Assembly: GCA_011364985.1 (NCBI GenBank)
Contig: RDOC01000003.1
Location: forward strand, 62,001-126,000
Direction of reading: 5' to 3'
Length of the DNA: 64,000 nt
Origin: Candidatus Thorarchaeota archaeon
GTDB taxonomy: Archaea > Asgardarchaeota > Thorarchaeia > Thorarchaeales > Thorarchaeaceae
In this document: positions 1-64,000 of the stretch, one piece after another
How the letters are laid out: every line of letters begins with the position of its first letter
Position numbering within the stretch: the stretch's first letter is position 1
Translations under genes and position numbers: made by a program
The notes under the pieces: generated by a model
Told to the model about the DNA's origin: nothing
Database searches by the model: none
Seen by the model: only the letters and a program-made list of their open reading frames with translations

Positions 1-1
1 A

Positions 2-337
2 GCAATATGCCATCCTGATTTTGACGTCAAAGCGCGCAAAAGAATGGCGGATGTACTAGACGTTGAAATCCTTCCTGGTAGCGTGGCCGGACTTCCCATT
101 GTTGGTGCAAGCACAATCATTACGAATAATGGAGCTGTTGTTCATCCATTGGCACGGGATGAAGAGATTGAACAGATATCACAGCTGTTAAAAGTACATG
201 TTGAAGTGGGCACTGTGAACAGAGGCAGTCCGTACACCAGTCTTGGTGTCATGGCCAACATTGATGGTATGATTGCTGGAACGGACACGACAGGTGTGGA
301 ATTAGCACACATTAGTCAGGTTCTAGGATTTGTATGA
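2..337 (+). CDS. eif6: Translation initiation factor 6 (aIF6), C-terminal part, truncated by window start
   Basis: Frame open to window edge; SVAGLPIVGASTIITNNGAVVHPLARDEE...GTVNRGSPYTSLGVMANIDGMIAGTDTTGVEL is typical aIF6; followed by L18Ae. Confidence 0.93.
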   Translation, partial: AICHPDFDVKARKRMADVLDVEILPGSVAGLPIVGASTIITNNGAVVHPLARDEEIEQISQLLKVHVEVGTVNRGSPYTSLGVMANIDGMIAGTDTTGVELAHISQVLGFV

Positions 338-348
338 GGTGTTTGAAT

Positions 349-591
349 ATGAGCTCAAAGATATGGAGAGCAACTGGCGAATACGGTAAGAAACGGAGAA
401 GATTCAGATTCATGAAAGAAATGATTGCCATGAAGGAGGCTCATGTTCGTGAGCGATTGTACTCGGAGATTGGCAGTCGTCATCGTGTGAAGAGAAAGGA
501 TATCACAATTGAAGAAGTTGTTGAGATACAGCCAGAGGAGCTTCGTGACCTAGACCTGAGAAGGATTCTTGGTGTGGAGAGCGAACTATAA
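349..591 (+). CDS. rpl18a: 50S ribosomal protein L18Ae/LX
   Basis: YSEIGSRHRVKRKDITIEEVVEI motif; conserved context aIF6-LX-prefoldin-FtsY. Start taken at internal MSSKIWRATGEY. Confidence 0.88.
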   Translation: MSSKIWRATGEYGKKRRRFRFMKEMIAMKEAHVRERLYSEIGSRHRVKRKDITIEEVVEIQPEELRDLDLRRILGVESEL

Positions 592-1031
592 TGAGCCAAG
601 AACAGCAGAAGGCTCTTGAATCACTCTATGTAGAAAGACAACTTACGGAATCGAACATCAGCTTGCTACAACAACGCCTTGAATTCTCACAAGTCCTACT
701 AAATAGCTACAGAACAGGGTTCATGGTTCTTGAAGAACTTGAAGCTAAGAAGAAGGATGAAGAGATGCTGATGAACGTCGGAGGCGGCATCTTTGTTCCA
801 GCTCGGCTAGTCAATCCCGAGAGGATTATGCGGACACTAGGTAGTGGGATAAGGATCGAACAAGGGTTGGAAGAGGCCAAGAAAGGAATCGAAACGGCTA
901 TCACTTCCCTTGAAAACCAGTATAAGCAGCTTGCAGAAGAGCATGACAAAATGGTGGCTCATCTAAATCGAGTAAACGCTCAGATGAACCAACTAGTGGA
1001 AGCGATTCAAGGACAGAGCAGGGAGGGATAA
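591..1031 (+). CDS. pfdA: Prefoldin alpha subunit
   Basis: Coiled coil flanking VGGGIFVPARL core; context. Confidence 0.88.
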   Translation: MSQEQQKALESLYVERQLTESNISLLQQRLEFSQVLLNSYRTGFMVLEELEAKKKDEEMLMNVGGGIFVPARLVNPERIMRTLGSGIRIEQGLEEAKKGIETAITSLENQYKQLAEEHDKMVAHLNRVNAQMNQLVEAIQGQSREG

Positions 1032-1034
1032 CCC

Positions 1035-1943
1035 TTGTTCGACAATCTTCGAACAGCGGTTGATTCTGCCGTAACCAAAGCAACAACAAAGGAACTGAAT
1101 GAAAAGAACCTCTCGGATGCTATCTGGGCACTTCAAATGGTTCTAATTCAGAATGATGTTGCTGTAGAGGTTGCAGAGTGTATTTGCAGCCTGACGAAAG
1201 AGAAGTTGATAGGTACTAGAGCAGGCCGGCTTGAGAATTTGAAACGGCTTTTCAAGACAGCAATATACGAGTCTGTACTTGAGGTTTTGACTCCAGAGCA
1301 TCCGTTAGACCCTGTTGAGATTGTGTCACAGAAAAAGAGCAAGGGCGAGCCAACAGTGATTCTCTTTGTTGGGGTTAATGGAACAGGGAAGACAACCACG
1401 CTAGCAAAGATGGCGAATATGTACAAACAGAAGGGCTTCTCGGTTGTCCTAGCCGCTGGAGATACTTTTAGGGCAGGCAGCATTGAGCAATTGCAAAGGC
1501 ATGCCGATGTACTGAATTTGAAACTCATTAAGCAGGATTATGGATCCGATGCTGCTGCTATTGCATACGATGCGATATCTCATGCACGTGCCAAGCATGT
1601 AGATGTGGTACTGATCGATTCCGCAGGAAGAATGCAAAGCAACAGGAACTTGATAGAAGAAATGAAGAAAATTGCTCGTGTGGCTGAACCGGACTTGAAG
1701 ATTTTTGTCGGAGACTCCCTGGCGGGGAATGACGCTCTTTCACAGGCAAGGGAGTTCAATGATGCTATCGGGATTGACGGAACCATACTTACGAAGGTTG
1801 ATGCGGACCCATCTGGCGGAGCAGCTCTTTCAGTAGCATTTGTCACAGGCAAACCAGTCATCTATGTCGGAGTTGGTCAGAAATACGATGACCTTCAACG
1901 TTTTGAACCGAAATGGTTTGCACAAAGACTTGTCGGCGAGTAG
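1035..1943 (+). CDS. ftsY: Signal recognition particle receptor FtsY
   Basis: GVNGTGKTTTLAKMA, AAGDTFRAGSIEQL, DSAGRMQSNRNL, TKVDADPSGGAALS; TTG start. Confidence 0.95.
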   Translation: MFDNLRTAVDSAVTKATTKELNEKNLSDAIWALQMVLIQNDVAVEVAECICSLTKEKLIGTRAGRLENLKRLFKTAIYESVLEVLTPEHPLDPVEIVSQKKSKGEPTVILFVGVNGTGKTTTLAKMANMYKQKGFSVVLAAGDTFRAGSIEQLQRHADVLNLKLIKQDYGSDAAAIAYDAISHARAKHVDVVLIDSAGRMQSNRNLIEEMKKIARVAEPDLKIFVGDSLAGNDALSQAREFNDAIGIDGTILTKVDADPSGGAALSVAFVTGKPVIYVGVGQKYDDLQRFEPKWFAQRLVGE

Positions 1944-2016
1944 TAGTAACAGTGGGCAGTTTTATTACAGAGCGCATTTTTATCCCCTTTAACCATTCAT
2001 CACAGAGGTTACTAGT

Positions 2017-2943
2017 GTGAGTTTCAAGAGAAGGAACTTCATCGATTTGGCTGACTTCAAGAGGCATGAGCTTAGAGCCTTCTTGGACGCTGGACACGAT
2101 TTGAAGAGAAAACAAAAATGTGGAGAACCGCATGAGGTATTGAAAGGCAAGTCCATGGCCATGATTTTCATGAAATCAAGCACCCGAACGCGTGTTTCCT
2201 TTGAAGTTGGGATGACACAGCTTGGTGGGCATGCTCTTTACCTGCAACCTGGCGGCACACAGCTTGGGCGTGGAGAAACTATAGGAGATACTGCAATTGT
2301 GCTCAGCAGATACTGTGATGTAATCATGGCAAGAGTCTTTGGGCATGGTGAAGTGGTGGAGCTTGCCAAACACGCGACAGTTCCCGTCATCAATGGTCTA
2401 TCTGATCTTCTGCATCCATGCCAAATCATGGCGGACATGATGACCATAGAAGAGCACAAGGGCACTCTTGAAGGACTCAAGGTTGCTTATGTGGGCGACT
2501 CCAACAATGTCAGCAATTCCATAATGCAGGGTTGCACGATAATGGGGATGGATGTCACGATTGGCTCCCCGAAGGGCTACACACCGACCGATGAAATAAT
2601 GGAACGTGCAGAGAACCTCAGTAGGACCTATAAGACACATCTTGAAGTTGTTACAGACCCTGCAGAGGCTGTGAAAGCCGCTGACGTTATTTATACTGAT
2701 ACCTTCTTTAGTATGGGTCAAGAGAGAGAAAAAGAAAAGGAAGAAGCTCTTATGCCATTCCAAGTGAACAGAGCACTTGTTAACAACGCAAAAGAGGATG
2801 TCATTGTGATGCATTGTCTGCCTGCGCACCGCGACGAGGAATTAACATCTGATATCATGGACGACCCCAAGCATTCTGTTGTGTTTGATCAAGCTGAAAA
2901 TCGACTTCATGCACAGAAAGGCATACTGGCACTTATTGTCTAA
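2017..2943 (+). CDS. argF: Ornithine carbamoyltransferase
   Basis: MKSSTRTRVSFE, HPCQIMAD, VMHCLPAHRDEE motifs. Confidence 0.95.
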   Translation: MSFKRRNFIDLADFKRHELRAFLDAGHDLKRKQKCGEPHEVLKGKSMAMIFMKSSTRTRVSFEVGMTQLGGHALYLQPGGTQLGRGETIGDTAIVLSRYCDVIMARVFGHGEVVELAKHATVPVINGLSDLLHPCQIMADMMTIEEHKGTLEGLKVAYVGDSNNVSNSIMQGCTIMGMDVTIGSPKGYTPTDEIMERAENLSRTYKTHLEVVTDPAEAVKAADVIYTDTFFSMGQEREKEKEEALMPFQVNRALVNNAKEDVIVMHCLPAHRDEELTSDIMDDPKHSVVFDQAENRLHAQKGILALIV

Positions 2944-2955
2944 GAGGCGGACGAG

Positions 2956-3927
2956 TTGGCGGGCGAAGTTGTAGTCATAGGCAGAATCAACACAGATGTG
3001 GTGATGCGTATCGAGAGCCTGCCCGGACCAAATGATCATTTCATCACAGATGAGGGATACATATCATTTGGCGGTTCAGCATGCAACTTTGCGACTCAAT
3101 CAGCCCGTCTCGGAGTGCCGACGAGTCTTGTAAGTTGTATTGGCAACGATTTGTATGGTCGGCTTGCACTCAAGGAATTATCACAGATAGGAATAGACAC
3201 TAGCCAGATTCTTGTTTTGGACCAGCAGTCCACTGGTATCTTCTTTCTGGCCGAGCAACCAAATGGAACCGGATTCGTTTTCACTGAGCCAGGTGCGAAC
3301 CGATTCTTGGAAAAGCATATTTTCGATGAGGAAGCTATTGCTAAGGCAAGAATTGTACACATGGCAGGGGGATTTCCAATGATGAATGGAAGAGCCCTAG
3401 AAGTAGCCACCCTGAATGGTATGATATTCTCTCTCGATCCAGGCCGAGTTGCTGGAAATCTTGACTTCCCGAAAGTGCTAGCTAAGACAGATCTCTTCTT
3501 CGTGAATGAAAAAGAATTGAAGACTTACTTTGACACCACACCCACCGAGAAGAGCCTCAAGATGTTTGCCAAGAATTTCCCGGGTATTGTTATCGTGAAG
3601 AGAGGAAAGAAGGGGGCCATAGCCACAGATGGTTTTGAATACTGTACTTCACAAGCATTCGAAGTGAAAGCAGTCGATACCTTGGGAGCTGGTGATGCGT
3701 TTGCTGCTGGTTTTGTCACAGCATGGACGCGCTCTGAGAACATAGAGAAAGCACTTCATGTTGGGAATGCCGTGTCTGCCCTTACAATAACAAAGCAAGG
3801 TGCACAGAACGGACAACCAACGCTCAAGGAAGTATCGAAATTACTCAAGGATAATGGCGTATCAATTGATGCGATTTTGAGAACTTTCGGCGAACGAAAG
3901 AGAAGAAAGAAACGATATAACAAGTAA
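2956..3927 (+). CDS. PfkB family carbohydrate kinase
   Basis: N-terminal INTDVV...GGSACNFA and C-terminal DTLGAGDAFAAGF PfkB signatures. Confidence 0.9.
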   Translation: MAGEVVVIGRINTDVVMRIESLPGPNDHFITDEGYISFGGSACNFATQSARLGVPTSLVSCIGNDLYGRLALKELSQIGIDTSQILVLDQQSTGIFFLAEQPNGTGFVFTEPGANRFLEKHIFDEEAIAKARIVHMAGGFPMMNGRALEVATLNGMIFSLDPGRVAGNLDFPKVLAKTDLFFVNEKELKTYFDTTPTEKSLKMFAKNFPGIVIVKRGKKGAIATDGFEYCTSQAFEVKAVDTLGAGDAFAAGFVTAWTRSENIEKALHVGNAVSALTITKQGAQNGQPTLKEVSKLLKDNGVSIDAILRTFGERKRRKKRYNK

Positions 3928-4002
3928 TACCAGCGTAGTATTCTACTTTTTGTTAGCGAAATACAGCCGTATTAGTGGAAGATGTAAGGTGAGAGTGAGC
4001 TA

Positions 4003-5175
4003 ATGCATCCATTACTAGAAGAAGTCCTCCGCAGTCCAGCACGACGGGACGCTCCTATTACTAAACCAAGCAAGAGATCCTCAAGATCTGCAATCACTGA
4101 TGAAGAATTGGCTGACTTGCTGGAGTCAGTGACCGCACGAATCCTTGTCGTAGGCGTTGGAGGAGCAGGCAATAATGCTGTAACGCGTCTAATGGAAGTA
4201 GGTGTTGAAGGTGCAGAGACTCTCGCCGCAAACACTGATGCGCAAGACCTCTATGTTTGCAATTCTAACCACAAATTACTCCTTGGCAGAGAAACCTGTG
4301 GTGGGCTTGGTGCCGGTAATAATCCAGATATCGGAGAGGCTGCAGCGCAGGAAACGTATGATATCATCAAGGATGTTGTAAGAGCGGATCTTGTCTTCAT
4401 CACTGCAGGAATGGGGGGAGGAACAGGAACTGGTGCAGCACCATTAATAGCAAAGGCTGCAAAAGAAACTGGTGCGCTTACAGTTGCGATTGTATGCCTT
4501 CCTTTTGAAGTTGAAGGTGCCACACGGAAGAAGAATGCCACGAGAGGACTTAAGGCCCTCATGGAGCATGTTGATACTCTTATTGCAATCCCTAATGAAA
4601 AACTCCTTGAGATTGCTCCTGACTTGTCAATGCCAGAGGCGTTCATGGTAGCTGATGAAGTACTTGTCAGAGCTGTAAAGGGCATTGCGGAACTTATCTC
4701 AAAACCGGGTCTTGTTAACTTGGACTTCGCTGATGTCAGAACCACAATGAAAAACGGCGGGGTTTCAATAATTGCACTGGGAGAGGGAACTGGCGAGAAC
4801 AGGGACGAAGAGGCTGTCATTAACGCACTGCGTAATCCTCTAATTGATGTATCAATTGAGAATGCTAGAAACATCTTGATCAATGTCAGTGGAAGCACAG
4901 ATCTCCAGCTCGCAGAGGCTAAGAGAGTTGTTCAGTTAGTGACTGAGCAGGTCAATCCAAATGCGGAGATCATCTATGGTGCGTTAATATCTCACGAATT
5001 GGAAGATAGACTACGTGTGACGATAATTGCATCCGGCGTCAATTCTCCGTATGTTTTTGATAACTCCGAACGAGTTTTACCCCTAGCAGATGACCTAAAA
5101 TCAGATTTGGGACTACAGCGTTTGGATGATACAGATACAGACACTCAGGAAGGGTTAAAAGAAGACCCGAAATGA
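4003..5175 (+). CDS. ftsZ: Cell division protein FtsZ
   Basis: GVGGAGNNAVTRL, ITAGMGGGTGTGAAPLIA, tubulin/FtsZ GTPase; N-terminal extension. Confidence 0.96.
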   Translation: MHPLLEEVLRSPARRDAPITKPSKRSSRSAITDEELADLLESVTARILVVGVGGAGNNAVTRLMEVGVEGAETLAANTDAQDLYVCNSNHKLLLGRETCGGLGAGNNPDIGEAAAQETYDIIKDVVRADLVFITAGMGGGTGTGAAPLIAKAAKETGALTVAIVCLPFEVEGATRKKNATRGLKALMEHVDTLIAIPNEKLLEIAPDLSMPEAFMVADEVLVRAVKGIAELISKPGLVNLDFADVRTTMKNGGVSIIALGEGTGENRDEEAVINALRNPLIDVSIENARNILINVSGSTDLQLAEAKRVVQLVTEQVNPNAEIIYGALISHELEDRLRVTIIASGVNSPYVFDNSERVLPLADDLKSDLGLQRLDDTDTDTQEGLKEDPK

Positions 5176-5230
5176 AAACATTCCAATACAGCATTGCAAA
5201 AGCAGATTTGCATAAGGATGTGAAGCCAGT

Positions 5231-5419
5231 TTGGGATTTAGCAGTTTCATCAAAGAAAGCAGGCGGATATTGAAGCTTGCGACCAAGCCATCAAGGAAGG
5301 AGCTTTGGATGAGTACTAAGATAACCATTCTTGCGATGCTCGTGGTGGGAATGCTCAGCTTCATTGTCCAAGTGTTCATGATTGTCATAACTGGCGATTG
5401 GGGAACCACAACATCATAG
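5231..5419 (+). CDS. secE: SecE / Sec61 gamma subunit
   Basis: Short single-TM protein FIKESRRILKLATKPSRKELW... between ftsZ and spt5, the usual archaeal position. Confidence 0.85.
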   Translation: MGFSSFIKESRRILKLATKPSRKELWMSTKITILAMLVVGMLSFIVQVFMIVITGDWGTTTS

Positions 5420-5485
5420 ACAAAAGTCCTTCGACAGCTCAGGCTGGAATGGACAAAAGCATCCCTTGGGAATCTGTGGTGTGCT

Positions 5486-6193
5486 TTGCGTGCTATACTT
5501 TCTTCGGAGTCAAATCTTGGATGTGCTGAAATGGAGCATAGAAACAGTATCTACGCGATAAGAACTACGATAGGCCAGGAGCGATCAGTCACAGACCTCA
5601 TAACGACCGCAGTTACTGGTGAAACTGACGTCTGGGGCTGCCCATTTTGCGGCGAGGATTTCGCCTCAAAGGCTGCTACAGTAGAGCACATGAAGAGCTG
5701 TAAAAAGAAAGGAAAGAAGAGCGGAGAGCCTAAACTAATATCACAAAATCCGCTAATTGGCAGAGTCATGGCCATTCTGGTTCCTGAAACTCTTCGAGGC
5801 TATGTCTTTTTGGAAACACTGGAGTTCAGAGATGTTGAACTGGCAATATCTGGTGTACCACATGTCCGAGGGCGTGTTGGAGGGAAAGTGAGTTACGAAG
5901 AGATTGACAAATTCCTTGTGCCGAAACCTGCCGCAGAAGGAATCTCAATTAGTGATGTTGTTGAAATCATTTCAGGGCCATTCAAGGGAGAACGAGCGAA
6001 GGTTGCGAGAGTAGACTCCGCCAAAGAAGAACTCATTCTTGAATTGCTGGACAGCCCCCACACGATTCCTATACGCGTTCACGCAGACTTTGCGAAAATT
6101 GTTGAGAAGGCTGTTAGAGAAGAGCCCTCGATTGCTGAGACAGCGGAGAAAGACGAGAAAGAAGAAGATGATTCCTTCTGGGCACACGACTAA
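5486..6193 (+). CDS. spt5: Transcription elongation factor Spt5 (NusG) with zinc-finger insertion
   Basis: NGN domain (YAIRTTIGQERSV...LVPETLRGYVFLE) plus KOW (DVVEIISGPFKGERAKV); CPFCGEDFASKAATVEHMKSC inserted. True start may be MEHRNSIYAIRT. Confidence 0.92.
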   Translation: MRAILSSESNLGCAEMEHRNSIYAIRTTIGQERSVTDLITTAVTGETDVWGCPFCGEDFASKAATVEHMKSCKKKGKKSGEPKLISQNPLIGRVMAILVPETLRGYVFLETLEFRDVELAISGVPHVRGRVGGKVSYEEIDKFLVPKPAAEGISISDVVEIISGPFKGERAKVARVDSAKEELILELLDSPHTIPIRVHADFAKIVEKAVREEPSIAETAEKDEKEEDDSFWAHD

Positions 6194-6327
6194 CTCTTCG
6201 AACATCGTATCTTCAGATTAGATGTAATTGTCAGTCCAAAAGCCTTAAAACAGTCCTGCGAGGGGGAGGCTCAACTCCTTAAACAGACATTAACGCAAGA
6301 CGTTGTGTCAGGGGTGAAATATGATGA

Positions 6328-6418
6328 TGAATGCAGTAGACTATATTGGACGTTATTCTTGTTGTGCCATTTGGTCGACCCCGGTGATACACTTTGAATG
6401 TGTTAACCTACTGCATCA
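6328..6418 (+). promoter_or_regulatory. Inverted repeat/leader stem upstream of rpl11, touching the SD
   Basis: TGCAGTAG (6332-6339) perfectly complements CTACTGCA (6408-6415), extended by TGA/TCA; AGGAG lies at 6418-6422 before GTG 6425. Confidence 0.5.
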
Positions 6419-6424
6419 GGAGTT

Positions 6425-6937
6425 GTGCAAGAATTGAGTGAGAAACCGATAGTAGTAGAGGCAATGGTAGAAGGAGGCAAGGCCTCTGGTGGCCCTCCAA
6501 TCGGTCCTGCGCTTGGACCAACAGGTGTCAATATCTTTCAGGTTGTCACCAAAATCAATGAGGAAACTGTGCCCTTTACTGGGCTGAAGGTGCCCGTGAA
6601 GATCACGGTCAATCCATCTGATAAGAGCTTTGAGGTTGAAGTAGGCACTCCTCCAACAAGTGCTCTAATCCTTAAGGAGATTGGACAAGCAAAGGGTTCT
6701 GGAGAAGCAGGTAGTACCGTAATAGGCAATTTGACTATCGACCAGCTAAAGGCCATTGCAAAGGGAAAAGCAAGCGATTTGTCTGCACTTGAGATGAAAT
6801 CGGCTGCAATGATAATATCGGGCACCTGTGTTTCCATGGGTGTCACAATCGAGGGAAAGGCACCAAAGGAGTTCCAAGAAGAGGTCCGAGAGGGTCTCTG
6901 GGACAGCCAACTTGATGAACTTCTTAGGGAGGAATAA
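6425..6937 (+). CDS. rpl11: 50S ribosomal protein L11
   Basis: GGKASGGPPIGPALGPTGVNI signature; GTG start. Confidence 0.96.
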   Translation: MQELSEKPIVVEAMVEGGKASGGPPIGPALGPTGVNIFQVVTKINEETVPFTGLKVPVKITVNPSDKSFEVEVGTPPTSALILKEIGQAKGSGEAGSTVIGNLTIDQLKAIAKGKASDLSALEMKSAAMIISGTCVSMGVTIEGKAPKEFQEEVREGLWDSQLDELLREE

Positions 6938-6939
6938 CG

Positions 6940-7602
6940 GTGTCATTCAATGTCGATGTAATTGAGACAGCAGTTGCTGAGGCACGCGCAAAAGGCAATG
7001 GAAAGAGTACGAAATTCGAACAGAGCTTTGATATCGCAGTCAACTTCAGAAAGAAGGAATTGGATGTCTCAAAGCCGGAGAATCGATTCAATCAGGAAGT
7101 TGTCTTGCCTAATAGAATGTACCCTCCAGTCAAGGTATGCGCATTCGGCGATGGTGAGTTTGCCGACAAGGCCTTGGAAGCAGGTGTAGAACGCGTTGTG
7201 GGCAGAGAGGAAATTCCAAAGATCGGGGAAGAAAAGAAAGAAAGAAAACTGCTCGCAAAGACTTTCGACTTCTTCATCTCAGCCGTTGATGCAATGTCTC
7301 TTGTTGGTCGCTATCTTGGTCAAGCATTGGGTCCGCGAGGAAAAATGCCGAGGCCATTTCCACCACAAGCCGATTTGAGTGCGGTTGTTGATCAGTATCA
7401 ACGCACCGTCCGCATAAGAATGAGGAACACACCCACCTTCCATGTGAAGGTGGGACATGTGAGAATGAGTGATAGAGAGATTGCTGACAACATAGCCACG
7501 GTTCTTGGCTTTGTTGACAGCAAGGGTATCATTGACCGTGTAGGACGTGTCTTGGTAAAGACCACAATGGGACCTCCCGTTGATGTTAGCATTGAGAGGT
7601 GA
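6940..7602 (+). CDS. rpl1: 50S ribosomal protein L1
   Basis: LGPRGKMPRPFPP, context; GTG start. Confidence 0.95.
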   Translation: MSFNVDVIETAVAEARAKGNGKSTKFEQSFDIAVNFRKKELDVSKPENRFNQEVVLPNRMYPPVKVCAFGDGEFADKALEAGVERVVGREEIPKIGEEKKERKLLAKTFDFFISAVDAMSLVGRYLGQALGPRGKMPRPFPPQADLSAVVDQYQRTVRIRMRNTPTFHVKVGHVRMSDREIADNIATVLGFVDSKGIIDRVGRVLVKTTMGPPVDVSIER

Positions 7603-7606
7603 TCGG

Positions 7607-8626
7607 ATGTCAGTATATGAAAAGAGCATTCCGCAATGGAAGGTTGACCTAGTAGAAAAGCTTTCCACTCGAATCAAAGATAGCGCCATGGTTGGACTTG
7701 TGAATGTGGAGGGTGTGGGTGCCAAGCAGCTTTCAGGTATTAGAGAGAGTCTGAGATACTCTGCAGAGATCAAGATGGCACGGAACACACTTATGATCAG
7801 AGCTCTTGAAGCGTCAAAAGTAAAGGGGATTGACTCCTTGATCGAACATGTCAAGGGACCCGTCGCTTTTGTTTTCAGTGATCAGGATCCTTTTATTCTC
7901 AGTAAGTTCCTTCGTGAGAACAAGACACCAGCGCCAGCTAAAGGGGGTCAGACTGCTCCAAATGACATCATGGTGCCAGCTATGAATACTGGTGTTGCAC
8001 CAGGACCTTTCATTAGCGAACTCGCAGCCCTCAGGATTCCATCTCGAGTCAAGAGCGGTGTGATTCATATCACTGACGACACCGTTGTTGTGAAGGCAGG
8101 CAATGTCATCTCTAACGCAATGGCTATGATGCTGACAAGACTTGGGATAGAACCAATGGAGCTTCAGCTGAAACTGATTGCAGCATATACCGATGGAGCT
8201 GTACTTACAGCAGAAAGCTTCGATATTGACCTACAGAGTCTCTTCCAGAGTGTCATTCTGGGCCATCAATATGCAATGAATCTCTCAATCAATTCTGGCT
8301 ATCCCACCAGTGATACTATGCCGATGATAATCGTCAAAGCAGACAGAGAAGCGAGAAGCTTGGCTTTGAGCCTTGACTTCTTTACACAGGATTTGCTCGG
8401 CGATTTCCTCGCAAAGGCGAGCTCAGAAGCGTTTGCCCTTGCAGCGGCAATATCGGAAAAGGATCCAGAAGCAATACCCTCAGAAGTCCTCGACCAAGTT
8501 CGATCTGGTGTAACAGATACATCAGCCGCTACATCGGCTGAACAGACTTACAAGAAGCCAGAGGAACCCGGAGAGGACGAAGAGGAGGAAGAATCAGTTG
8601 CAGGTCTCTCAGGCCTGTTCGGATAG
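7607..8626 (+). CDS. rpl10: 50S ribosomal protein L10 (P0)
   Basis: Archaeal P0 architecture with C-terminal acidic [15 protein letters not shown] tail; start at MSVYEKS after L1 stop. Confidence 0.95.
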
Positions 8627-8643
8627 AAAATGAGGTAGAAACA

Positions 8644-8949
8644 ATGGAGTACGTATATTCCGCACTTCTGCTCCATAAAGCCGGAAAGAAAGTAGATGCA
8701 AAGGGCATGGAGGCTGTTCTCACCGCTGCAGGTGTGACACCTGACAAAGGAAGAATAAAGGCTCTTCTAGCAGCTCTTGAAGGGGTCGATATTGATGATG
8801 CCCTGAAGAGTGCAGCAATGCCCATGGCGATGGCCGCAGCTCCTGCTGCTGGTGGCGCCACAGCTGCAGCTCCTGCCGAGGAGAAGAAGGAAGAAGAAGA
8901 GAAGGAAGAAGAGGAAGAAGTTGCAGGACTTGGCAGTCTATTCGGGTAG
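8644..8949 (+). CDS. rpl12: 50S ribosomal protein L12 (P1)
   Basis: [17 protein letters not shown]...[14 protein letters not shown]. Confidence 0.96.
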
Positions 8950-8995
8950 GTCAAGCAACCAGCTTCAGACTCTCAGTTACTTCCTTAGCCTAAAC

Positions 8996-9042
8996 GGATG
9001 GACAGGTAGCAAGCCTGTCTGTCCATCGATTCTCTTTTCTTT
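8996..9042 (+). terminator. Hairpin plus T-rich tract after rpl12
   Basis: GATGGACAG/CTGTCCATC 9-bp stem followed by TTCTCTTTTCTTT. Confidence 0.6.
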
Positions 9043-9114
9043 GATATCATTCATCTAGTTGGAGATTTGTATCCAGTTTTCCAAGATTGTCACAGAATGA
9101 AATGATGAAATAAG

Positions 9115-9939
9115 TTGGCCAACAGAGAGAAATGGAAGTGGTGCATACCAATTCGTGTGAAAATCATATATCATCCACTTATGTTGCAACCGTATGATAG
9201 TACTCCTGCTGGAGCGCCAGGCAGACTTGAGAGCGCTGTTGAGATTCTCAGTAAAGCCACAGGATACGAGCTTCTCACATCCGAACCAGCAACTGATGAG
9301 CAGATATTGCGTGCTCATGGCCCGAATCATTTGGAGAGTGTAAAGAGTGATGGAGAATTCATGAGAGGCGGCCTGCTCTTTGAGATGGCAGCCCTAGCTG
9401 CTGGAGGCGCGATTCTTACAGGACATATTGCAGCCAGAGGCGAACCAGCTTTTGGTCTAATTCGCCCGCCAGGGCATCATGCCTCTCGAAATAGCTACTG
9501 GGGATTCTGCTATCACAACAACATTGCTATCTCGCTGTTGGACCTGGAAAACAAGGGGATCATAAAGTCAGCCTTCGTACTTGACTTTGACCTTCACATA
9601 GGAGATGGAAATATCGATATCCTTGGCGGCAAACCTGGGTATATCATCTCAAACCCGAGAAGTCAGGGAGATGATGCATATCTTGCTGAAGTTGGGCAGA
9701 TCTTGGATGCGGCGCCCGATGTTGATATCATCGTAGCTTCCGCCGGATTTGACCAGTATGAAAACGACTGGGGAGGAAATCTATCAACAGACGCGTTTAG
9801 ACAGATTGGGAAGATGATGCATGATTTTGCCATGGAAAGATGCGAAGGAAGACGTTATGGTCTGTTAGAGGGTGGTTACAACTTCCAAGACCTTGGGACG
9901 AATGTCTATGCCTTCTGCGAAGGATTGCAGGGAAGATAG
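9115..9939 (+). CDS. Histone deacetylase family / acetylpolyamine amidohydrolase-like
   Basis: RPPGHHA, GFCYHNNIAIS, DFDLHIGDGN, ASAGFDQYENDWGG. Start may be GTG at 9157. Confidence 0.88.
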   Translation: MANREKWKWCIPIRVKIIYHPLMLQPYDSTPAGAPGRLESAVEILSKATGYELLTSEPATDEQILRAHGPNHLESVKSDGEFMRGGLLFEMAALAAGGAILTGHIAARGEPAFGLIRPPGHHASRNSYWGFCYHNNIAISLLDLENKGIIKSAFVLDFDLHIGDGNIDILGGKPGYIISNPRSQGDDAYLAEVGQILDAAPDVDIIVASAGFDQYENDWGGNLSTDAFRQIGKMMHDFAMERCEGRRYGLLEGGYNFQDLGTNVYAFCEGLQGR

Positions 9940-10008
9940 TAGGAGTGCACAAGCAACATAACTTGAGATTCCTTCAGGAGTTTATATTGCATACTGGCTG
10001 ATGAAATT

Positions 10009-10278
10009 ATGGTGTGGAATTTGCAGTTGGGTTGGCTCCTAAGTCCATTGACAGACTTCATGAATATGATAGCAGTATACTTCACCGAGATTTGGGGCTT
10101 CCTGATTTTCATCGGTCGAATTTCAGGAGTAATAGTCGTTCTTGTGGGAGCCATTCTCTGGTTCACAGAGATTAACTCCAAGAGAGGAAAAGGATTAGTT
10201 GCCAGCGGAATCCTTCTATCAATAGTAGTCCAATATTTCGTAATGTATCCGCCAGCCTTTGCTTTGATTGGTGATTAG
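10009..10278 (+). CDS. Small hydrophobic membrane protein
   Basis: 89 aa ORF with about two hydrophobic segments. Confidence 0.5.
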   Translation: MVWNLQLGWLLSPLTDFMNMIAVYFTEIWGFLIFIGRISGVIVVLVGAILWFTEINSKRGKGLVASGILLSIVVQYFVMYPPAFALIGD

Positions 10279-10362
10279 GCAGGGAATTGTGGGCACCTTA
10301 TATTCTAGAGTGCCAACGGTAGGATAGACGTCTAGTCTTTCTTGGTTTCACACACCCATCTC

Positions 10363-10390
10363 GCCCGGGGATGGTTGATTCGCCCCGGGC
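10363..10390. other. GC-rich perfect hairpin GCCCGGGG-12 nt-CCCCGGGC (terminator or ncRNA)
   Basis: 8-bp perfect inverted repeat in intergenic DNA followed by pyrimidine-rich TTCTTATTCTC. Confidence 0.5.
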
Positions 10391-10493
10391 ATCCCTGGCT
10401 TCTTATTCTCCGAGGGAATGTCGAAAATCCGTTTTGTACTCAAATCTGTATAACGAAGAGTCTATAAGCATAAGAAGAGGCACTCGGTTTTCA

Positions 10494-10602
10494 GGGCCCG
10501 TTGCCTAGTATGGACCAGATGGAATTTTTCCCGTCTGGGTACAAATAGGGCGCTAGCCTTCTAAGTTAGAGGTCGCCGGTTCAAATCCGGCCGGGCCCGC
10601 CA
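10494..10602 (+). tRNA. tRNA-Arg(TCT) with ~31-nt intron in the D-loop; CCA encoded
   Basis: Acceptor GGGCCCG/CGGGCCC, anticodon arm CTAGC-CTTCTAA-GTTAG, T-arm GCCGG-TTCAAAT-CCGGC; extra ACCAGATGGAATTTTTCCCGTCTGGGTACAA inside D-loop. Confidence 0.88.
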
Positions 10603-10614
10603 TGAAACAATTTT

Positions 10615-12348
10615 CTACATATTGAAGGAGTTCTGTTCAAAGTCAAGCGATTGCTTGAGCCAATCTGGGAAACTGACATCGAGAATATGCTCAAGGTCGT
10701 GGTAGCTGTGGAGAGGGGGTGCTGTTCTCAGACGCGCTGCTCGCTTTGCACCAAACCCACGAATTGCTCTCCACTGTGCCATGGAGACCATATTTGGGTG
10801 TAGGGGAAAGGGGAGAACTGTTAGCGACCTGGGGCCATGGCCGACAACAAAGACATCCCTCTTCTTAGTCAGGTCTTGCCCCTTGGGCATATAACAAAGC
10901 AACGGGTAGGACCCAAGAGGCCGCAGAAGCTGGTAATTGACCTCATCTTGATCAATGAATACGTGCCTTATGATTGTGCCAAGAGGAGCAACATTACGAA
11001 GCATCTCAATATCGATCTCTTGGCGAATTATCTTCTTATGCCGAAAGAACTCGTTTCTCTTTATCTTAGGCTTCTTCTTAGAGTTTGCCAATGTCCCTGG
11101 GAAGCCTATAACCTGTCTGATATTGATTCGACGAACAAGGAGTCCTTCAGCCAGAAGCATCTTCAGAAATGCATAATTCGCTTCTAGTGTTTTCTTGCTT
11201 TCTCCAGGAAGGCCGTATAACAGATTAATCCCGGGCAAGAGATGTGGAAGTTCTCGTGGAGGCCGAAACCCACCCACTTCATTGAGCAGTCGAATCGCAT
11301 CCAACACCTGATCTTCATCCGCTTTGAGATTGTTCCTTCTCTGCACCTCAGGATCAAGAGATTCTACACCCAGAGCAGCAACATCACCAGTAGTGTGATA
11401 CTTCATGACTATCTTCGCTATAGCACGGCTCTCCTCAGGGTGTATGGCAATCGTACCAGGATTCACATTATCTATGTGAAGCACAGTCAAATCAGGCGCG
11501 GCCCGACGTATCTTTGCGAATAAGCTTTCGACTGCTTCAGGGGAAGGGCGAGGAAATTCATCTTCACCAATTTCAGTAGAGCCATAGGTGAAGAGGTCGG
11601 CCTGATTTCCAATCCTGAAAGCCTGAATCCCGTATTCATGAAGCGCACGCACTTCTGCCGCAATATCAACCGCATCTCTTTGCTGCGGGTGTCCGTAGAA
11701 TGGTTCAGTACAAAATGAACAGCCACCAGAGATGTAACGGGGACAGCCACGATAGGTTTCAATCTCACAAATGGCGTATCCAACAGCATGTCCTGGATGT
11801 TGTACTACAACATTTGCTCCACGTACGGCAAACCCCCTAATTTCGTCAGGTCCTTGACGGGAGTATGATAGGTCAACATCGGAGGGATTCCAGCCTATCT
11901 GAGCAATTTCTGAAAGGACAACCTCTGGATCCCCAGGCACAATGAAGTCGAATGGAGGACTGAGGATATCCGGAGGAACGGCAAGTTCCCCCCCTTCAAG
12001 GCCACAACCAAATCTCGCCCACGGTCCAGTCAGCAGTTTTGGTATATCAAGAAGTCTGTTATCGGAAAAGAATTGGCTGGCTTCTTTGACAGAGATGGGT
12101 GTGCCACCGATATATTTCCCAGGAACTATCATTCCTGCGATGAGAATCAGCATATCTGCAGTTGCCCACATTCCTTGTGGGTCCCTCATATTGCGAATTT
12201 GGTCGATTGTCTGATAGAACACTTCTGTCCTTGGCGAATGAGTCCAGATTGAGCCAGCGATGTATCGAGGATAGGGACTGATATAGGGAGGGACACCTAA
12301 ACATGTTGGTTCATCAACATAACCATCAATGAGAATGACACGGTCCAG
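10615..12348 (-). CDS. Radical SAM protein (archaeal COG1031-like)
   Basis: ETYRGCPRYISGGCSFC cluster motif; conserved N-terminus VILIDGYVDEPTCLGVPPYISPYPRYIAGSIWTHSP extends 42 codons upstream of the ORF-track GTG; candidate CTG/ATT start. Confidence 0.85.
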   Translation of the reverse strand: MDRVILIDGYVDEPTCLGVPPYISPYPRYIAGSIWTHSPRTEVFYQTIDQIRNMRDPQGMWATADMLILIAGMIVPGKYIGGTPISVKEASQFFSDNRLLDIPKLLTGPWARFGCGLEGGELAVPPDILSPPFDFIVPGDPEVVLSEIAQIGWNPSDVDLSYSRQGPDEIRGFAVRGANVVVQHPGHAVGYAICEIETYRGCPRYISGGCSFCTEPFYGHPQQRDAVDIAAEVRALHEYGIQAFRIGNQADLFTYGSTEIGEDEFPRPSPEAVESLFAKIRRAAPDLTVLHIDNVNPGTIAIHPEESRAIAKIVMKYHTTGDVAALGVESLDPEVQRRNNLKADEDQVLDAIRLLNEVGGFRPPRELPHLLPGINLLYGLPGESKKTLEANYAFLKMLLAEGLLVRRINIRQVIGFPGTLANSKKKPKIKRNEFFRHKKIIRQEIDIEMLRNVAPLGTIIRHVFIDQDEVNYQLLRPLGSYPLLCYMPKGQDLTKKRDVFVVGHGPRSLTVLPFPLHPNMVSMAQWRAIRGFGAKRAARLRTAPPLHSYHDLEHILDVSFPDWLKQSLDFEQNSFNM

Positions 12349-13341
12349 TTACTCCCACTCCCGGAAGTTGTCATATCCGTTCGGTGGAACCTCGATATAT
12401 CCCTCTGATGATTCGAAGACAACTCCCTTGCCGGAAGTTGTATAGCCAATCTCTTTCAAAGGCACGTGGAGATTTCCAGCAATTTCAACGGCTTCATCCC
12501 ACTTCTCAGAGGGGACTGTGACGACCAAGATGAATTCCTCACCGCCCTCAAAGACCATACGTCGCTCGTTTATGTATAGATTTCTCGAGAAGTAGATTAC
12601 ACCTTCAGCGACGGGGAGTGTTTCAACCACGAATGAAAGGTTGCTCTGAGTTGCCATTGTATTCAAGGTTATTCCAAGCCCGTCACTGCTGTCCATGGAT
12701 GATGTGACAGCGTCTTTCTCAGCAAGGGCAGAGATCAGTCCAATAGGGATTTCGGGCTTGTATGCAGCTGTAATCGCGCGTCGCTTGAACGAGTCTTCGG
12801 CTTTCTCGCCCTTGAGAAGAATTTCATACGCTGCCGAAGTCAGTCCGAAGTCACCTGTCACCGCTATCACATCCCCTTTTTTGGCACCACCACGAGAAAT
12901 GATTCCCTTTGGTGGGGCTACACCTACCGCCACTCCAGTTAGAATGACATCATTTGAAGCTCCCAAGTCTCCACCAAGGAATGGTATTGCCTTTTTCATG
13001 CAGTACTGAGAGAACCCACGTATCAACTCCTGTGTAGCAATGACATCATAATCATGTGGAACGCAGAGCGAGAGCATGGCAGCCAGAGGTGAGCCCCCTT
13101 TAGCGGCAATGTCGCTTAATGCCATTACGGCAGTTTTCCTGCCAACTTGGGCATCAGTCATTCCGGGAAGCCAGTCAGTTGTGCCCACGAATGTATCCAC
13201 GTTCACAATGATGTTCTGATTCTCTGATAAGGGAAAATCTGAGGCGTCATCGTCAAATCTGAGCTTCGCACCCTCTGGTACCGCAACCATATGTTCGATG
13301 GTTTTCAAGAAGTTGCGTTCGCCCAATTCACCGGTCTTCAT
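12349..13341 (-). CDS. thiL: Thiamine-monophosphate kinase
   Basis: DDAS, NVDTFVGTTDWLP, AMLSLCVP, GGDLGAS, AVTGDFG, SMDSSDGLG motifs. Confidence 0.9.
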   Translation of the reverse strand: MKTGELGERNFLKTIEHMVAVPEGAKLRFDDDASDFPLSENQNIIVNVDTFVGTTDWLPGMTDAQVGRKTAVMALSDIAAKGGSPLAAMLSLCVPHDYDVIATQELIRGFSQYCMKKAIPFLGGDLGASNDVILTGVAVGVAPPKGIISRGGAKKGDVIAVTGDFGLTSAAYEILLKGEKAEDSFKRRAITAAYKPEIPIGLISALAEKDAVTSSMDSSDGLGITLNTMATQSNLSFVVETLPVAEGVIYFSRNLYINERRMVFEGGEEFILVVTVPSEKWDEAVEIAGNLHVPLKEIGYTTSGKGVVFESSEGYIEVPPNGYDNFREWE

Positions 13342-13420
13342 TGAGAAACCTCTAGTCGAAGAAATTATGGTTTCATGATAAACTTTTATAACAAATAAGA
13401 AGGCAATTCGCTCCAGTCAA

Positions 13421-13554
13421 GCCTCGGTGGCCAAGTGGTTATGGCGTCTGCCTCGTAAGCAGTAGATTAGTCTCTCTGCTGAGCCAGCAGGAAAACGTTG
13501 ATTGATTACCAATCTCCGGTCGAATCGCGGGTTCGAATCCCGCCCGGGGCTCCA
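13421..13554 (+). tRNA. tRNA-Thr(CGT) with ~57-nt insertion at anticodon-stem 3' side/variable loop
   Basis: Acceptor GCCTCGG/CCGGGGC, D-arm GCCA/TGGC, anticodon arm TCTGC-CTCGTAA-GCAG, T-arm GCGGG-TTCGAAT-CCCGC, encoded CCA; total length 134 nt. Confidence 0.85.
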
Positions 13555-13968
13555 TTAATGATATCTCATTCTTCCAGTGTCTTGGATTCAAGATGTCACA
13601 TTATGTCATGAATCCCACATTCTTGAGTCTTCGAAGTACTTCAGGATCTTACATTCCTTACAGCGATGAGCTCGAATGAAGCCATGACGAAATATAGGTT
13701 GAACATTCTTGACAGAACTGGAAGAAACTTATTTCCTGAGGAAGTATCCGATACTGTCTGAAAGCAGGACTTGTCCAGTACGCGGAAGAGCAATGGGGAG
13801 AGTGTGTCTCAGTGCCAGAGAAGGTATCTACTGAAGTGGGACTGTTCCAAGAATGATTCTATCTGGTATCCCGCTTACTAACCTCATTTCTGCTTATCAA
13901 CATTCAATTTCCACATGCAGCATCCCACATCTTTATACGGCATCGGATGAGAAGTTGACTTCCAAGAG

Positions 13969-14067
13969 ATGAAATCTGAAATGAAAAACAACAATGAACA
14001 GAAAAAGAGCCTTAACAAGACAAACAAGCCAGCCTTGTTTGAATGGCTTGCTGGAACTACAAGGTAG
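13969..14067 (+). CDS. Possible small basic protein (32 aa)
   Basis: MKSEMKNNNEQKKSLNKTNKPALFEWLAGTTR; TATA-like CTTTATAC about 35 nt upstream. Confidence 0.3.
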   Translation: MKSEMKNNNEQKKSLNKTNKPALFEWLAGTTR

Positions 14068-14234
14068 TTGTGATTCACAAAACAGACAGATGGATTGTCA
14101 CTTAATGGTGGCTCCTTCTGTTTGAAATAAGTCGCTTCTTTTCAAGTCACAAATTCAAAACATCGGATAGAAATCCTTATCACCGGTGGGAGGCCGATTT
14201 GGGACCAACCAACTGCATACGAACATCCACAAGT

Positions 14235-14352
14235 GCGGAGGTTGCCAAGCCTGGCCAAAGGCGCTAGGTTGAGGGCCTAGATTCTGTGGATTTTCATCAC
14301 TGAAAGGCTATCTCGTAGGAGTTCGCGAGTTCAAATCTCGCCCTCCGCACCA
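14235..14352 (+). tRNA. tRNA-Leu(GAG) with ~23-27 nt insertion in the variable arm
   Basis: Acceptor GCGGAGG/CCTCCGC, anticodon arm CTAGG-TTGAGGG-CCTAG, T-arm GCGAG-TTCAAAT-CTCGC, CCA encoded; variable region ~44 nt. Confidence 0.87.
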
Positions 14353-14397
14353 TTCTCTCCAATCAAGAAGATTAAATGAATTCAAGACTAATATAAC

Positions 14398-14916
14398 GTG
14401 AAGTTGGTATCTATGGATGCTTCAAGCAAAGCTTTTGCGGCGATTGCAGTTTGTGTCTTCTTGGTCATTTCATTCTTAGTACTATATGGACCAAGCGTGG
14501 GTCTTTCTTCTGGCACCGATATGCCATTCGAGATGGTTGATCCAGGCAACGGATATGGATATGAATCAAGAGCCAATTTCACTATTGAGAACGGCACATT
14601 CTGGGAGAGTCTCTGGTTGGAGCTGTACAGTGGATATGAACCTATACCAGAGGTACCAGCTGTTAACTTCACATCGGAAACGCTCATCGCAGTGTTTCAA
14701 GGTGTTCGTAGTTCAGGAGGCCATTGGACAAACATAACACGGATCATTATGACTGATACCAACTATGTAGTCTATGTCGACGAAATGCATCCTGGTAATG
14801 GATGTGGTGTTACAGCAGTCTTAACATATCCATATCAGATTGTCAAGATTAATGAACATCCACTCAGTCTGCCAGTGCAGTTCATCTATAATATCATAGT
14901 CTATGAATGTGAATAG
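14398..14916 (+). CDS. Membrane-anchored protein with PrcB C-terminal-like domain
   Basis: N-terminal TM; AVFQGVRSSGGHW...YVVYVDEMHPGNGCGVTAVLTYPYQIVKI resembles PrcB_C. Confidence 0.6.
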   Translation: MKLVSMDASSKAFAAIAVCVFLVISFLVLYGPSVGLSSGTDMPFEMVDPGNGYGYESRANFTIENGTFWESLWLELYSGYEPIPEVPAVNFTSETLIAVFQGVRSSGGHWTNITRIIMTDTNYVVYVDEMHPGNGCGVTAVLTYPYQIVKINEHPLSLPVQFIYNIIVYECE

Positions 14917-14928
14917 AACAAGGACCCA

Positions 14929-14962
14929 GTGTTCGTAGATTCAAATCCTGCCCTTCACGTCA
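14929..14962 (+). pseudogene. Decayed tRNA-Leu 3' end (T-arm/acceptor/CCA) remnant
   Basis: 23/34 matches by eye to the tRNA-Leu 3' end at 14319-14352; 10 of 11 mismatches are transitions. Confidence 0.5.
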
Positions 14963-15011
14963 TACACTCCTGACACACTGAACTTCAAGAAGACCTGATG
15001 TGATGTTTATT

Positions 15012-15338
15012 TCAGGGTTCAGAAAGGCCGATTTCCATCACAACCCTATTCTCATTCTTGTCATATTCCGTCCAGAGAATAACGTCACGCCAATCTGATA
15101 GTGCAATCTCTGAGTGCCTTGCCAATGAAGCTTCATCACCAACAGTGAGATGGAGAAGACAGCGAAAGATACGTGGGCTGGGCTCAACCTTATACAAATC
15201 TACGAAGTGATTTTCGAAATCCTCTAGACTAGCCTCTACGGCATTAGCTCTTTCGGGTCCATAATCACTGCGGATTCGTTTTCTAATGTTGGTAGGCAAC
15301 ATTGCCATTTCTTGGTCTTTGGGGAGAGAAAAAGGCAT
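15012..15338 (-). CDS. Hypothetical protein
   Basis: 108 aa ORF, plausible composition. Confidence 0.5.
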   Translation of the reverse strand: MPFSLPKDQEMAMLPTNIRKRIRSDYGPERANAVEASLEDFENHFVDLYKVEPSPRIFRCLLHLTVGDEASLARHSEIALSDWRDVILWTEYDKNENRVVMEIGLSEP

Positions 15339-15352
15339 GAGTTAAAGAAATG

Positions 15353-15563
15353 AATGATTGGGCCCGCTCTGATACGGGGGGAGGCAACCCGTATCGTGAG
15401 AGCGGACCCTTGGAAGGAGTTGTCTTTTGAAGCCTTCGGGTTTCCGTGAGCGGGAAGAGAGGATTACAGACCGTAGAAAATGTCAACCACAGTCAATTGA
15501 GGGACGCATGGATGGCAAAGGCTCCGGGGGCGTTCGATAGTTGCCCGCTCACGCCCAATTATT
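15353..15563. ncRNA. Orphan structured RNA candidate (~210 nt, multi-helix junction)
   Basis: Closing helix AATGATTGGGC/GCCCAATTATT (10 of 11), hairpin CCGCTCTGATACGGG...CCCGTATC-GTG-AGAGCGG, UUCG-capped GAAGCC-TTCG-GGTTTC, perfect 9-bp GTGAGCGGG/CCCGCTCAC; no ORF. Confidence 0.55.
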
Positions 15564-15780
15564 GAAGGGATTCTTACAAATTAGAATTGACTTAGGTCAA
15601 TATAAGGTCGTACTGATGATCTGTTTCATTCTTGAACTCCGAAACTGTCAAAGCCTAGTAAACATCAGACACATAGCATACGTGTTATGCTTGTAGGTTT
15701 GTAGCTTGCCAACGATAAGCTATAAAGGAGGCATATGGAGGGACAAGAGCAAACAGGAGTGAAGCAAAACGGCAGCCCCA

Positions 15781-16773
15781 AAGATAGGCATCATTGGCGC
15801 AGGCAATATGGGACGGATTCATGCACGAATATTGAGTAATATGCGTGCCTTGGCGGGTGTAGCAGACAAGGAATTCGAGAAGGCTGAACAAGTCGCTGGT
15901 ATGTACGGGTCACCAGCCTACCGTGAATATTCAGAGATGATAGAAGAACTGAAACTTGATGGGATTATTATTTCAACTCCCACTGGTACGCATGCGGAGA
16001 TTGCAGAAGCCATAGCCAAGAAATATGATGGCCTTCGAGGAATTCTGATCGAGAAACCATTGGCTAGTACCCTAAGAGATGCAAAGAAAGTAGCAGACAC
16101 CCTTAGGAAGAGAAGGGTTTGTACACTCATTGGCCATTCAGAGATATATAATCCCGTTGTGGAACGCGCTCTTGAGCTAATCCACAGGGGTGAAATCGGG
16201 CAACCTCACACTGTCATTCATGACAGAAGAGGTTATGTTCAACCTTCAAGAATAGCATCCCTTGGGGACGTTTTTGAGGACATCGGTGTGCACGATTTCG
16301 ATATCATGTCAAGAATAAGCAAGGGTCCTGCAAAGCTCTATGCCCAGTGCAATACAAGAAGTGGAATATTGAACATGGGCACTGTCATGGTCAAATTTGA
16401 AAGTGGTACTGAACACTTCTTCCATCTCTCTCGCCAGTATGTCGGTAGAAAACGCAGTATGGACGTTTCGGGCTCAAAGGGTACTTTGTCTTTGGACCTC
16501 TTCGGGCAAATCATAAAGATTCAAGACCTTGATGAAGCCCCAGAAGCAGACGGTCGGACTTTGAGCTTGCCGGAACGTGGGGCAACAATAAAGGTCTACG
16601 GGGAGCCCGTTCAACAAGTCATTACTGATTTTCTGAATTGCATAGAAACGAGTCAACCACCGAAAGTGGGGCTTGATGATGGATTACTTGCCCTCGAAAT
16701 CGTTGAGGCAGCCAGAAAGAGTGCCAAGGATGAGAAGCCAATAGATATCAACATTCAATCTAAGCATCTATGA
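15781..16773 (+). CDS. Gfo/Idh/MocA family oxidoreductase
   Basis: KIGIIGAGNMGRIHARI Rossmann; EKPLA; N-terminus lies upstream of the track's ATG at 15808. Confidence 0.85.
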   Translation, partial: KIGIIGAGNMGRIHARILSNMRALAGVADKEFEKAEQVAGMYGSPAYREYSEMIEELKLDGIIISTPTGTHAEIAEAIAKKYDGLRGILIEKPLASTLRDAKKVADTLRKRRVCTLIGHSEIYNPVVERALELIHRGEIGQPHTVIHDRRGYVQPSRIASLGDVFEDIGVHDFDIMSRISKGPAKLYAQCNTRSGILNMGTVMVKFESGTEHFFHLSRQYVGRKRSMDVSGSKGTLSLDLFGQIIKIQDLDEAPEADGRTLSLPERGATIKVYGEPVQQVITDFLNCIETSQPPKVGLDDGLLALEIVEAARKSAKDEKPIDINIQSKHL

Positions 16774-18059
16774 GCTACTAAATGGGTCCTCTCAGCTGAG
16801 TCTATACAGACATCAAGTTCGGTTCCCAGCGGTATAGGATCTTCAAGAATAATGGACTTGTATGCGAAATTCCTGCAAACCACACCACCCTTTGGTCCTT
16901 TCTCAATAGCAATCGCATGGCCTTTCCAACCAGTCCAAGTGGCATTAGTTTCCTGTATCATCTTGGAAACCATTCGGGAGAGCTCTCTGCTTCTTGACTT
17001 CTTAAGCTTACTATCAATCTTCTCCGTTGATTTCGAAGCCTCTGTTCCCGGACGGTCCCCATATTTGGAAATATTCACAACATCTGGCTTGATTCTTCTC
17101 AGGAGTTCTTCAGTCATTCTAAAATCGAAGGCAGTTTCACCGGGAAAGCCAACGATTATATCTGTGGCAATGGTAGCGCGCGGAAAGATCGTTCTTGTTT
17201 TGTGGACTATCTCAGTCCACTGCTCTACGGTGTACTGCCGGCCCATCTTCTTCAGCAGCTCACTGCTGCCAGTTTGAAGAGGTATATGAAAGAACTTGAA
17301 GAAGTGGTCAGACTTCATTGCTGAAAGGAGATTTCCAATGCTATCAATGACAAGATTCGGATTGAACATGCCAAGACGAAACCGGTGTTTTCCTGGAATT
17401 CTTGATAGGGACTGCAATAGCTCGTGCAGATTCTCTCCCGTATCATGCCCAAAGACACCTGCATCTTGAGATGTCAGCCGAACCTCACGATAGCCGAGAT
17501 GTGTGCATCTTTCGACAATCTCGTAGATTTCATCAATGGAATAGCTCCTGACAGCACCTCTTGCAAAACGAACAGCACAATAGGAACAATGACCAAGGCA
17601 GCCTTCACAAATTGGGATGGTACAAATCACGCTATTGGGTGGACCCTCGAAGAAGCGCAGCTTTGAAGCAGGATCGGAATCCAGATGCAGAATTCCCCGT
17701 TTCCCATCAAGTACCTGTTCTGCTATTTTTCCAAGCGAGTCTACAGACTGAGGTCCTAAAATGGCCGCATATGAGGGAATTGCCGATTCGATTCGCTGCA
17801 ATGAGATGCATGGAAGACAACCTGCAATAATAACAGGAATATCGATTTCTGCCAGAGTCCTCAGTCGATGAATTATCCGGTCTTCGGTTGGTTCTTTGAC
17901 TCCACAAGTGTTTACTAGGATCAGGCTTGCCTCATTAAGAGTTTCTGTGCGGTGTAAACCAATCGCATTCAGACGGCCAACCATGAGATCTGAATCAGCT
18001 TTGTTTAGTGAACAGCCATAGGTTTCCAAATAGAAATCCATCGACATGATGAGTAGCAC
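16755..18059 (-). CDS. tRNA-t6A37 methylthiotransferase (MiaB-like radical SAM, CDKAL1/e-MtaB type)
   Basis: ETYGCSLNKADS, NTCGVKEPTEDRI, GCLGHCSYCAVRFARG, C-terminal TRAM-like region. Confidence 0.88.
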   Translation of the reverse strand: MLLIMSMDFYLETYGCSLNKADSDLMVGRLNAIGLHRTETLNEASLILVNTCGVKEPTEDRIIHRLRTLAEIDIPVIIAGCLPCISLQRIESAIPSYAAILGPQSVDSLGKIAEQVLDGKRGILHLDSDPASKLRFFEGPPNSVICTIPICEGCLGHCSYCAVRFARGAVRSYSIDEIYEIVERCTHLGYREVRLTSQDAGVFGHDTGENLHELLQSLSRIPGKHRFRLGMFNPNLVIDSIGNLLSAMKSDHFFKFFHIPLQTGSSELLKKMGRQYTVEQWTEIVHKTRTIFPRATIATDIIVGFPGETAFDFRMTEELLRRIKPDVVNISKYGDRPGTEASKSTEKIDSKLKKSRSRELSRMVSKMIQETNATWTGWKGHAIAIEKGPKGGVVCRNFAYKSIILEDPIPLGTELDVCIDSAERTHLVAHRCLD

Positions 18060-18341
18060 CTAGCCGCCTTGAACATGAGGGAGAATGGTGACCTCATCAT
18101 CATCTTTGATGGGTTCTCCAAGTCCACCCAGAGTATTCACATCTCTCTTATTCAACATCACAATAAGGTTTCCACTGATGCGTTCTTCCTCCATAATTAG
18201 CTGCTCCAGCTTTGGTCCTGCGATTTCGATAACCTTGGCTATTACGTCTTCAACAGTGGCTCCGCTTTGCATTTCGAGCTCCAAGATGCTGCTTTCCAAA
18301 ATCCTTCGAAAAGGGCCAAATGACTTGAATTTCACCCGCAC
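18060..18341 (-). CDS. MoaD/ThiS-like ubiquitin-fold protein ending in GG (SAMP-like)
   Basis: beta-grasp pattern and C-terminal DDDEVTILPHVQGG. Confidence 0.8.
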   Translation of the reverse strand: MRVKFKSFGPFRRILESSILELEMQSGATVEDVIAKVIEIAGPKLEQLIMEEERISGNLIVMLNKRDVNTLGGLGEPIKDDDEVTILPHVQGG

Positions 18342-18373
18342 TTCAACGACCTTTTGGTTTGCTCTCTTCTATG

Positions 18374-18757
18374 CTATTCAGGCTTTTGATAGTGTGAAAT
18401 CGCATCATTAGTGAGGGACTCAACCACCTTGATGATCTCGTCAATTTCCACCTTGGTCACGTTATCATAATGGATTCCAACCGTCACTACCACTGGGCGA
18501 TTCAGAGCTTTGGTGAGTGTCACTGCTGTGGAGTTAGCTATGATATAGTCCTTATGTCCAGGAAGTGTTATACTGTTCAGACTCACAGTGGTGGCACTAC
18601 GATAGTGGCTTGGAGTTGGATAAGATACCGCCACTCCTCCAATATGACATTCGTCGCCACCAGATACTGCAACAAGCAAGTCGTTGCCAATTTCCCTTAC
18701 CTCGAAGAAGATCATGTGACGACCTGCCGCTTTTTTGAATATCATTTTCATTTGCAC
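18374..18757 (-). CDS. LpdD-like (prenylated-flavin chaperone-like) domain protein
   Basis: GNDLLVAVSGGDECHIGGVAVSYP...LPGHKDYIIANSTAVTLTKALNRPVVVTVGIHYDN. Confidence 0.6.
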   Translation of the reverse strand: MQMKMIFKKAAGRHMIFFEVREIGNDLLVAVSGGDECHIGGVAVSYPTPSHYRSATTVSLNSITLPGHKDYIIANSTAVTLTKALNRPVVVTVGIHYDNVTKVEIDEIIKVVESLTNDAISHYQKPE

Positions 18758-18807
18758 CTTTAGCAGTAAAGGCTGTTTCAGTATTGGTTTCTTCTTATAC
18801 TCAAGCT

Positions 18808-20379
18808 CTACTGCATCTGTCTTTCATCTTCGCGTTTCTTGAACATTCGCCATGAAAGCGTAAGTGTCTTTGGATGTGCTGCGGTATACTCATCGAGTTT
18901 GCGAAGAGCAGTAGAGTGTGGTGCCTCCATCACAATAGAGGGCGACTCATAGGCTTCCTTTGAAATCTGTTCCATTGCAGCGATGAAGAGGTCGAGTTCC
19001 TCCTTTGACTCGGTTTCTGTTGGTTCTATCATCAATGCCTCCGGAACAATGAGGGGGAAATAGACTGTAGGTGAATGTATTCCAAAATCAAGTAGACGCT
19101 TTGCCACATGCATGGTAGACACTCCAGTTTCATCATGGAGCTGCTCTGCAGAAATAACGCATTCATGCATCCTTGGAGCATCTTGAGAGTAGGGCAAGGT
19201 AAATCCTTTGATTTTTCTCACATGGTATGCTACATAGTTTGCATTCAGGACGGCATTCTCTGCAACACTAGAGATTCCTTGTTTGCCAAGTGAGTAGATG
19301 TAGCTATATGCCTTTACGAGAACTCCGAAGTTCCCGTAGAACCCATGTATTTTTCCAATAGACCTTGGTCTATCATACATCCATTTGAAAGCGCCATCAT
19401 CATCCTTGATAATTGTTGGTACTGGAAGGAACTTCTCCAAGTGCTTCTTGACACCTACCGCGCCTGCGCCGGGCCCGCCTCCACCGTGTGGTGTGGAAAA
19501 CGACTTGTGAAGATTCATGTGTACAACATCAAAACCCATGTCACCAGGACGAGTGATTCCCATTATCGCATTTAGATTGGCACCATCGTAATAGAGAAGG
19601 CCTCCAGCATCATGCACAATCCCTGCGATCTGATCTATGTCTTTCTCAAAAACACCAATTGTGTTAGGGTTTGTTAGCATGAGCCCGGCAGTCTTCGGAC
19701 CGGCTGAGGCTCTCAGTGCATCAAGATCAACAAGACCCTCATTACTTGAGGGAAGAACTACAACCTTATAGCCAGCCATGGCTGCAGAGGCGGGATTTGT
19801 TCCGTGGGCAGCGTCCGGAATAAGAATCTCATCGCGTTGTTCACACTCATGTGTTATGCATTTATGGTATTCGCGAATAATCGTGACTCCTGTATATTCG
19901 CCCTGCGCTCCTGCCGCAGGTTGAAGTGTGACTGCATCCATTCCAGTTATCTCTGCCAACCATCGCTGAAGTTCCCACATCAATTCCAATGCACCTTGAC
20001 AGTTGGAAACGTCCTGCAATGGGTGCAGCCATGAGAAGCCAGGAAGAGCGGCTGCCCATTCGCTAATAATAGGATTATACTTCATAGTGCAGCTACCAAG
20101 AGGATATGTACCTGAAGTTACCGAGAAGTTCATCTGAGAGAGTCGTGTGAAGTGGCGAACTACCTGTAATTCTGATAGCTCGGGTAAGATAGGAGGAGTG
20201 GACCGTTGCATCTCTCTTGGAATAACTAGGTCAATGGAACCAATTTCCTTCCTAATACCATCTCGAATCTTTGGATACTTGTGACTTATTTTGCCCTCAA
20301 CAGACTGCTCAAAGAGGAGGGGTTCCATCCACTTCGCCTGCCTAAACCGTGAATCGAGATCATCCATTCCCTTGGCCAC
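18808..20379 (-). CDS. gcvPB: Glycine dehydrogenase (decarboxylating) subunit 2
   Basis: HMNLHKSFSTPHGGGGPGAG PLP-lysine motif; pairs with gcvPA. Confidence 0.94.
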   Translation of the reverse strand: MAKGMDDLDSRFRQAKWMEPLLFEQSVEGKISHKYPKIRDGIRKEIGSIDLVIPREMQRSTPPILPELSELQVVRHFTRLSQMNFSVTSGTYPLGSCTMKYNPIISEWAAALPGFSWLHPLQDVSNCQGALELMWELQRWLAEITGMDAVTLQPAAGAQGEYTGVTIIREYHKCITHECEQRDEILIPDAAHGTNPASAAMAGYKVVVLPSSNEGLVDLDALRASAGPKTAGLMLTNPNTIGVFEKDIDQIAGIVHDAGGLLYYDGANLNAIMGITRPGDMGFDVVHMNLHKSFSTPHGGGGPGAGAVGVKKHLEKFLPVPTIIKDDDGAFKWMYDRPRSIGKIHGFYGNFGVLVKAYSYIYSLGKQGISSVAENAVLNANYVAYHVRKIKGFTLPYSQDAPRMHECVISAEQLHDETGVSTMHVAKRLLDFGIHSPTVYFPLIVPEALMIEPTETESKEELDLFIAAMEQISKEAYESPSIVMEAPHSTALRKLDEYTAAHPKTLTLSWRMFKKREDERQMQ

Positions 20380-21779
20380 TACGTAGCACCTCCCTCATGA
20401 ACAATCTCTGCGACACAAGATGCCATCTCATCTATGACTTCTTTGGAGTGTTTTTCAGTTACACAGAACAGCATTGATTCCCCAAGTTCGGGAAACTCCT
20501 CTGTTAGTATCTTGCCACCATGCAAGTTTCTCTTTAGAAGCCCCTCATGAACGACTTGCGCACTCGTCCCATTTTCAAATCGAACTACAAACTCCTTCCA
20601 GAAGGCGTGACCGATAGCAGGAGCTTTGATGCCTTTGATTTCGTTTAGTTTCTTTGCTGCATAGTGAGACTTGTACGCTACTGCTTCGCCCAAATCCCGG
20701 AACGCACTTGGGCCCATAATCGCTGTGTAGACTGCTGCAGTAACTGCCATCAACGCCTGGTTAGAACAGATATTGCTGGTTGCCTTCTCCCTTCTGATGT
20801 GCTGTTCTCTCGGACTGAGTGTCAGCACATATCCACGTTCATATGGTTCTTCTTCGGTACGTGTCATTCCTACAAGTCGCCCAGGGAGCTGTCTTATGAG
20901 CTTCATATCATCCTTGCAGCCAAATACACCAAGAAATGGTCCCCCAAAGGAAACAGGAGAACCCAAGCCTTGTCCCTCGCCCACCACAATGTCAGCATCA
21001 TAGTCACCGGGAGCTCTGAGAATACCCAGAGACATGATGTCCGCACCAACGACGAACAGAACATCTGCATCATGAACCAAATCCGCTATCCTATCAACTT
21101 GACTTTCTATTAACCCTAGATAGGACGGATTCTCGATGTATACTCCAGCAACACCATTATTGAGCTTTGATTCAAGATCATCTAAGGACATTAGTCCTGT
21201 CTGCGTATCAAAATCCACCTTCTGAAGTTCTATTTCAAGAGGGTCTGTATAGGTCTTGGATACTCGGTAGTGGGAAGGATTGATTGATGCCGGTAGGAGA
21301 AACTTGGTGCGTCCCTTCTTTACGCGAGCACACATCAGGATTGCTTCAGCAAGACCACTAGCCATGTCATACATGCTGCTATTGACTACATCTACACGCA
21401 GTAGCTCAGCCATCATGCTTTGATATTCGAAAAGCGTCTGAAGCATTCCCTGACTAGTCTCTGGTTGATAACTGGTATAGGATGTAACGAGCTCTGATCG
21501 ACCTGCCAATGCAGGAACAGCAGCGGGGATGTAGTGCAGTGAGGCCCCAGCACCAAGGAAGACACGCCCATTGTCTGCAGACTTATTCCTAGATGCGAGT
21601 TCAGTGAGCCTCTGAACGACTTCCATCTCAGAATGAGAATCCGGCAATTCCAGTTCGTACTTAAGCCGGAATTCAGAGGGAATATTAGAAAAGAGGTCGC
21701 CAATCTCTTTCTTTCCCATGGATTGAAGCATCTCAGCTCGAATCTCTTCTGTCATTGGAATCCAAGGATGTTTCTCCAT
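20379..21779 (-). CDS. gcvPA: Glycine dehydrogenase (decarboxylating) subunit 1
   Basis: FLGAGASLHYIPAAV, YTSYQPETSQG, GEGQGLGSPVSFGGP. Confidence 0.94.
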   Translation of the reverse strand: MEKHPWIPMTEEIRAEMLQSMGKKEIGDLFSNIPSEFRLKYELELPDSHSEMEVVQRLTELASRNKSADNGRVFLGAGASLHYIPAAVPALAGRSELVTSYTSYQPETSQGMLQTLFEYQSMMAELLRVDVVNSSMYDMASGLAEAILMCARVKKGRTKFLLPASINPSHYRVSKTYTDPLEIELQKVDFDTQTGLMSLDDLESKLNNGVAGVYIENPSYLGLIESQVDRIADLVHDADVLFVVGADIMSLGILRAPGDYDADIVVGEGQGLGSPVSFGGPFLGVFGCKDDMKLIRQLPGRLVGMTRTEEEPYERGYVLTLSPREQHIRREKATSNICSNQALMAVTAAVYTAIMGPSAFRDLGEAVAYKSHYAAKKLNEIKGIKAPAIGHAFWKEFVVRFENGTSAQVVHEGLLKRNLHGGKILTEEFPELGESMLFCVTEKHSKEVIDEMASCVAEIVHEGGAT

Positions 21780-21933
21780 GCTATCATCAGCCTCATTTTG
21801 GCATTGCGCTTGTCCTGAACTTCCCCCAAAATAGGCTTTCGTTTCGAGCTCTTTTTGGGAAAGTAGAGAAACCTCGAATAGTTTTTAACAATATGAAAGT
21901 AACTCGCGACCCGAGCAAGTGGAGGTATCAGTG

Positions 21934-22251
21934 GTGAAACCGTGGCTCATGGATCTGCTCATCTGCCCTGCAAAAGAATGTGGAGGGAATCTCTCAATCG
22001 AGATTTTCGAAAAGCATCAAGAGAAGATTGGAGAAGAGAGCTTTGAGGAGATTGATGAAGCCCTCATCATCTGCCAAAAATGTGGACGCTGGTATCCTGT
22101 CATTGATACAATACCCTGTATGCTTCCGGATGATTTGAGGATGGAGGGAAAGCAGAGAATTGAAGAAACCAGATTTCTAGAGAGATGGAAAAGTAGAATT
22201 CCGCCTGGAATCATTGAAGAGGGCATTCCCTTCGGTCTATTGTCAGAGTAG
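21934..22251 (+). CDS. Trm112 family protein
   Basis: LMDLLICPAKECGGNL...LIICQKCGRWYPVIDTIPCMLPDDLR. Confidence 0.85.
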   Translation: MKPWLMDLLICPAKECGGNLSIEIFEKHQEKIGEESFEEIDEALIICQKCGRWYPVIDTIPCMLPDDLRMEGKQRIEETRFLERWKSRIPPGIIEEGIPFGLLSE

Positions 22252-22354
22252 AGGCGTTTTCGTCCCGAGTAATCGCGAAGGATAGACAAGCTAAGGGATG
22301 CTTAGAATACTTTTTAATGTGAAAAAGAAGCCTGTCATTAGATTTCATGGCACT

Positions 22355-22430
22355 AGCCCCGTGGTGTAGCGGTCCAGCATAATGGGTTTTGGCCTCATTG
22401 ACGGAGGTTCAAATCCTCCCGGGGCTACCA
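22355..22430 (+). tRNA. tRNA-Gln(TTG), uninterrupted
   Basis: Acceptor AGCCCCG/CGGGGCT, anticodon arm ATGGG-TTTTGGC-CTCAT, T-arm GGAGG-TTCAAAT-CCTCC, encoded CCA; TTTTTAA box upstream at ~22312. Confidence 0.92.
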
Positions 22431-22435
22431 CTTCT

Positions 22436-22924
22436 CTAATATTTGAACTTGTAATTGCCCACTTGTACCGTTGAAAAATTCTTCTCTCCTGTCCAAGGTC
22501 TACGTATCTCAACAAGGTTTAGAACATTGTATCCTCGCTTCTTTAGAAACAGAATGATTCCATCATTATTCGGGTGTATCCAATTATAGACCGTTTCAGA
22601 GCCTAGCTTCTCAACAAGTTGTTCAGCCTTGGCATACAAAGCTGACCCAATACCCCTTCTTCGTTCTGATTCCTTTACAAACAAGGACTCTGCCCATACG
22701 ATATCTTGGTCAATTCGACAAACTAAGTAACCAAGTATATTCCTATAATCATCTGCGACATAGATGCAGTACTTGGAAGACATGTATTCTCCTAGTTCAA
22801 TACTTGCCAATTCGAAATCAGGATTCTTTGTGACCGACTTAAGACTCGAAAGGAATACTCGATATTCTGCAATGAGCGGGACAATCTGGTTATTGTCTTC
22901 GGGCCGATATCTTCTGATTTCCAT
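22436..22924 (-). CDS. GNAT family N-acetyltransferase
   Basis: ESLFVKESERRRGIGSALYAKAEQLVEKLG. Confidence 0.85.
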   Translation of the reverse strand: MEIRRYRPEDNNQIVPLIAEYRVFLSSLKSVTKNPDFELASIELGEYMSSKYCIYVADDYRNILGYLVCRIDQDIVWAESLFVKESERRRGIGSALYAKAEQLVEKLGSETVYNWIHPNNDGIILFLKKRGYNVLNLVEIRRPWTGEKNFSTVQVGNYKFKY

Positions 22925-22977
22925 GAGCGAAGCCTAGACTTTCTTAATAAGTGCCTTTGGTTTCGATGGAGAGTGGT

Positions 22978-23823
22978 CTATTCCTTTTCTCTCACAATTG
23001 GCTGGGCATCTTCAGTCATATGAACCCTGAAAAGCCTCTTGACCTGAGATAGAACAAGGCGATTACCATTGACTAGTACATCTATCTCTACATGGTCACT
23101 AAGACCAGAAGTGGACAGTTTCTTCTCAAGCACAGCCTGTACCTGAAAGACACCAGCAGGATTGTCCATGCCAACGGTGAATCGAAGTGGCTTGTTACCT
23201 CTGTCAAGGTCAAGGTTTCGAATCGCCATAGCACTAACAGAGTGGATGTCAACCTTTCCCTTATGATAGGGGATGATTGTTCTACCCTTGGTAAGATCGC
23301 ACCCGTCTCCTATCTTTGTAAGTCCAGCTTCAAGCGTTAGGCACTGCGTGTCATCATCATGTGCATATATTCCATGGAGAATGAAGCTCATGATATCCGT
23401 GGCTACTGCCGGGTCAGAATAGATTTCCTTGAGCTTCTCTTCGAGAATGGGAGCAGCCAGAAGAATTGCAGCTTGAGGATGTTCGTTCCTATGAACAACC
23501 ATTCCGATATCATGGAGGTAGGTTGAAGCTAACACAACCAGACGGGCATCGTCAGTATCACCTATTCCTTCAGCCACGACATTTGGCTGAAAGGTTTCGT
23601 CAAGAATATCAAATGCTTTCAGAGCATACCATGTGGCAACCTCGGCATGCACAGGACCGTGGTCTGTATAGCCCAGGCGGGATACCGCCATTCGATTTGC
23701 AGTCTTGAGATAAGACTGTACTTTGGGGGAGCCTGATAGATACTGATACATCTCTAATGCCTTGGTATCGCTCTCTAGCAGTTCACGGACTCTTATCTCA
23801 TCGCGATTCAAGGATTCTCTCAT
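22978..23823 (-). CDS. HD-domain phosphohydrolase
   Basis: YTDHGPVHAEVAT, TYLHDIGMVVHR. Confidence 0.85.
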   Translation of the reverse strand: MRESLNRDEIRVRELLESDTKALEMYQYLSGSPKVQSYLKTANRMAVSRLGYTDHGPVHAEVATWYALKAFDILDETFQPNVVAEGIGDTDDARLVVLASTYLHDIGMVVHRNEHPQAAILLAAPILEEKLKEIYSDPAVATDIMSFILHGIYAHDDDTQCLTLEAGLTKIGDGCDLTKGRTIIPYHKGKVDIHSVSAMAIRNLDLDRGNKPLRFTVGMDNPAGVFQVQAVLEKKLSTSGLSDHVEIDVLVNGNRLVLSQVKRLFRVHMTEDAQPIVREKE

Positions 23824-23895
23824 ATCTATGCCCCTTTTGGGGAAGTGCGGTTCTTTCTTTGCTTGATAAGATTTACTAAATAGGACACCAAGGGA

Positions 23896-26868
23896 CTAGA
23901 TGTCCCCTGCTTCTTCCTGAATAGAAAGAAGTGTCCTATCTATTGCAGTCGTGGCCTTCTGAATGGTCTTGAGATAATCTTGGCGAGATTTTTCGAACGC
24001 TGTTGTACTAATTCGTTGCTTCTTCTTGCGAAGCAGAAGCTGCCTCAGCCCAGCTTTCGCACCCTCGATCTTCTCGTTTTGAAGCTCAAGCTGGCCCACC
24101 ATGTCGCGGTATTTTGCGCCATATTTTGAAAGCTCATCCTTGACCTCTGGCAGCCTTGAATCAATCTCCTCAAGCTGTGCCTTCAGATCTCGTTCTCGAA
24201 TCATGAACTCGCGCTTCTTGACCTTCCCTCTTCGTCTTGCAGCCTCAAGTTTGTCTAAGTCCAAGTTTAGCGCAGTCTTCTTTGAATACAGAGTGGCAAA
24301 CTCGCTCAATACTTCCAGTGGAGCACCCACTTGACGCTTCTCTGATGCAGTCTGCAAGTCATCCTCTTCGGACATAACTAATTCGGGTAGTTCTGTCATC
24401 CTATAGGCAATGTATGCTAATGCTACGAGGCAAATAATCATAGAAATCGCAAAAGGCCTTGCGCCAATATTGAGAGTTACTTGATAAAGCATTGTAATGC
24501 TGAGGGGGTTGTACTCACTGACATTATATGTTTCATACCTGAAAATTACATCGAATACGTCATAGAGCAGTCGATAACCTGGAGCTGCCTCAAGTGTGAC
24601 GAAAGAGAAGGGTACAACCACATCAAGAACATGATGCTTCACAAGCATCTCATCAATAGTACCTATCGGAATGGCAAGTAAGTTTGCTCCATCGGCTAGT
24701 TCTTCATGGGCCGATAGCTCGACTACATATTCGATATTGAAGGTGTACTTGAAGCCCGACGATAGACCTTCTTCACCAAAGCGGTCGCTAAGTAGCTCGA
24801 TAGTGACATATTGAGAAGAGTTGAAGTCACCCTTGATGTTAGTCATAGATTCCGCAAGAAGTCCAACTCCATCGTATATCCGAATCTCTGTTGCATAAGT
24901 TGGAAATTGGAAAATCACAGATTCTTCAGGGCTGGGGCCCACGTTATGAAGTGTAATGGTTTCCTTGTAGGCAAGCCAACCCCATGGATCAACACGTACA
25001 ACAGTGTTCTGTTCAGCAAAAAGCTCCGGATCATAAGACGTGAATTGTGCAGTAAACTCCTCTACAGTCATTGGTGAGAGGTTAGTGGTAGTAGTATCGG
25101 GAGCCTCGGTGCCAGATGCTTGCTGGTCACCAGTTTTGTACGTCAATACAAGACTTGCCTTGGTAAGGACATAAGGCACAACTGGATACTTTAGATAGGT
25201 TATGCTGTATTTCTTATTCACCGAACTCAAGAGCGTATCAAGAGAGTGCAGTTGTGTAACGGTGGAAAACACAAAGCTCTCATCATAATCTACCTGCTGG
25301 CTGAAGTGTATCTTCCAGTGAAGCATTCCATTGGGGCTGGGAATATTGGTCATCTTTAGGATAGTTCCTGATGCATCACGTGCTTCAATACTAAGGAAGT
25401 AGGAAGTCCACTTTGCAGGAAGATACAACTCGAGGGCTGAGAAGGGGGTTGAACCGTTATTATGTACAGTAAAGATGTCGCTTACATACGTTCGGTGGTA
25501 GATCTCGGTGATTACCTCACGGCTGACACTTATTTTGGCACCAAGAACAGGAATGTAAGGACGATCTATTGTCACATCGATTTGCACAACACTGCTCATA
25601 TTTGAGGGATCAGTAGCATTGAATGATATCGTGTGGGGACCGTTTTCATACTCTGTCGACTCTAACACTTCCTCCCAAAACCCGGAAAGGAAGTTGTAGG
25701 ACATGTCATTCCAGTTAGAATCATCTATCTTGTACTTTACACTTCGCACATAGGTGTCCGCTGCATCAACCTGGAATGTTTCAAGCAGCCCAAGAACGGC
25801 ACCTTGTGTTGGATGCAGGAGATTGATTTGAGGAGGTACATTTGGTAAGAAGCTCATCAAAGCAGGATATGCCCAGTGTGTGCGCTCCAAAGGTATCTCA
25901 TTGAAGTCTTCAGTAGAGCCATACATGAAAATGAAAGGATATACCAAGTCGGGATCTGCAATCAAAGAGATGTCATTTGTATCTGTGCTGTTCATAACGA
26001 TGACATACTCGATTATTGTAGTCGATCCCGTGTCAGATGCATTCACGGCCACAATCCGACTCTGATTCTCATCTTCGAGGTGCTGGAGAGTACTTACCCC
26101 ATGCTGGTCATTATAGACAACTTGGCTGCTGAGAGCGGGATCTTCTGTATGAGTCAGGTCATTTCTAGTAATTCGAGTGAGTGTAATCACATATTCGAGG
26201 TCTTGACCGTATAGCTCGTGGCTGGGAGAAGTATAGGCCTGATCTGCTGGGATAATGAAATGGCGCACCTCTCCAATTCTCATGCCATAAATCATGTCTT
26301 TGTACATCTGAAGACAAGACAGCTTCTCCAATTGCTCAGTAGACTCGATTGAGGGGTAGTCATTTTCTTGATATACTGTTCCATTGCGTAACGATAGAAC
26401 ATAATGCACGGTTACAATGTCGGTACCAATTACCCTCCAGTAGTCCTCAGAAGGAGTACCTGGAGCATATCCGTAGACCAAGTCGCTATTGTTCAGACCG
26501 GCAACAGAGAATGAATCGGTATAGTTCTGCCAACCAAAGCCAATCCAGCCGGATGTATTTGCCAAAAGGCCAATGTAGAGCGTAGTTCCATTGTGTTCGA
26601 TATAGGCAGTGATTCCAGTACTCGGATCTGTATAGTCGCTTGCGTATTCGTAGGGGTCAATGATACCATCAGCTGAACCATAGTGCTTGTCCACGTAGGG
26701 AATCGTGAGATTGTTTGCTGATTCTGCAATGGACTGCTGCACAGAGTTCACGACGAAGGTATCTTCAACCGTTAGATTATCAGGAGCAGATACTAATGTC
26801 ATTGTACTGGTAGTCACAAACAAAGCCAGTAGCACAATTGTTGCAATTCTTCTATACAGCAAGCTCAA
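23896..26868 (-). CDS. Large secreted/membrane protein: signal peptide, DOMON-like, FKBP-like, Ig-like, ribophorin-I-like regions, TM, cytosolic coiled coil
   Basis: N-terminal hydrophobic segment; DGIIDPYEY...LYIGLLANTSGWIGFGW; TDIVTVHYVLSLRNGTVY...MYGMRIGEVRHFIIPADQAY-type FKBP pattern; WGWLAYKETITLHNVGP region; TM at PFAISMIICLVALAYIAYRM; Lys/Glu-rich coil. Confidence 0.65.
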   Translation of the reverse strand: MSLLYRRIATIVLLALFVTTSTMTLVSAPDNLTVEDTFVVNSVQQSIAESANNLTIPYVDKHYGSADGIIDPYEYASDYTDPSTGITAYIEHNGTTLYIGLLANTSGWIGFGWQNYTDSFSVAGLNNSDLVYGYAPGTPSEDYWRVIGTDIVTVHYVLSLRNGTVYQENDYPSIESTEQLEKLSCLQMYKDMIYGMRIGEVRHFIIPADQAYTSPSHELYGQDLEYVITLTRITRNDLTHTEDPALSSQVVYNDQHGVSTLQHLEDENQSRIVAVNASDTGSTTIIEYVIVMNSTDTNDISLIADPDLVYPFIFMYGSTEDFNEIPLERTHWAYPALMSFLPNVPPQINLLHPTQGAVLGLLETFQVDAADTYVRSVKYKIDDSNWNDMSYNFLSGFWEEVLESTEYENGPHTISFNATDPSNMSSVVQIDVTIDRPYIPVLGAKISVSREVITEIYHRTYVSDIFTVHNNGSTPFSALELYLPAKWTSYFLSIEARDASGTILKMTNIPSPNGMLHWKIHFSQQVDYDESFVFSTVTQLHSLDTLLSSVNKKYSITYLKYPVVPYVLTKASLVLTYKTGDQQASGTEAPDTTTTNLSPMTVEEFTAQFTSYDPELFAEQNTVVRVDPWGWLAYKETITLHNVGPSPEESVIFQFPTYATEIRIYDGVGLLAESMTNIKGDFNSSQYVTIELLSDRFGEEGLSSGFKYTFNIEYVVELSAHEELADGANLLAIPIGTIDEMLVKHHVLDVVVPFSFVTLEAAPGYRLLYDVFDVIFRYETYNVSEYNPLSITMLYQVTLNIGARPFAISMIICLVALAYIAYRMTELPELVMSEEDDLQTASEKRQVGAPLEVLSEFATLYSKKTALNLDLDKLEAARRRGKVKKREFMIRERDLKAQLEEIDSRLPEVKDELSKYGAKYRDMVGQLELQNEKIEGAKAGLRQLLLRKKKQRISTTAFEKSRQDYLKTIQKATTAIDRTLLSIQEEAGDI

Positions 26869-27071
26869 TCCGAATCACCATGTTGTTATGGGGTCGAAGC
26901 AGACTATAGTCTTGTCTAGCCACAAACGAATCGCTCGAATTTCGAGAGTCGTTAAATAGATTTCGTACCATCAAGCAATGCACTATTACCAATCCACAAA
27001 TCTCAAGAGCCAACCTGATTCCGGAAATATGAAATGAAATCAGATTTCGCCCTGAGACAGGAGACGAAGAT

Positions 27072-28091
27072 ATGCTACAAATCATTCTCGCCATAGTAAT
27101 TGCTTTTCTCGTGGTGTTTCTCTCGATACCAAGGACTATTGAAATCCTGAAAGAGAAAGGGATCATCGGCGTAGATGTCCATAAACCAAATCAGCCTGAG
27201 GTGGCAAAGGGTGGTGGTTTCATCGTTCTCTTCGCCATTGTAGCTGCCCTCTTGGTTGTGATAGGCTTCATCCGATTTCAAGCTCAAGAGGTGAACTCTG
27301 GATTACTTGCTGCTCTTGTATCCATTCTTATGGCTGGGATGATAGGTCTCCTAGATGATATCTTGGATTTCAATACTCGAACAAAAATTGTTCTCCCGCT
27401 TATAGCATCAATTCCAATGCTAGTGATGCAAGTGGGAACTACGACAATGTCCATTCCAATTATCGGAACCGTTGACTTAGGAGTGATCTACCCACTCGTG
27501 ATTGTTCCCTTAATGATGACATTCATAATTGACTCAACAAATATGTATGGCGGCATGAATGGGCTTGAAACTGGATTAGCAACCATTAATGCATCATCCC
27601 TATTGCTCTACATTCTCTTCGCTCCTCTTTTCACAAATGTTGAGAACACATCTCAATTGATGGATGCTGGAATTGTATCGGGAGCATTACTTGGTGCCGC
27701 ACTTGCCTTCATGTTCTTCAACAAATGCCCAGCAAGAATTCTGCCTGGTGATGTTGGTAGACTTCCACTTGGGGCGACAATGGCAGCTGCATTGATTCTG
27801 GGAAATATGGATCGACTCGCTGTGATTCTATACATACCCTTTTTGATTAACTTCATGTTGTACTTGCTTTATCGAATTCATGTGAAGCGCACCAGAATGG
27901 AATATATCAAGTTCGCAACTCCTCGTAATGATGGAACACTAGAAGTCCCAGGTCCGTTCACTATGTACTGGTTATTGCCGTATCTATCAAATGGAATTAC
28001 TGAAAAGAGGAATGTGATCTTGCTTCTTCTATTGCAGGCCATTCTAGCATATGGCGGTGTCGTAATTCTTCTCTTTGGAATTCCATTCTAA
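27072..28091 (+). CDS. UDP-GlcNAc:polyprenyl-phosphate GlcNAc-1-P transferase (Alg7/MraY family)
   Basis: Multi-TM; VAKGGGFIVL, GLLDDILDFNTRTK, DSTNMYGGMNGLETG, ARILPGDVGRLPLG motifs. Confidence 0.88.
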   Translation: MLQIILAIVIAFLVVFLSIPRTIEILKEKGIIGVDVHKPNQPEVAKGGGFIVLFAIVAALLVVIGFIRFQAQEVNSGLLAALVSILMAGMIGLLDDILDFNTRTKIVLPLIASIPMLVMQVGTTTMSIPIIGTVDLGVIYPLVIVPLMMTFIIDSTNMYGGMNGLETGLATINASSLLLYILFAPLFTNVENTSQLMDAGIVSGALLGAALAFMFFNKCPARILPGDVGRLPLGATMAAALILGNMDRLAVILYIPFLINFMLYLLYRIHVKRTRMEYIKFATPRNDGTLEVPGPFTMYWLLPYLSNGITEKRNVILLLLLQAILAYGGVVILLFGIPF

Positions 28092-28100
28092 GTGGATTGC

Positions 28101-29156
28101 TTAGGGAAGTTTCTCTTTAAGATAGGTATCGACAACATAATCCATTCCATGTCTGCTGAAAGCCTGTTGCTCTGCCTTAGAACGAAGTTCTCGGAAGGCC
28201 TTGATATAATCCTGCCAGACAGGTCCCGCATATCGAACGTCATGAAGAAGCTCATCGAGACGTTTTAGGTCTGCATTGTTCATCGGTTCTGTGGGAAGGC
28301 TGTGATTCACTATGTCGCTAGGCGTGACACCAATCCACTCAGCATCAGGTACGGCTAATCCTCTTAGATGCGCAGAATTCGCACTGCCACCGATTATGAC
28401 ACGAGCTATATGCATTCCCCATGGGTCACCGTCTGTGAATATGAAGATGGGCAGTTCCAGCTCCTCACGAAGTCTCCTCATTAGACTACGTGTAGCTCTT
28501 GGCGGCTGTCCTCCAAGATGAATAAGGACCGCCTGATATCGCTTCCAAGCTCCTGTTTCTATTAGCCTGGAAAACATCCCACCTGACTCAATAGCAAGAA
28601 TGATCTCTGCTGAGGCATCCACAGGCTTAGCAGTCATCAAGGCACGACCTATGGGAAATCCATCAGGACTTGCAGTGAGGCAGACCTCCTGATTCTCGTA
28701 TCCTGATACTGTGTAACGCATTCTTACATCGCCAAATATGGAGGAACGCTCTTCAGGAAATATCCCAAAGTTCTCCCTTGCGAGTCCAGTGAGTGTTTCT
28801 AGATCAGTAACAATTCTGTCAGATTCGGCTTGGTTCGAGAATTTTACTCCATAGGCCTCGCTGGAATAATAGAGATCTCGAAGCGAACTTGTCCGTTGAG
28901 CACTTGTCAACTTTTTTGCAAAATAGGCAACCCATATCAATTGTGCAAAGCTTCTTACATGCCTGAGATTGCTTGAGTCGCGAGTGGTACTGGAATCACC
29001 AAGAACGAATTGATTGGTTACGCCATCATAGACAATGTTATCTGTGCTGCGATCAGGGAAATGGAGAGATGGAAATTCGCCTTCAAGAATTGCATCCATA
29101 ACATCTCGCCCTATTGATGTGAGCGTCTTCACTGTACTTTCTTTACTCATCTTCAC
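28101..29156 (-). CDS. top6A: DNA topoisomerase VI subunit A (Spo11-like)
   Basis: RDLYYSSEAYGVKF active site; FIFTDGDPWGMHIARVI Toprim. Confidence 0.95.
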   Translation of the reverse strand: MKMSKESTVKTLTSIGRDVMDAILEGEFPSLHFPDRSTDNIVYDGVTNQFVLGDSSTTRDSSNLRHVRSFAQLIWVAYFAKKLTSAQRTSSLRDLYYSSEAYGVKFSNQAESDRIVTDLETLTGLARENFGIFPEERSSIFGDVRMRYTVSGYENQEVCLTASPDGFPIGRALMTAKPVDASAEIILAIESGGMFSRLIETGAWKRYQAVLIHLGGQPPRATRSLMRRLREELELPIFIFTDGDPWGMHIARVIIGGSANSAHLRGLAVPDAEWIGVTPSDIVNHSLPTEPMNNADLKRLDELLHDVRYAGPVWQDYIKAFRELRSKAEQQAFSRHGMDYVVDTYLKEKLP

Positions 29157-30660
29157 TCACCTCGAACAGCCTTTGAACTATGTGTTCTGTAGGCGGCGGA
29201 GAATCAAAATCAGCCAATTCGGATCCGTATTTTGCAACAATTCCTATAAGCTCGGAGTATTCACGGCGTTTCTTAACGTTTCTAGCTGCTGCTCCGCCTG
29301 AGGATACCTTCTTACTAAGAAATCGTCCGAGGACCTTCAGAAGCAATGATGTCTCTCTTTCAATTTCCATAATATGAGCCAATGATTGCTTGCCAGTTGC
29401 TCGATAGGGTATCCTAGTTGATGACACATTCAAGAATAGCGCAGCCGGTTGAGGCTTTGAGAAACCATACCTGCGCCAGCTAGTCTGTCTAACCACCTTC
29501 GTAAAAATATCCTCACTTGCATCGTATAGTAAGGGAACACGGTTCGCCATTCTATATAGAGTAGGTGTATCAGACACAGAAAATGAATCCCCTACTGCCA
29601 ATACGCCTTCAAGTATGACAGGGTTCCCTTGCCACTCAAACACACCCTGACGTCCATAGGATAAGAAGCTCGTATTGAATGTGGAACGTACTCCTGCAGT
29701 AAATGATGCTTCGCCAATTGGACTTAGACATTTGCTATCCGGACTACAGAACCCATCATAGTGACGCATGCCTTGACATAATCGAGAGATATCTTGACGC
29801 GTTAGTACATCAAGTGGAGTTTTCGGATCAATGTTCATGAACGCAAGAAGTTTTGACGCAGTTCTTGTTCCCAATTGTTGAAAGGATGTGACCAAGAAAT
29901 CGCGAATTGTAGTACTCTCACACTCATTCAGGAGTCTTTGTATGAGTTCAACATCGACAGCCCTTGGATGAGGTTTCACAGGAATAGATGTCTTTGGTGC
30001 CTCACTTGTCCAAGGCCCTATACAACCCTGGATTTCATCGTCTATGTTGAATATAATACGTGCATTTGGCGTGCCAACTGTGGTTAGGCGAAGGTATTCC
30101 AGAACTCGTTCTTGTGCACGTTTGAGATCGCCTTTGAAGCATATACTCACGGAAGTTCCCAAGGAATGTTGTCTCTTCGTGGTTTCGCTCAGCAGGATGG
30201 GAGCATTCTTTTCAATATCAATGAGGAGTCGGTAAGCCCTTCCTAGCCCTTCACCGAATCGAGTACAAATCAGAACTGGAGAGTCGGTTGTGATTTGACC
30301 ATAAAGGATAGCCATTGTCACTCCGAGACCAAATGTACCCCGCTTTTGCCTTCGTTCGTATTTGCTACCATAGAGTATCCTTCCAAAGGCTTGAGCAACC
30401 TCATCGTAGGGCAAACCAGTTCCATTGTCCTTAACAGTGACGGTGACATTATCCGAGTCCTCATCGACTATCTTGATACGTATCTCTGGCGCTTTGCCAG
30501 CATCTTCGCATGCATCAAGGCCGTTTTCAATTAGTTCTCTTACTGTTGAGTATACGGCTTGTGTAGGATTACCAAAGCCGGCCATCTGACGATTTCGATA
30601 GAAGAATTCAGCAGGAGATATGCCTGAGAACTTTTGGACCGATCGCTCTTGGGAACTCAT
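29143..30660 (-). CDS. top6B: DNA topoisomerase VI subunit B
   Basis: GHKL ATPase: ELIENGLDACEDAG, VKDNGTGLP, GTFGLGVTMAILYGQ. Confidence 0.95.
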   Translation of the reverse strand: MSSQERSVQKFSGISPAEFFYRNRQMAGFGNPTQAVYSTVRELIENGLDACEDAGKAPEIRIKIVDEDSDNVTVTVKDNGTGLPYDEVAQAFGRILYGSKYERRQKRGTFGLGVTMAILYGQITTDSPVLICTRFGEGLGRAYRLLIDIEKNAPILLSETTKRQHSLGTSVSICFKGDLKRAQERVLEYLRLTTVGTPNARIIFNIDDEIQGCIGPWTSEAPKTSIPVKPHPRAVDVELIQRLLNECESTTIRDFLVTSFQQLGTRTASKLLAFMNIDPKTPLDVLTRQDISRLCQGMRHYDGFCSPDSKCLSPIGEASFTAGVRSTFNTSFLSYGRQGVFEWQGNPVILEGVLAVGDSFSVSDTPTLYRMANRVPLLYDASEDIFTKVVRQTSWRRYGFSKPQPAALFLNVSSTRIPYRATGKQSLAHIMEIERETSLLLKVLGRFLSKKVSSGGAAARNVKKRREYSELIGIVAKYGSELADFDSPPPTEHIVQRLFEVSEDE

Positions 30661-30719
30661 CGTATTCAGAAACTGAGATGTGGTCTATTGATATTAGAGC
30701 AGGTATTACACGGCGCGAT

Positions 30720-31286
30720 TCAAAGGTCTGTATTCTCCCATAACTCGGTCTGGGCACGTTTCATGTGACGTCTCATACGTTCAAGCTGGGAGTACACAGC
30801 ACTGTGTGGAGCCCCGCCAATGAGCATATTTACAGCTCTCTGAGCATAGTCGATGCCGGGGTCAAAGCCTATAATTGAAACTGTCCTTCCATACACTGCA
30901 ATCTTTGTTTCTGTGATTTCCTCAATAACACGACGAGTACGACCACTTTCACCAATGATCCGTCCAGCGACTCGCTTGAGTTGATTTGCAGACGTTCCAA
31001 CGGATTCCCGTAGTGAGATAACTATTAATCTTGCATCTTCATCTATAAGCCCGAGAGCGTTCTTTGGACTGAACCCACGAGCCATTGCGCGTACTATGTC
31101 CTTGGCCTTCCAAGCAAGAACTGGGTCGTCGGTACTATCTGAGCCAGTGATTGTTACAAGACCCTCGGAGCCAACCTCAATTATAGTATTTGTAAGCTGT
31201 TCCACTCTTCGCTTTACTTTGCCATTACGACCGACGATTACTCCCACTCTATCAACAGGAACCCTGAGAGTTTCGTGATATATCAT
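30720..31286 (-). CDS. KH-domain ribosome assembly factor (Dim2/Pno1-like)
   Basis: Two KH motifs (VGVIVGRNGKVKRRVEQ; AGRIIGESGRTRRVIEEITE), adjacent to Rio1 and aIF1A. Confidence 0.88.
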   Translation of the reverse strand: MIYHETLRVPVDRVGVIVGRNGKVKRRVEQLTNTIIEVGSEGLVTITGSDSTDDPVLAWKAKDIVRAMARGFSPKNALGLIDEDARLIVISLRESVGTSANQLKRVAGRIIGESGRTRRVIEEITETKIAVYGRTVSIIGFDPGIDYAQRAVNMLIGGAPHSAVYSQLERMRRHMKRAQTELWENTDL

Positions 31287-32083
31287 TTGTTTTCACCAGA
31301 GGCTAGAATATGGTTTGTAATTATTTTCGGCTCTTCAGTGTCTACGCCCAGTTTTTTGAAGAAATTGCAGAGGTTTTGAATATCACGGTATAGATATTTG
31401 CTCGCATTATCATGACTCGTGAGAACAGATTGTGAAACGTCAATGATTATTGGTTGATTGAGCCATAGTATATTGTATTCACTAAGGTCTGCATGAACAA
31501 GATTCGCGGACTTATATGCCAATTCTACGAAACCAATAATCTCGTTAAATGTTTTGACAGGAGAGGGAATCGTGACATTTTTGAGTAGGGGAGCAGGTGT
31601 GACAGTCTTCTTGTCACCAATGAATTCCATTACGACTACATTTCGCTCAATATCAATTGGATGTGGTACAGGTACTCCTGCTTCGTAGAATCTCTGGAGG
31701 TTCTTGTACTCTTTCATAGCCCATTGAGGAATTAGTACTCTACTACGTCGCCGAACACGTCTGAACCTGGGGTCTCCGACGATATACTCAAGCATGAAAT
31801 CAGTCTCTGCTGTACTCATTCGATAAATCTTGACTGCAACAGGTGTCCCATCACCTGCCTCGCCTCTGTACACATTGGCTTCCTTTCCGGCACTTATTAC
31901 CCCATGGACCGCTTGTAGTACTCCGCGATTAAGAAGCTTGTAGAGAATTTTGAGTGTCGGAGGATCAATGACACCCTCAACGACCTTGAACTCATCAGAA
32001 TCCATGCGTCGTTTCATCTTTCGGCGGTCAAGCTCTGATAGAATTCGCTCATGTTCTTTTTCACCTCTATCCATCCAGAGCAC
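31283..32083 (-). CDS. rio1: Rio1-type serine protein kinase
   Basis: ISAGKEANVYRG, PVAVKIYR, VHADLSEYNILW, IIDVSQSV. Confidence 0.93.
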   Translation of the reverse strand: MLWMDRGEKEHERILSELDRRKMKRRMDSDEFKVVEGVIDPPTLKILYKLLNRGVLQAVHGVISAGKEANVYRGEAGDGTPVAVKIYRMSTAETDFMLEYIVGDPRFRRVRRRSRVLIPQWAMKEYKNLQRFYEAGVPVPHPIDIERNVVVMEFIGDKKTVTPAPLLKNVTIPSPVKTFNEIIGFVELAYKSANLVHADLSEYNILWLNQPIIIDVSQSVLTSHDNASKYLYRDIQNLCNFFKKLGVDTEEPKIITNHILASGENK

Positions 32084-32154
32084 CTTATTTCCAGTAGAAG
32101 ATGAAGACTTTTTTCCGAACGGAGATACAATCGTACGAAGAAAAACATTGACTC

Positions 32155-32484
32155 CTAGAACATCTTGAGGAGACCTCGTTTATCCAGCCAATCCAGTTCA
32201 TTGCCTCTGTATCTATATACAACGTCACATTTCTCGTCGGTTTGAAAGTCCCAAGGAATGATAACGACGGTGTCACCCACACGCATCCATACTCGTTTCT
32301 TCATGCGACCAGGAATTCGACCTATTCGTATCTCTCCGTCTTCACATCTTACTCTAACTCTATCAAATCCAAGCATCTGAATGATGATGCCGAACATCTC
32401 ACCATCACCTCGATTGGGAGTACGTATTCTAACTAGCTCCTCGGGGGGAGAATCAGACCTATGACGTTTATCTTTACGAGACAC
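32155..32484 (-). CDS. eif1A: Translation initiation factor 1A
   Basis: RTPNRGDGEMFGIIIQMLGFDRVRVRCEDGEIRIGRIPGRMKKRVWMRVGDTVVI; N-terminal start approximate. Confidence 0.93.
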   Translation of the reverse strand: MSRKDKRHRSDSPPEELVRIRTPNRGDGEMFGIIIQMLGFDRVRVRCEDGEIRIGRIPGRMKKRVWMRVGDTVVIIPWDFQTDEKCDVVYRYRGNELDWLDKRGLLKMF

Positions 32485-32589
32485 AATAAGCCTCCATTGA
32501 CTGGTCGAATCACAAAGATGATCGATCTGAAATGAGAATCCTGTGGGCACCATTTAAGCGTACCGAATAGCTCAGAAAACGCGAGACCA

Positions 32590-33672
32590 TCAGCTCGGTA
32601 GGGGAAGAATTCTTCCGCTGTAAGATAGAGCATAGATTGTATCCCCGGCAGCCACATTAGAAAGGAACACCGAGGAGTCGATTTCATGCATTTCAAAGGT
32701 CACAGAATCCATAAGTTGTATTGGTTGATTTTGCACCTTTGATACAATCATATACTGCCGCCTCTCGGAAGCCTCGGCTAGGAACTCGAGAGATCTCCAT
32801 TTTGAGCTCTTTTGATTAATTGTAAAGGAACAGCCATCAAGCAAATTGTAGCAGCCCAGTCCTCCCTTTCCCATGCTTACAACTTGGCATGGTGTACCTT
32901 CCACAAGCACAAAGTCGTTCTGAGAGAATCGCTGCAGCCTGATAAGAATTGTAATTCTGTATTTCTTCTTTCCACCTCGATCCTGCCCAATGAGTTTGTA
33001 ATTCTCTTTTCGTTGAGCCAGAAAACCAGACTCCAACTGGTCTGCTATTCGTCTGCATAGATGTTCGGAGCCCACTTTGAAGTCAAGACCATACTTGTCT
33101 CTACTTGTCTCTATAACGAAAGCCCTTGCGTCATTCCCATATTCTGCAATTGTAAGGTCGGTTACGAGACCATGGATGACATCTTCTTCAGTTTCTGTCA
33201 AGATCCGATCATCTGCTCGAACTTGAAGAATGGCCTCGTGATATCCACCACTCATCATGGTACATGAGGCACAGGTACTAAACTCAAATCGTATCTCAAG
33301 TGGGTAAGATTCGTCATGGGTAGGTAGACTCGAATGTGATTTTCCTGACACGTTAAGACGAATGTGGGTAACTCGGTCCAGTTTTTTCTCCTCCACATAG
33401 GAGGTTTCCACCTCTAACCCTAGGATATTTGTTTCCTGTTCCAAGAGAATCTCAATCTGTCTATCAGTAATCTTATCTGGGTCAGATGAGAACGTTTGGA
33501 GTTTTATCCAGCCATCGGAAGTTCTTACTGCGCCGCACCGTCGGCAAGCTATGAGGGAGAGAGGAGACCTTACTTGAACTAAGGGATGCTTGTTTTGATA
33601 GCATCTGCTGCATAGTCCTTCTAGGACTGCCTCAGCTCCACATTCATAGCAGGGTGCAGTCAATATTTGCAA
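32590..33672 (-). CDS. NMD3-family ribosome biogenesis protein
   Basis: N-terminal CxxC zinc motifs (CYECGAEAVLEGLCSRC; CRRCGAVR) and OB-like region. Confidence 0.8.
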   Translation of the reverse strand: MQILTAPCYECGAEAVLEGLCSRCYQNKHPLVQVRSPLSLIACRRCGAVRTSDGWIKLQTFSSDPDKITDRQIEILLEQETNILGLEVETSYVEEKKLDRVTHIRLNVSGKSHSSLPTHDESYPLEIRFEFSTCASCTMMSGGYHEAILQVRADDRILTETEEDVIHGLVTDLTIAEYGNDARAFVIETSRDKYGLDFKVGSEHLCRRIADQLESGFLAQRKENYKLIGQDRGGKKKYRITILIRLQRFSQNDFVLVEGTPCQVVSMGKGGLGCYNLLDGCSFTINQKSSKWRSLEFLAEASERRQYMIVSKVQNQPIQLMDSVTFEMHEIDSSVFLSNVAAGDTIYALSYSGRILPLPS

Positions 33673-33864
33673 CCATCATATTTTCATCCGCTTCACCTTA
33701 AAATGTGGTGGATATAGCGAAGACACAATAAGGCAGATGAAATGCGATTAACAGAAGCTTTTTGTAACGCTCAGGTTTGTTCCTCATAGGCTTTCGGAAC
33801 ATAGTCAATTGCTGGCTTTTGACTGTTTCCAAGTCAATCATTCTGTTCTCAGGAGATTATCCAA

Positions 33865-34239
33865 ATGGCGATTGAAAAGGTGGCAATACCTGCAGAAAGC
33901 GAAGATGGGCTTAATAGCCTAGTAAGCGGCCACTTCGGCCAGGCGCCGGTCTTTGTCCTATCCACCATCAAAGATGGCGAAATATCTGAAATTGAGCTGT
34001 TCAGCAATTCGATTCATAACGGCTGTGCAGGATTGATCCAAAATCTGGTCGATAGAGGCGTTCAAATACTGATAACTCAGGGTATGGGAAGGCGTCCATA
34101 TATCATGGCTAAGGAGGCAGGAATTCCCATCATTCGTGCAGTAGGATCCACAGTGAATGAAGCAATTGAGAATTACATGAGAGGTACGACGACGCAAGTG
34201 GACGATAATGACCTCTGCAGTCGTGGAAAAGCGCCCTGA
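33865..34239 (+). CDS. NifX/NifB-family (dinitrogenase iron-molybdenum cofactor) domain protein
   Basis: VSGHFGQAPVFVL...NGCAGLIQNLVDRGVQILITQGMGRRPY. Confidence 0.82.
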   Translation: MAIEKVAIPAESEDGLNSLVSGHFGQAPVFVLSTIKDGEISEIELFSNSIHNGCAGLIQNLVDRGVQILITQGMGRRPYIMAKEAGIPIIRAVGSTVNEAIENYMRGTTTQVDDNDLCSRGKAP

Positions 34240-34244
34240 GAAAG

Positions 34245-34547
34245 TCACAGCTTGACCCATTGAGCGTGCGGATGACCTGCAATGTAACCAACAGCCTGTT
34301 CATGAACAAACCCTGCGTTTATGGCAGCGTTAACACTGATCGGGCCCACCATATTTGCTATTGTTGCACGATTGAGATGACTAATGCATGACTTAACGTC
34401 AACGAGGTCTTCCCCATAGAACTCCTTGGAAACCGTGAATTCCACCTTGCCCTCTACGAAAGTCTTGCCTAGTAAATCCTCATCACATATTGCCACAATG
34501 TAGTGACCATCGTGTGTTTCCCGTACACGCATATACACCAAATTCAT
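34245..34547 (-). CDS. DUF424 family protein
   Basis: MNLVYMRVRETHDGHYIVAICDEDLLGKTFVEG; adjacent to aIF2 beta. Confidence 0.75.
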   Translation of the reverse strand: MNLVYMRVRETHDGHYIVAICDEDLLGKTFVEGKVEFTVSKEFYGEDLVDVKSCISHLNRATIANMVGPISVNAAINAGFVHEQAVGYIAGHPHAQWVKL

Positions 34548-34560
34548 GGCCAGTTCACCA

Positions 34561-34974
34561 CTAGACCGGTCTAATAGATGTTCGGGCACCGCAGGCGCTG
34601 CATAGAAGGTAGTACGCGCCGCTTTCCTTTGAGGTATCGGTATCTGGACGACCGCAGACAGGGCAGATAACGTAGGAATCAATGTAACGCTCTAGAACAT
34701 CCTCAATCTGGTTTGATGTGAACTTACCGTTGAAAATGGCATTGCTGCCCTCGATAGTTCCAGCTGTTGCCAATTGGCCTGATACGTATTTGAGGACTTC
34801 TTTTCCAGATCGATTTAGAATCATGATGATTTCCTGAAAGTTCTGCCACATGCTCCTGTTTCCTTGTACCATTAGCTGGATTTTCGGGACTTGAAACCTC
34901 TCGCCTGATCTCTTGAATGCGTCCTCAGGTACTTGTGAACGTGCTCTATCAAGTATTTTCTCGTAATCGTCCAT
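34561..34974 (-). CDS. eif2b: Translation initiation factor 2 subunit beta
   Basis: FQVPKIQLMVQGNRSMWQNFQEI; C-terminal CPVCGRPDTDTSKESGAYYLLCSACGA zinc ribbon. Confidence 0.94.
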   Translation of the reverse strand: MDDYEKILDRARSQVPEDAFKRSGERFQVPKIQLMVQGNRSMWQNFQEIIMILNRSGKEVLKYVSGQLATAGTIEGSNAIFNGKFTSNQIEDVLERYIDSYVICPVCGRPDTDTSKESGAYYLLCSACGARTSIRPV

Positions 34975-35034
34975 GGTTCAATTCTCTCCGGCTGTTGCTA
35001 TTAAGATGTCGTTCTCTGCGAAACAACTGGTGCA

Positions 35035-35736
35035 TTAACCATTCATCAGAAGATATCTGCCGGTTTCCACCTCTCTTAGCAGATCTCGGTCACAAAGCGC
35101 GATTACTCGTAGATTGATTTCTACTTTGTCATAATCTCGTTCAGCGAAGAATTCTGCGATATCATTTATCGAGACTCCTTGTGGAGTAGTATGTAGCTCA
35201 ACATATTGTAGTATTTGCTTGTCGATTTTCCTCAAACCAGAGCCACTTGTAACTCTGGTAGTCTGGGCCATATCCGTTGGAGATGATGTTGCATCTAAGA
35301 GCGTCTCCTCCAAATCGGATGTGATTGGAGATGTAATTCCGCTTCGAGTAAGCAGAGCATGATATCGTTCCATAAGATGGAGCGACATATAGTTGGGATC
35401 ATCCAGTTCTCGAATAATTTCGGGAACAAGATAGATTTCGCTCTCATATTCTCGGATTTTTCCAACGAACAATGCCAGTTTGTTTGCTTCGATCTTTTCG
35501 AGGGCGCTGGCTTCCGTACCCCAAGCCTTTGCCTTAATTGTTTCAGTTCCATCATCGATTGTGATGCTGGCGAAATTTCCCTGTCCGACATATCGATCAA
35601 TTATGAAACCAACAAGTGCAACACGTCTCAATTCGACACCATAGGGCGAAATCACATGTGGTCCATTCTCGCTTCCAAACGTGCCGTTTACAATATCAGC
35701 TACATTGGATCGTACAGCTGTCATTCTCTCTCTCAT
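35035..35736 (-). CDS. RPA2/RPA32-like single-stranded DNA-binding protein
   Basis: OB fold (LVGFIIDRYVGQGNFASITIDDGTETIKAKAWG) plus C-terminal winged helix. Confidence 0.8.
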   Translation of the reverse strand: MRERMTAVRSNVADIVNGTFGSENGPHVISPYGVELRRVALVGFIIDRYVGQGNFASITIDDGTETIKAKAWGTEASALEKIEANKLALFVGKIREYESEIYLVPEIIRELDDPNYMSLHLMERYHALLTRSGITSPITSDLEETLLDATSSPTDMAQTTRVTSGSGLRKIDKQILQYVELHTTPQGVSINDIAEFFAERDYDKVEINLRVIALCDRDLLREVETGRYLLMNG

Positions 35737-35799
35737 TGACCAAGGTCACCTATCTGCAACAATTCTCTTACATTTTGCTATTTATCGTTCACGGACAAG

Positions 35800-36834
35800 C
35801 TAGAAAAAGTCCGTCAGGGAACTCTGCTCTGTGGAATCACGCAGCTCCTCAAGAGCTTTTTGAAGACGCTGGAGAGAGGACTCCACCCTGCTCAGACTGA
35901 AGTCATGTTCGTTGCACAGGATTCGCATCAAGTTGTCCTTGTCAAAATCATGCCATTTTGGTTTTGATATATCCGCCTTTGGGGGATTCAAGAAGATATT
36001 ACGAATCTCATCATAGGGAAAATTGTATTGAATATCTTCTGCCGCTTCAATCCCTTCAATATCCAAATGTTTCTTGATAAGCTTCAAAGCAGTCTTAGGT
36101 CCTATTCCTTTGACTCCGTCGTTGTAGTCTGTTCCCACCAGAATAGCGATGTCAATGAGTTGCTCCCTTGTAATTCCTAACAGCCTGAGATTCATATCCA
36201 AATCAACAAGTTCAGGATGAACTGCCTTATAGGATCCAGACCTAGATGCACGTCTCCTGCCAGATATTGTGAGATTTCGTACCAACCGAGGGCAATTGTA
36301 AAGAAAAGAGTCGTTGTCCTGACTCGCTGACGCCCATGCTATATTGGCGCGTGTCATTTGGGCAGCTAGAGCCTCCCCTTCGGAGGGCGCCTGAATAACC
36401 GGGATGCCAAGGGCTGCCAAGAGATTCTTGCTCTCTTCGATCATGGATGTGGTAAGACGCGAACTGGCTTGGGCAGCCTTTCGAGCATCCTCTATCCGTC
36501 CCTCTTCTTTTGCGACCAGCCATTCTTCATAGGCTGCGTCTCTGATTTCCTTTCTCCTGTCCACCTCTGCAGCTTTCAGTTCAGGAGGTTTTCCATCGAA
36601 TACATAGACAGGACGAACACCAGCCTCGAGCAAGTTGAGGTTTCTATAGAAGAGACCTGATAGATGGCTAGTGACACGGCCTTTGCGGTCCATAAGGGGG
36701 GTTCCATCCGGCTGCCGAATGCTAGAAAGAAAGGCGTAGACTGTGTTAAAGGCATCAAATGCAATCACTCGGTCTTTCAGGTCATTCAGCGAGATGATTT
36801 CTGCCTTCATTATGTCGGCTAGCTTAGTGCCCAT
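35800..36834 (-). CDS. fen1: Flap endonuclease 1
   Basis: FDAFNTVYAFLS, YVFDGKPPELK, APSEGEALAAQ, GTDYNDGVKGIGPKTAL; C-terminal PIP-like EQSSLTDFF. Confidence 0.95.
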   Translation of the reverse strand: MGTKLADIMKAEIISLNDLKDRVIAFDAFNTVYAFLSSIRQPDGTPLMDRKGRVTSHLSGLFYRNLNLLEAGVRPVYVFDGKPPELKAAEVDRRKEIRDAAYEEWLVAKEEGRIEDARKAAQASSRLTTSMIEESKNLLAALGIPVIQAPSEGEALAAQMTRANIAWASASQDNDSFLYNCPRLVRNLTISGRRRASRSGSYKAVHPELVDLDMNLRLLGITREQLIDIAILVGTDYNDGVKGIGPKTALKLIKKHLDIEGIEAAEDIQYNFPYDEIRNIFLNPPKADISKPKWHDFDKDNLMRILCNEHDFSLSRVESSLQRLQKALEELRDSTEQSSLTDFF

Positions 36835-36999
36835 TTTTGCTCGCCACCATCTGACGGAAGTAGATTATTAGAACAGAGCATATATGGATTGGCAAGAGGC
36901 TTCATCATATTTCGACACTTCGGCAAGTTTATAAAAACCTCAAAGATGGCGACATGAGACCCATAGGGGATAACTCACTCTGGTGATAATTTGTCTAGC

Positions 37000-37167
37000 A
37001 TGAGAGCTATACGATGTACTTCGTGCCACCGGTCGATTTCTCCGCAGGAGAATAGTGTGAAATTTCAGTGCCCTTCTTGCGGCGAATTTGTCATTTGGCG
37101 TTGTGAAGTATGCAGACGTTTCTCGGTCAAGTATACCTGCCCCAATTGTGCTTTTGAGGGACCATAA
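37000..37167 (+). CDS. Small zinc-ribbon protein (not in ORF track)
   Basis: MRAIRCTSCHRSISPQENSVKFQCPSCGEFVIWRCEVCRRFSVKYTCPNCAFEGP directly upstream of EF1B, a recurrent archaeal pairing. Confidence 0.85.
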   Translation: MRAIRCTSCHRSISPQENSVKFQCPSCGEFVIWRCEVCRRFSVKYTCPNCAFEGP

Positions 37168-37190
37168 ATCAAACAAGGAGTACACTGCTA

Positions 37191-37457
37191 ATGGCAAGAG
37201 TAGTAATCACATTGAAAATCATGCCCGAGGATGTTGATGTTGACCTAAATGGCCTTCTCGAGAAAATCAAAGCGGTTGTGCCAAAAGGAACTGATGTTGG
37301 CGCGACTGAGATCACCCCGGTGGCCTTTGGCTTAAACGCTCTTAGAATGAACGTGTCCAGAGAAGAGTCAATGGGTGGAACAGATGATATTGAAGCAGCA
37401 ATCAGCGAACTTGATGGTGTATCGCAAGTGGAAGTTGAACGTGTTTCCAGAATGTGA
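37191..37457 (+). CDS. ef1b: Elongation factor 1-beta
   Basis: LKIMPEDVDVDLNGL...PVAFGLNALRMNVSREESMGGTDDIE. Confidence 0.93.
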   Translation: MARVVITLKIMPEDVDVDLNGLLEKIKAVVPKGTDVGATEITPVAFGLNALRMNVSREESMGGTDDIEAAISELDGVSQVEVERVSRM

Positions 37458-37697
37458 GTTTCGCGCCACATGCTTCACTGTGATCATTCCTGCTTTGGTT
37501 GCTTGCTCAGGTTTATATCATTTCCAGAGTGATATTCATCAGTAACTTGGGAATTGGGTCCGTACCAGATGATATTCCCAGAGAAACACTAATCAACGGA
37601 TATTTGATTGAGGGAAGTGAAACGGAGCTACAGATGCCAAGAAACCCGTCCTGTTTCTGGATTATCAGGCATATAATCTGGAGGTTGTATTTAGACA

Positions 37698-39893
37698 TTG
37701 GTCGAAATCGTACTCAAAGTAACGGAAGCGGAACATCGAGACATTGGTAGGTTCATTGTACGTATAGATGCTATGTCCATGGAAAAACTAGGAGTCAGGA
37801 CAGGTGATATAATCCAGATCAAGGGAAAGAAGATCACGGCAGCTATTGCTTGGCCTGCCTATCAGGGTGACAAGGGAAGAGAGATAATCCGAATGGACGG
37901 CCGTATTCGAAGAAATGCGGGAGTTTCTCTTAGCGAAAAAGTCGCTGTTGCACGTGCAAATGAAGAACCAGCACGTAATGTGACCTTAGCGCCCACGTCA
38001 GTACCAATTCGTCCGGAGCCCAGATTTGAGGAGTTTGTTAAGCGAAAGCTGTTAAACTGCCCTGTTACTCTGAATGATACAGTATTCATTCCGATTCTTG
38101 GTAGAGCGATACCATTCAAAGTCACTTCAATAAAGCCAGCTGGAACTGTCGTTGTACAGCATTCTACAATGCTAACGATTGCTGAGAAGCCAACCGGAGA
38201 TATAATCAGTACTTCACAAGTGACATACGAAGAAATTGGAGGGCTCTCTGATGCAATTCAACGCATTAGAGAGATGGTAGAGCTTCCGATGAAACATCCA
38301 GAGATCTTCAAGAGATTAGGAATTGACCCGCCCCGAGGCCTCATCTTGCATGGGCCTCCTGGGACTGGCAAGACATTACTGGCAAAAGCCGTGGCGACGG
38401 AATCAGAGGCGAATTTTGTCCATATTAACGGGCCAGAGATTATGTCCAAGTTCTACGGTGAATCAGAACAGAAACTCAGGAAGATATTCGAAGAGGCAGA
38501 AGAAAACGCTCCCAGTATTATTTTCATTGACGAGTTGGACGCCATTGCACCAAAGCGTGAAGACGTTCAAGGAGAAGTCGAACGAAGGGTTGTTGCACAG
38601 CTTTTGGCCACCATGGATGGGCTGAAGACTCGTGGTCAGGTCATTGTAATCGGTGCGACGAATCGTGTAAATGCTCTCGACCCAGCCCTTAGACGTCCTG
38701 GAAGATTCGATAGAGAAATCGAGATTGGTGTTCCTGATGAGATTGGTCGCCTTCAGATACTACAAATTCATTCAAGAGGAATGCCACTCACATCCGAGGG
38801 GGACAAGGCGGTAAACCTCCAGAACCTCGCGAACACAACTCATGGTTTTGTAGGGGCGGATCTTCATGCCCTCTGCAGAGAAGCGGCTATGAAAGCCCTG
38901 AGAAGATATCTTCCCCAAATCAACCTAGAAGAGGAAGAGATTCCTGAAGAAGTGCTGGAGGAACTTGAGGTAAACAACGATGATTTCGTTGGAGCCCTGC
39001 GGGAAATCCAACCATCCGCGGTTAGGGAAGTATTCATCGAGATTCCTAATGTGAAGTGGGAAGATATTGGTGGACTAGAGGACATCAAACAGAAGTTGAT
39101 TGAAGTTGTTGAATGGCCCCTAAAGAAACCAGAATCATTCAGACGAGTAGGAATCACACCACCAAAAGGAGTATTGATTTGGGGTCCTCCGGGATGTGGA
39201 AAGACACTACTTGCCAAGGCAGTAGCAACCGAGTCGGAAGCAAATTTCATCAGCGTGAAAGGACCCGAATTGCTTTCAAAATGGGTTGGCGAGAGTGAGA
39301 AAGCAATTCGAGAGGTGTTCAGAAAGGCAAGAACAGCTGCGCCAGCAATAATATTCTTCGATGAGATTGACGCGCTAGCACCAATTCGAGGCAGAATCTC
39401 TGGAGATAGCGGTGTATCTGAGCGAGTCATGAGCCAATTGCTTACCGAGATGGATGGTCTTGAATCCATGAAAGATATTGTGGTACTTGCTGCAACAAAC
39501 CGCCCAAGACTCATTGACAGGGCTTTGCTTAGAAAGGGTCGTTTTGATCGCCACGTGAGAGTACGCCCTCCAAATGCTGATGGGCGAAGAGAGATATTCG
39601 AGATATATACGAGGGAAATGCCACTTGATGCAGACATCTCAATTAATAAGCTTGTACAGCTGACAGAGGGCTATACTGGAGGCGATATCGAATCCCTCTG
39701 CAAAGAAGCGGGGATGCATGCCCTAAGAGAGGACCTCCAAATCGAAATCGTATCATGGAGGCATTTTGACGCAGCCCTAAAGGAAACACCCCCATCTGTC
39801 ACTCCTGCAGACTTGGCAGAATATGACAAGATCGAGGAGGAATTCCAAAGAGCAGCTGCACAACCCATTGAGGCGCCGCCTGGATACATCTAA
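37698..39893 (+). CDS. cdc48: CDC48/VCP-type double AAA+ ATPase
   Basis: Two Walker A ([16 protein letters not shown]), SRH motifs, N-domain; TTG start. Confidence 0.96.
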
Positions 39894-39906
39894 GGAAGTG
39901 ATTGTG

Positions 39907-40167
39907 ATGACAACGTGGAGTATCATGCCTCTCAGAAATATCATCATCGAGATTCTAAAGAAACGTCGAGGCGTAATCCTTGATGATGAGCTACAAAGGG
40001 CATTGAAGAAAGAACTCGGCGATGAACCAAGTGAAGCGGAGCTAAACTCTGCACTCATGCAGCTTGAGATTAACGGGCTTGTTCATGTAAGTCAAATCAC
40101 AAAGACAAAGAGACGAATCGAAGTCATTACAGATGCCCATGAGTTCCTCGCTGTTGATGAAGACTAG
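39907..40167 (+). CDS. Small winged-helix-like protein
   Basis: 86 aa MTTWSIMPLRNIIIEILKKRRGVILDDELQRAL...INGLVHVSQI. Confidence 0.65.
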   Translation: MTTWSIMPLRNIIIEILKKRRGVILDDELQRALKKELGDEPSEAELNSALMQLEINGLVHVSQITKTKRRIEVITDAHEFLAVDED

Positions 40168-40193
40168 AAGTAGGTTCAAGAGGAGACAATTAC

Positions 40194-40655
40194 ATGGCCG
40201 GCAAACGAGTACTGGCTGCTGGCAAATTCGACATCCTTCATTTGGGTCACTTAGCCTATTTAGAGCAGGCCAGACAGCTTGCTGGTGATGATGGAGAACT
40301 CATCGTTGTGATAGCGCTAGATAAGATCATAGAAAGTGAACGAGGAGCACCTCCAGTCTTCCCTGCAGAGCAAAGACGCCGCTTAGTAGAAAGCTTGGGT
40401 ATTGTCGATAAGGCGATTATTGGTTATGACACCACAGACCACACCCGAATCGTAGTAGATACAAATCCGGATATCGTTGCCCTTGGTTATGATCAATACA
40501 CGGATATTGATGCCTTGGAAGCTGCCTTTAGAACAGAGAGAATGAATACGAGAGTCATTCGGCTTGAGAAGAAGGAAGCAAATGGACTATGCTCTTCAAC
40601 ACTCATTCGAAAGAGGATAATTGACTACTACAGAGAGAATGGGCGGCCAAGATAG
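40194..40655 (+). CDS. Cytidylyltransferase-like / FAD synthetase (RibL-like)
   Basis: GKFDILHLGHLAYLEQA, LGYDQYTD, CSSTLIRKRI. Confidence 0.85.
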   Translation: MAGKRVLAAGKFDILHLGHLAYLEQARQLAGDDGELIVVIALDKIIESERGAPPVFPAEQRRRLVESLGIVDKAIIGYDTTDHTRIVVDTNPDIVALGYDQYTDIDALEAAFRTERMNTRVIRLEKKEANGLCSSTLIRKRIIDYYRENGRPR

Positions 40656-40659
40656 ATTC

Positions 40660-42048
40660 CTAGAGTACTAGTTCTCCACGGTCTCTCGCTGCTTGAATCA
40701 TCAGTTGTTTTCGTTCTCTGCGATCAAAGGTCTTCTTCCAGATGAAATATGCAACTCCAGCGAGAAGCACCAGAAAAAGCATTCCAAGCAGAGTCCACCA
40801 TCCATAGGGAAAATGTGAAAAGAAGTCCGGCAGAGGACCGTTTATGAAGTAAGGCCAGTTACAGATTGCACCAAATGCATAGAGTAGACCAACTAGGGTT
40901 ATCAACTTGAGATAGCCGATCATATGCTCGTCCTTTTCAAAGAGAAATACAACCAAGGCGAGCCACATCAGATACCAAGGCATGACCCATCTAAATAGGA
41001 ACAGGATTCCTGGCAATATATAGATATAGAACGGCCTTAGCAACTTGATTTTATCCCACCAACCTGCATCCAGGAATTCCCGCTTGGATGGCAAGTACGG
41101 TTTTATGGTGAACAGAATAAAGACTGCGAAGATGATGAAAGGTATCAGTGCTGGAGGCCACATGTAGTAGTTGTCAAGATTGCCCATTGCGAAGTCCTGA
41201 GTCGCGAAGAAGAGGCCCGGATAGAGAGGATTGACTATGAATGAGCTATACGAGGACGTGTTTAGAAAATGCGAAACTAGGGAATCGAAATTCGCTCCAA
41301 GAAAGGCGAATGGGATTATTGTGAGAAGTGTAGATGCAAAGAACCAAATAATGGATATCGGCGAAGTCAGGAATAAAATGGGCAGGGCAACAATGGAATA
41401 GATCTTGGTCTGTACCGAGAGCCCGAGAGTAAACATGGCTTTTCCATATTGTTTCTCTTCACGTAACACCAAAGCCATCAGTAACAGGCAATCAACAATT
41501 GGCTCTAGCTTGCCGCCTCCGGCGGAGAGCATTAGTCCGTAGATGTAGTACCCACCGACAAACAGTCTGGCCCATTTCTTAGTATAAATACGTTCTTTCA
41601 GCAGTATCGCAATTAGTACAAGATTAAGATTGAAGACCAGCACGAGTAGGAAGTTCAACCATAAGGGTTGCAGTCCTCCCTGACCAGGGTAGAGAAACGT
41701 CGCTATCGCGAAAAAGATCAGACCGAAGACCGGATATTCATAGGTGATGTTGCCTAGGTAATCTGGTAGCGTATGCAGACCATCATTGTAGTCCCATTCA
41801 GGGGGCAAAGCTGCTGCAAGCTCGTGATCATTGTAGTTGTAGACCGTAAAGCCATAAATCCAGAAGGCCTCCCCATACATCTCATTACGATTCCGGTCTC
41901 TCTGAATGACTATCGTGTGTGCAATAGGTATTGCTATCATTGAGATGATGAGACTCAGGACGAGATACTTCCGATACTGGTAAATCGTAAGAGATATCGC
42001 ACTGAGCATTGAAACACCGCCAAACCATGCTTGGACTGAGAGGCGCAT
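40660..42048 (-). CDS. Polytopic GT-C-like glycosyltransferase
   Basis: About 10 hydrophobic segments; NITYEYPVFGL, GKLEPIVDCLLLMAL, WVMPWYLMWLAL. Confidence 0.6.
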   Translation of the reverse strand: MRLSVQAWFGGVSMLSAISLTIYQYRKYLVLSLIISMIAIPIAHTIVIQRDRNRNEMYGEAFWIYGFTVYNYNDHELAAALPPEWDYNDGLHTLPDYLGNITYEYPVFGLIFFAIATFLYPGQGGLQPLWLNFLLVLVFNLNLVLIAILLKERIYTKKWARLFVGGYYIYGLMLSAGGGKLEPIVDCLLLMALVLREEKQYGKAMFTLGLSVQTKIYSIVALPILFLTSPISIIWFFASTLLTIIPFAFLGANFDSLVSHFLNTSSYSSFIVNPLYPGLFFATQDFAMGNLDNYYMWPPALIPFIIFAVFILFTIKPYLPSKREFLDAGWWDKIKLLRPFYIYILPGILFLFRWVMPWYLMWLALVVFLFEKDEHMIGYLKLITLVGLLYAFGAICNWPYFINGPLPDFFSHFPYGWWTLLGMLFLVLLAGVAYFIWKKTFDRRERKQLMIQAARDRGELVL

Positions 42049-42109
42049 TTAGAACATAATTAACCTTGTGGCACGAAAGCACATCCAGTATATAATCACT
42101 CGTAATAGG

Positions 42110-43999
42110 TTAGGAAAGATAGGTGGGACAGGGCCATGAATTGCATTCAAGACAGTTCACACATTTGTTTTGGTTGACAGAAATCTTTCCCAGTTCCAGA
42201 GAGAGAGCGTTTTGAGGACACTGAGGGACACAAGAACCACAGGCTTGGCACAACATGGCACGTCTGATGGTGCGTTCAACTTGTTCAGCAAGAGATTCAA
42301 CCTCTTTTTCGTCATCACCCCTCACGACGAGAGACCCTGATGAGAAGATAAGAATGCTGCTGGATCCTGATGTGCTGCGTAGGGCACCTAGTTCTTCGGA
42401 ACACCTAGTCTTCCCGAAGATAGGTAGAAGCTCAGCGATTCTCTCAAGATCCAATCCACTTGGAAATTGACCCTCAATAGAATATCCTGCTGATGTACAT
42501 GGGGCTACTCCTTTTGTGATGGTCAGTTTCAGCTCATCAGCGGGTCCGGGACGGTCAGGAGCAATGTCAATGCCAAGCTTCTGTGCAAGCTTCATTTGAC
42601 CTTGGGGTATTCGTTTCCATCTCCAAAAACCGAAATCGACCCACTCCTTTGGAAAACCAAAACGGTCAGCCCAAGAATACATAGAACTGGCCCACCGTTC
42701 ATACAACTCAGGATGAGTGGATTTCAAACTCTCAAACTCGGAGAGAGGCGAAGAGGGGCATAGATAACAGCCCATCCGATGATAGCCTTTATTGTATGAG
42801 GGGTTGAATGAAGATTTCTCTCGAAATATGTAGAGCCATACTTCCAATGCATTCCAGTTTCTAATTGGATTGGCTGAGGTCTGACCTGGAACCCAAGGAT
42901 TGGAGGTTACTCGAGGCTCTATAGACCGCTGGAAAGACTCTAGGCGTCGCTGACCCATGAAGCTAAGAGAAGACCCACCCATTTGCTCACTTATGGAAGT
43001 TGCTGCAGGACCAAGTTTGAGAATCTTGCAGCACCAGCGGAAGTCTCGTGCAGGAGGCCCAAAGCTAGCGATAGATTCCCAATATTGATTGCCGCTCTCT
43101 TGGCCTAGAATGCGTGCAGCTCTTTCCTCTGCAAAGGAATGGATGTAGTCAATGGTTTCAGGAAGCTCCAGTCCTGTATCCACAAAGAATAGAGGAGGAC
43201 TGAACCCGAGCGCCTTTTCCACAAGGAGGTATGTGGCAAGAGAGTCTTTGCCACCGCTAAACCCAACGACCACCGGGAAATCTCCCTTTTCGGCAGTTCG
43301 CTTGATGAAAGAAACTGCTTCATGTTCTATCTCTTGGAGGCCGTCTTCATTTGCTATGACCGCTTTGTCCCAAGAGGAGGGTGTTTGGATTACTAGCGAT
43401 TTAGAGGGCTCCGCCACTTCTCGGATTTTTACGGCAAACCCCTTTGTCGCCTTGGCCATTTTCCTTCCGTTCATTCGAGCAATTCCAACGGCAACGACAT
43501 CACCATCTGAGTTGATGACCCAAACTTCGTCGTTCTCTTCTATGCCTGAATCACAGCCTGCAATCCCCGGGAGCATCAGGTTTGCTCCATCTAGGAGATA
43601 CTTGAGGACGCCCTCTTTCATGGAAACCCATTTCTGCTTAGACAAGTGACCAATTCTCTTCGCTCCTTCCAGAGTGAGAAGAAAGACGTATTGATGAGTT
43701 GGAATTTCGAATCGCAATCGACCAATGATTTGGCCTCCTGCAATGACCTCGAACATGGTATCTAGAGAAGGGATCTTGTTCAGAACTATTGTAGTGTCGA
43801 TAGGGAGAAGGGCAGGACCAACACCATCGCCAAATTGCGCATCAATAGCAGTCCTCGCCTGTGCAAGATGACCATCCATCGCAGGGAAAGGGTCGCCAGG
43901 AGGAGAGATATCAACTTCGCGAGAGGGAGTCCCGCATATGTTGCATTTAGTGGGAGAGATTCGGGGAACATTGCATGTATCACACCAGTAGAACCTAAT
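42110..43999 (-). CDS. PAPS-reductase-like / PUA / 4Fe-4S ferredoxin fusion with N-terminal zinc ribbon
   Basis: VVGFSGGKDSLATYLL, CKILKLGPA, C-terminal CQACGSCVPQCP...CVNCLECNSWPCP; N-terminal (M)RFYWCDTCNVPRISPTKCNICGTP upstream of track ATG. Confidence 0.85.
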   Translation of the reverse strand: MRFYWCDTCNVPRISPTKCNICGTPSREVDISPPGDPFPAMDGHLAQARTAIDAQFGDGVGPALLPIDTTIVLNKIPSLDTMFEVIAGGQIIGRLRFEIPTHQYVFLLTLEGAKRIGHLSKQKWVSMKEGVLKYLLDGANLMLPGIAGCDSGIEENDEVWVINSDGDVVAVGIARMNGRKMAKATKGFAVKIREVAEPSKSLVIQTPSSWDKAVIANEDGLQEIEHEAVSFIKRTAEKGDFPVVVGFSGGKDSLATYLLVEKALGFSPPLFFVDTGLELPETIDYIHSFAEERAARILGQESGNQYWESIASFGPPARDFRWCCKILKLGPAATSISEQMGGSSLSFMGQRRLESFQRSIEPRVTSNPWVPGQTSANPIRNWNALEVWLYIFREKSSFNPSYNKGYHRMGCYLCPSSPLSEFESLKSTHPELYERWASSMYSWADRFGFPKEWVDFGFWRWKRIPQGQMKLAQKLGIDIAPDRPGPADELKLTITKGVAPCTSAGYSIEGQFPSGLDLERIAELLPIFGKTRCSEELGALRSTSGSSSILIFSSGSLVVRGDDEKEVESLAEQVERTIRRAMLCQACGSCVPQCPQNALSLELGKISVNQNKCVNCLECNSWPCPTYLS

Positions 44000-44169
44000 C
44001 TTCGTGAGGTATGGAGCATGCCCTCTCCTGAATCTTCTGTGAGGCTTTTTCCGTTTTGTCAGTTTGGTACATCTCCAGTAATAGCGGGCATGGTTGTTTT
44101 GGCATTACTTGTAATTTGGCCAATAAAAGCGTCGATGTGGCTGCAATAGCGAGAAATCATGCAGCGCTG

Positions 44170-45960
44170 TCAGTATAGTTCGAGTTTCTCAAGTTGCTCC
44201 TTGGAAGGCTGTCCATCCGAGTCCCAACCACGCAAACGATAGTATTCGGGAAGCATTGTCTCGAGATGCACAACACGATTTCTTGATCCGCCCTCTGGAA
44301 GTGGTTTGAAGAATCTTGGTGGTAGTGTATCATCCTTTGAGCTGAATCCTTCCCTCTGATTAAAGAGACGCTCTACATTCCAGATACGTTCTCCTATTGT
44401 CAGAAGGGCGTTACCATCTATGGGTAATCCGGTTGCCGATGCGGCCATTTCCGCGTAATCATCAACCGACCAAGCAAAGTTGGTGAAGCGACACAGCACC
44501 AATGAGTCCATTGCTGCTGAGAGGTTTTGGTAGAGAATGACTAAGCCAGCCTTCCCTTGGGTCCGGTCTCGGTCAACAATGACAGGCGATCCAAGAATCT
44601 CAGGACCAATCATGTAGGAGCGGAGATGACATCCACCTCGATTTGAGGTTGCATAGCCTAATGCATGCCCTTGGGCCCCTCTGGGGTCATATGCGGGGAT
44701 TTCAAGGCCTTTCACTTGCATCGCCAGTTCTGACATTCCATATCTAGCCGCGAATCGTTTGGATCCTTCAGCCATTTCTGCACCAAGACCGCGTCCATGA
44801 CCAATGTCATCTATGAGGTCTAGTAGACCAGTGGTATCTCCAAAGTGCAGTGATGTATCCAGTGCGCCGCGTTGCACAAGCTCCATAGCGCATCCAATTG
44901 TGCTACCCACAGAAATGGTATCAATACCTAAGAGATTGCAGCGATGGTTTGCAGCAGCAATCCATTCTAAGTCATTAATTCCACACTGGGGCCCAAGTGC
45001 CCAGATTGTCTCGTACTCAGGGCCTCCAACCTCCTCTCCATAGGCTTTGCTAATTCGCCCACACCCAATCGGGCATACATGGCAATTGTATGTGCGGACA
45101 TGTAGCCGCTCCAATAGCTTTTCTCCGGACACGCCTTCGGCGTCATTGAAGGTTCCTTCTTGGAAATTAAAGGTGGGCAACATTCCAAGTTCATTTACTA
45201 CATTGACAAGTACTGCAGTTCCATAGACGGGAAGAGACTTGTCAGTAATGCTGTTCTTTTTGAGCAACAGTCGCACACGTTTCACTCTTTCTGCAAGTTC
45301 TTCAGGATTGGCAACCTCTGTCTTTCCGGTCCCTCGTGCAACAACCGCTTTTAGGTTCTTAGATCCCATTACTGCACCAACGCCGCCACGTCCTGCTGCA
45401 CGATGTTTGTCTGTCATGATAGTCGCCACGAGAGACATGTTTTCGCCTCCAGGTCCAATACAAGAAACCTGAGCATGTGGATCAGTTTCAGCAATCAATA
45501 GATCAGTTGACTCGTAGGTATCTTTCCCCCAAATCTTTGACGCATCTTTGATTTCAGCCACATCATCATTTATCCATAGATAGACGGGATTAGGAGACCT
45601 GCCGGTAATGACTACAGCTGCAATGCCAGAACGTCGAATCTCAGGCCCAAAGTGTCCGCCTGCATGCGAGTCAAGGATGGTCCCTGTAGCTGGAGACTTT
45701 GTTATCACTACGAAACGACCACTTGTGGGTACAGGACTAGCAGTCACAGGTCCAATGGCAAAAATAATCCAGTTGTCAACTGAAAGTGGGTCTAATCCTT
45801 TTGGTAGGTTATCGTACAGAAGCTTCACACCAAGTCCTCGGCCGCCAAGGTACTGTTCATACAGATTCCGAGGCAATGGCTCTCGTCGTATTTTCCCATC
45901 GCTAAGAGAAACATAGAGTAACGAGGTGTCCTCATAATGCAGTGATGAAGTATCAGTCAT
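44170..45960 (-). CDS. aor: Aldehyde:ferredoxin oxidoreductase family (tungsten enzyme)
   Basis: EQYLGGRGLGVKLLYD, AGRGGVGAVMGSKNLKAV, CHVCPIGCGR. Confidence 0.94.
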   Translation of the reverse strand: MTDTSSLHYEDTSLLYVSLSDGKIRREPLPRNLYEQYLGGRGLGVKLLYDNLPKGLDPLSVDNWIIFAIGPVTASPVPTSGRFVVITKSPATGTILDSHAGGHFGPEIRRSGIAAVVITGRSPNPVYLWINDDVAEIKDASKIWGKDTYESTDLLIAETDPHAQVSCIGPGGENMSLVATIMTDKHRAAGRGGVGAVMGSKNLKAVVARGTGKTEVANPEELAERVKRVRLLLKKNSITDKSLPVYGTAVLVNVVNELGMLPTFNFQEGTFNDAEGVSGEKLLERLHVRTYNCHVCPIGCGRISKAYGEEVGGPEYETIWALGPQCGINDLEWIAAANHRCNLLGIDTISVGSTIGCAMELVQRGALDTSLHFGDTTGLLDLIDDIGHGRGLGAEMAEGSKRFAARYGMSELAMQVKGLEIPAYDPRGAQGHALGYATSNRGGCHLRSYMIGPEILGSPVIVDRDRTQGKAGLVILYQNLSAAMDSLVLCRFTNFAWSVDDYAEMAASATGLPIDGNALLTIGERIWNVERLFNQREGFSSKDDTLPPRFFKPLPEGGSRNRVVHLETMLPEYYRLRGWDSDGQPSKEQLEKLELY

Positions 45961-45972
45961 TGTTTTAGCCTC

Positions 45973-46794
45973 CTAATCATTGAATACATTCTCATCTCGA
46001 TGGGGACAAATCAAGCAACGTTCCTTATACCAAAGGAACACATCCTTGGGCTGAGTAGCCATATTTGCTTGTCTACTAGGACATGTCCAGCAGGGCTTAT
46101 CCGGTTCCATCCAAGCATCGCTGTACTGAGCCCATCTGTAATCTTCCACTATAGCTACTCCGGAACTCGTTCCCAGACGACTAGCCCCAGCCTCAATCAT
46201 TTGTAATGCATCCTTGAAGGAACGGATTCCACCTGCAGCCTTTACACCCATGTCTTTGCCAACGGTTTCACGCATGAGACGCACAACATGAGGTGTTGCA
46301 CCCATTGGACCAAACCCAGTTGATGTCTTTACGAAGTCAGCGCCAGCTTCTTTTACTATTAGACAAGCCTTGCGCGTTTCGTCATCTTTCAATAGACCAG
46401 TCTCAAGAATCACTTTAACGTGTGCATCGCCGGAAGCAGCCACGACTGCCTCGATATCTGACTGCACCAGCTCGAAATTCTCTTCTCTCATGGCGCCAAC
46501 ATTCATCACCATGTCAATCTCATGGGCGCCCTGCTTCAATGCTTCCTTTGTTTCGAATGCCTTGGTCTGCGAGAGATTGGCACCGAGTGGAAAGCCCACG
46601 ACACAACATACCTTTACTGACGAATCTCTGAGAAAATCAGCAGCATATTGAACATGTACAGGATTGATGCAGACTGCCCCAAAATTGTAGAGAAGAGCCT
46701 CTTCGCACAGCTGCTTTATCTTGCTGCGCTTCTCAGCAGGTTTCAGCGCAGTATGATCTATCATGCCAGCCAATTCTTCAACCGTGAGGACCAT
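45973..46794 (-). CDS. deoC: Deoxyribose-phosphate aldolase with C-terminal cysteine-rich extension
   Basis: IDHTALKPAEK, VCCVVGFPLGA, DFVKTSTGF, KAAGGIR; then CWTCPSRQ...ERCLICPHRDE. Confidence 0.92.
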   Translation of the reverse strand: MVLTVEELAGMIDHTALKPAEKRSKIKQLCEEALLYNFGAVCINPVHVQYAADFLRDSSVKVCCVVGFPLGANLSQTKAFETKEALKQGAHEIDMVMNVGAMREENFELVQSDIEAVVAASGDAHVKVILETGLLKDDETRKACLIVKEAGADFVKTSTGFGPMGATPHVVRLMRETVGKDMGVKAAGGIRSFKDALQMIEAGASRLGTSSGVAIVEDYRWAQYSDAWMEPDKPCWTCPSRQANMATQPKDVFLWYKERCLICPHRDENVFND

Positions 46795-46864
46795 TGATGT
46801 GCCTCCAAACGGAACGTTGCGCTATGAGGCACTATTAAGCCTTCGTAAGGGCTTTTAGTGATAA

Positions 46865-47200
46865 CTAACGGGCACCAAGGTAAGATTTGATATCGTCTAG
46901 TACTTCTTTCTGAAGCCGAATTACATCATGGACTTCTATTTCTTCAGCCTCCTTTACAACAGAACTCAATTGCACAACAGTCCCAACTGTTTCCACCTTG
47001 GAGAAGTCAACAGGGAACTCTACTTCAGCACCTTTTACGATAAGCTCTGAACGTGTAGGATTCAAAGCGATTCGGATACTCCTCACGATCCCTATTCTCC
47101 TAGCTCTGCTGTCAAGAACCTCTTTGCCTAGTAATCGCCCAGGCATATTCAGTTCGTAGAGCTCTGCTTCAATACTTGGCATGGCCTCACTAGTCGTCAT
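46865..47200 (-). CDS. PRC-barrel-like hypothetical protein
   Basis: GRLLGKEVLDSRARRIGIVRSIRIAL pattern. Confidence 0.55.
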   Translation of the reverse strand: MTTSEAMPSIEAELYELNMPGRLLGKEVLDSRARRIGIVRSIRIALNPTRSELIVKGAEVEFPVDFSKVETVGTVVQLSSVVKEAEEIEVHDVIRLQKEVLDDIKSYLGAR

Positions 47201-47283
47201 TTATCTTTGGCTCCTTATAACGGAAGGAAGTAGGAGGCTTTTTACAGTGAGTATTATCAAGGAACAGAGCAACTATAGCTGAT

Positions 47284-49590
47284 GTGGATGCCAAAGTGAC
47301 GAAAACCTATGTCGATATGCCACTTATCAAGAAACGAAGCATAGATTATAGGAAGTACCAGGTCAATCTTGCCGAAAAAGCATCAACAAAGAGCACATTG
47401 ATTGTATTGAGCACTGGTCTTGGTAAGACTGTCATAGCAGCTCTTTTGGCCGCAAAGCGATTGGAAGGGCAAGCAGAATCGAAGGTCGTCGTTCTGGCCC
47501 CATCCCGTCCACTCGTTGATCAACAAGCTCGGTTCTTTAGAACAGTCTTGGATTTGAATCCGAATCAGATTGTGTGTTTGACAGGGCAGGACCCACCTGA
47601 AAAGAGACGTGAGATTTGGAATAATTCACGTGTCATAGTCATGACACCTCAAGCGCTCCAGAATGATCTCATTCAGAGAAGCTATCACTTAAAGGAGGTA
47701 TCCCTTCTAGTATATGACGAAGCTCATAGAGGTGTTGGAGGTTATGCATATACCTTCATAGCTGAATTATATGAGAAACAGAGTATCAATCAGCTTTCCT
47801 TGGGACTGACTGCATCACCTGGACATGAAACAGAGCATATCAAGACAATCTGTGAGAATCTAAGACTTGGAAATGTGGAAGTTCGGACAGAAGAGAGTGA
47901 TGACGTAAAGGAGTACATAGTGTCAGTTGAGATGGATGTTCACTATGTCCATTTGCCTTCGGAAGTAGAGGTCCTAAGAGACATACTATATAGTCTCTTG
48001 GACCACTACCGAGAACCTGTAGTAGACCATGGGTTTTCTCTGCCGGATAGTAGACGGTTGAGCCGACGAGAGATACTTAGGGTTCAGCAAGAAGTGCGAA
48101 GAGAGATTGGGTCCTATACCAAGCCACCACGAGGGCTCTATCTTGTAATCAGAAATTTGACTGCTGCACTACGGATAGTCCATCTGATTGAATTTGTAGG
48201 AACCCAAGGACTGGGTCCTACATATCGGTACATTCAGGGGATCTACGAAGAAGTCCGCAACAAAAGGAGCTCCAAGGGTGTCAAAGACCTTATTTCCAGA
48301 TCCGAATTCAGGCAGTTCCAAAGCTTGCTTCAGGCGTTGCTCTCTAATGGTTATCGACACCCAAAGTCTGACGCCATACTTGAACTGGTAAGCGAACAGC
48401 TATCAGTAGACCTAGATTCCAGAGTCCTAGTATTCACGCGATTTCGCGACACAGCAGCTGAGGTGGTTGAAACCCTTGAACAGCTAGAAGATGCGAGGGT
48501 CAGTCGTTTTGTTGGACAGAGCTCTAGAGGGTCTGATAAGGGATTCACACAGAAGAAACAGGTAAAGATTCTGGAAGGATTTCGTAACAACGAATACAAT
48601 GTTCTTGTTGCAACCCAAGTGGGCGAAGAGGGACTCGACATTCCCGAGTGCAATCTTGTCGTCTTTTACGATTGCGTACCATCAGTTGTGCCATATATCC
48701 AGAGAAGAGGCCGGACGGGAAGAAAGTTTCCTGGTCGTGTTGTGATTTTTGTTGCCAAAGGAACACATGATGAGTTCTATCACTGGAGCGTGCTTAGCAA
48801 AATGAAGAAAATGCCGTCAGCCTTGAGAGATGCGGAACAAGAATCGGATGATGAAAAGCAGACAAGTCTCGATGAGTTTGCTGATGAAGAAGTGGAGAAT
48901 GCAGAATCATACCGCCCAACATTCCCTAGAAAGAACGATGACAGAATTCGTCTGATTGTAGATTCGAGAGAACTTCCCACCGCAGTCGCTCGTGAACTCG
49001 CAAGAATAGATGTTGAAATATCAGGAGAAAGCTTGCAAATAGGGGACTACATTGCTTCCGAAGATGTGGCGATAGAGAGAAAGGAATCAGGTGACTTTAT
49101 TCAATCTTTGATTGACGGACGACTTTTTGTACAATTGGGCGCACTACGTTCAGCATACCGGAGACCAGTTCTGATTATAGAAGGAGAACAGCTTATTGGA
49201 CAGCGAGCAGTAAATCCAGCTTCTATATACGGTGCTCTCGCTTCAATTGCAATTCGTATTCAAGTGCCAATGATATGGACTCGAAATCCTGAAGAAACCG
49301 CTCAAGTTCTTCATCGAATTGCATACCTCGAACAAATCGGAGCAAAGAAACCCCTCAGAACAAGGACAGGAGAGCTTCGTGGTTCTGATGCTGAAACGCT
49401 TGAGTATATACTATCGGGCTTTCCCGGTGTTGACACAGTGATTTCCAGAGCGATGCTATCCGAGTTCAAGACACTTGAGAAGCTGTTCTCAGCAGAGGAA
49501 AAGGAATTGCGAAAAGTAAAGGGTGTTGGCGCCAAGATAGCTGGGAGAATTCGACGGTTGTTAACAGCAGAATACCCATCTAGTCAATGA
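47284..49590 (+). CDS. hef: Hef helicase-nuclease (FANCM/XPF-like)
   Basis: LSTGLGKTVIAALLA, YDEAHRGVGGYAY, QRRGRTGR; nuclease ERKESGDF; C-terminal HhH. Confidence 0.94.
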   Translation: MDAKVTKTYVDMPLIKKRSIDYRKYQVNLAEKASTKSTLIVLSTGLGKTVIAALLAAKRLEGQAESKVVVLAPSRPLVDQQARFFRTVLDLNPNQIVCLTGQDPPEKRREIWNNSRVIVMTPQALQNDLIQRSYHLKEVSLLVYDEAHRGVGGYAYTFIAELYEKQSINQLSLGLTASPGHETEHIKTICENLRLGNVEVRTEESDDVKEYIVSVEMDVHYVHLPSEVEVLRDILYSLLDHYREPVVDHGFSLPDSRRLSRREILRVQQEVRREIGSYTKPPRGLYLVIRNLTAALRIVHLIEFVGTQGLGPTYRYIQGIYEEVRNKRSSKGVKDLISRSEFRQFQSLLQALLSNGYRHPKSDAILELVSEQLSVDLDSRVLVFTRFRDTAAEVVETLEQLEDARVSRFVGQSSRGSDKGFTQKKQVKILEGFRNNEYNVLVATQVGEEGLDIPECNLVVFYDCVPSVVPYIQRRGRTGRKFPGRVVIFVAKGTHDEFYHWSVLSKMKKMPSALRDAEQESDDEKQTSLDEFADEEVENAESYRPTFPRKNDDRIRLIVDSRELPTAVARELARIDVEISGESLQIGDYIASEDVAIERKESGDFIQSLIDGRLFVQLGALRSAYRRPVLIIEGEQLIGQRAVNPASIYGALASIAIRIQVPMIWTRNPEETAQVLHRIAYLEQIGAKKPLRTRTGELRGSDAETLEYILSGFPGVDTVISRAMLSEFKTLEKLFSAEEKELRKVKGVGAKIAGRIRRLLTAEYPSSQ

Positions 49591-49599
49591 AACCAGTAA

Positions 49600-50265
49600 T
49601 TAGTAGACTTCAGGGTTCTTCCCTGCTCCGGCACGATATGCCTCTCGAAAGATATCGGTCACATTTCGACTCACTTCCCAGTACCTTTCATAGTCCTTAT
49701 CATTTAGTTGTAAGACACTCAGAATCCGTCTCAATGTTATGTACACTGTGGGGTCAAGCTCAGGAACTTCCTCAAGAACTTCTCTTGCGGCGTCACGCCC
49801 TTTCCTCCAGAGTTTGTCCCACTCAAGAAACTTGTCTATGGTAACTTTGACCTCTCCATTTTCAGGAATGGCAAACCCGAGGTTTCGCATGACACTCACA
49901 ATATCGACGATTTGCTTCAGTTCGAGGGGATCCTTATCGGGAAAGTCTGACATCTTGCTAGTCGCTATGAGCACAGTTTCTGCCGAGGCGGTATACATTT
50001 TCTTCATTATGTGTGTACCACCATTTCCAGCAGGTTCATACCCATTTTGTATAATAAGACCACTCTTCTCAAGCTCCTTCAAGTGGTATCTGATTGTCTG
50101 AGGCTTCAGCTCTGTCCCATACTCACGTTCAAAGAATTGTACAAGTTCTGTTGCTGACATGGTCCGTGCCTTGAGTGCATTCAGAATTCGCCTACGATTT
50201 TCATCATACAGCGCTCGTACAGCATCTACAGCTTGATCGCCAGTTAGTATTCTTACTGCTTCCAA
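49600..50265 (-). CDS. Winged-helix (ArsR-like) transcriptional regulator
   Basis: RRRILNALKARTMSATELVQFFE...QTIRYHLKELEKSGLI. Confidence 0.8.
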   Translation of the reverse strand: MEAVRILTGDQAVDAVRALYDENRRRILNALKARTMSATELVQFFEREYGTELKPQTIRYHLKELEKSGLIIQNGYEPAGNGGTHIMKKMYTASAETVLIATSKMSDFPDKDPLELKQIVDIVSVMRNLGFAIPENGEVKVTIDKFLEWDKLWRKGRDAAREVLEEVPELDPTVYITLRRILSVLQLNDKDYERYWEVSRNVTDIFREAYRAGAGKNPEVY

Positions 50266-50386
50266 CTCAGACTACTCCTGTTACTAGTTGAAATGGGACC
50301 ATAGTGGTTTCTTTGCTCTGAATCTATAAGTGAAGTCCTGCAGAACTGTGTGTAACAGCCATAGACCCACTTAAGTATGTACTGCA

Positions 50387-50644
50387 TTATGCTGGAACGT
50401 AGATCCATTGTCTCATATCCTGAAGACATGGAACTCGCTTGATCAGCTTCTTCTTTAGCAGCTTTCTTAGAGCATATCTTACTGTCCTAGGGGCAAATGA
50501 CACCTTGTCAAGGAGCTGCTTCGGAGTCACGCCTCTTTTACCGCTAGTCCGCAGGATGTCAAGCACAATCATCTGGCTCTTAGTGAGCTTGAGATCCTTT
50601 AGCTCTTCCCGCAATTGTTCGTCTGACATCATTTTTGTCTTCAC
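50387..50644 (-). CDS. Small winged-helix DNA-binding protein
   Basis: QMIVLDILRTSGKRGVTPKQLLDKVSFAPRTVRYALRKLLKKKLI. Confidence 0.75.
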   Translation of the reverse strand: MKTKMMSDEQLREELKDLKLTKSQMIVLDILRTSGKRGVTPKQLLDKVSFAPRTVRYALRKLLKKKLIKRVPCLQDMRQWIYVPA

Positions 50645-50889
50645 CTACTTCCGTGAATTATATGATTACGCGATGGTAGTGATGCCCAACCATGCAGAAA
50701 TCAACAAGTTACTTGAGAAGAATAAGCTATATTAATCTATCGCCGTTTCTGATTACCTATCGCGGTGTACTACCGCGCAATGATTTGTGGAGGGAGCCGT
50801 CTGGCATGATTCTTGGCATGATAGGTATATCTCCTACAATAGCGGGAAACTCTTTAACACTATATGCCTACCGCCGATGATGAATTATC

Positions 50890-52167
50890 ATGAAGAAAGC
50901 TGCTCTACTTGCCGCTGGAGAATCCACACGGATGCTGCCACTATCAGCATATAGACCAAAACATCTTCTCCCAGTTGCAGGAAAACCCATGATTTTTCAT
51001 ATTCTTGAGGCTCTAAGAAACGCCGGGATAACAGAAGTTCTAATCATTCATGGATACCATGCCGAAGACCTGCAGCAAGCAGTTGATGTGGAGGAGTGGG
51101 GTACACTTACTGTGCATTATGCCTTGCAAAAAGAACGCAAGGGTACTGCACATGCCGCAGGTCATGCCAAGGAGTTTGCCGGAGATGATGATATACTCCT
51201 GATGAATGGCGATATATTGGTTGGTCCGGATGCATTCTCTGGTCTGATTCGGAGACACAGGAGTTCCAATGCTGAAGTCACCTTGTCGGTCTATCCAATA
51301 GAAAACCCTTCTGCATATGGTATCGTTGCTGTTAAAGACGGAATGGCAGTAGAGCTCATTGAAAAACCAAGCTCGGATCAACTTGTAAGCAACCTTGTCA
51401 ATGCAGGAATATACGCCGTAGGAAGAGGGCTTTTTGATGCAATCGAAGAGACAGGCCTATCGAAAAGAGGCGAGTACGAAATAACCGACTCGCTCAGGAT
51501 GCTAATTGAACAAGGAAAAGTCGCATCCTATACGATTTCATCATGGTGGACCGATATCGGAAAGCCCTGGGACCTGCTTGATGCCAACAAGATGCTGCTG
51601 GAGGGAGAAGAGAAGAGAATCTCAGGCACCGTAGAAGAAGGCGCCGTTGTCAAGGGAAATGTAGTCATTGAAGCAGGGGCAATTGTCAGAAGTGGAGCTT
51701 ATATTGAAGGCCCAGTCTTTATAGGTCATAATGCCACTATAGGGCCGAATTGCTATCTACGTCCATATAGTTGCTTGCTAGAAGGAGTAAAAGTGGGAAA
51801 TGCATGTGAAGTGAAGAACTCTATCATCATGGAGAGATCAAGTATAGGTCATCTCTCCTACGTTGGTGACTCGATTATTGGACAGGATGTGAACTTCGGA
51901 GCTGGAACCATAACGGCGAATCTGAGACATGACAATAAGGCAGTTAACGTGACTGTAAAGGGTCAAAGGGTCAGCTCCGGACACAGAAAACTTGGTGCCA
52001 TTATTGGGGACAACGTGAAGACTGGAATTGGCACTTTATTGTCCACAGGTGTGATCTTACACCAAGGAGCCAAAACGGGACCAGGCGTGATTGTAACAAA
52101 GAACATTGGCCCCAACAAACTTGTCCTTGCCAAACAGTCTCAAGAAGAGATCGATTATTCGGTCTGA
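50890..52167 (+). CDS. Bifunctional sugar-1-phosphate nucleotidylyltransferase/acetyltransferase (GlmU-like)
   Basis: LAAGESTRMLPLSAYRPKHLLPVAGKP; LbetaH hexapeptide repeats. Confidence 0.9.
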   Translation: MKKAALLAAGESTRMLPLSAYRPKHLLPVAGKPMIFHILEALRNAGITEVLIIHGYHAEDLQQAVDVEEWGTLTVHYALQKERKGTAHAAGHAKEFAGDDDILLMNGDILVGPDAFSGLIRRHRSSNAEVTLSVYPIENPSAYGIVAVKDGMAVELIEKPSSDQLVSNLVNAGIYAVGRGLFDAIEETGLSKRGEYEITDSLRMLIEQGKVASYTISSWWTDIGKPWDLLDANKMLLEGEEKRISGTVEEGAVVKGNVVIEAGAIVRSGAYIEGPVFIGHNATIGPNCYLRPYSCLLEGVKVGNACEVKNSIIMERSSIGHLSYVGDSIIGQDVNFGAGTITANLRHDNKAVNVTVKGQRVSSGHRKLGAIIGDNVKTGIGTLLSTGVILHQGAKTGPGVIVTKNIGPNKLVLAKQSQEEIDYSV

Positions 52168-53752
52168 TAGGAGGATCTATTCTCTTTATAATGATGGAAA
52201 GTATATCAGGAAAGAGGAGCCAGCTTTGTCCCAGTCCTTTCTGAGGGAATACAATACCATTGTCAAGGATCCAAGGTTAGTTGACATTCTGGTTGGATAC
52301 TGCTATCCATCCACTTATAGGGCTGGCATGACCAGTTTAGCAACTCATCTTTTTTATCGGATTCTGAATTCGAGAGAAGATGTATCCTGTGAAAGATACT
52401 TCAGATTTGACACGAAATCCCCAATTCATTCTATTGAAACCTCTAGACACCTGAAAGAAAATCATCTTGTTACATTCTCATTAACATGGGAAGAGGATAT
52501 CGTGCATCTTATTCAAATGCTTGAGAAAAGTGCCATTGATCCATCTGCAAATAAGAGGAGAGACCAAGACCCAATAGTCGTAGTGGGTGGACCAGTCCCA
52601 AGTGCAAATCCCGAACCCTTCGTAGACTTTGTGGATGCTTTTGTTATAGGTGAAGGAGACCTTGTCATCAATCATATCATTGACGTGATGAAAGAGTCTT
52701 CAACTCGGGCTCATGCTCTTGAATTGCTTTCAGGTATACCAGGAGTTTATGTCCCCTCAGCAAATCCAACCTCCATAAAACACCTAATCATAGACAGAAT
52801 CGACGATCTGCTGTATCCGGTAGCGCAGATTATTCCAGATGTTCCCGAAGGCTCTAAGCTGGAACCTGTCTTTGGAAAATCATTCTTGCTGGAAGTGACA
52901 AGGGGATGTGGCCATTCGTGCCGATTCTGTTTGGTAGGGCACATTTGCAGACCAAGAAGAGCAAGGACATTCTCCCGACTGATGCAAATAGTGGAAGAGG
53001 GGATTGAGAATACGCCTGTCGACAAAGTGTCTTTGATAGGGTCGTCTCTAGGAGATATAGATCAGATTGCAGAGCTATCATCATGGATTGTGAATAAGAA
53101 TCTAGAACTTTCGGCTCCATCCCTAAGGGCTGACACTGTGACCTTCGAGCTTCTTAGCACACTCGTTAAGGGTGGACAGAGAACACTGACTATTGCTCCT
53201 GAAACGGGCTCTGAACGACTTCGGAAGATTGTAGGAAAAGGACTCTCGGATGCGGAAATTGAGCATGCAGTCATGCTGGCATCGGAAACAGGGTATAAAT
53301 CGGTCAAGCTCTATTTCATTATTGGGCTTCCAGAGGAGAGTCAGGACGATATCATTGCAATAGCTGACATGACCAAACGTTTGGCAAGGAAGTCCGGTTT
53401 GAGAATAACCGCGAGTATTAGTCCCTTTGTCCCCAAAGCGCGGACAAGATGGGAACGTGAAGTGCAACAATCAGTAGAAGTGCTGCGCAAGAAAGCTGGA
53501 ATCATTGAGAAGGAGCTTCGAAATCATCCTAATGCAGTAATGGAAAGCTCGGATCCAAGAAATGCAAGGATTCAGGCTGCCCTTTCAATTGGGGCTAGAG
53601 ATCTAGGTCGTGTTATTGTTTTAGCCGCCAAATATGGAGGACTCGGTGGCTGGCGACGAGCAGAAAAGGAGACAAAGGTAGCATTCTTTTCAATTGCAAA
53701 TGATCCAAATCGAAAAGATGATGCCCTGCCTTGGTCATTTATTACTCACTAG
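52106..53752 (+). CDS. Radical SAM protein with B12-binding-like N-terminus
   Basis: LEVTRGCGHSCRFCLVGHICRPRRAR, VVGGPVPSANPEP, IGEGD. Confidence 0.85.
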   Translation: MAPTNLSLPNSLKKRSIIRSDRRIYSLYNDGKYIRKEEPALSQSFLREYNTIVKDPRLVDILVGYCYPSTYRAGMTSLATHLFYRILNSREDVSCERYFRFDTKSPIHSIETSRHLKENHLVTFSLTWEEDIVHLIQMLEKSAIDPSANKRRDQDPIVVVGGPVPSANPEPFVDFVDAFVIGEGDLVINHIIDVMKESSTRAHALELLSGIPGVYVPSANPTSIKHLIIDRIDDLLYPVAQIIPDVPEGSKLEPVFGKSFLLEVTRGCGHSCRFCLVGHICRPRRARTFSRLMQIVEEGIENTPVDKVSLIGSSLGDIDQIAELSSWIVNKNLELSAPSLRADTVTFELLSTLVKGGQRTLTIAPETGSERLRKIVGKGLSDAEIEHAVMLASETGYKSVKLYFIIGLPEESQDDIIAIADMTKRLARKSGLRITASISPFVPKARTRWEREVQQSVEVLRKKAGIIEKELRNHPNAVMESSDPRNARIQAALSIGARDLGRVIVLAAKYGGLGGWRRAEKETKVAFFSIANDPNRKDDALPWSFITH

Positions 53753-53854
53753 CCAGAAAAGGTCATCTTGACTAAGGTTATAAGAGAGATAAACGAGAAT
53801 AGCATGCAAATTGCCCCCAGACTGGTCATGGTGTAATTGAACTGGTGGTATCTC

Positions 53855-54196
53855 ATGACTGATGATGATTTCGAAAAAGAATTCCCAGCACTCGCAGAAG
53901 AAATGGCAAGGGGAACCACCAGAACCCACAGAATCGATGGTGTTCGCACAATGTCCGATGAAGCAGATCAGCCTGACGACAAAGAAACTTTCATGCCAAA
54001 TATTATAGATTACATTCGACGTTGTGATACAGTCAACCAAGCACTTGAGATTGTGGAATATATGCTGAAACGAGAAGAAATCAGCAGCATGAAGGCCAAA
54101 GAGATTAAGGCGCAGCTGAAGCGGGACGGTTTGAGAAGCTTTGGAACCAAGAAGGAGAAAGGGCATTACCTCCATCATGGGTTAGAAGAAGAATAG
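53855..54196 (+). CDS. Hypothetical protein
   Basis: ORF with acidic N-terminus and helical C-terminus; start taken at MTDDDFEKE. Confidence 0.5.
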   Translation: MTDDDFEKEFPALAEEMARGTTRTHRIDGVRTMSDEADQPDDKETFMPNIIDYIRRCDTVNQALEIVEYMLKREEISSMKAKEIKAQLKRDGLRSFGTKKEKGHYLHHGLEEE

Positions 54197-54440
54197 GTTG
54201 ACCCCAAGACAACCTGCAGCACTTCAACCAGTGCTCAGTTCTTTTGATACATCTTCAATCCACTTCTTACGATGAAAGGCCTTTGCTAAATCTTCGGACT
54301 GGGAGGCGAAATGAAGTCTTTACAACAGGAAGTATCCGTTCTGGCTGTGCGCTTCTTTTTTCCACAGCTAGTAAGAACTGATATCTTCATCAACAATCAT
54401 AGAGAAAAACAGCTAATCTCAGTGTTCTCTCATTCAAGAC

Positions 54441-55853
54441 CTACATGAACATGTATATTCCGCGTTCCTTCGCCCAAGAAATGGTTGAGGGGTCACATCT
54501 TTTCAGTTCACGCTCTGGAAACTCGCTAAGTAGATTCCATCCAAGGTCAAGGGTCTGCTCAAAGGAGCGATCTTCGTGTTCACCTTGACCGATAAATTCC
54601 TGTTCGAATCTATCAGCAAACTTCAGATATTTCTGATCGCGGTCCGTCAGAGCTTCGGATCCTACAACAGCAACTAGGTCCCTAAGATCAATACCTTCGG
54701 AATAGGCATAGTAGAGCTGGGCCTGAACTTCTTTGTGATCAAAGCGGGTCATTCCCTCACCGATTCCTTCTTTCATGAGCCTGCTTAGCGATGGACCAGG
54801 ATCAATAGGAGGAAAAATTCCTCGTCTATGAAGTCCTCTACTTAATGGTAGCTGACCTTCGGTTATGTACCCTGTTAGATCCGGGATTGGATGAGTCATA
54901 TCATCTTGGGGCATAGATAGGATGGGCATCTGGGTAATTGTGCCTTTACGGCCGTTGATTCGTCCAGCCCGTTCGTAGATGAGGCTGAGATCAGTGTAGA
55001 GATAGCCGGGGTAACCACGTCGACCAGGCACTTCCGACCTGGCTGCGCTAATCTCTCTTAATGCCTCTGCGTAGTTGGTCATATCAGTCAAGACAACCAA
55101 GACATGCATATCAGCTTGGTAGGCAAGATACTCCGCGGTTGTGAGAGCCGCCCGGGGGGTAATTATTCGCTCTATGGCAGGGTCATTGGCAAGATTAAGG
55201 AAAAGGGTGGTATGTTCCAAAGCCCCAGTTTCCTCAAATGACTTCATGAAATACTGTGCTTCGGTGGCAGTTATTCCCATGGCAGCGAATACAATAGCAA
55301 ATTCACCCTCTTCCCCGGGAATCTTTGCTTGCCTAACAATCTGTGCAGCTATCCTATTGTGAGGCAAGCCGGATCCAGAGAAAATGGGCAACTTCTGTCC
55401 TCGGACAAGAGTGTTGAGTCCATCAATAACGGAAAGACCTGTTTGAATAGGTTGCCTTGGATATTGGCGAGCGTATGGGTTTATTGGTGACCCGTAGATG
55501 TCCCAATGGTCTTCAGCGGTGAGTTTTGGGCCCTTATCCAATGGATCGCCCGATCCATCCAGAACCCGTCCGAGAATCTCAGTAGAAACTGGAAGCTTAA
55601 GAGTTTCACCAGTGAATCTTACCGCGGTGACATCAGTATCAAGACCGCTTGTGCCCTCAAAGACTTGAATCACTGCGCGTCCGTGCCCTGTTTCAAGAAC
55701 GGTACCAGTAAGCAGTTCGCCATTTGGAGCACGGATTTTAACAACTTCATTGAACGTCACGTTGTGTGTGTTCTCTACCACAAGCAGTGGTCCACTGACG
55801 TCTGAAACAGTTCTATAAGAGATTGAAGACTCGCTGGACATATCAGAATCCAC
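54441..55853 (-). CDS. atpB: V/A-type ATP synthase subunit B
   Basis: [48 protein letters not shown]. Confidence 0.96.
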
Positions 55854-55928
55854 CTCAGACGCTCTAATCAGTGGTATTCGGCTCGTATTGGTCCTTTTGT
55901 TTTAAGAGTTGTCGTGTGTATCCATGAA

Positions 55929-56447
55929 TCATATCCATGGGGCGATATGGAAAAAGGCTAGCACTGGCGCAAACATCAGAGCTCGTATGATAAGTGAATG
56001 ACCCCTAGACTTAAGGTCGTTGGACAAGGGTGTGAAATATAGAATTGCTCCAGCAAGGAAACATATAGCAGCGATCATATCCCCAATTAGCACAGTAATT
56101 CCAATGACTTCAGTATCAGTCATGCCGATGAAAGACAGCCAAGTACTTGTTGCACTTTCAATAGTGACCGTTTCCAGTCCAACTATCGATGCGAATAAAT
56201 CAAGTATGATTGGTCCGATAATATAGATCACCACGCCCATTGCTATCAGAGTTTTGCCTAATCCATCGCTTGCCCCAGTCACATAAACTATGAAACCTAC
56301 TAGGACAATAATCAAGTATCCACGTATGATGAACGCAAGCATGATATTGAGAGCCATTTCTAACAGATCAACAAATGGAGCAGGAAATGTCGGATCGAAG
56401 ACGATCTGCAAAACGGTTAGTAAAAGAACAGGATTGAACGGCTTCAC
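55929..56447 (-). CDS. Polytopic membrane protein of unknown function
   Basis: 172 aa with several TM segments inside the ATPase gene block. Confidence 0.6.
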   Translation of the reverse strand: MKPFNPVLLLTVLQIVFDPTFPAPFVDLLEMALNIMLAFIIRGYLIIVLVGFIVYVTGASDGLGKTLIAMGVVIYIIGPIILDLFASIVGLETVTIESATSTWLSFIGMTDTEVIGITVLIGDMIAAICFLAGAILYFTPLSNDLKSRGHSLIIRALMFAPVLAFFHIAPWI

Positions 56448-56482
56448 ATTAAGCTGTCATAGCAAGGGCATTTAATCTCCAC

Positions 56483-57034
56483 TCAACTCAATTCTGCTCG
56501 TAGTTTCTCAAAGTCCGCTAGAATAACTTCCCTAGTTGAAGGAAATCTGAGAGCTGCAGCAGGGTGATATGTGATAAAGAACGTTCTTTCGTTTCCGTCA
56601 TAGAAGCGGCCATGAGCATCAGCCATTTTCCAAGGTCCAATCAGAGAAGAGACTGCAACTCCACCCAATAGCACAACCAGTTCAGGATCGATTATCTCCA
56701 ATTGTCTATCCAAATAGGGGAGACAAGCATCTATTTCGCTCTTTTTGGGAGTCCGATTGTTGGGAGGCCTTGATTTCAGAACGGATGTTATGAAGACCTC
56801 TTTTCTCGTAAGGCCAATTCCTTCTATCAGCTCGGTGAGAAGCTCACCTGAACGACCCACAAAAGGACGACCTAGCTTGTCTTCTTGTGCACCAGGGGCC
56901 TCTCCAACGAACATGATTTTTGCATCGACAGCCCCTTCGCCCGGTACTGCATTTGTACGAGTGGCATGAAGAGGGCATTCAGTGCAGTGAGCAATCATGG
57001 CATGCAGGTTTTCGAGTTCTTCAGTTGGTGTCAT
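56483..57034 (-). CDS. Uracil-DNA glycosylase family 4/5-like
   Basis: [61 protein letters not shown]. Confidence 0.92.
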
Positions 57035-57084
57035 TTCCAGAATATGTATGCATTCAGCATCAATAAACTCAGCTGTTCGACAGG

Positions 57085-58893
57085 TTATTGTAATGCATCT
57101 GGTCGAATAATACCAGACTCTGACAATTCTTGGAAAAGCGATTGGAACTCTAGTTCCATCTTTCGCTCAATAGCATCCATGGTCTTCTCATACCCATCCC
57201 ACGGTGCGATTTTCATTCGTGCAATGTTATCGAGGACACTGAACTCAAGAATTCGTCTAACCTGAGCGCCAATACTTACTGCCTCAGCCATCTTTTGGGC
57301 AAACCTGATTATGATACGCAGCATTCTGTAGGTTTTCTCTATGGGGCTGTATGTGTCAATTTCATGGATAGCACTTTGAGTAAGAAAATCCTCTTTGATC
57401 ATTCGAGCTGCTTCTAGCGTAGCACGTTCGGATTCCGGCAGAGCATCAGGACCGACAAGTTGCACAATCTCTCTAAGTTCCTGATCCTTCTGAAGGAGAG
57501 CCATGGCTTCGCGCACCAAGTCCGGCCAATCCGGTCCAAGATGTTTCTTATGCCACTCTTCCAGAGTTTCATGATAGAGAGAATAACTTGTCAGCGTATT
57601 AATGGCAGGAAAGAATCTTCTCGCTGCCAAGTCCTTGTCCAGAGCCCAGAACACCTTGACAATACGTAGAGTGGCTTGTGTTACTGGTTCGGAAAAGTCA
57701 CCACCTGGTGGTGAAACGGCACCGCAAATAGTTACTGAGCCCAACAGATCATTTGAGCCAAGTGTCTTTACGCGCCCTCCTCTCTCGTAGAACTGTGCGA
57801 GTCGAGAGCCCAGATATGCGGGATACCCCTCTTCCGAAGGAAGTTGTCCCAATCGACCAGAAATCTCTCTCAGAGCCTCCGCCCATCTTGAGGTAGAGTC
57901 CGCCATTAGTGCGACATCAAGGCCTTGGTCTCGAAAATACTCGGCGATAGTGACTGCGACATAAATGGATGCTTCTCTGGCAGCAACAGGCATATTTGAT
58001 GTATTCGCAATTAGTACTGTCCGTTCCATAAGAGGCCTACCTGTCTTAGGGTCCTTGAGATGTGGCCATTCCTCAAGAGCTTCAGTCATCTCATTACCTC
58101 TTTCTCCACAACCAACATAGATCACTACTTGAGCATCAGCCCACTTGGCAAATTGATGCAATGTGACTGTCTTGCCGGTTCCAAAGCCCCCCGGTATGGC
58201 ACCAGTGCCACCTTTTGCTTGAGGCATAAAGGTGTCGATGACACGTTGTCCAGTGAGTAGGGGCGTATCCATTGGTGCGCGTTCCTTGAAGGACCGCCCT
58301 ATCCGCACAGGAGTCTTTTGTAGCATTCTCACATCGTGAATGTCCCCAAGACTATCTTTCACCCTGCAGATGGTTTCGACTATCGTATATTCTCCAGATG
58401 GGACAATCTCTACAATCTCACCTTCCACACCATGAGGAATGAGAATACGAGAAGTGATTATGCTAGTTTCAGGAACCTCACCAATGATATCACCTGGTTT
58501 GACCTTTGTGCCAGCTTTCACGATAGGATTCAATTTCCATTTTTTCTCTTTGTCAAGACCCTCTACTGCTAGACCTCTTGATATGAAATCACCTGAAATG
58601 TTTCTTAGTTCAGGAAGAGGTCTTTGAATGCCATCATAAATAGAGCCCAGGAGACCAGGGCCTAGCTCAACTGACAAAGAATCACCTGTAGCAGCTACTG
58701 GCTCCCCAGGAGCCAGACCAGATGTCTCTTCGTAGCATTGAACTGTGCAGGTATCTTCAGCGACTTCAATGACTTCTCCAATAAGCTGCTGCCGACCAAC
58801 GCGGACTACTTCATACATACGTACGGATGGAAGTCCTTCACATCTTACAACAGGTCCAGCAATGCTCTGAATTCTACCTGTGTCCTTATTCAT
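57085..58893 (-). CDS. atpA: V/A-type ATP synthase subunit A
   Basis: [69 protein letters not shown]. Confidence 0.97.
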   Translation of the reverse strand: MNKDTGRIQSIAGPVVRCEGLPSVRMYEVVRVGRQQLIGEVIEVAEDTCTVQCYEETSGLAPGEPVAATGDSLSVELGPGLLGSIYDGIQRPLPELRNISGDFISRGLAVEGLDKEKKWKLNPIVKAGTKVKPGDIIGEVPETSIITSRILIPHGVEGEIVEIVPSGEYTIVETICRVKDSLGDIHDVRMLQKTPVRIGRSFKERAPMDTPLLTGQRVIDTFMPQAKGGTGAIPGGFGTGKTVTLHQFAKWADAQVVIYVGCGERGNEMTEALEEWPHLKDPKTGRPLMERTVLIANTSNMPVAAREASIYVAVTIAEYFRDQGLDVALMADSTSRWAEALREISGRLGQLPSEEGYPAYLGSRLAQFYERGGRVKTLGSNDLLGSVTICGAVSPPGGDFSEPVTQATLRIVKVFWALDKDLAARRFFPAINTLTSYSLYHETLEEWHKKHLGPDWPDLVREAMALLQKDQELREIVQLVGPDALPESERATLEAARMIKEDFLTQSAIHEIDTYSPIEKTYRMLRIIIRFAQKMAEAVSIGAQVRRILEFSVLDNIARMKIAPWDGYEKTMDAIERKMELEFQSLFQELSESGIIRPDALQ

Positions 58894-58920
58894 GATTGTC
58901 TTGCTCCACGATTGGATGAA

Positions 58921-59268
58921 TTAGATATTGATTTCTATGCCTACGGCCCTTCGAATCAATTCTTTCAATACAGTCTCGTAAGTCCCTCTCGAACCGGTCC
59001 TGTCCGGGATTAGCAAAATAACGGGGACCGGAGCTGCGGATAGCTCAATTATGGTATCCTCAACAGGTTTTGCCAAGAATTCTGTTATGATTATGAGCCC
59101 GGTTGTTGGGTCGCGAAAATGTCTAACAAGCATTTCACGAGTTTCGTCGGGGGATTTGCAGATATATGCGTCCTTTGCACCTGCCATCTGAAAGCCAGTT
59201 ACTGTGTCGTTGTCCCCAATTACAACAATTTTGTTACTGACCATATTAGCATCTCCTTGGGTCGACAC
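58921..59268 (-). CDS. atpF: V/A-type ATP synthase subunit F
   Basis: VIGDNDTVTGFQMAGAKDAYI; adjacent to atpA. Confidence 0.88.
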   Translation of the reverse strand: MSTQGDANMVSNKIVVIGDNDTVTGFQMAGAKDAYICKSPDETREMLVRHFRDPTTGLIIITEFLAKPVEDTIIELSAAPVPVILLIPDRTGSRGTYETVLKELIRRAVGIEINI

Positions 59269-59351
59269 CCCGTCCGATTCATCTCGTTGCGGTGGTGCTT
59301 AAGATGTGTGCTAAATAAGGTTTGCATCCAGTCTTGAATCATACTGGACTG

Positions 59352-59843
59352 TCAACGCGATTCAGTGAATTGAGCAATGATTTCATCATCTCCGATTATT
59401 GTCCAGCAGTAGTGGCATTTCAGTGAAACTGGTTCCTTTGTAGTCACCTTATACTTGGGGGTAATGGGCTCGCGCTCCTTGTTTGTGACGCATCGCTGGT
59501 TGGGGCATGTTATAACATCAACGATAGTTTCCGGAAGCTGCACATGATTCTTTTTCGTAACCTTGCCATCCTCGATTAGATTGATGGTTGCTTCAGGAGC
59601 AACAAGCGCAATTCTGGCAACTTCTCGCTCCTCAAGAAGACGCTTCTCAAGCTTGACAATGTCCTTCCGCCCAATCTTTGAACTAGTGATATTCATTGCA
59701 ATTGTGATTACGCTTCCTTCTCTACCAGTAATGCCAAGTATCTTGAGAACATCAAGCGCATGGCCAGCCCTTATGTGGTCAATAACTGTTCCTGCATCGA
59801 TCTTGACGACTCTGATTCCTTCAACCTTCTGTCGCTCATCCAT
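59352..59843 (-). CDS. pyrI: Aspartate carbamoyltransferase regulatory subunit
   Basis: VIDHIRAGHALDVLKILGI; CPNQRCVTNKE...KCHYC zinc domain. Confidence 0.93.
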   Translation of the reverse strand: MDERQKVEGIRVVKIDAGTVIDHIRAGHALDVLKILGITGREGSVITIAMNITSSKIGRKDIVKLEKRLLEEREVARIALVAPEATINLIEDGKVTKKNHVQLPETIVDVITCPNQRCVTNKEREPITPKYKVTTKEPVSLKCHYCWTIIGDDEIIAQFTESR

Positions 59844-59969
59844 TGATATCATCTGGGTGACAGGCAAGATGAAAATCAGTTTTATCCCTTGTGTCAAGTA
59901 TCTTGGAACTCCTTCGAAGCGAAGCTTGATATGGAGAACCATCCTGAAGCTTCCAAGTCAACATGGTGA

Positions 59970-61319
59970 TTGCCATTGGTTCTAGAAGGTCTAGGAAAAT
60001 CACTCAACTCTGCTCTAAAAAGACTCTTTGGAGCTGCTGTTATCGACGAAGATCTTGTCAAGGAATTGGCTAAAGACATCCAGCGCGCCCTGCTAGTGGC
60101 GGATGTCGATGTCAATCTTGTCATGGCAATCACAAAAAGAGTGGAGGAACAAGCTCTAGATGAGTCTCTACCAAGGGGTGTTTCACGAAGAGAGCATATC
60201 GTCAAGGTGGTTTGGGACACGCTCGCATGTTTTCTGGGCGAAAAAGCTGTTCCTCTCGTCATTGACCCAGGAAAACCAAATCTTGTAATGATGGTTGGGA
60301 TTCAAGGGTCGGGAAAGACAACGACTATCGGCAAACTTGCTCGTTACTACCAGAAACGTGGTATCAAGACCGGCGTGATATGTGCGGACAATTTCAGACC
60401 AGGAGCCTACAACCAGCTCAAACAGCTGGCCGAGAAGTCGAGTATTCCATTTTATGGAGATGAGGAACAAAAGGATGCCGTCAATCTAGCCAAGAAAGGG
60501 TTCGATGAGATGCGCAAGAAAGGCATCGAACTCATTCTGCTTGATACTTCTGGAAGACATCGAGAAGAAAAGGGTCTGATTAAGGAGATGAGAGATATCT
60601 CCAGATCAGTAAAACCCAAGGAGATCGTGATGGTTATTGATGGAACTCTTGGACAACAAGCAGGTGTCCAAGCAGCCGCCTTTAAGGAAGCGACGGATAT
60701 TGGGTCAATTATCGTAACAAAGCTAGATGGAAGTGCGAAGGGTGGTGGAGCTCTCTCTGCTGTTGCTGCAACTGGTGCACCTATCAAATTCATTGGCACT
60801 GGAGAATCGATGGATGCGATTGAACCATTCAATCCGACGAAATTCGCCGGGCGCCTTTTGGGTATGTCAGATATCCGTGGCCTCATTGACAAAGTGAGAG
60901 AAGCCCAAATCGATGTAGACGAAGATGTTACAATGCGTTTTATGAAAGGGCAGTTCTCACTAAACGACATGATGGTACAGCTGAAACAACTCAAGAAGAT
61001 GGGACCCATTGGGAAAGTAATGGAAATGCTTGGCCTGCAATACAAACTTCCGGATAATATGGCAGAAGTTCAGGAGGAGAATATGAAACGATGGGAAGTC
61101 ATCATGAACTCGATGACCAAGGAAGAGCGTGACAATCCAAAGATTATCAAATCTTCTCGTATTTCAAGAATTGCACAAGGCTCTGGAACAAGTTCAAGGG
61201 ATGTCCGTGACATGCTGAAGCAACATCAACAGATGCAGAAGATGATGAAACACATCGGAAAGCAACGCCGCGGAAGAAGAGGCGGTATTCCGGGTATTCC
61301 AGGACTGCCAGGGATGTAG
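59970..61319 (+). CDS. srp54: Signal recognition particle 54 kDa protein
   Basis: GIQGSGKTTTIGKLA, CADNFRPGAYNQL, DTSGRHREEK, TKLDGSAKGGGALS; Met-rich M domain. Confidence 0.96.
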   Translation: MPLVLEGLGKSLNSALKRLFGAAVIDEDLVKELAKDIQRALLVADVDVNLVMAITKRVEEQALDESLPRGVSRREHIVKVVWDTLACFLGEKAVPLVIDPGKPNLVMMVGIQGSGKTTTIGKLARYYQKRGIKTGVICADNFRPGAYNQLKQLAEKSSIPFYGDEEQKDAVNLAKKGFDEMRKKGIELILLDTSGRHREEKGLIKEMRDISRSVKPKEIVMVIDGTLGQQAGVQAAAFKEATDIGSIIVTKLDGSAKGGGALSAVAATGAPIKFIGTGESMDAIEPFNPTKFAGRLLGMSDIRGLIDKVREAQIDVDEDVTMRFMKGQFSLNDMMVQLKQLKKMGPIGKVMEMLGLQYKLPDNMAEVQEENMKRWEVIMNSMTKEERDNPKIIKSSRISRIAQGSGTSSRDVRDMLKQHQQMQKMMKHIGKQRRGRRGGIPGIPGLPGM

Positions 61320-61352
61320 ACTCTCTAAATATAGAGGAGTTCCTGAGCTGCC

Positions 61353-61937
61353 ATGCGCCGGTTCCTAATCGGCTTTGAGAAGTTTCCGATCAAACTGGAG
61401 GATGTAAGGAGCGGAACAAACTCACCGCAGGTGATAACGGCCAGTAGATGTGTCAATGTTGGACTTTTTCTATCAGGCAATATGCGGAGAAACGTAGAGA
61501 TTGTCATATCGATCGGAAAGGGAAGTGATCTTGAAGTGATATCATTTCCAGGATGGCAGCTCAGACGTGTTTCCCCAGACGAACGATCAATCGCCTATTT
61601 TCTTTTGAAAGCATTATACGAGCTACAGAACATGAATGAAGAGGAAATGGTGGAAATGCCTAACGGCATCATTTTAATGAAGACCAATGTTGATTCATTG
61701 ATTGAAAGCTGGGATAGTCTGGAGGTGTTCCTAGCTACAACGAATGCCGAGTGGAAAACGATGGAAGAAGCAATGGAACATGCTGTATACATCTTCCCTA
61801 CAAGTGATAGGCTGTACTTTGACCAGTGCAATATCAATATGCAGCCGATTTGGAAACCAGCCTATCCGGAGAGATTTATTCTAGACATAAACATGGTCCA
61901 AGATAGAAGACTTGGATGCATTGGGAAATCTTCATAA
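61353..61937 (+). CDS. TrmY-like SPOUT methyltransferase (tRNA pseudouridine-54 N1)
   Basis: RCVNVGLFLSGNMRRNVEIVISI...LRRVSPDERSIAYFLLKAL. Confidence 0.8.
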   Translation: MRRFLIGFEKFPIKLEDVRSGTNSPQVITASRCVNVGLFLSGNMRRNVEIVISIGKGSDLEVISFPGWQLRRVSPDERSIAYFLLKALYELQNMNEEEMVEMPNGIILMKTNVDSLIESWDSLEVFLATTNAEWKTMEEAMEHAVYIFPTSDRLYFDQCNINMQPIWKPAYPERFILDINMVQDRRLGCIGKSS

Positions 61938-61987
61938 TATCATCTTCCAAATCCCTTCTGGTAGACATGAATTGGAAGTGAATTCCC

Positions 61988-63166
61988 GTGCCTACGAACG
62001 TTTCCCCAGAATTCGATAAACAGAGGCAAATCTACGAGGACACTGAAGACCTCACCCAGAGGATAGCAGAACTAGAGAAGCTTCTTGCTCTTGCGCCCAA
62101 TCACAAGGGCGCAGAACGAATGAGAGGCGACTATAGAAAGAAGTTGGCCCAACTAAAGGCGAAACTTGAGAAGCAACGAGAACAAGATCGGATTCGAAAG
62201 AGTGGAGGCGCCCAAGAGGAGGGAGTTGTAAGGAAGGAGGGTGCAGGGCAAGTATGTCTGATTGGGATCACAAACAGTGGAAAATCGTCTCTAATCAACG
62301 CAGTAACTACTGCAGAACTAGAGGTAGGCGATTATCCCTTTACTACACCAATCCCAACGCCTGCAATGTTAGCTCTACAAGACATCAATATTCAGCTTGT
62401 TGAATTGCCGGGTGTCTTTGAAGGAAGCCATGAGGCGGGAATAGGAAGACAGGCCCTATCGGTCTCCAGAAACACAGACTGCATTGCTCTTGTGATTGAC
62501 CTCTCACAGGACATAGATAGTCAAATGGAGATCATACTAAGTGAATTGAACAAGGCAAGAATTAGATTAAACAAAGAGAAATCTGCAGTTAGAATCGAGC
62601 GGGTAGGACTCGGTGGGCATATGATCTATGGTGCACAGAACTACCAAGGTAATATCGATGAGGTGAAGGAATATCTAAGCGCAAGAAGAATAGCAAACAT
62701 CATTGTGCGCTTCCAAAGAGAGACGACCTTCCAGCAGTTTGTCGATGCAATGGACGCAAGTGTCGCCTATGTTCGTGCATTAATCGTTGCAACAAAGGGA
62801 GATGTTCCGGGTTCGGAAAGCCGTTTTAAGGAACTGGAAGAAAAGTACGGAAATAGGTTTGATATTGTTCCCACTTCAGTCAGGCAGAATGAGAATCTTG
62901 ATGGTATGAGTTGGGCGCTCTACGATCATCTAGATATCCTGAGAGTCTATACAAAGATACCCGGCAAGAAGCGGGAAGATAGACCAATAGTCCTGCCTGA
63001 AGGGTCCGTTGTTGAGGATGCTGCAAGCAAAGTTCACAAGGAGCTATTTGTGGAAAGATTTCGAAGTGCGACCATCATCAGAGAGAACGACAAGATAAAA
63101 CGTAGGCAGGTGGGACTCAATTACCCACTTCAAGATGGAGATATAATTCAGCTAGCTCATCGCTAG
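61988..63166 (+). CDS. DRG/Obg-like GTPase with TGS domain
   Basis: GITNSGKSSLINAVT, VELPGVFEGSHE, C-terminal TGS. Confidence 0.9.
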   Translation: MPTNVSPEFDKQRQIYEDTEDLTQRIAELEKLLALAPNHKGAERMRGDYRKKLAQLKAKLEKQREQDRIRKSGGAQEEGVVRKEGAGQVCLIGITNSGKSSLINAVTTAELEVGDYPFTTPIPTPAMLALQDINIQLVELPGVFEGSHEAGIGRQALSVSRNTDCIALVIDLSQDIDSQMEIILSELNKARIRLNKEKSAVRIERVGLGGHMIYGAQNYQGNIDEVKEYLSARRIANIIVRFQRETTFQQFVDAMDASVAYVRALIVATKGDVPGSESRFKELEEKYGNRFDIVPTSVRQNENLDGMSWALYDHLDILRVYTKIPGKKREDRPIVLPEGSVVEDAASKVHKELFVERFRSATIIRENDKIKRRQVGLNYPLQDGDIIQLAHR

Positions 63167-63193
63167 TCAATCCCCTCCATGAGGTGAAATTCA

Positions 63194-63931
63194 TTGACTA
63201 AATTGGACAATGTCACTGTGATTCTTGTCGAACCCAAATCCCCGGGAAATGCGGGCTTTGCTGCAAGAGTGATTTCCAATTTTGGAGTCAATAGGCTGAG
63301 AATCGTGGGAGAAGACCCCAGACATGAAAGCCAGGCACAAATCTTCTCGGTTCACGCTCATGACCTTCTTGAGTCTGCTGGCATTTTTCCGGACCTGAGC
63401 AGTGCAATACAGGACATGCATGCAGCATGGGCAGCAACCGCCAGATCGGGCCGAAACCATAGCGTCACTAGGGCACTGGTTCCACTTGAGAAGTTGCCAA
63501 ATCCATTAACAATGGAGGGGAATGTGGCTATTGTATTTGGAAGAGAGGATATTGGACTTACCAATGAAGAGATTCTGCTCTGTGATTTGGCCTTTACTAT
63601 TCCAGTGGCTCCAAGCTATCCCAGCATGAATCTCAGTCACGCAGTAGCCGTTGTGCTATACCATCTTTATTCGGCATATGCACCTGAGGAGAGGAAGGAA
63701 CCTACTGAAGCAAAGCCAGCTACTAGAAAAGAACGAGAGATTGTTTACAAGTTCTTTGATGAAATCGTAGACAGACTCACAATCAAGGACTTCAGGAAGC
63801 CCATTGCAAAGCAGGTATTTCGGAACCTCTTGGGCAGATCCTATATGACAGGAAGAGAAGTGATGACGCTGACCGGAGTGGTTCGAAAGGTCATGGAGCA
63901 AATTGATGAGAATCCTGAGAAAGAAGAATGA
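63194..63931 (+). CDS. TrmJ-type SPOUT RNA methyltransferase
   Basis: VTVILVEPKSPGNAGFAARVISNFGVNRLRIV; IVFGREDIGLTNEE; NLSHAVAVVLY. Confidence 0.9.
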   Translation: MTKLDNVTVILVEPKSPGNAGFAARVISNFGVNRLRIVGEDPRHESQAQIFSVHAHDLLESAGIFPDLSSAIQDMHAAWAATARSGRNHSVTRALVPLEKLPNPLTMEGNVAIVFGREDIGLTNEEILLCDLAFTIPVAPSYPSMNLSHAVAVVLYHLYSAYAPEERKEPTEAKPATRKEREIVYKFFDEIVDRLTIKDFRKPIAKQVFRNLLGRSYMTGREVMTLTGVVRKVMEQIDENPEKEE

Positions 63932-64000
63932 GATTCCTAATATGCACTAATGTATAGGATTAGTTGATGGCGAAGTGGCTCGGTTGAAGGCAAATGCACT

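What the first reader, a model, noticed from the sequence alone, without database searches (positions are those of the whole stretch)
15353..15563. Orphan ~210-nt structured RNA candidate
Seen directly: AATGATTGGGC (15353-15363) against GCCCAATTATT (15553-15563), 10 of 11 pairs; hairpin CCGCTCT+GATACGGG (15364-15378) with CCCGTATC-GTG-AGAGCGG (15388-15405), 15 bp with one 3-nt bulge; GAAGCC-TTCG-GGTTTC UUCG-type hairpin (15429-15444); GTGAGCGGG (15446-15454) against CCCGCTCAC (15544-15552), perfect and abutting the closing helix. This nested junction is in GC-rich DNA with no convincing ORF. I could not match the conserved cores of SRP RNA, RNase P, 5S, C/D or common riboswitches. Inference: a lineage-specific ncRNA or a long leader for the downstream oxidoreductase.
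Basis: partly seen in the sequence, partly recalled or inferred. Interest (0 to 1): 0.72.

Follow-up and report, generated by a model that had tools for sequence, protein, structure and literature searches.

The report
Conserved Asgard small RNA, opposite strand
The structured stretch is a real RNA gene, conserved at one spot beside an oxidoreductase gene in a family of Asgard archaea; it appears to be read from the opposite strand to the one first proposed, and its exposed C-rich loops could block ribosome-binding sites of other messages.

Summary
The inverted repeats exist at the stated coordinates and fold better than shuffles, with no Rfam match. RNase P and SRP RNAs lie elsewhere in this genome. 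Relatives show that the element is real. Upstream of the orthologous oxidoreductase, about 35 loci of this GTDB family hold a structured element, most with a strong hairpin (GGACCCACCC/GGGTGGGTCC) and a C-rich, CCUC-bearing loop and linker. A covariance model built without the window finds the window copy at 36 bits (next-best window hit 10.6). The hairpin covaries. The strand in the finding is probably wrong: a TATA/BRE box beside the element scores better on the minus strand in 31 of 35 loci, and folding z-scores, wobble pairs and U-runs also favour minus. The gene is thus probably a ~230-nt RNA from about 15577 to 15346, minus strand, divergent from the oxidoreductase and not its leader. 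It is detectable only in this family: 25 of 47 genomes by the model, 10 of 13 genera if place and promoter count, deleted as a unit in 3. Best mechanistic guess: a trans-acting small RNA whose exposed GCCUC/CUCC segments pair with Shine-Dalgarno sites. Only anatomy supports that; no transcript, target or binding is shown.

The parts
15594..15610 (-). BRE/TATA promoter of the RNA: CGACCTTATATTGACCT; TATA proper CTTATATT 15599-15606
   Evidence: Oriented promoter matrix: minus 7.2, plus -1.4 in the window; minus better in 31 of 35 loci; position
15346..15577 (-). Predicted RNA, about 230 nt; 5' end inferred at ~22-25 nt from the TATA box, 3' end at the U-rich stretch after the hairpin
   Evidence: Relatives at the same place; fold z -3.7; ends are inferred, no transcript data
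15360..15409 (-). 3'-terminal hairpin: P1 15399-15409 with 15360-15370, 3-nt bulge 15396-15398, P2 15388-15395 with 15371-15378
   Evidence: Hold-out model R2 hit 15434-15346, 36.1 bits; covariation in relatives; fold
15379..15387 (-). Hairpin loop UUGCCUCCC, conserved GCCUC
   Evidence: GCCUC (GAGGC on plus) in nearly all members; unpaired probability ~0.97
15410..15428 (-). C-rich unpaired linker CAAAAGACAACUCCUUCCAA (relatives: GAAGACAACUCCCUCCCUC)
   Evidence: Alignments A3/A4; unpaired in the minus MFE fold
15445..15553 (-). 5' stem module closed by CGUGAGCGGG (15553-15544) with CCCGCUCACG (15454-15445); sequence not conserved between genera
   Evidence: Fold; other genera have different stems at this place
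15339..15359 (-). U-rich sequence after the hairpin (AAUCAUUCAUUUCUUUAACUC), possible terminator
   Evidence: T-runs of 4 or more follow the hairpin in 15 of 35 loci on minus, 0 of 35 on plus; the window copy itself has runs of 3 before the 108-aa start codon
15808..16773 (+). Divergent neighbour: GFO/IDH/MocA oxidoreductase (orthologs mark the locus); own TATA box CTATAAAGG just upstream
   Evidence: Pfam PF01408 and others; orthologs in 44 of 47 family genomes
15012..15338 (-). 108-aa gene directly downstream of the RNA on the same strand; not a constant neighbour
   Evidence: No Pfam match; found in 4 of 47 family genomes, beside the RNA only here and in L016

Best explanation
A stand-alone small RNA gene on the minus strand (about 15577 to 15346), transcribed from its own TATA/BRE promoter, divergently from the oxidoreductase gene, and ending in a strong hairpin followed by U-rich sequence. 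The molecule has a variable 5' stem module, an unpaired C-rich linker (CUCCUUCC here) and a terminal hairpin with a GCCUCCC loop. It most likely acts in trans: the exposed GCCUC/CUCC segments pair with purine-rich Shine-Dalgarno regions (AGGAG, GAGGT, GAGGC, GGAGG) and modulate translation of one or several messages. Shown here by sequence comparison: conservation, synteny, hairpin covariation, promoter orientation, accessible C-rich segments. Inferred: transcription, RNA ends, anti-Shine-Dalgarno action, targets.
For: Syntenic homologs upstream of the orthologous oxidoreductase; model R1 finds 25 of 47 family genomes at E <= 1.6e-10, one copy each except G029; hold-out model finds the window copy at 36.1 bits, E 1.4e-8, next 10.6; covariation 0 of 300 nulls and pair counts; minus-strand promoter in 31 of 35 loci, absent with the RNA in the loci that lack it; fold z -2.96 minus vs -1.84 plus over 35 loci; 8 minus-only vs 2 plus-only wobbles and T-runs 15 vs 0; unpaired bases 38% C and 8% G, CCUC-type 5-mers unpaired 0.80 vs 0.53 for other C-rich 5-mers, exposed in 34 of 35 loci, and they complement the genome's enriched pre-start 5-mers.
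Against: No transcript data. Start regions are only slightly better partners than for shuffled segments, and there is no co-variation with the oxidoreductase leader. The window's UUCG hairpin and outer helix fit the plus strand better (G.U on plus, A.C on minus). A protein-coding stretch in another family scores 30 bits with the model, so the score alone is not decisive. The promoter matrix is small (19 sites) and partly aligned by eye.
Confidence: 0.4

Rival explanations
1. A conserved minus-strand RNA, but a structural or protein-binding RNA (scaffold or sponge for a C-rich or U-tail-binding protein such as an Lsm or KH protein) and not an antisense regulator.
For: Very conserved P1 arms and C-rich loops with a fast-changing 5' module; weak preference for start regions; no target found.
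Against: The exposed motifs match the complements of the genome's Shine-Dalgarno 5-mers.
Confidence: 0.33
2. A plus-strand RNA: stand-alone, or processed from a transcript with the tRNA-Leu upstream.
For: Outer helix and UUCG hairpin of the window fit plus; the plus fold has z -3.2; one pseudoknot-like match GAGGCAA/UUGUCUU with a compensated change in L036.
Against: Promoter orientation, wobble pairs, fold z-scores and T-runs all favour minus; outer helix and UUCG hairpin are absent from relatives and the pseudoknot fails in half the family.
Confidence: 0.15
3. A cis-acting leader (riboswitch or attenuator): for the oxidoreductase on plus, or for the 108-aa gene on minus.
For: The oxidoreductase is a constant neighbour; in the window and L016 the 108-aa gene follows the RNA.
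Against: A separate TATA box lies between the element and the oxidoreductase, and the box next to the element faces away. On minus, downstream neighbours vary: convergent tRNA-Leu, the 108-aa gene, other ORFs. The 108-aa gene is in only 4 of 47 family genomes.
Confidence: 0.06
4. A DNA-level feature only: an operator, a G-quadruplex-prone promoter element or an integration scar, with no RNA product.
For: P1 arms form a near-perfect dyad; several relatives carry GGGTGGGTCCGAGGGAGGG on plus; the locus lies beside a tRNA gene with integration-like fragments.
Against: Arm spacing varies from 23 to 35 nt with a covarying inner stem; the window copy lacks the G-rich string; single copy per genome.
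Confidence: 0.06

Closest known systems
Helicobacter pylori RepG small RNA (PMC8295292)
   Same: A small RNA that targets a G-rich stretch of an mRNA leader (abstract of PMC8295292); from memory it uses a C/U-rich loop of its terminator hairpin, as proposed here.
   Different: Bacterial, unrelated in sequence; its target is experimentally known, here none is.
C-rich-motif small RNAs of Firmicutes (B. subtilis RoxS, PMC5419742; S. aureus IsrR, PMC9410917)
   Same: Unpaired C-rich motifs facing Shine-Dalgarno regions (from general knowledge of these RNAs; the papers were listed by search, not read).
   Different: No sequence relation; archaeal host; the function here is inferred only.
Archaeal trans-acting sRNAs, e.g. 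Methanosarcina mazei sRNA162 (PMC3510493)
   Same: Archaeal intergenic RNA that pairs with target mRNAs (abstract of PMC3510493).
   Different: Different lineage, and no C-rich hairpin family is known to me; target pairing there was tested experimentally.
Archaeal RNase P RNA and SRP RNA (RF00373, RF01857)
   Same: Structured archaeal RNA genes.
   Different: Both are found elsewhere in this genome.

Membership tests
The syntenic RNA family described here | P1/P2 terminal hairpin with GCCUC loop and C-rich linker, found by a model built without the window | tested here: met
   R2: 36.1 bits, E 1.4e-8, best in the window by far
The syntenic RNA family described here | Located between the tRNA-Leu region and the divergent oxidoreductase, with a minus-strand TATA box | tested here: met
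The syntenic RNA family described here | Compensatory changes in the hairpin | tested here: met
   an undirected scan of 16 sequences had too little power
Any Rfam family | Score at or above the gathering threshold | tested here: not met
   Window and 12 relative loci, where only tRNAs match
RNase P RNA / SRP RNA | Is the genome's copy of the gene | tested here: not met
   Those genes lie on contigs C11 and C15
Anti-Shine-Dalgarno (C-rich-loop) small RNAs | C-rich motifs unpaired and complementary to the Shine-Dalgarno consensus | tested here: met
Anti-Shine-Dalgarno (C-rich-loop) small RNAs | Start regions preferred as partners over controls | tested here: inconclusive
   Slight preference, within about 1 sd of shuffled segments
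Anti-Shine-Dalgarno (C-rich-loop) small RNAs | Regulation of a target by base pairing | not testable with these tools
   Needs experiment
Cis-regulatory leader (riboswitch/attenuator) | A conserved gene directly downstream on the same strand without an intervening promoter | tested here: not met
   Minus: downstream neighbours vary; plus: separate TATA box before the oxidoreductase

The most novel reading that the evidence does not exclude
A lineage-wide Asgard regulator RNA that acts as a general anti-Shine-Dalgarno RNA on many messages, possibly within a ribonucleoprotein of its own, and would be among the first trans-acting riboregulators described in the archaea closest to eukaryotes.
Probability: 0.2. 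Interest if true: 0.8.

Novelty: new variant of a known kind. Interest (0 to 1): 0.6.

Why it matters
The paper searches here returned nothing that describes such an RNA family in Asgard archaea (open-licence papers only). A single-copy, syntenic, covarying RNA gene with its own promoter, seen in 10 of 13 genera of one family, gives a concrete molecule and a strand to look for in transcriptomes. Its exposed C-rich loops make a testable claim about translational control in these organisms.

Tried and rejected
DNA search in the genome and genus: only 14-25-nt chance matches, coding DNA in the one inspected relative. RNase P and SRP RNA: present elsewhere. Plus-strand pseudoknot GAGGCAA/UUGUCUU: compensated in L036 but fails in half the family. 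Phylum-wide model hits outside the family: G112 and G114 are a 34-codon coding stretch on the opposite strand, with mostly third-position differences between the two; G070 lies inside a gene I read as the glycine dehydrogenase subunit; taken as chance. A conserved small peptide in the RNA: frames do not survive the indels (read by eye). Undirected covariation scan of 16 sequences: too little power. Matching between the RNA and the oxidoreductase leader: none. K-mer search for promoters upstream of ORFs: start sites too uncertain, so tRNA, RNase P and SRP promoters were used.

Full report
What is in the sequence. The plus-strand stretch 15340-15575 folds at -88.1 kcal/mol, z -3.2. No Rfam family matches it, even at relaxed thresholds. 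It is single copy in the genome. RNase P RNA and SRP RNA are found on other contigs, so it is neither.

Lineage. The genome encodes a two-domain gelsolin whose best solved relative is 2DGel3 (7c2g, 330 bits), far ahead of the Heimdall and Loki gelsolins. That 2DGel3 is a Thorarchaeota protein is from memory and could not be confirmed here. The held set has 47 genomes of the window's family and 231 of its phylum.

Relatives. DNA search failed within the genus, so synteny was used. The oxidoreductase 15808-16773 (GFO/IDH/MocA) has orthologs in 44 of 47 family genomes. The stretch upstream of it carries a related structured element in most of them: arms GGACCCACCC / GGGTGGGTCC around an inner hairpin with a conserved GAGGC (GCCUC on minus), followed on plus by GAGGGAGGGAGTTGTCTTCTGAAG or a variant. 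The window shares NGAGGCAA and GGAAGGAGTTGTCTTTTGAAGC. Model R1 (26 sequences) finds the element in 25 of 47 family genomes at E <= 1.6e-10 (one more at 0.046), one strong copy each apart from G029, which also has two oxidoreductase copies. In the phylum-wide search the only matches outside the family lie in coding sequence and are treated as chance. Because R1 contained the window, R2 was built without it. R2 finds 15434-15346 on the minus strand at 36.1 bits, by far the best hit in the window. A caution: a coding stretch in another family scores 30 bits with R2, so membership rests on score, position and promoter together.

Covariation. In the hairpin, 93.6% of cells pair on alignment A3 (28-54% when slid), with 8 pairs changed on both sides. 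In the minus alignment without the window, P1 pairs in 100% of cells and 5 pairs are changed on both sides. A directed test against 300 tree-based null alignments (substitutions re-placed along a FastTree tree, G-test with average-product correction; my own script, not R-scape) gives a summed score of 53.8 against -0.3 +/- 15.8, and none of 300 reaches it. An undirected scan of 16 sequences was not significant.

Strand. To the right of the element 35 loci have a TATA-like box; the loci whose tRNA-Leu abuts the oxidoreductase have neither element nor box. An oriented matrix was built from promoters of tRNA, RNase P and SRP RNA genes (several aligned by eye). The box scores higher on the minus strand in 31 of 35 loci, mean 4.2 vs -0.5; in the window it is CGACCTTATATT within 15594-15610. 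Its distance to the element is nearly constant, while no comparable conserved promoter block precedes the plus-strand 5' end. Fold z-scores are better on minus (mean -2.96 vs -1.84, Wilcoxon p 2e-5, homologs not independent). Wobble pairs are 8 G.U on minus against 2 on plus, and T-runs of 4 or more follow the hairpin in 15 of 35 loci on minus against 0 on plus. Against this, the window's UUCG hairpin and outer helix fit plus better. I put minus at about 0.8.

Anatomy. The layout is tRNA-Leu(+) > < RNA(-) < TATA | TATA > oxidoreductase(+); in this window a PrcB-domain ORF and the 108-aa gene lie between the tRNA and the RNA. The window RNA would start near 15577, form a 5' module closed by a 10-bp stem (15544-15553 / 15445-15454), continue into an unpaired C-rich linker (15410-15428), then the terminal hairpin 15360-15409 with loop UUGCCUCCC, and end in U-rich sequence. 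The 5' module differs greatly between genera; C-rich segments and a terminal hairpin recur. Divergent versions (L019, L021, L027, L031, L035, L042, L046, L053, L054) are recognised by place, TATA box and C-rich loops, not by the model. With them the gene is in 10 of 13 genera. In three genera (loci L022, L024, L026, L029, L039, L041) tRNA-Leu abuts the oxidoreductase, and RNA and TATA box are gone together.

Mechanism. Unpaired bases over 35 loci are 38% C and 8% G. CCUC-type 5-mers are unpaired at 0.80 against 0.53 for other C-rich 5-mers, and are exposed in 34 of 35 loci. The 5-mers enriched before start codons in this genome are AGGAG, GAGGA, GAGGT, GGAGG and GAGGC among others, the complements of those loops. 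This suggests pairing with Shine-Dalgarno sites, as in bacterial C-rich-loop RNAs (RepG, PMC8295292, as the closest analogue in action). It is not proven: start regions pair only slightly better than with shuffled segments, and the neighbouring oxidoreductase is not a favoured target. A protein-binding role is the main rival.

Confidence by step: conserved RNA gene 0.87; minus strand 0.8; stand-alone and not a leader 0.8; anti-Shine-Dalgarno action, given such an RNA, about 0.5.

Noticed in passing
window 14235-14352 and ~14930-14962; L014, L015, L034, L038: An intron-bearing tRNA-Leu gene is followed by small gene cassettes (a PrcB-domain ORF here) and then fragments that resemble the tRNA 3' end (TCAAATCTCGCCCTCCGCACCA in relatives, degenerate here). 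This looks like repeated integration at the tRNA-Leu 3' end, between the tRNA and the RNA gene.
   Followed up: partly
window 15612-15720; L049, L052 and others to the right of the TATA box: Between the two divergent TATA boxes a block such as CATGAAAGTAAGCGGCAATTTTC is conserved within subgroups; it may be a regulator site shared by the RNA and the oxidoreductase.
   Followed up: no
window 15012-15338 (-); L014, L015, L016: A 108-aa protein without a Pfam match, found in only 4 of 47 family genomes, in each case near a tRNA-Leu gene: a probable cargo gene.
   Followed up: partly
L089 1493-1581 (-); L090 8-96 (-): A 34-codon ORF (MAAYSPDPPPRLDPRHWRITCLYRDDGSFDIEQD in L089) conserved with mostly synonymous changes in two genomes of another family of the phylum; it produced chance hits of the RNA model.
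   Followed up: partly
L028, L034, L038, L044 (plus strand of the element): GGGTGGGTCCGAGGGAGGG fits a G-quadruplex motif in many relatives, but not in the window copy.
   Followed up: no
window 13421-13551 and 10537-10599: Rfam finds an intron-sized tRNA and a borderline tRNA that the default ARAGORN run missed; the first is read as tRNA-Thr when introns are allowed.
   Followed up: no
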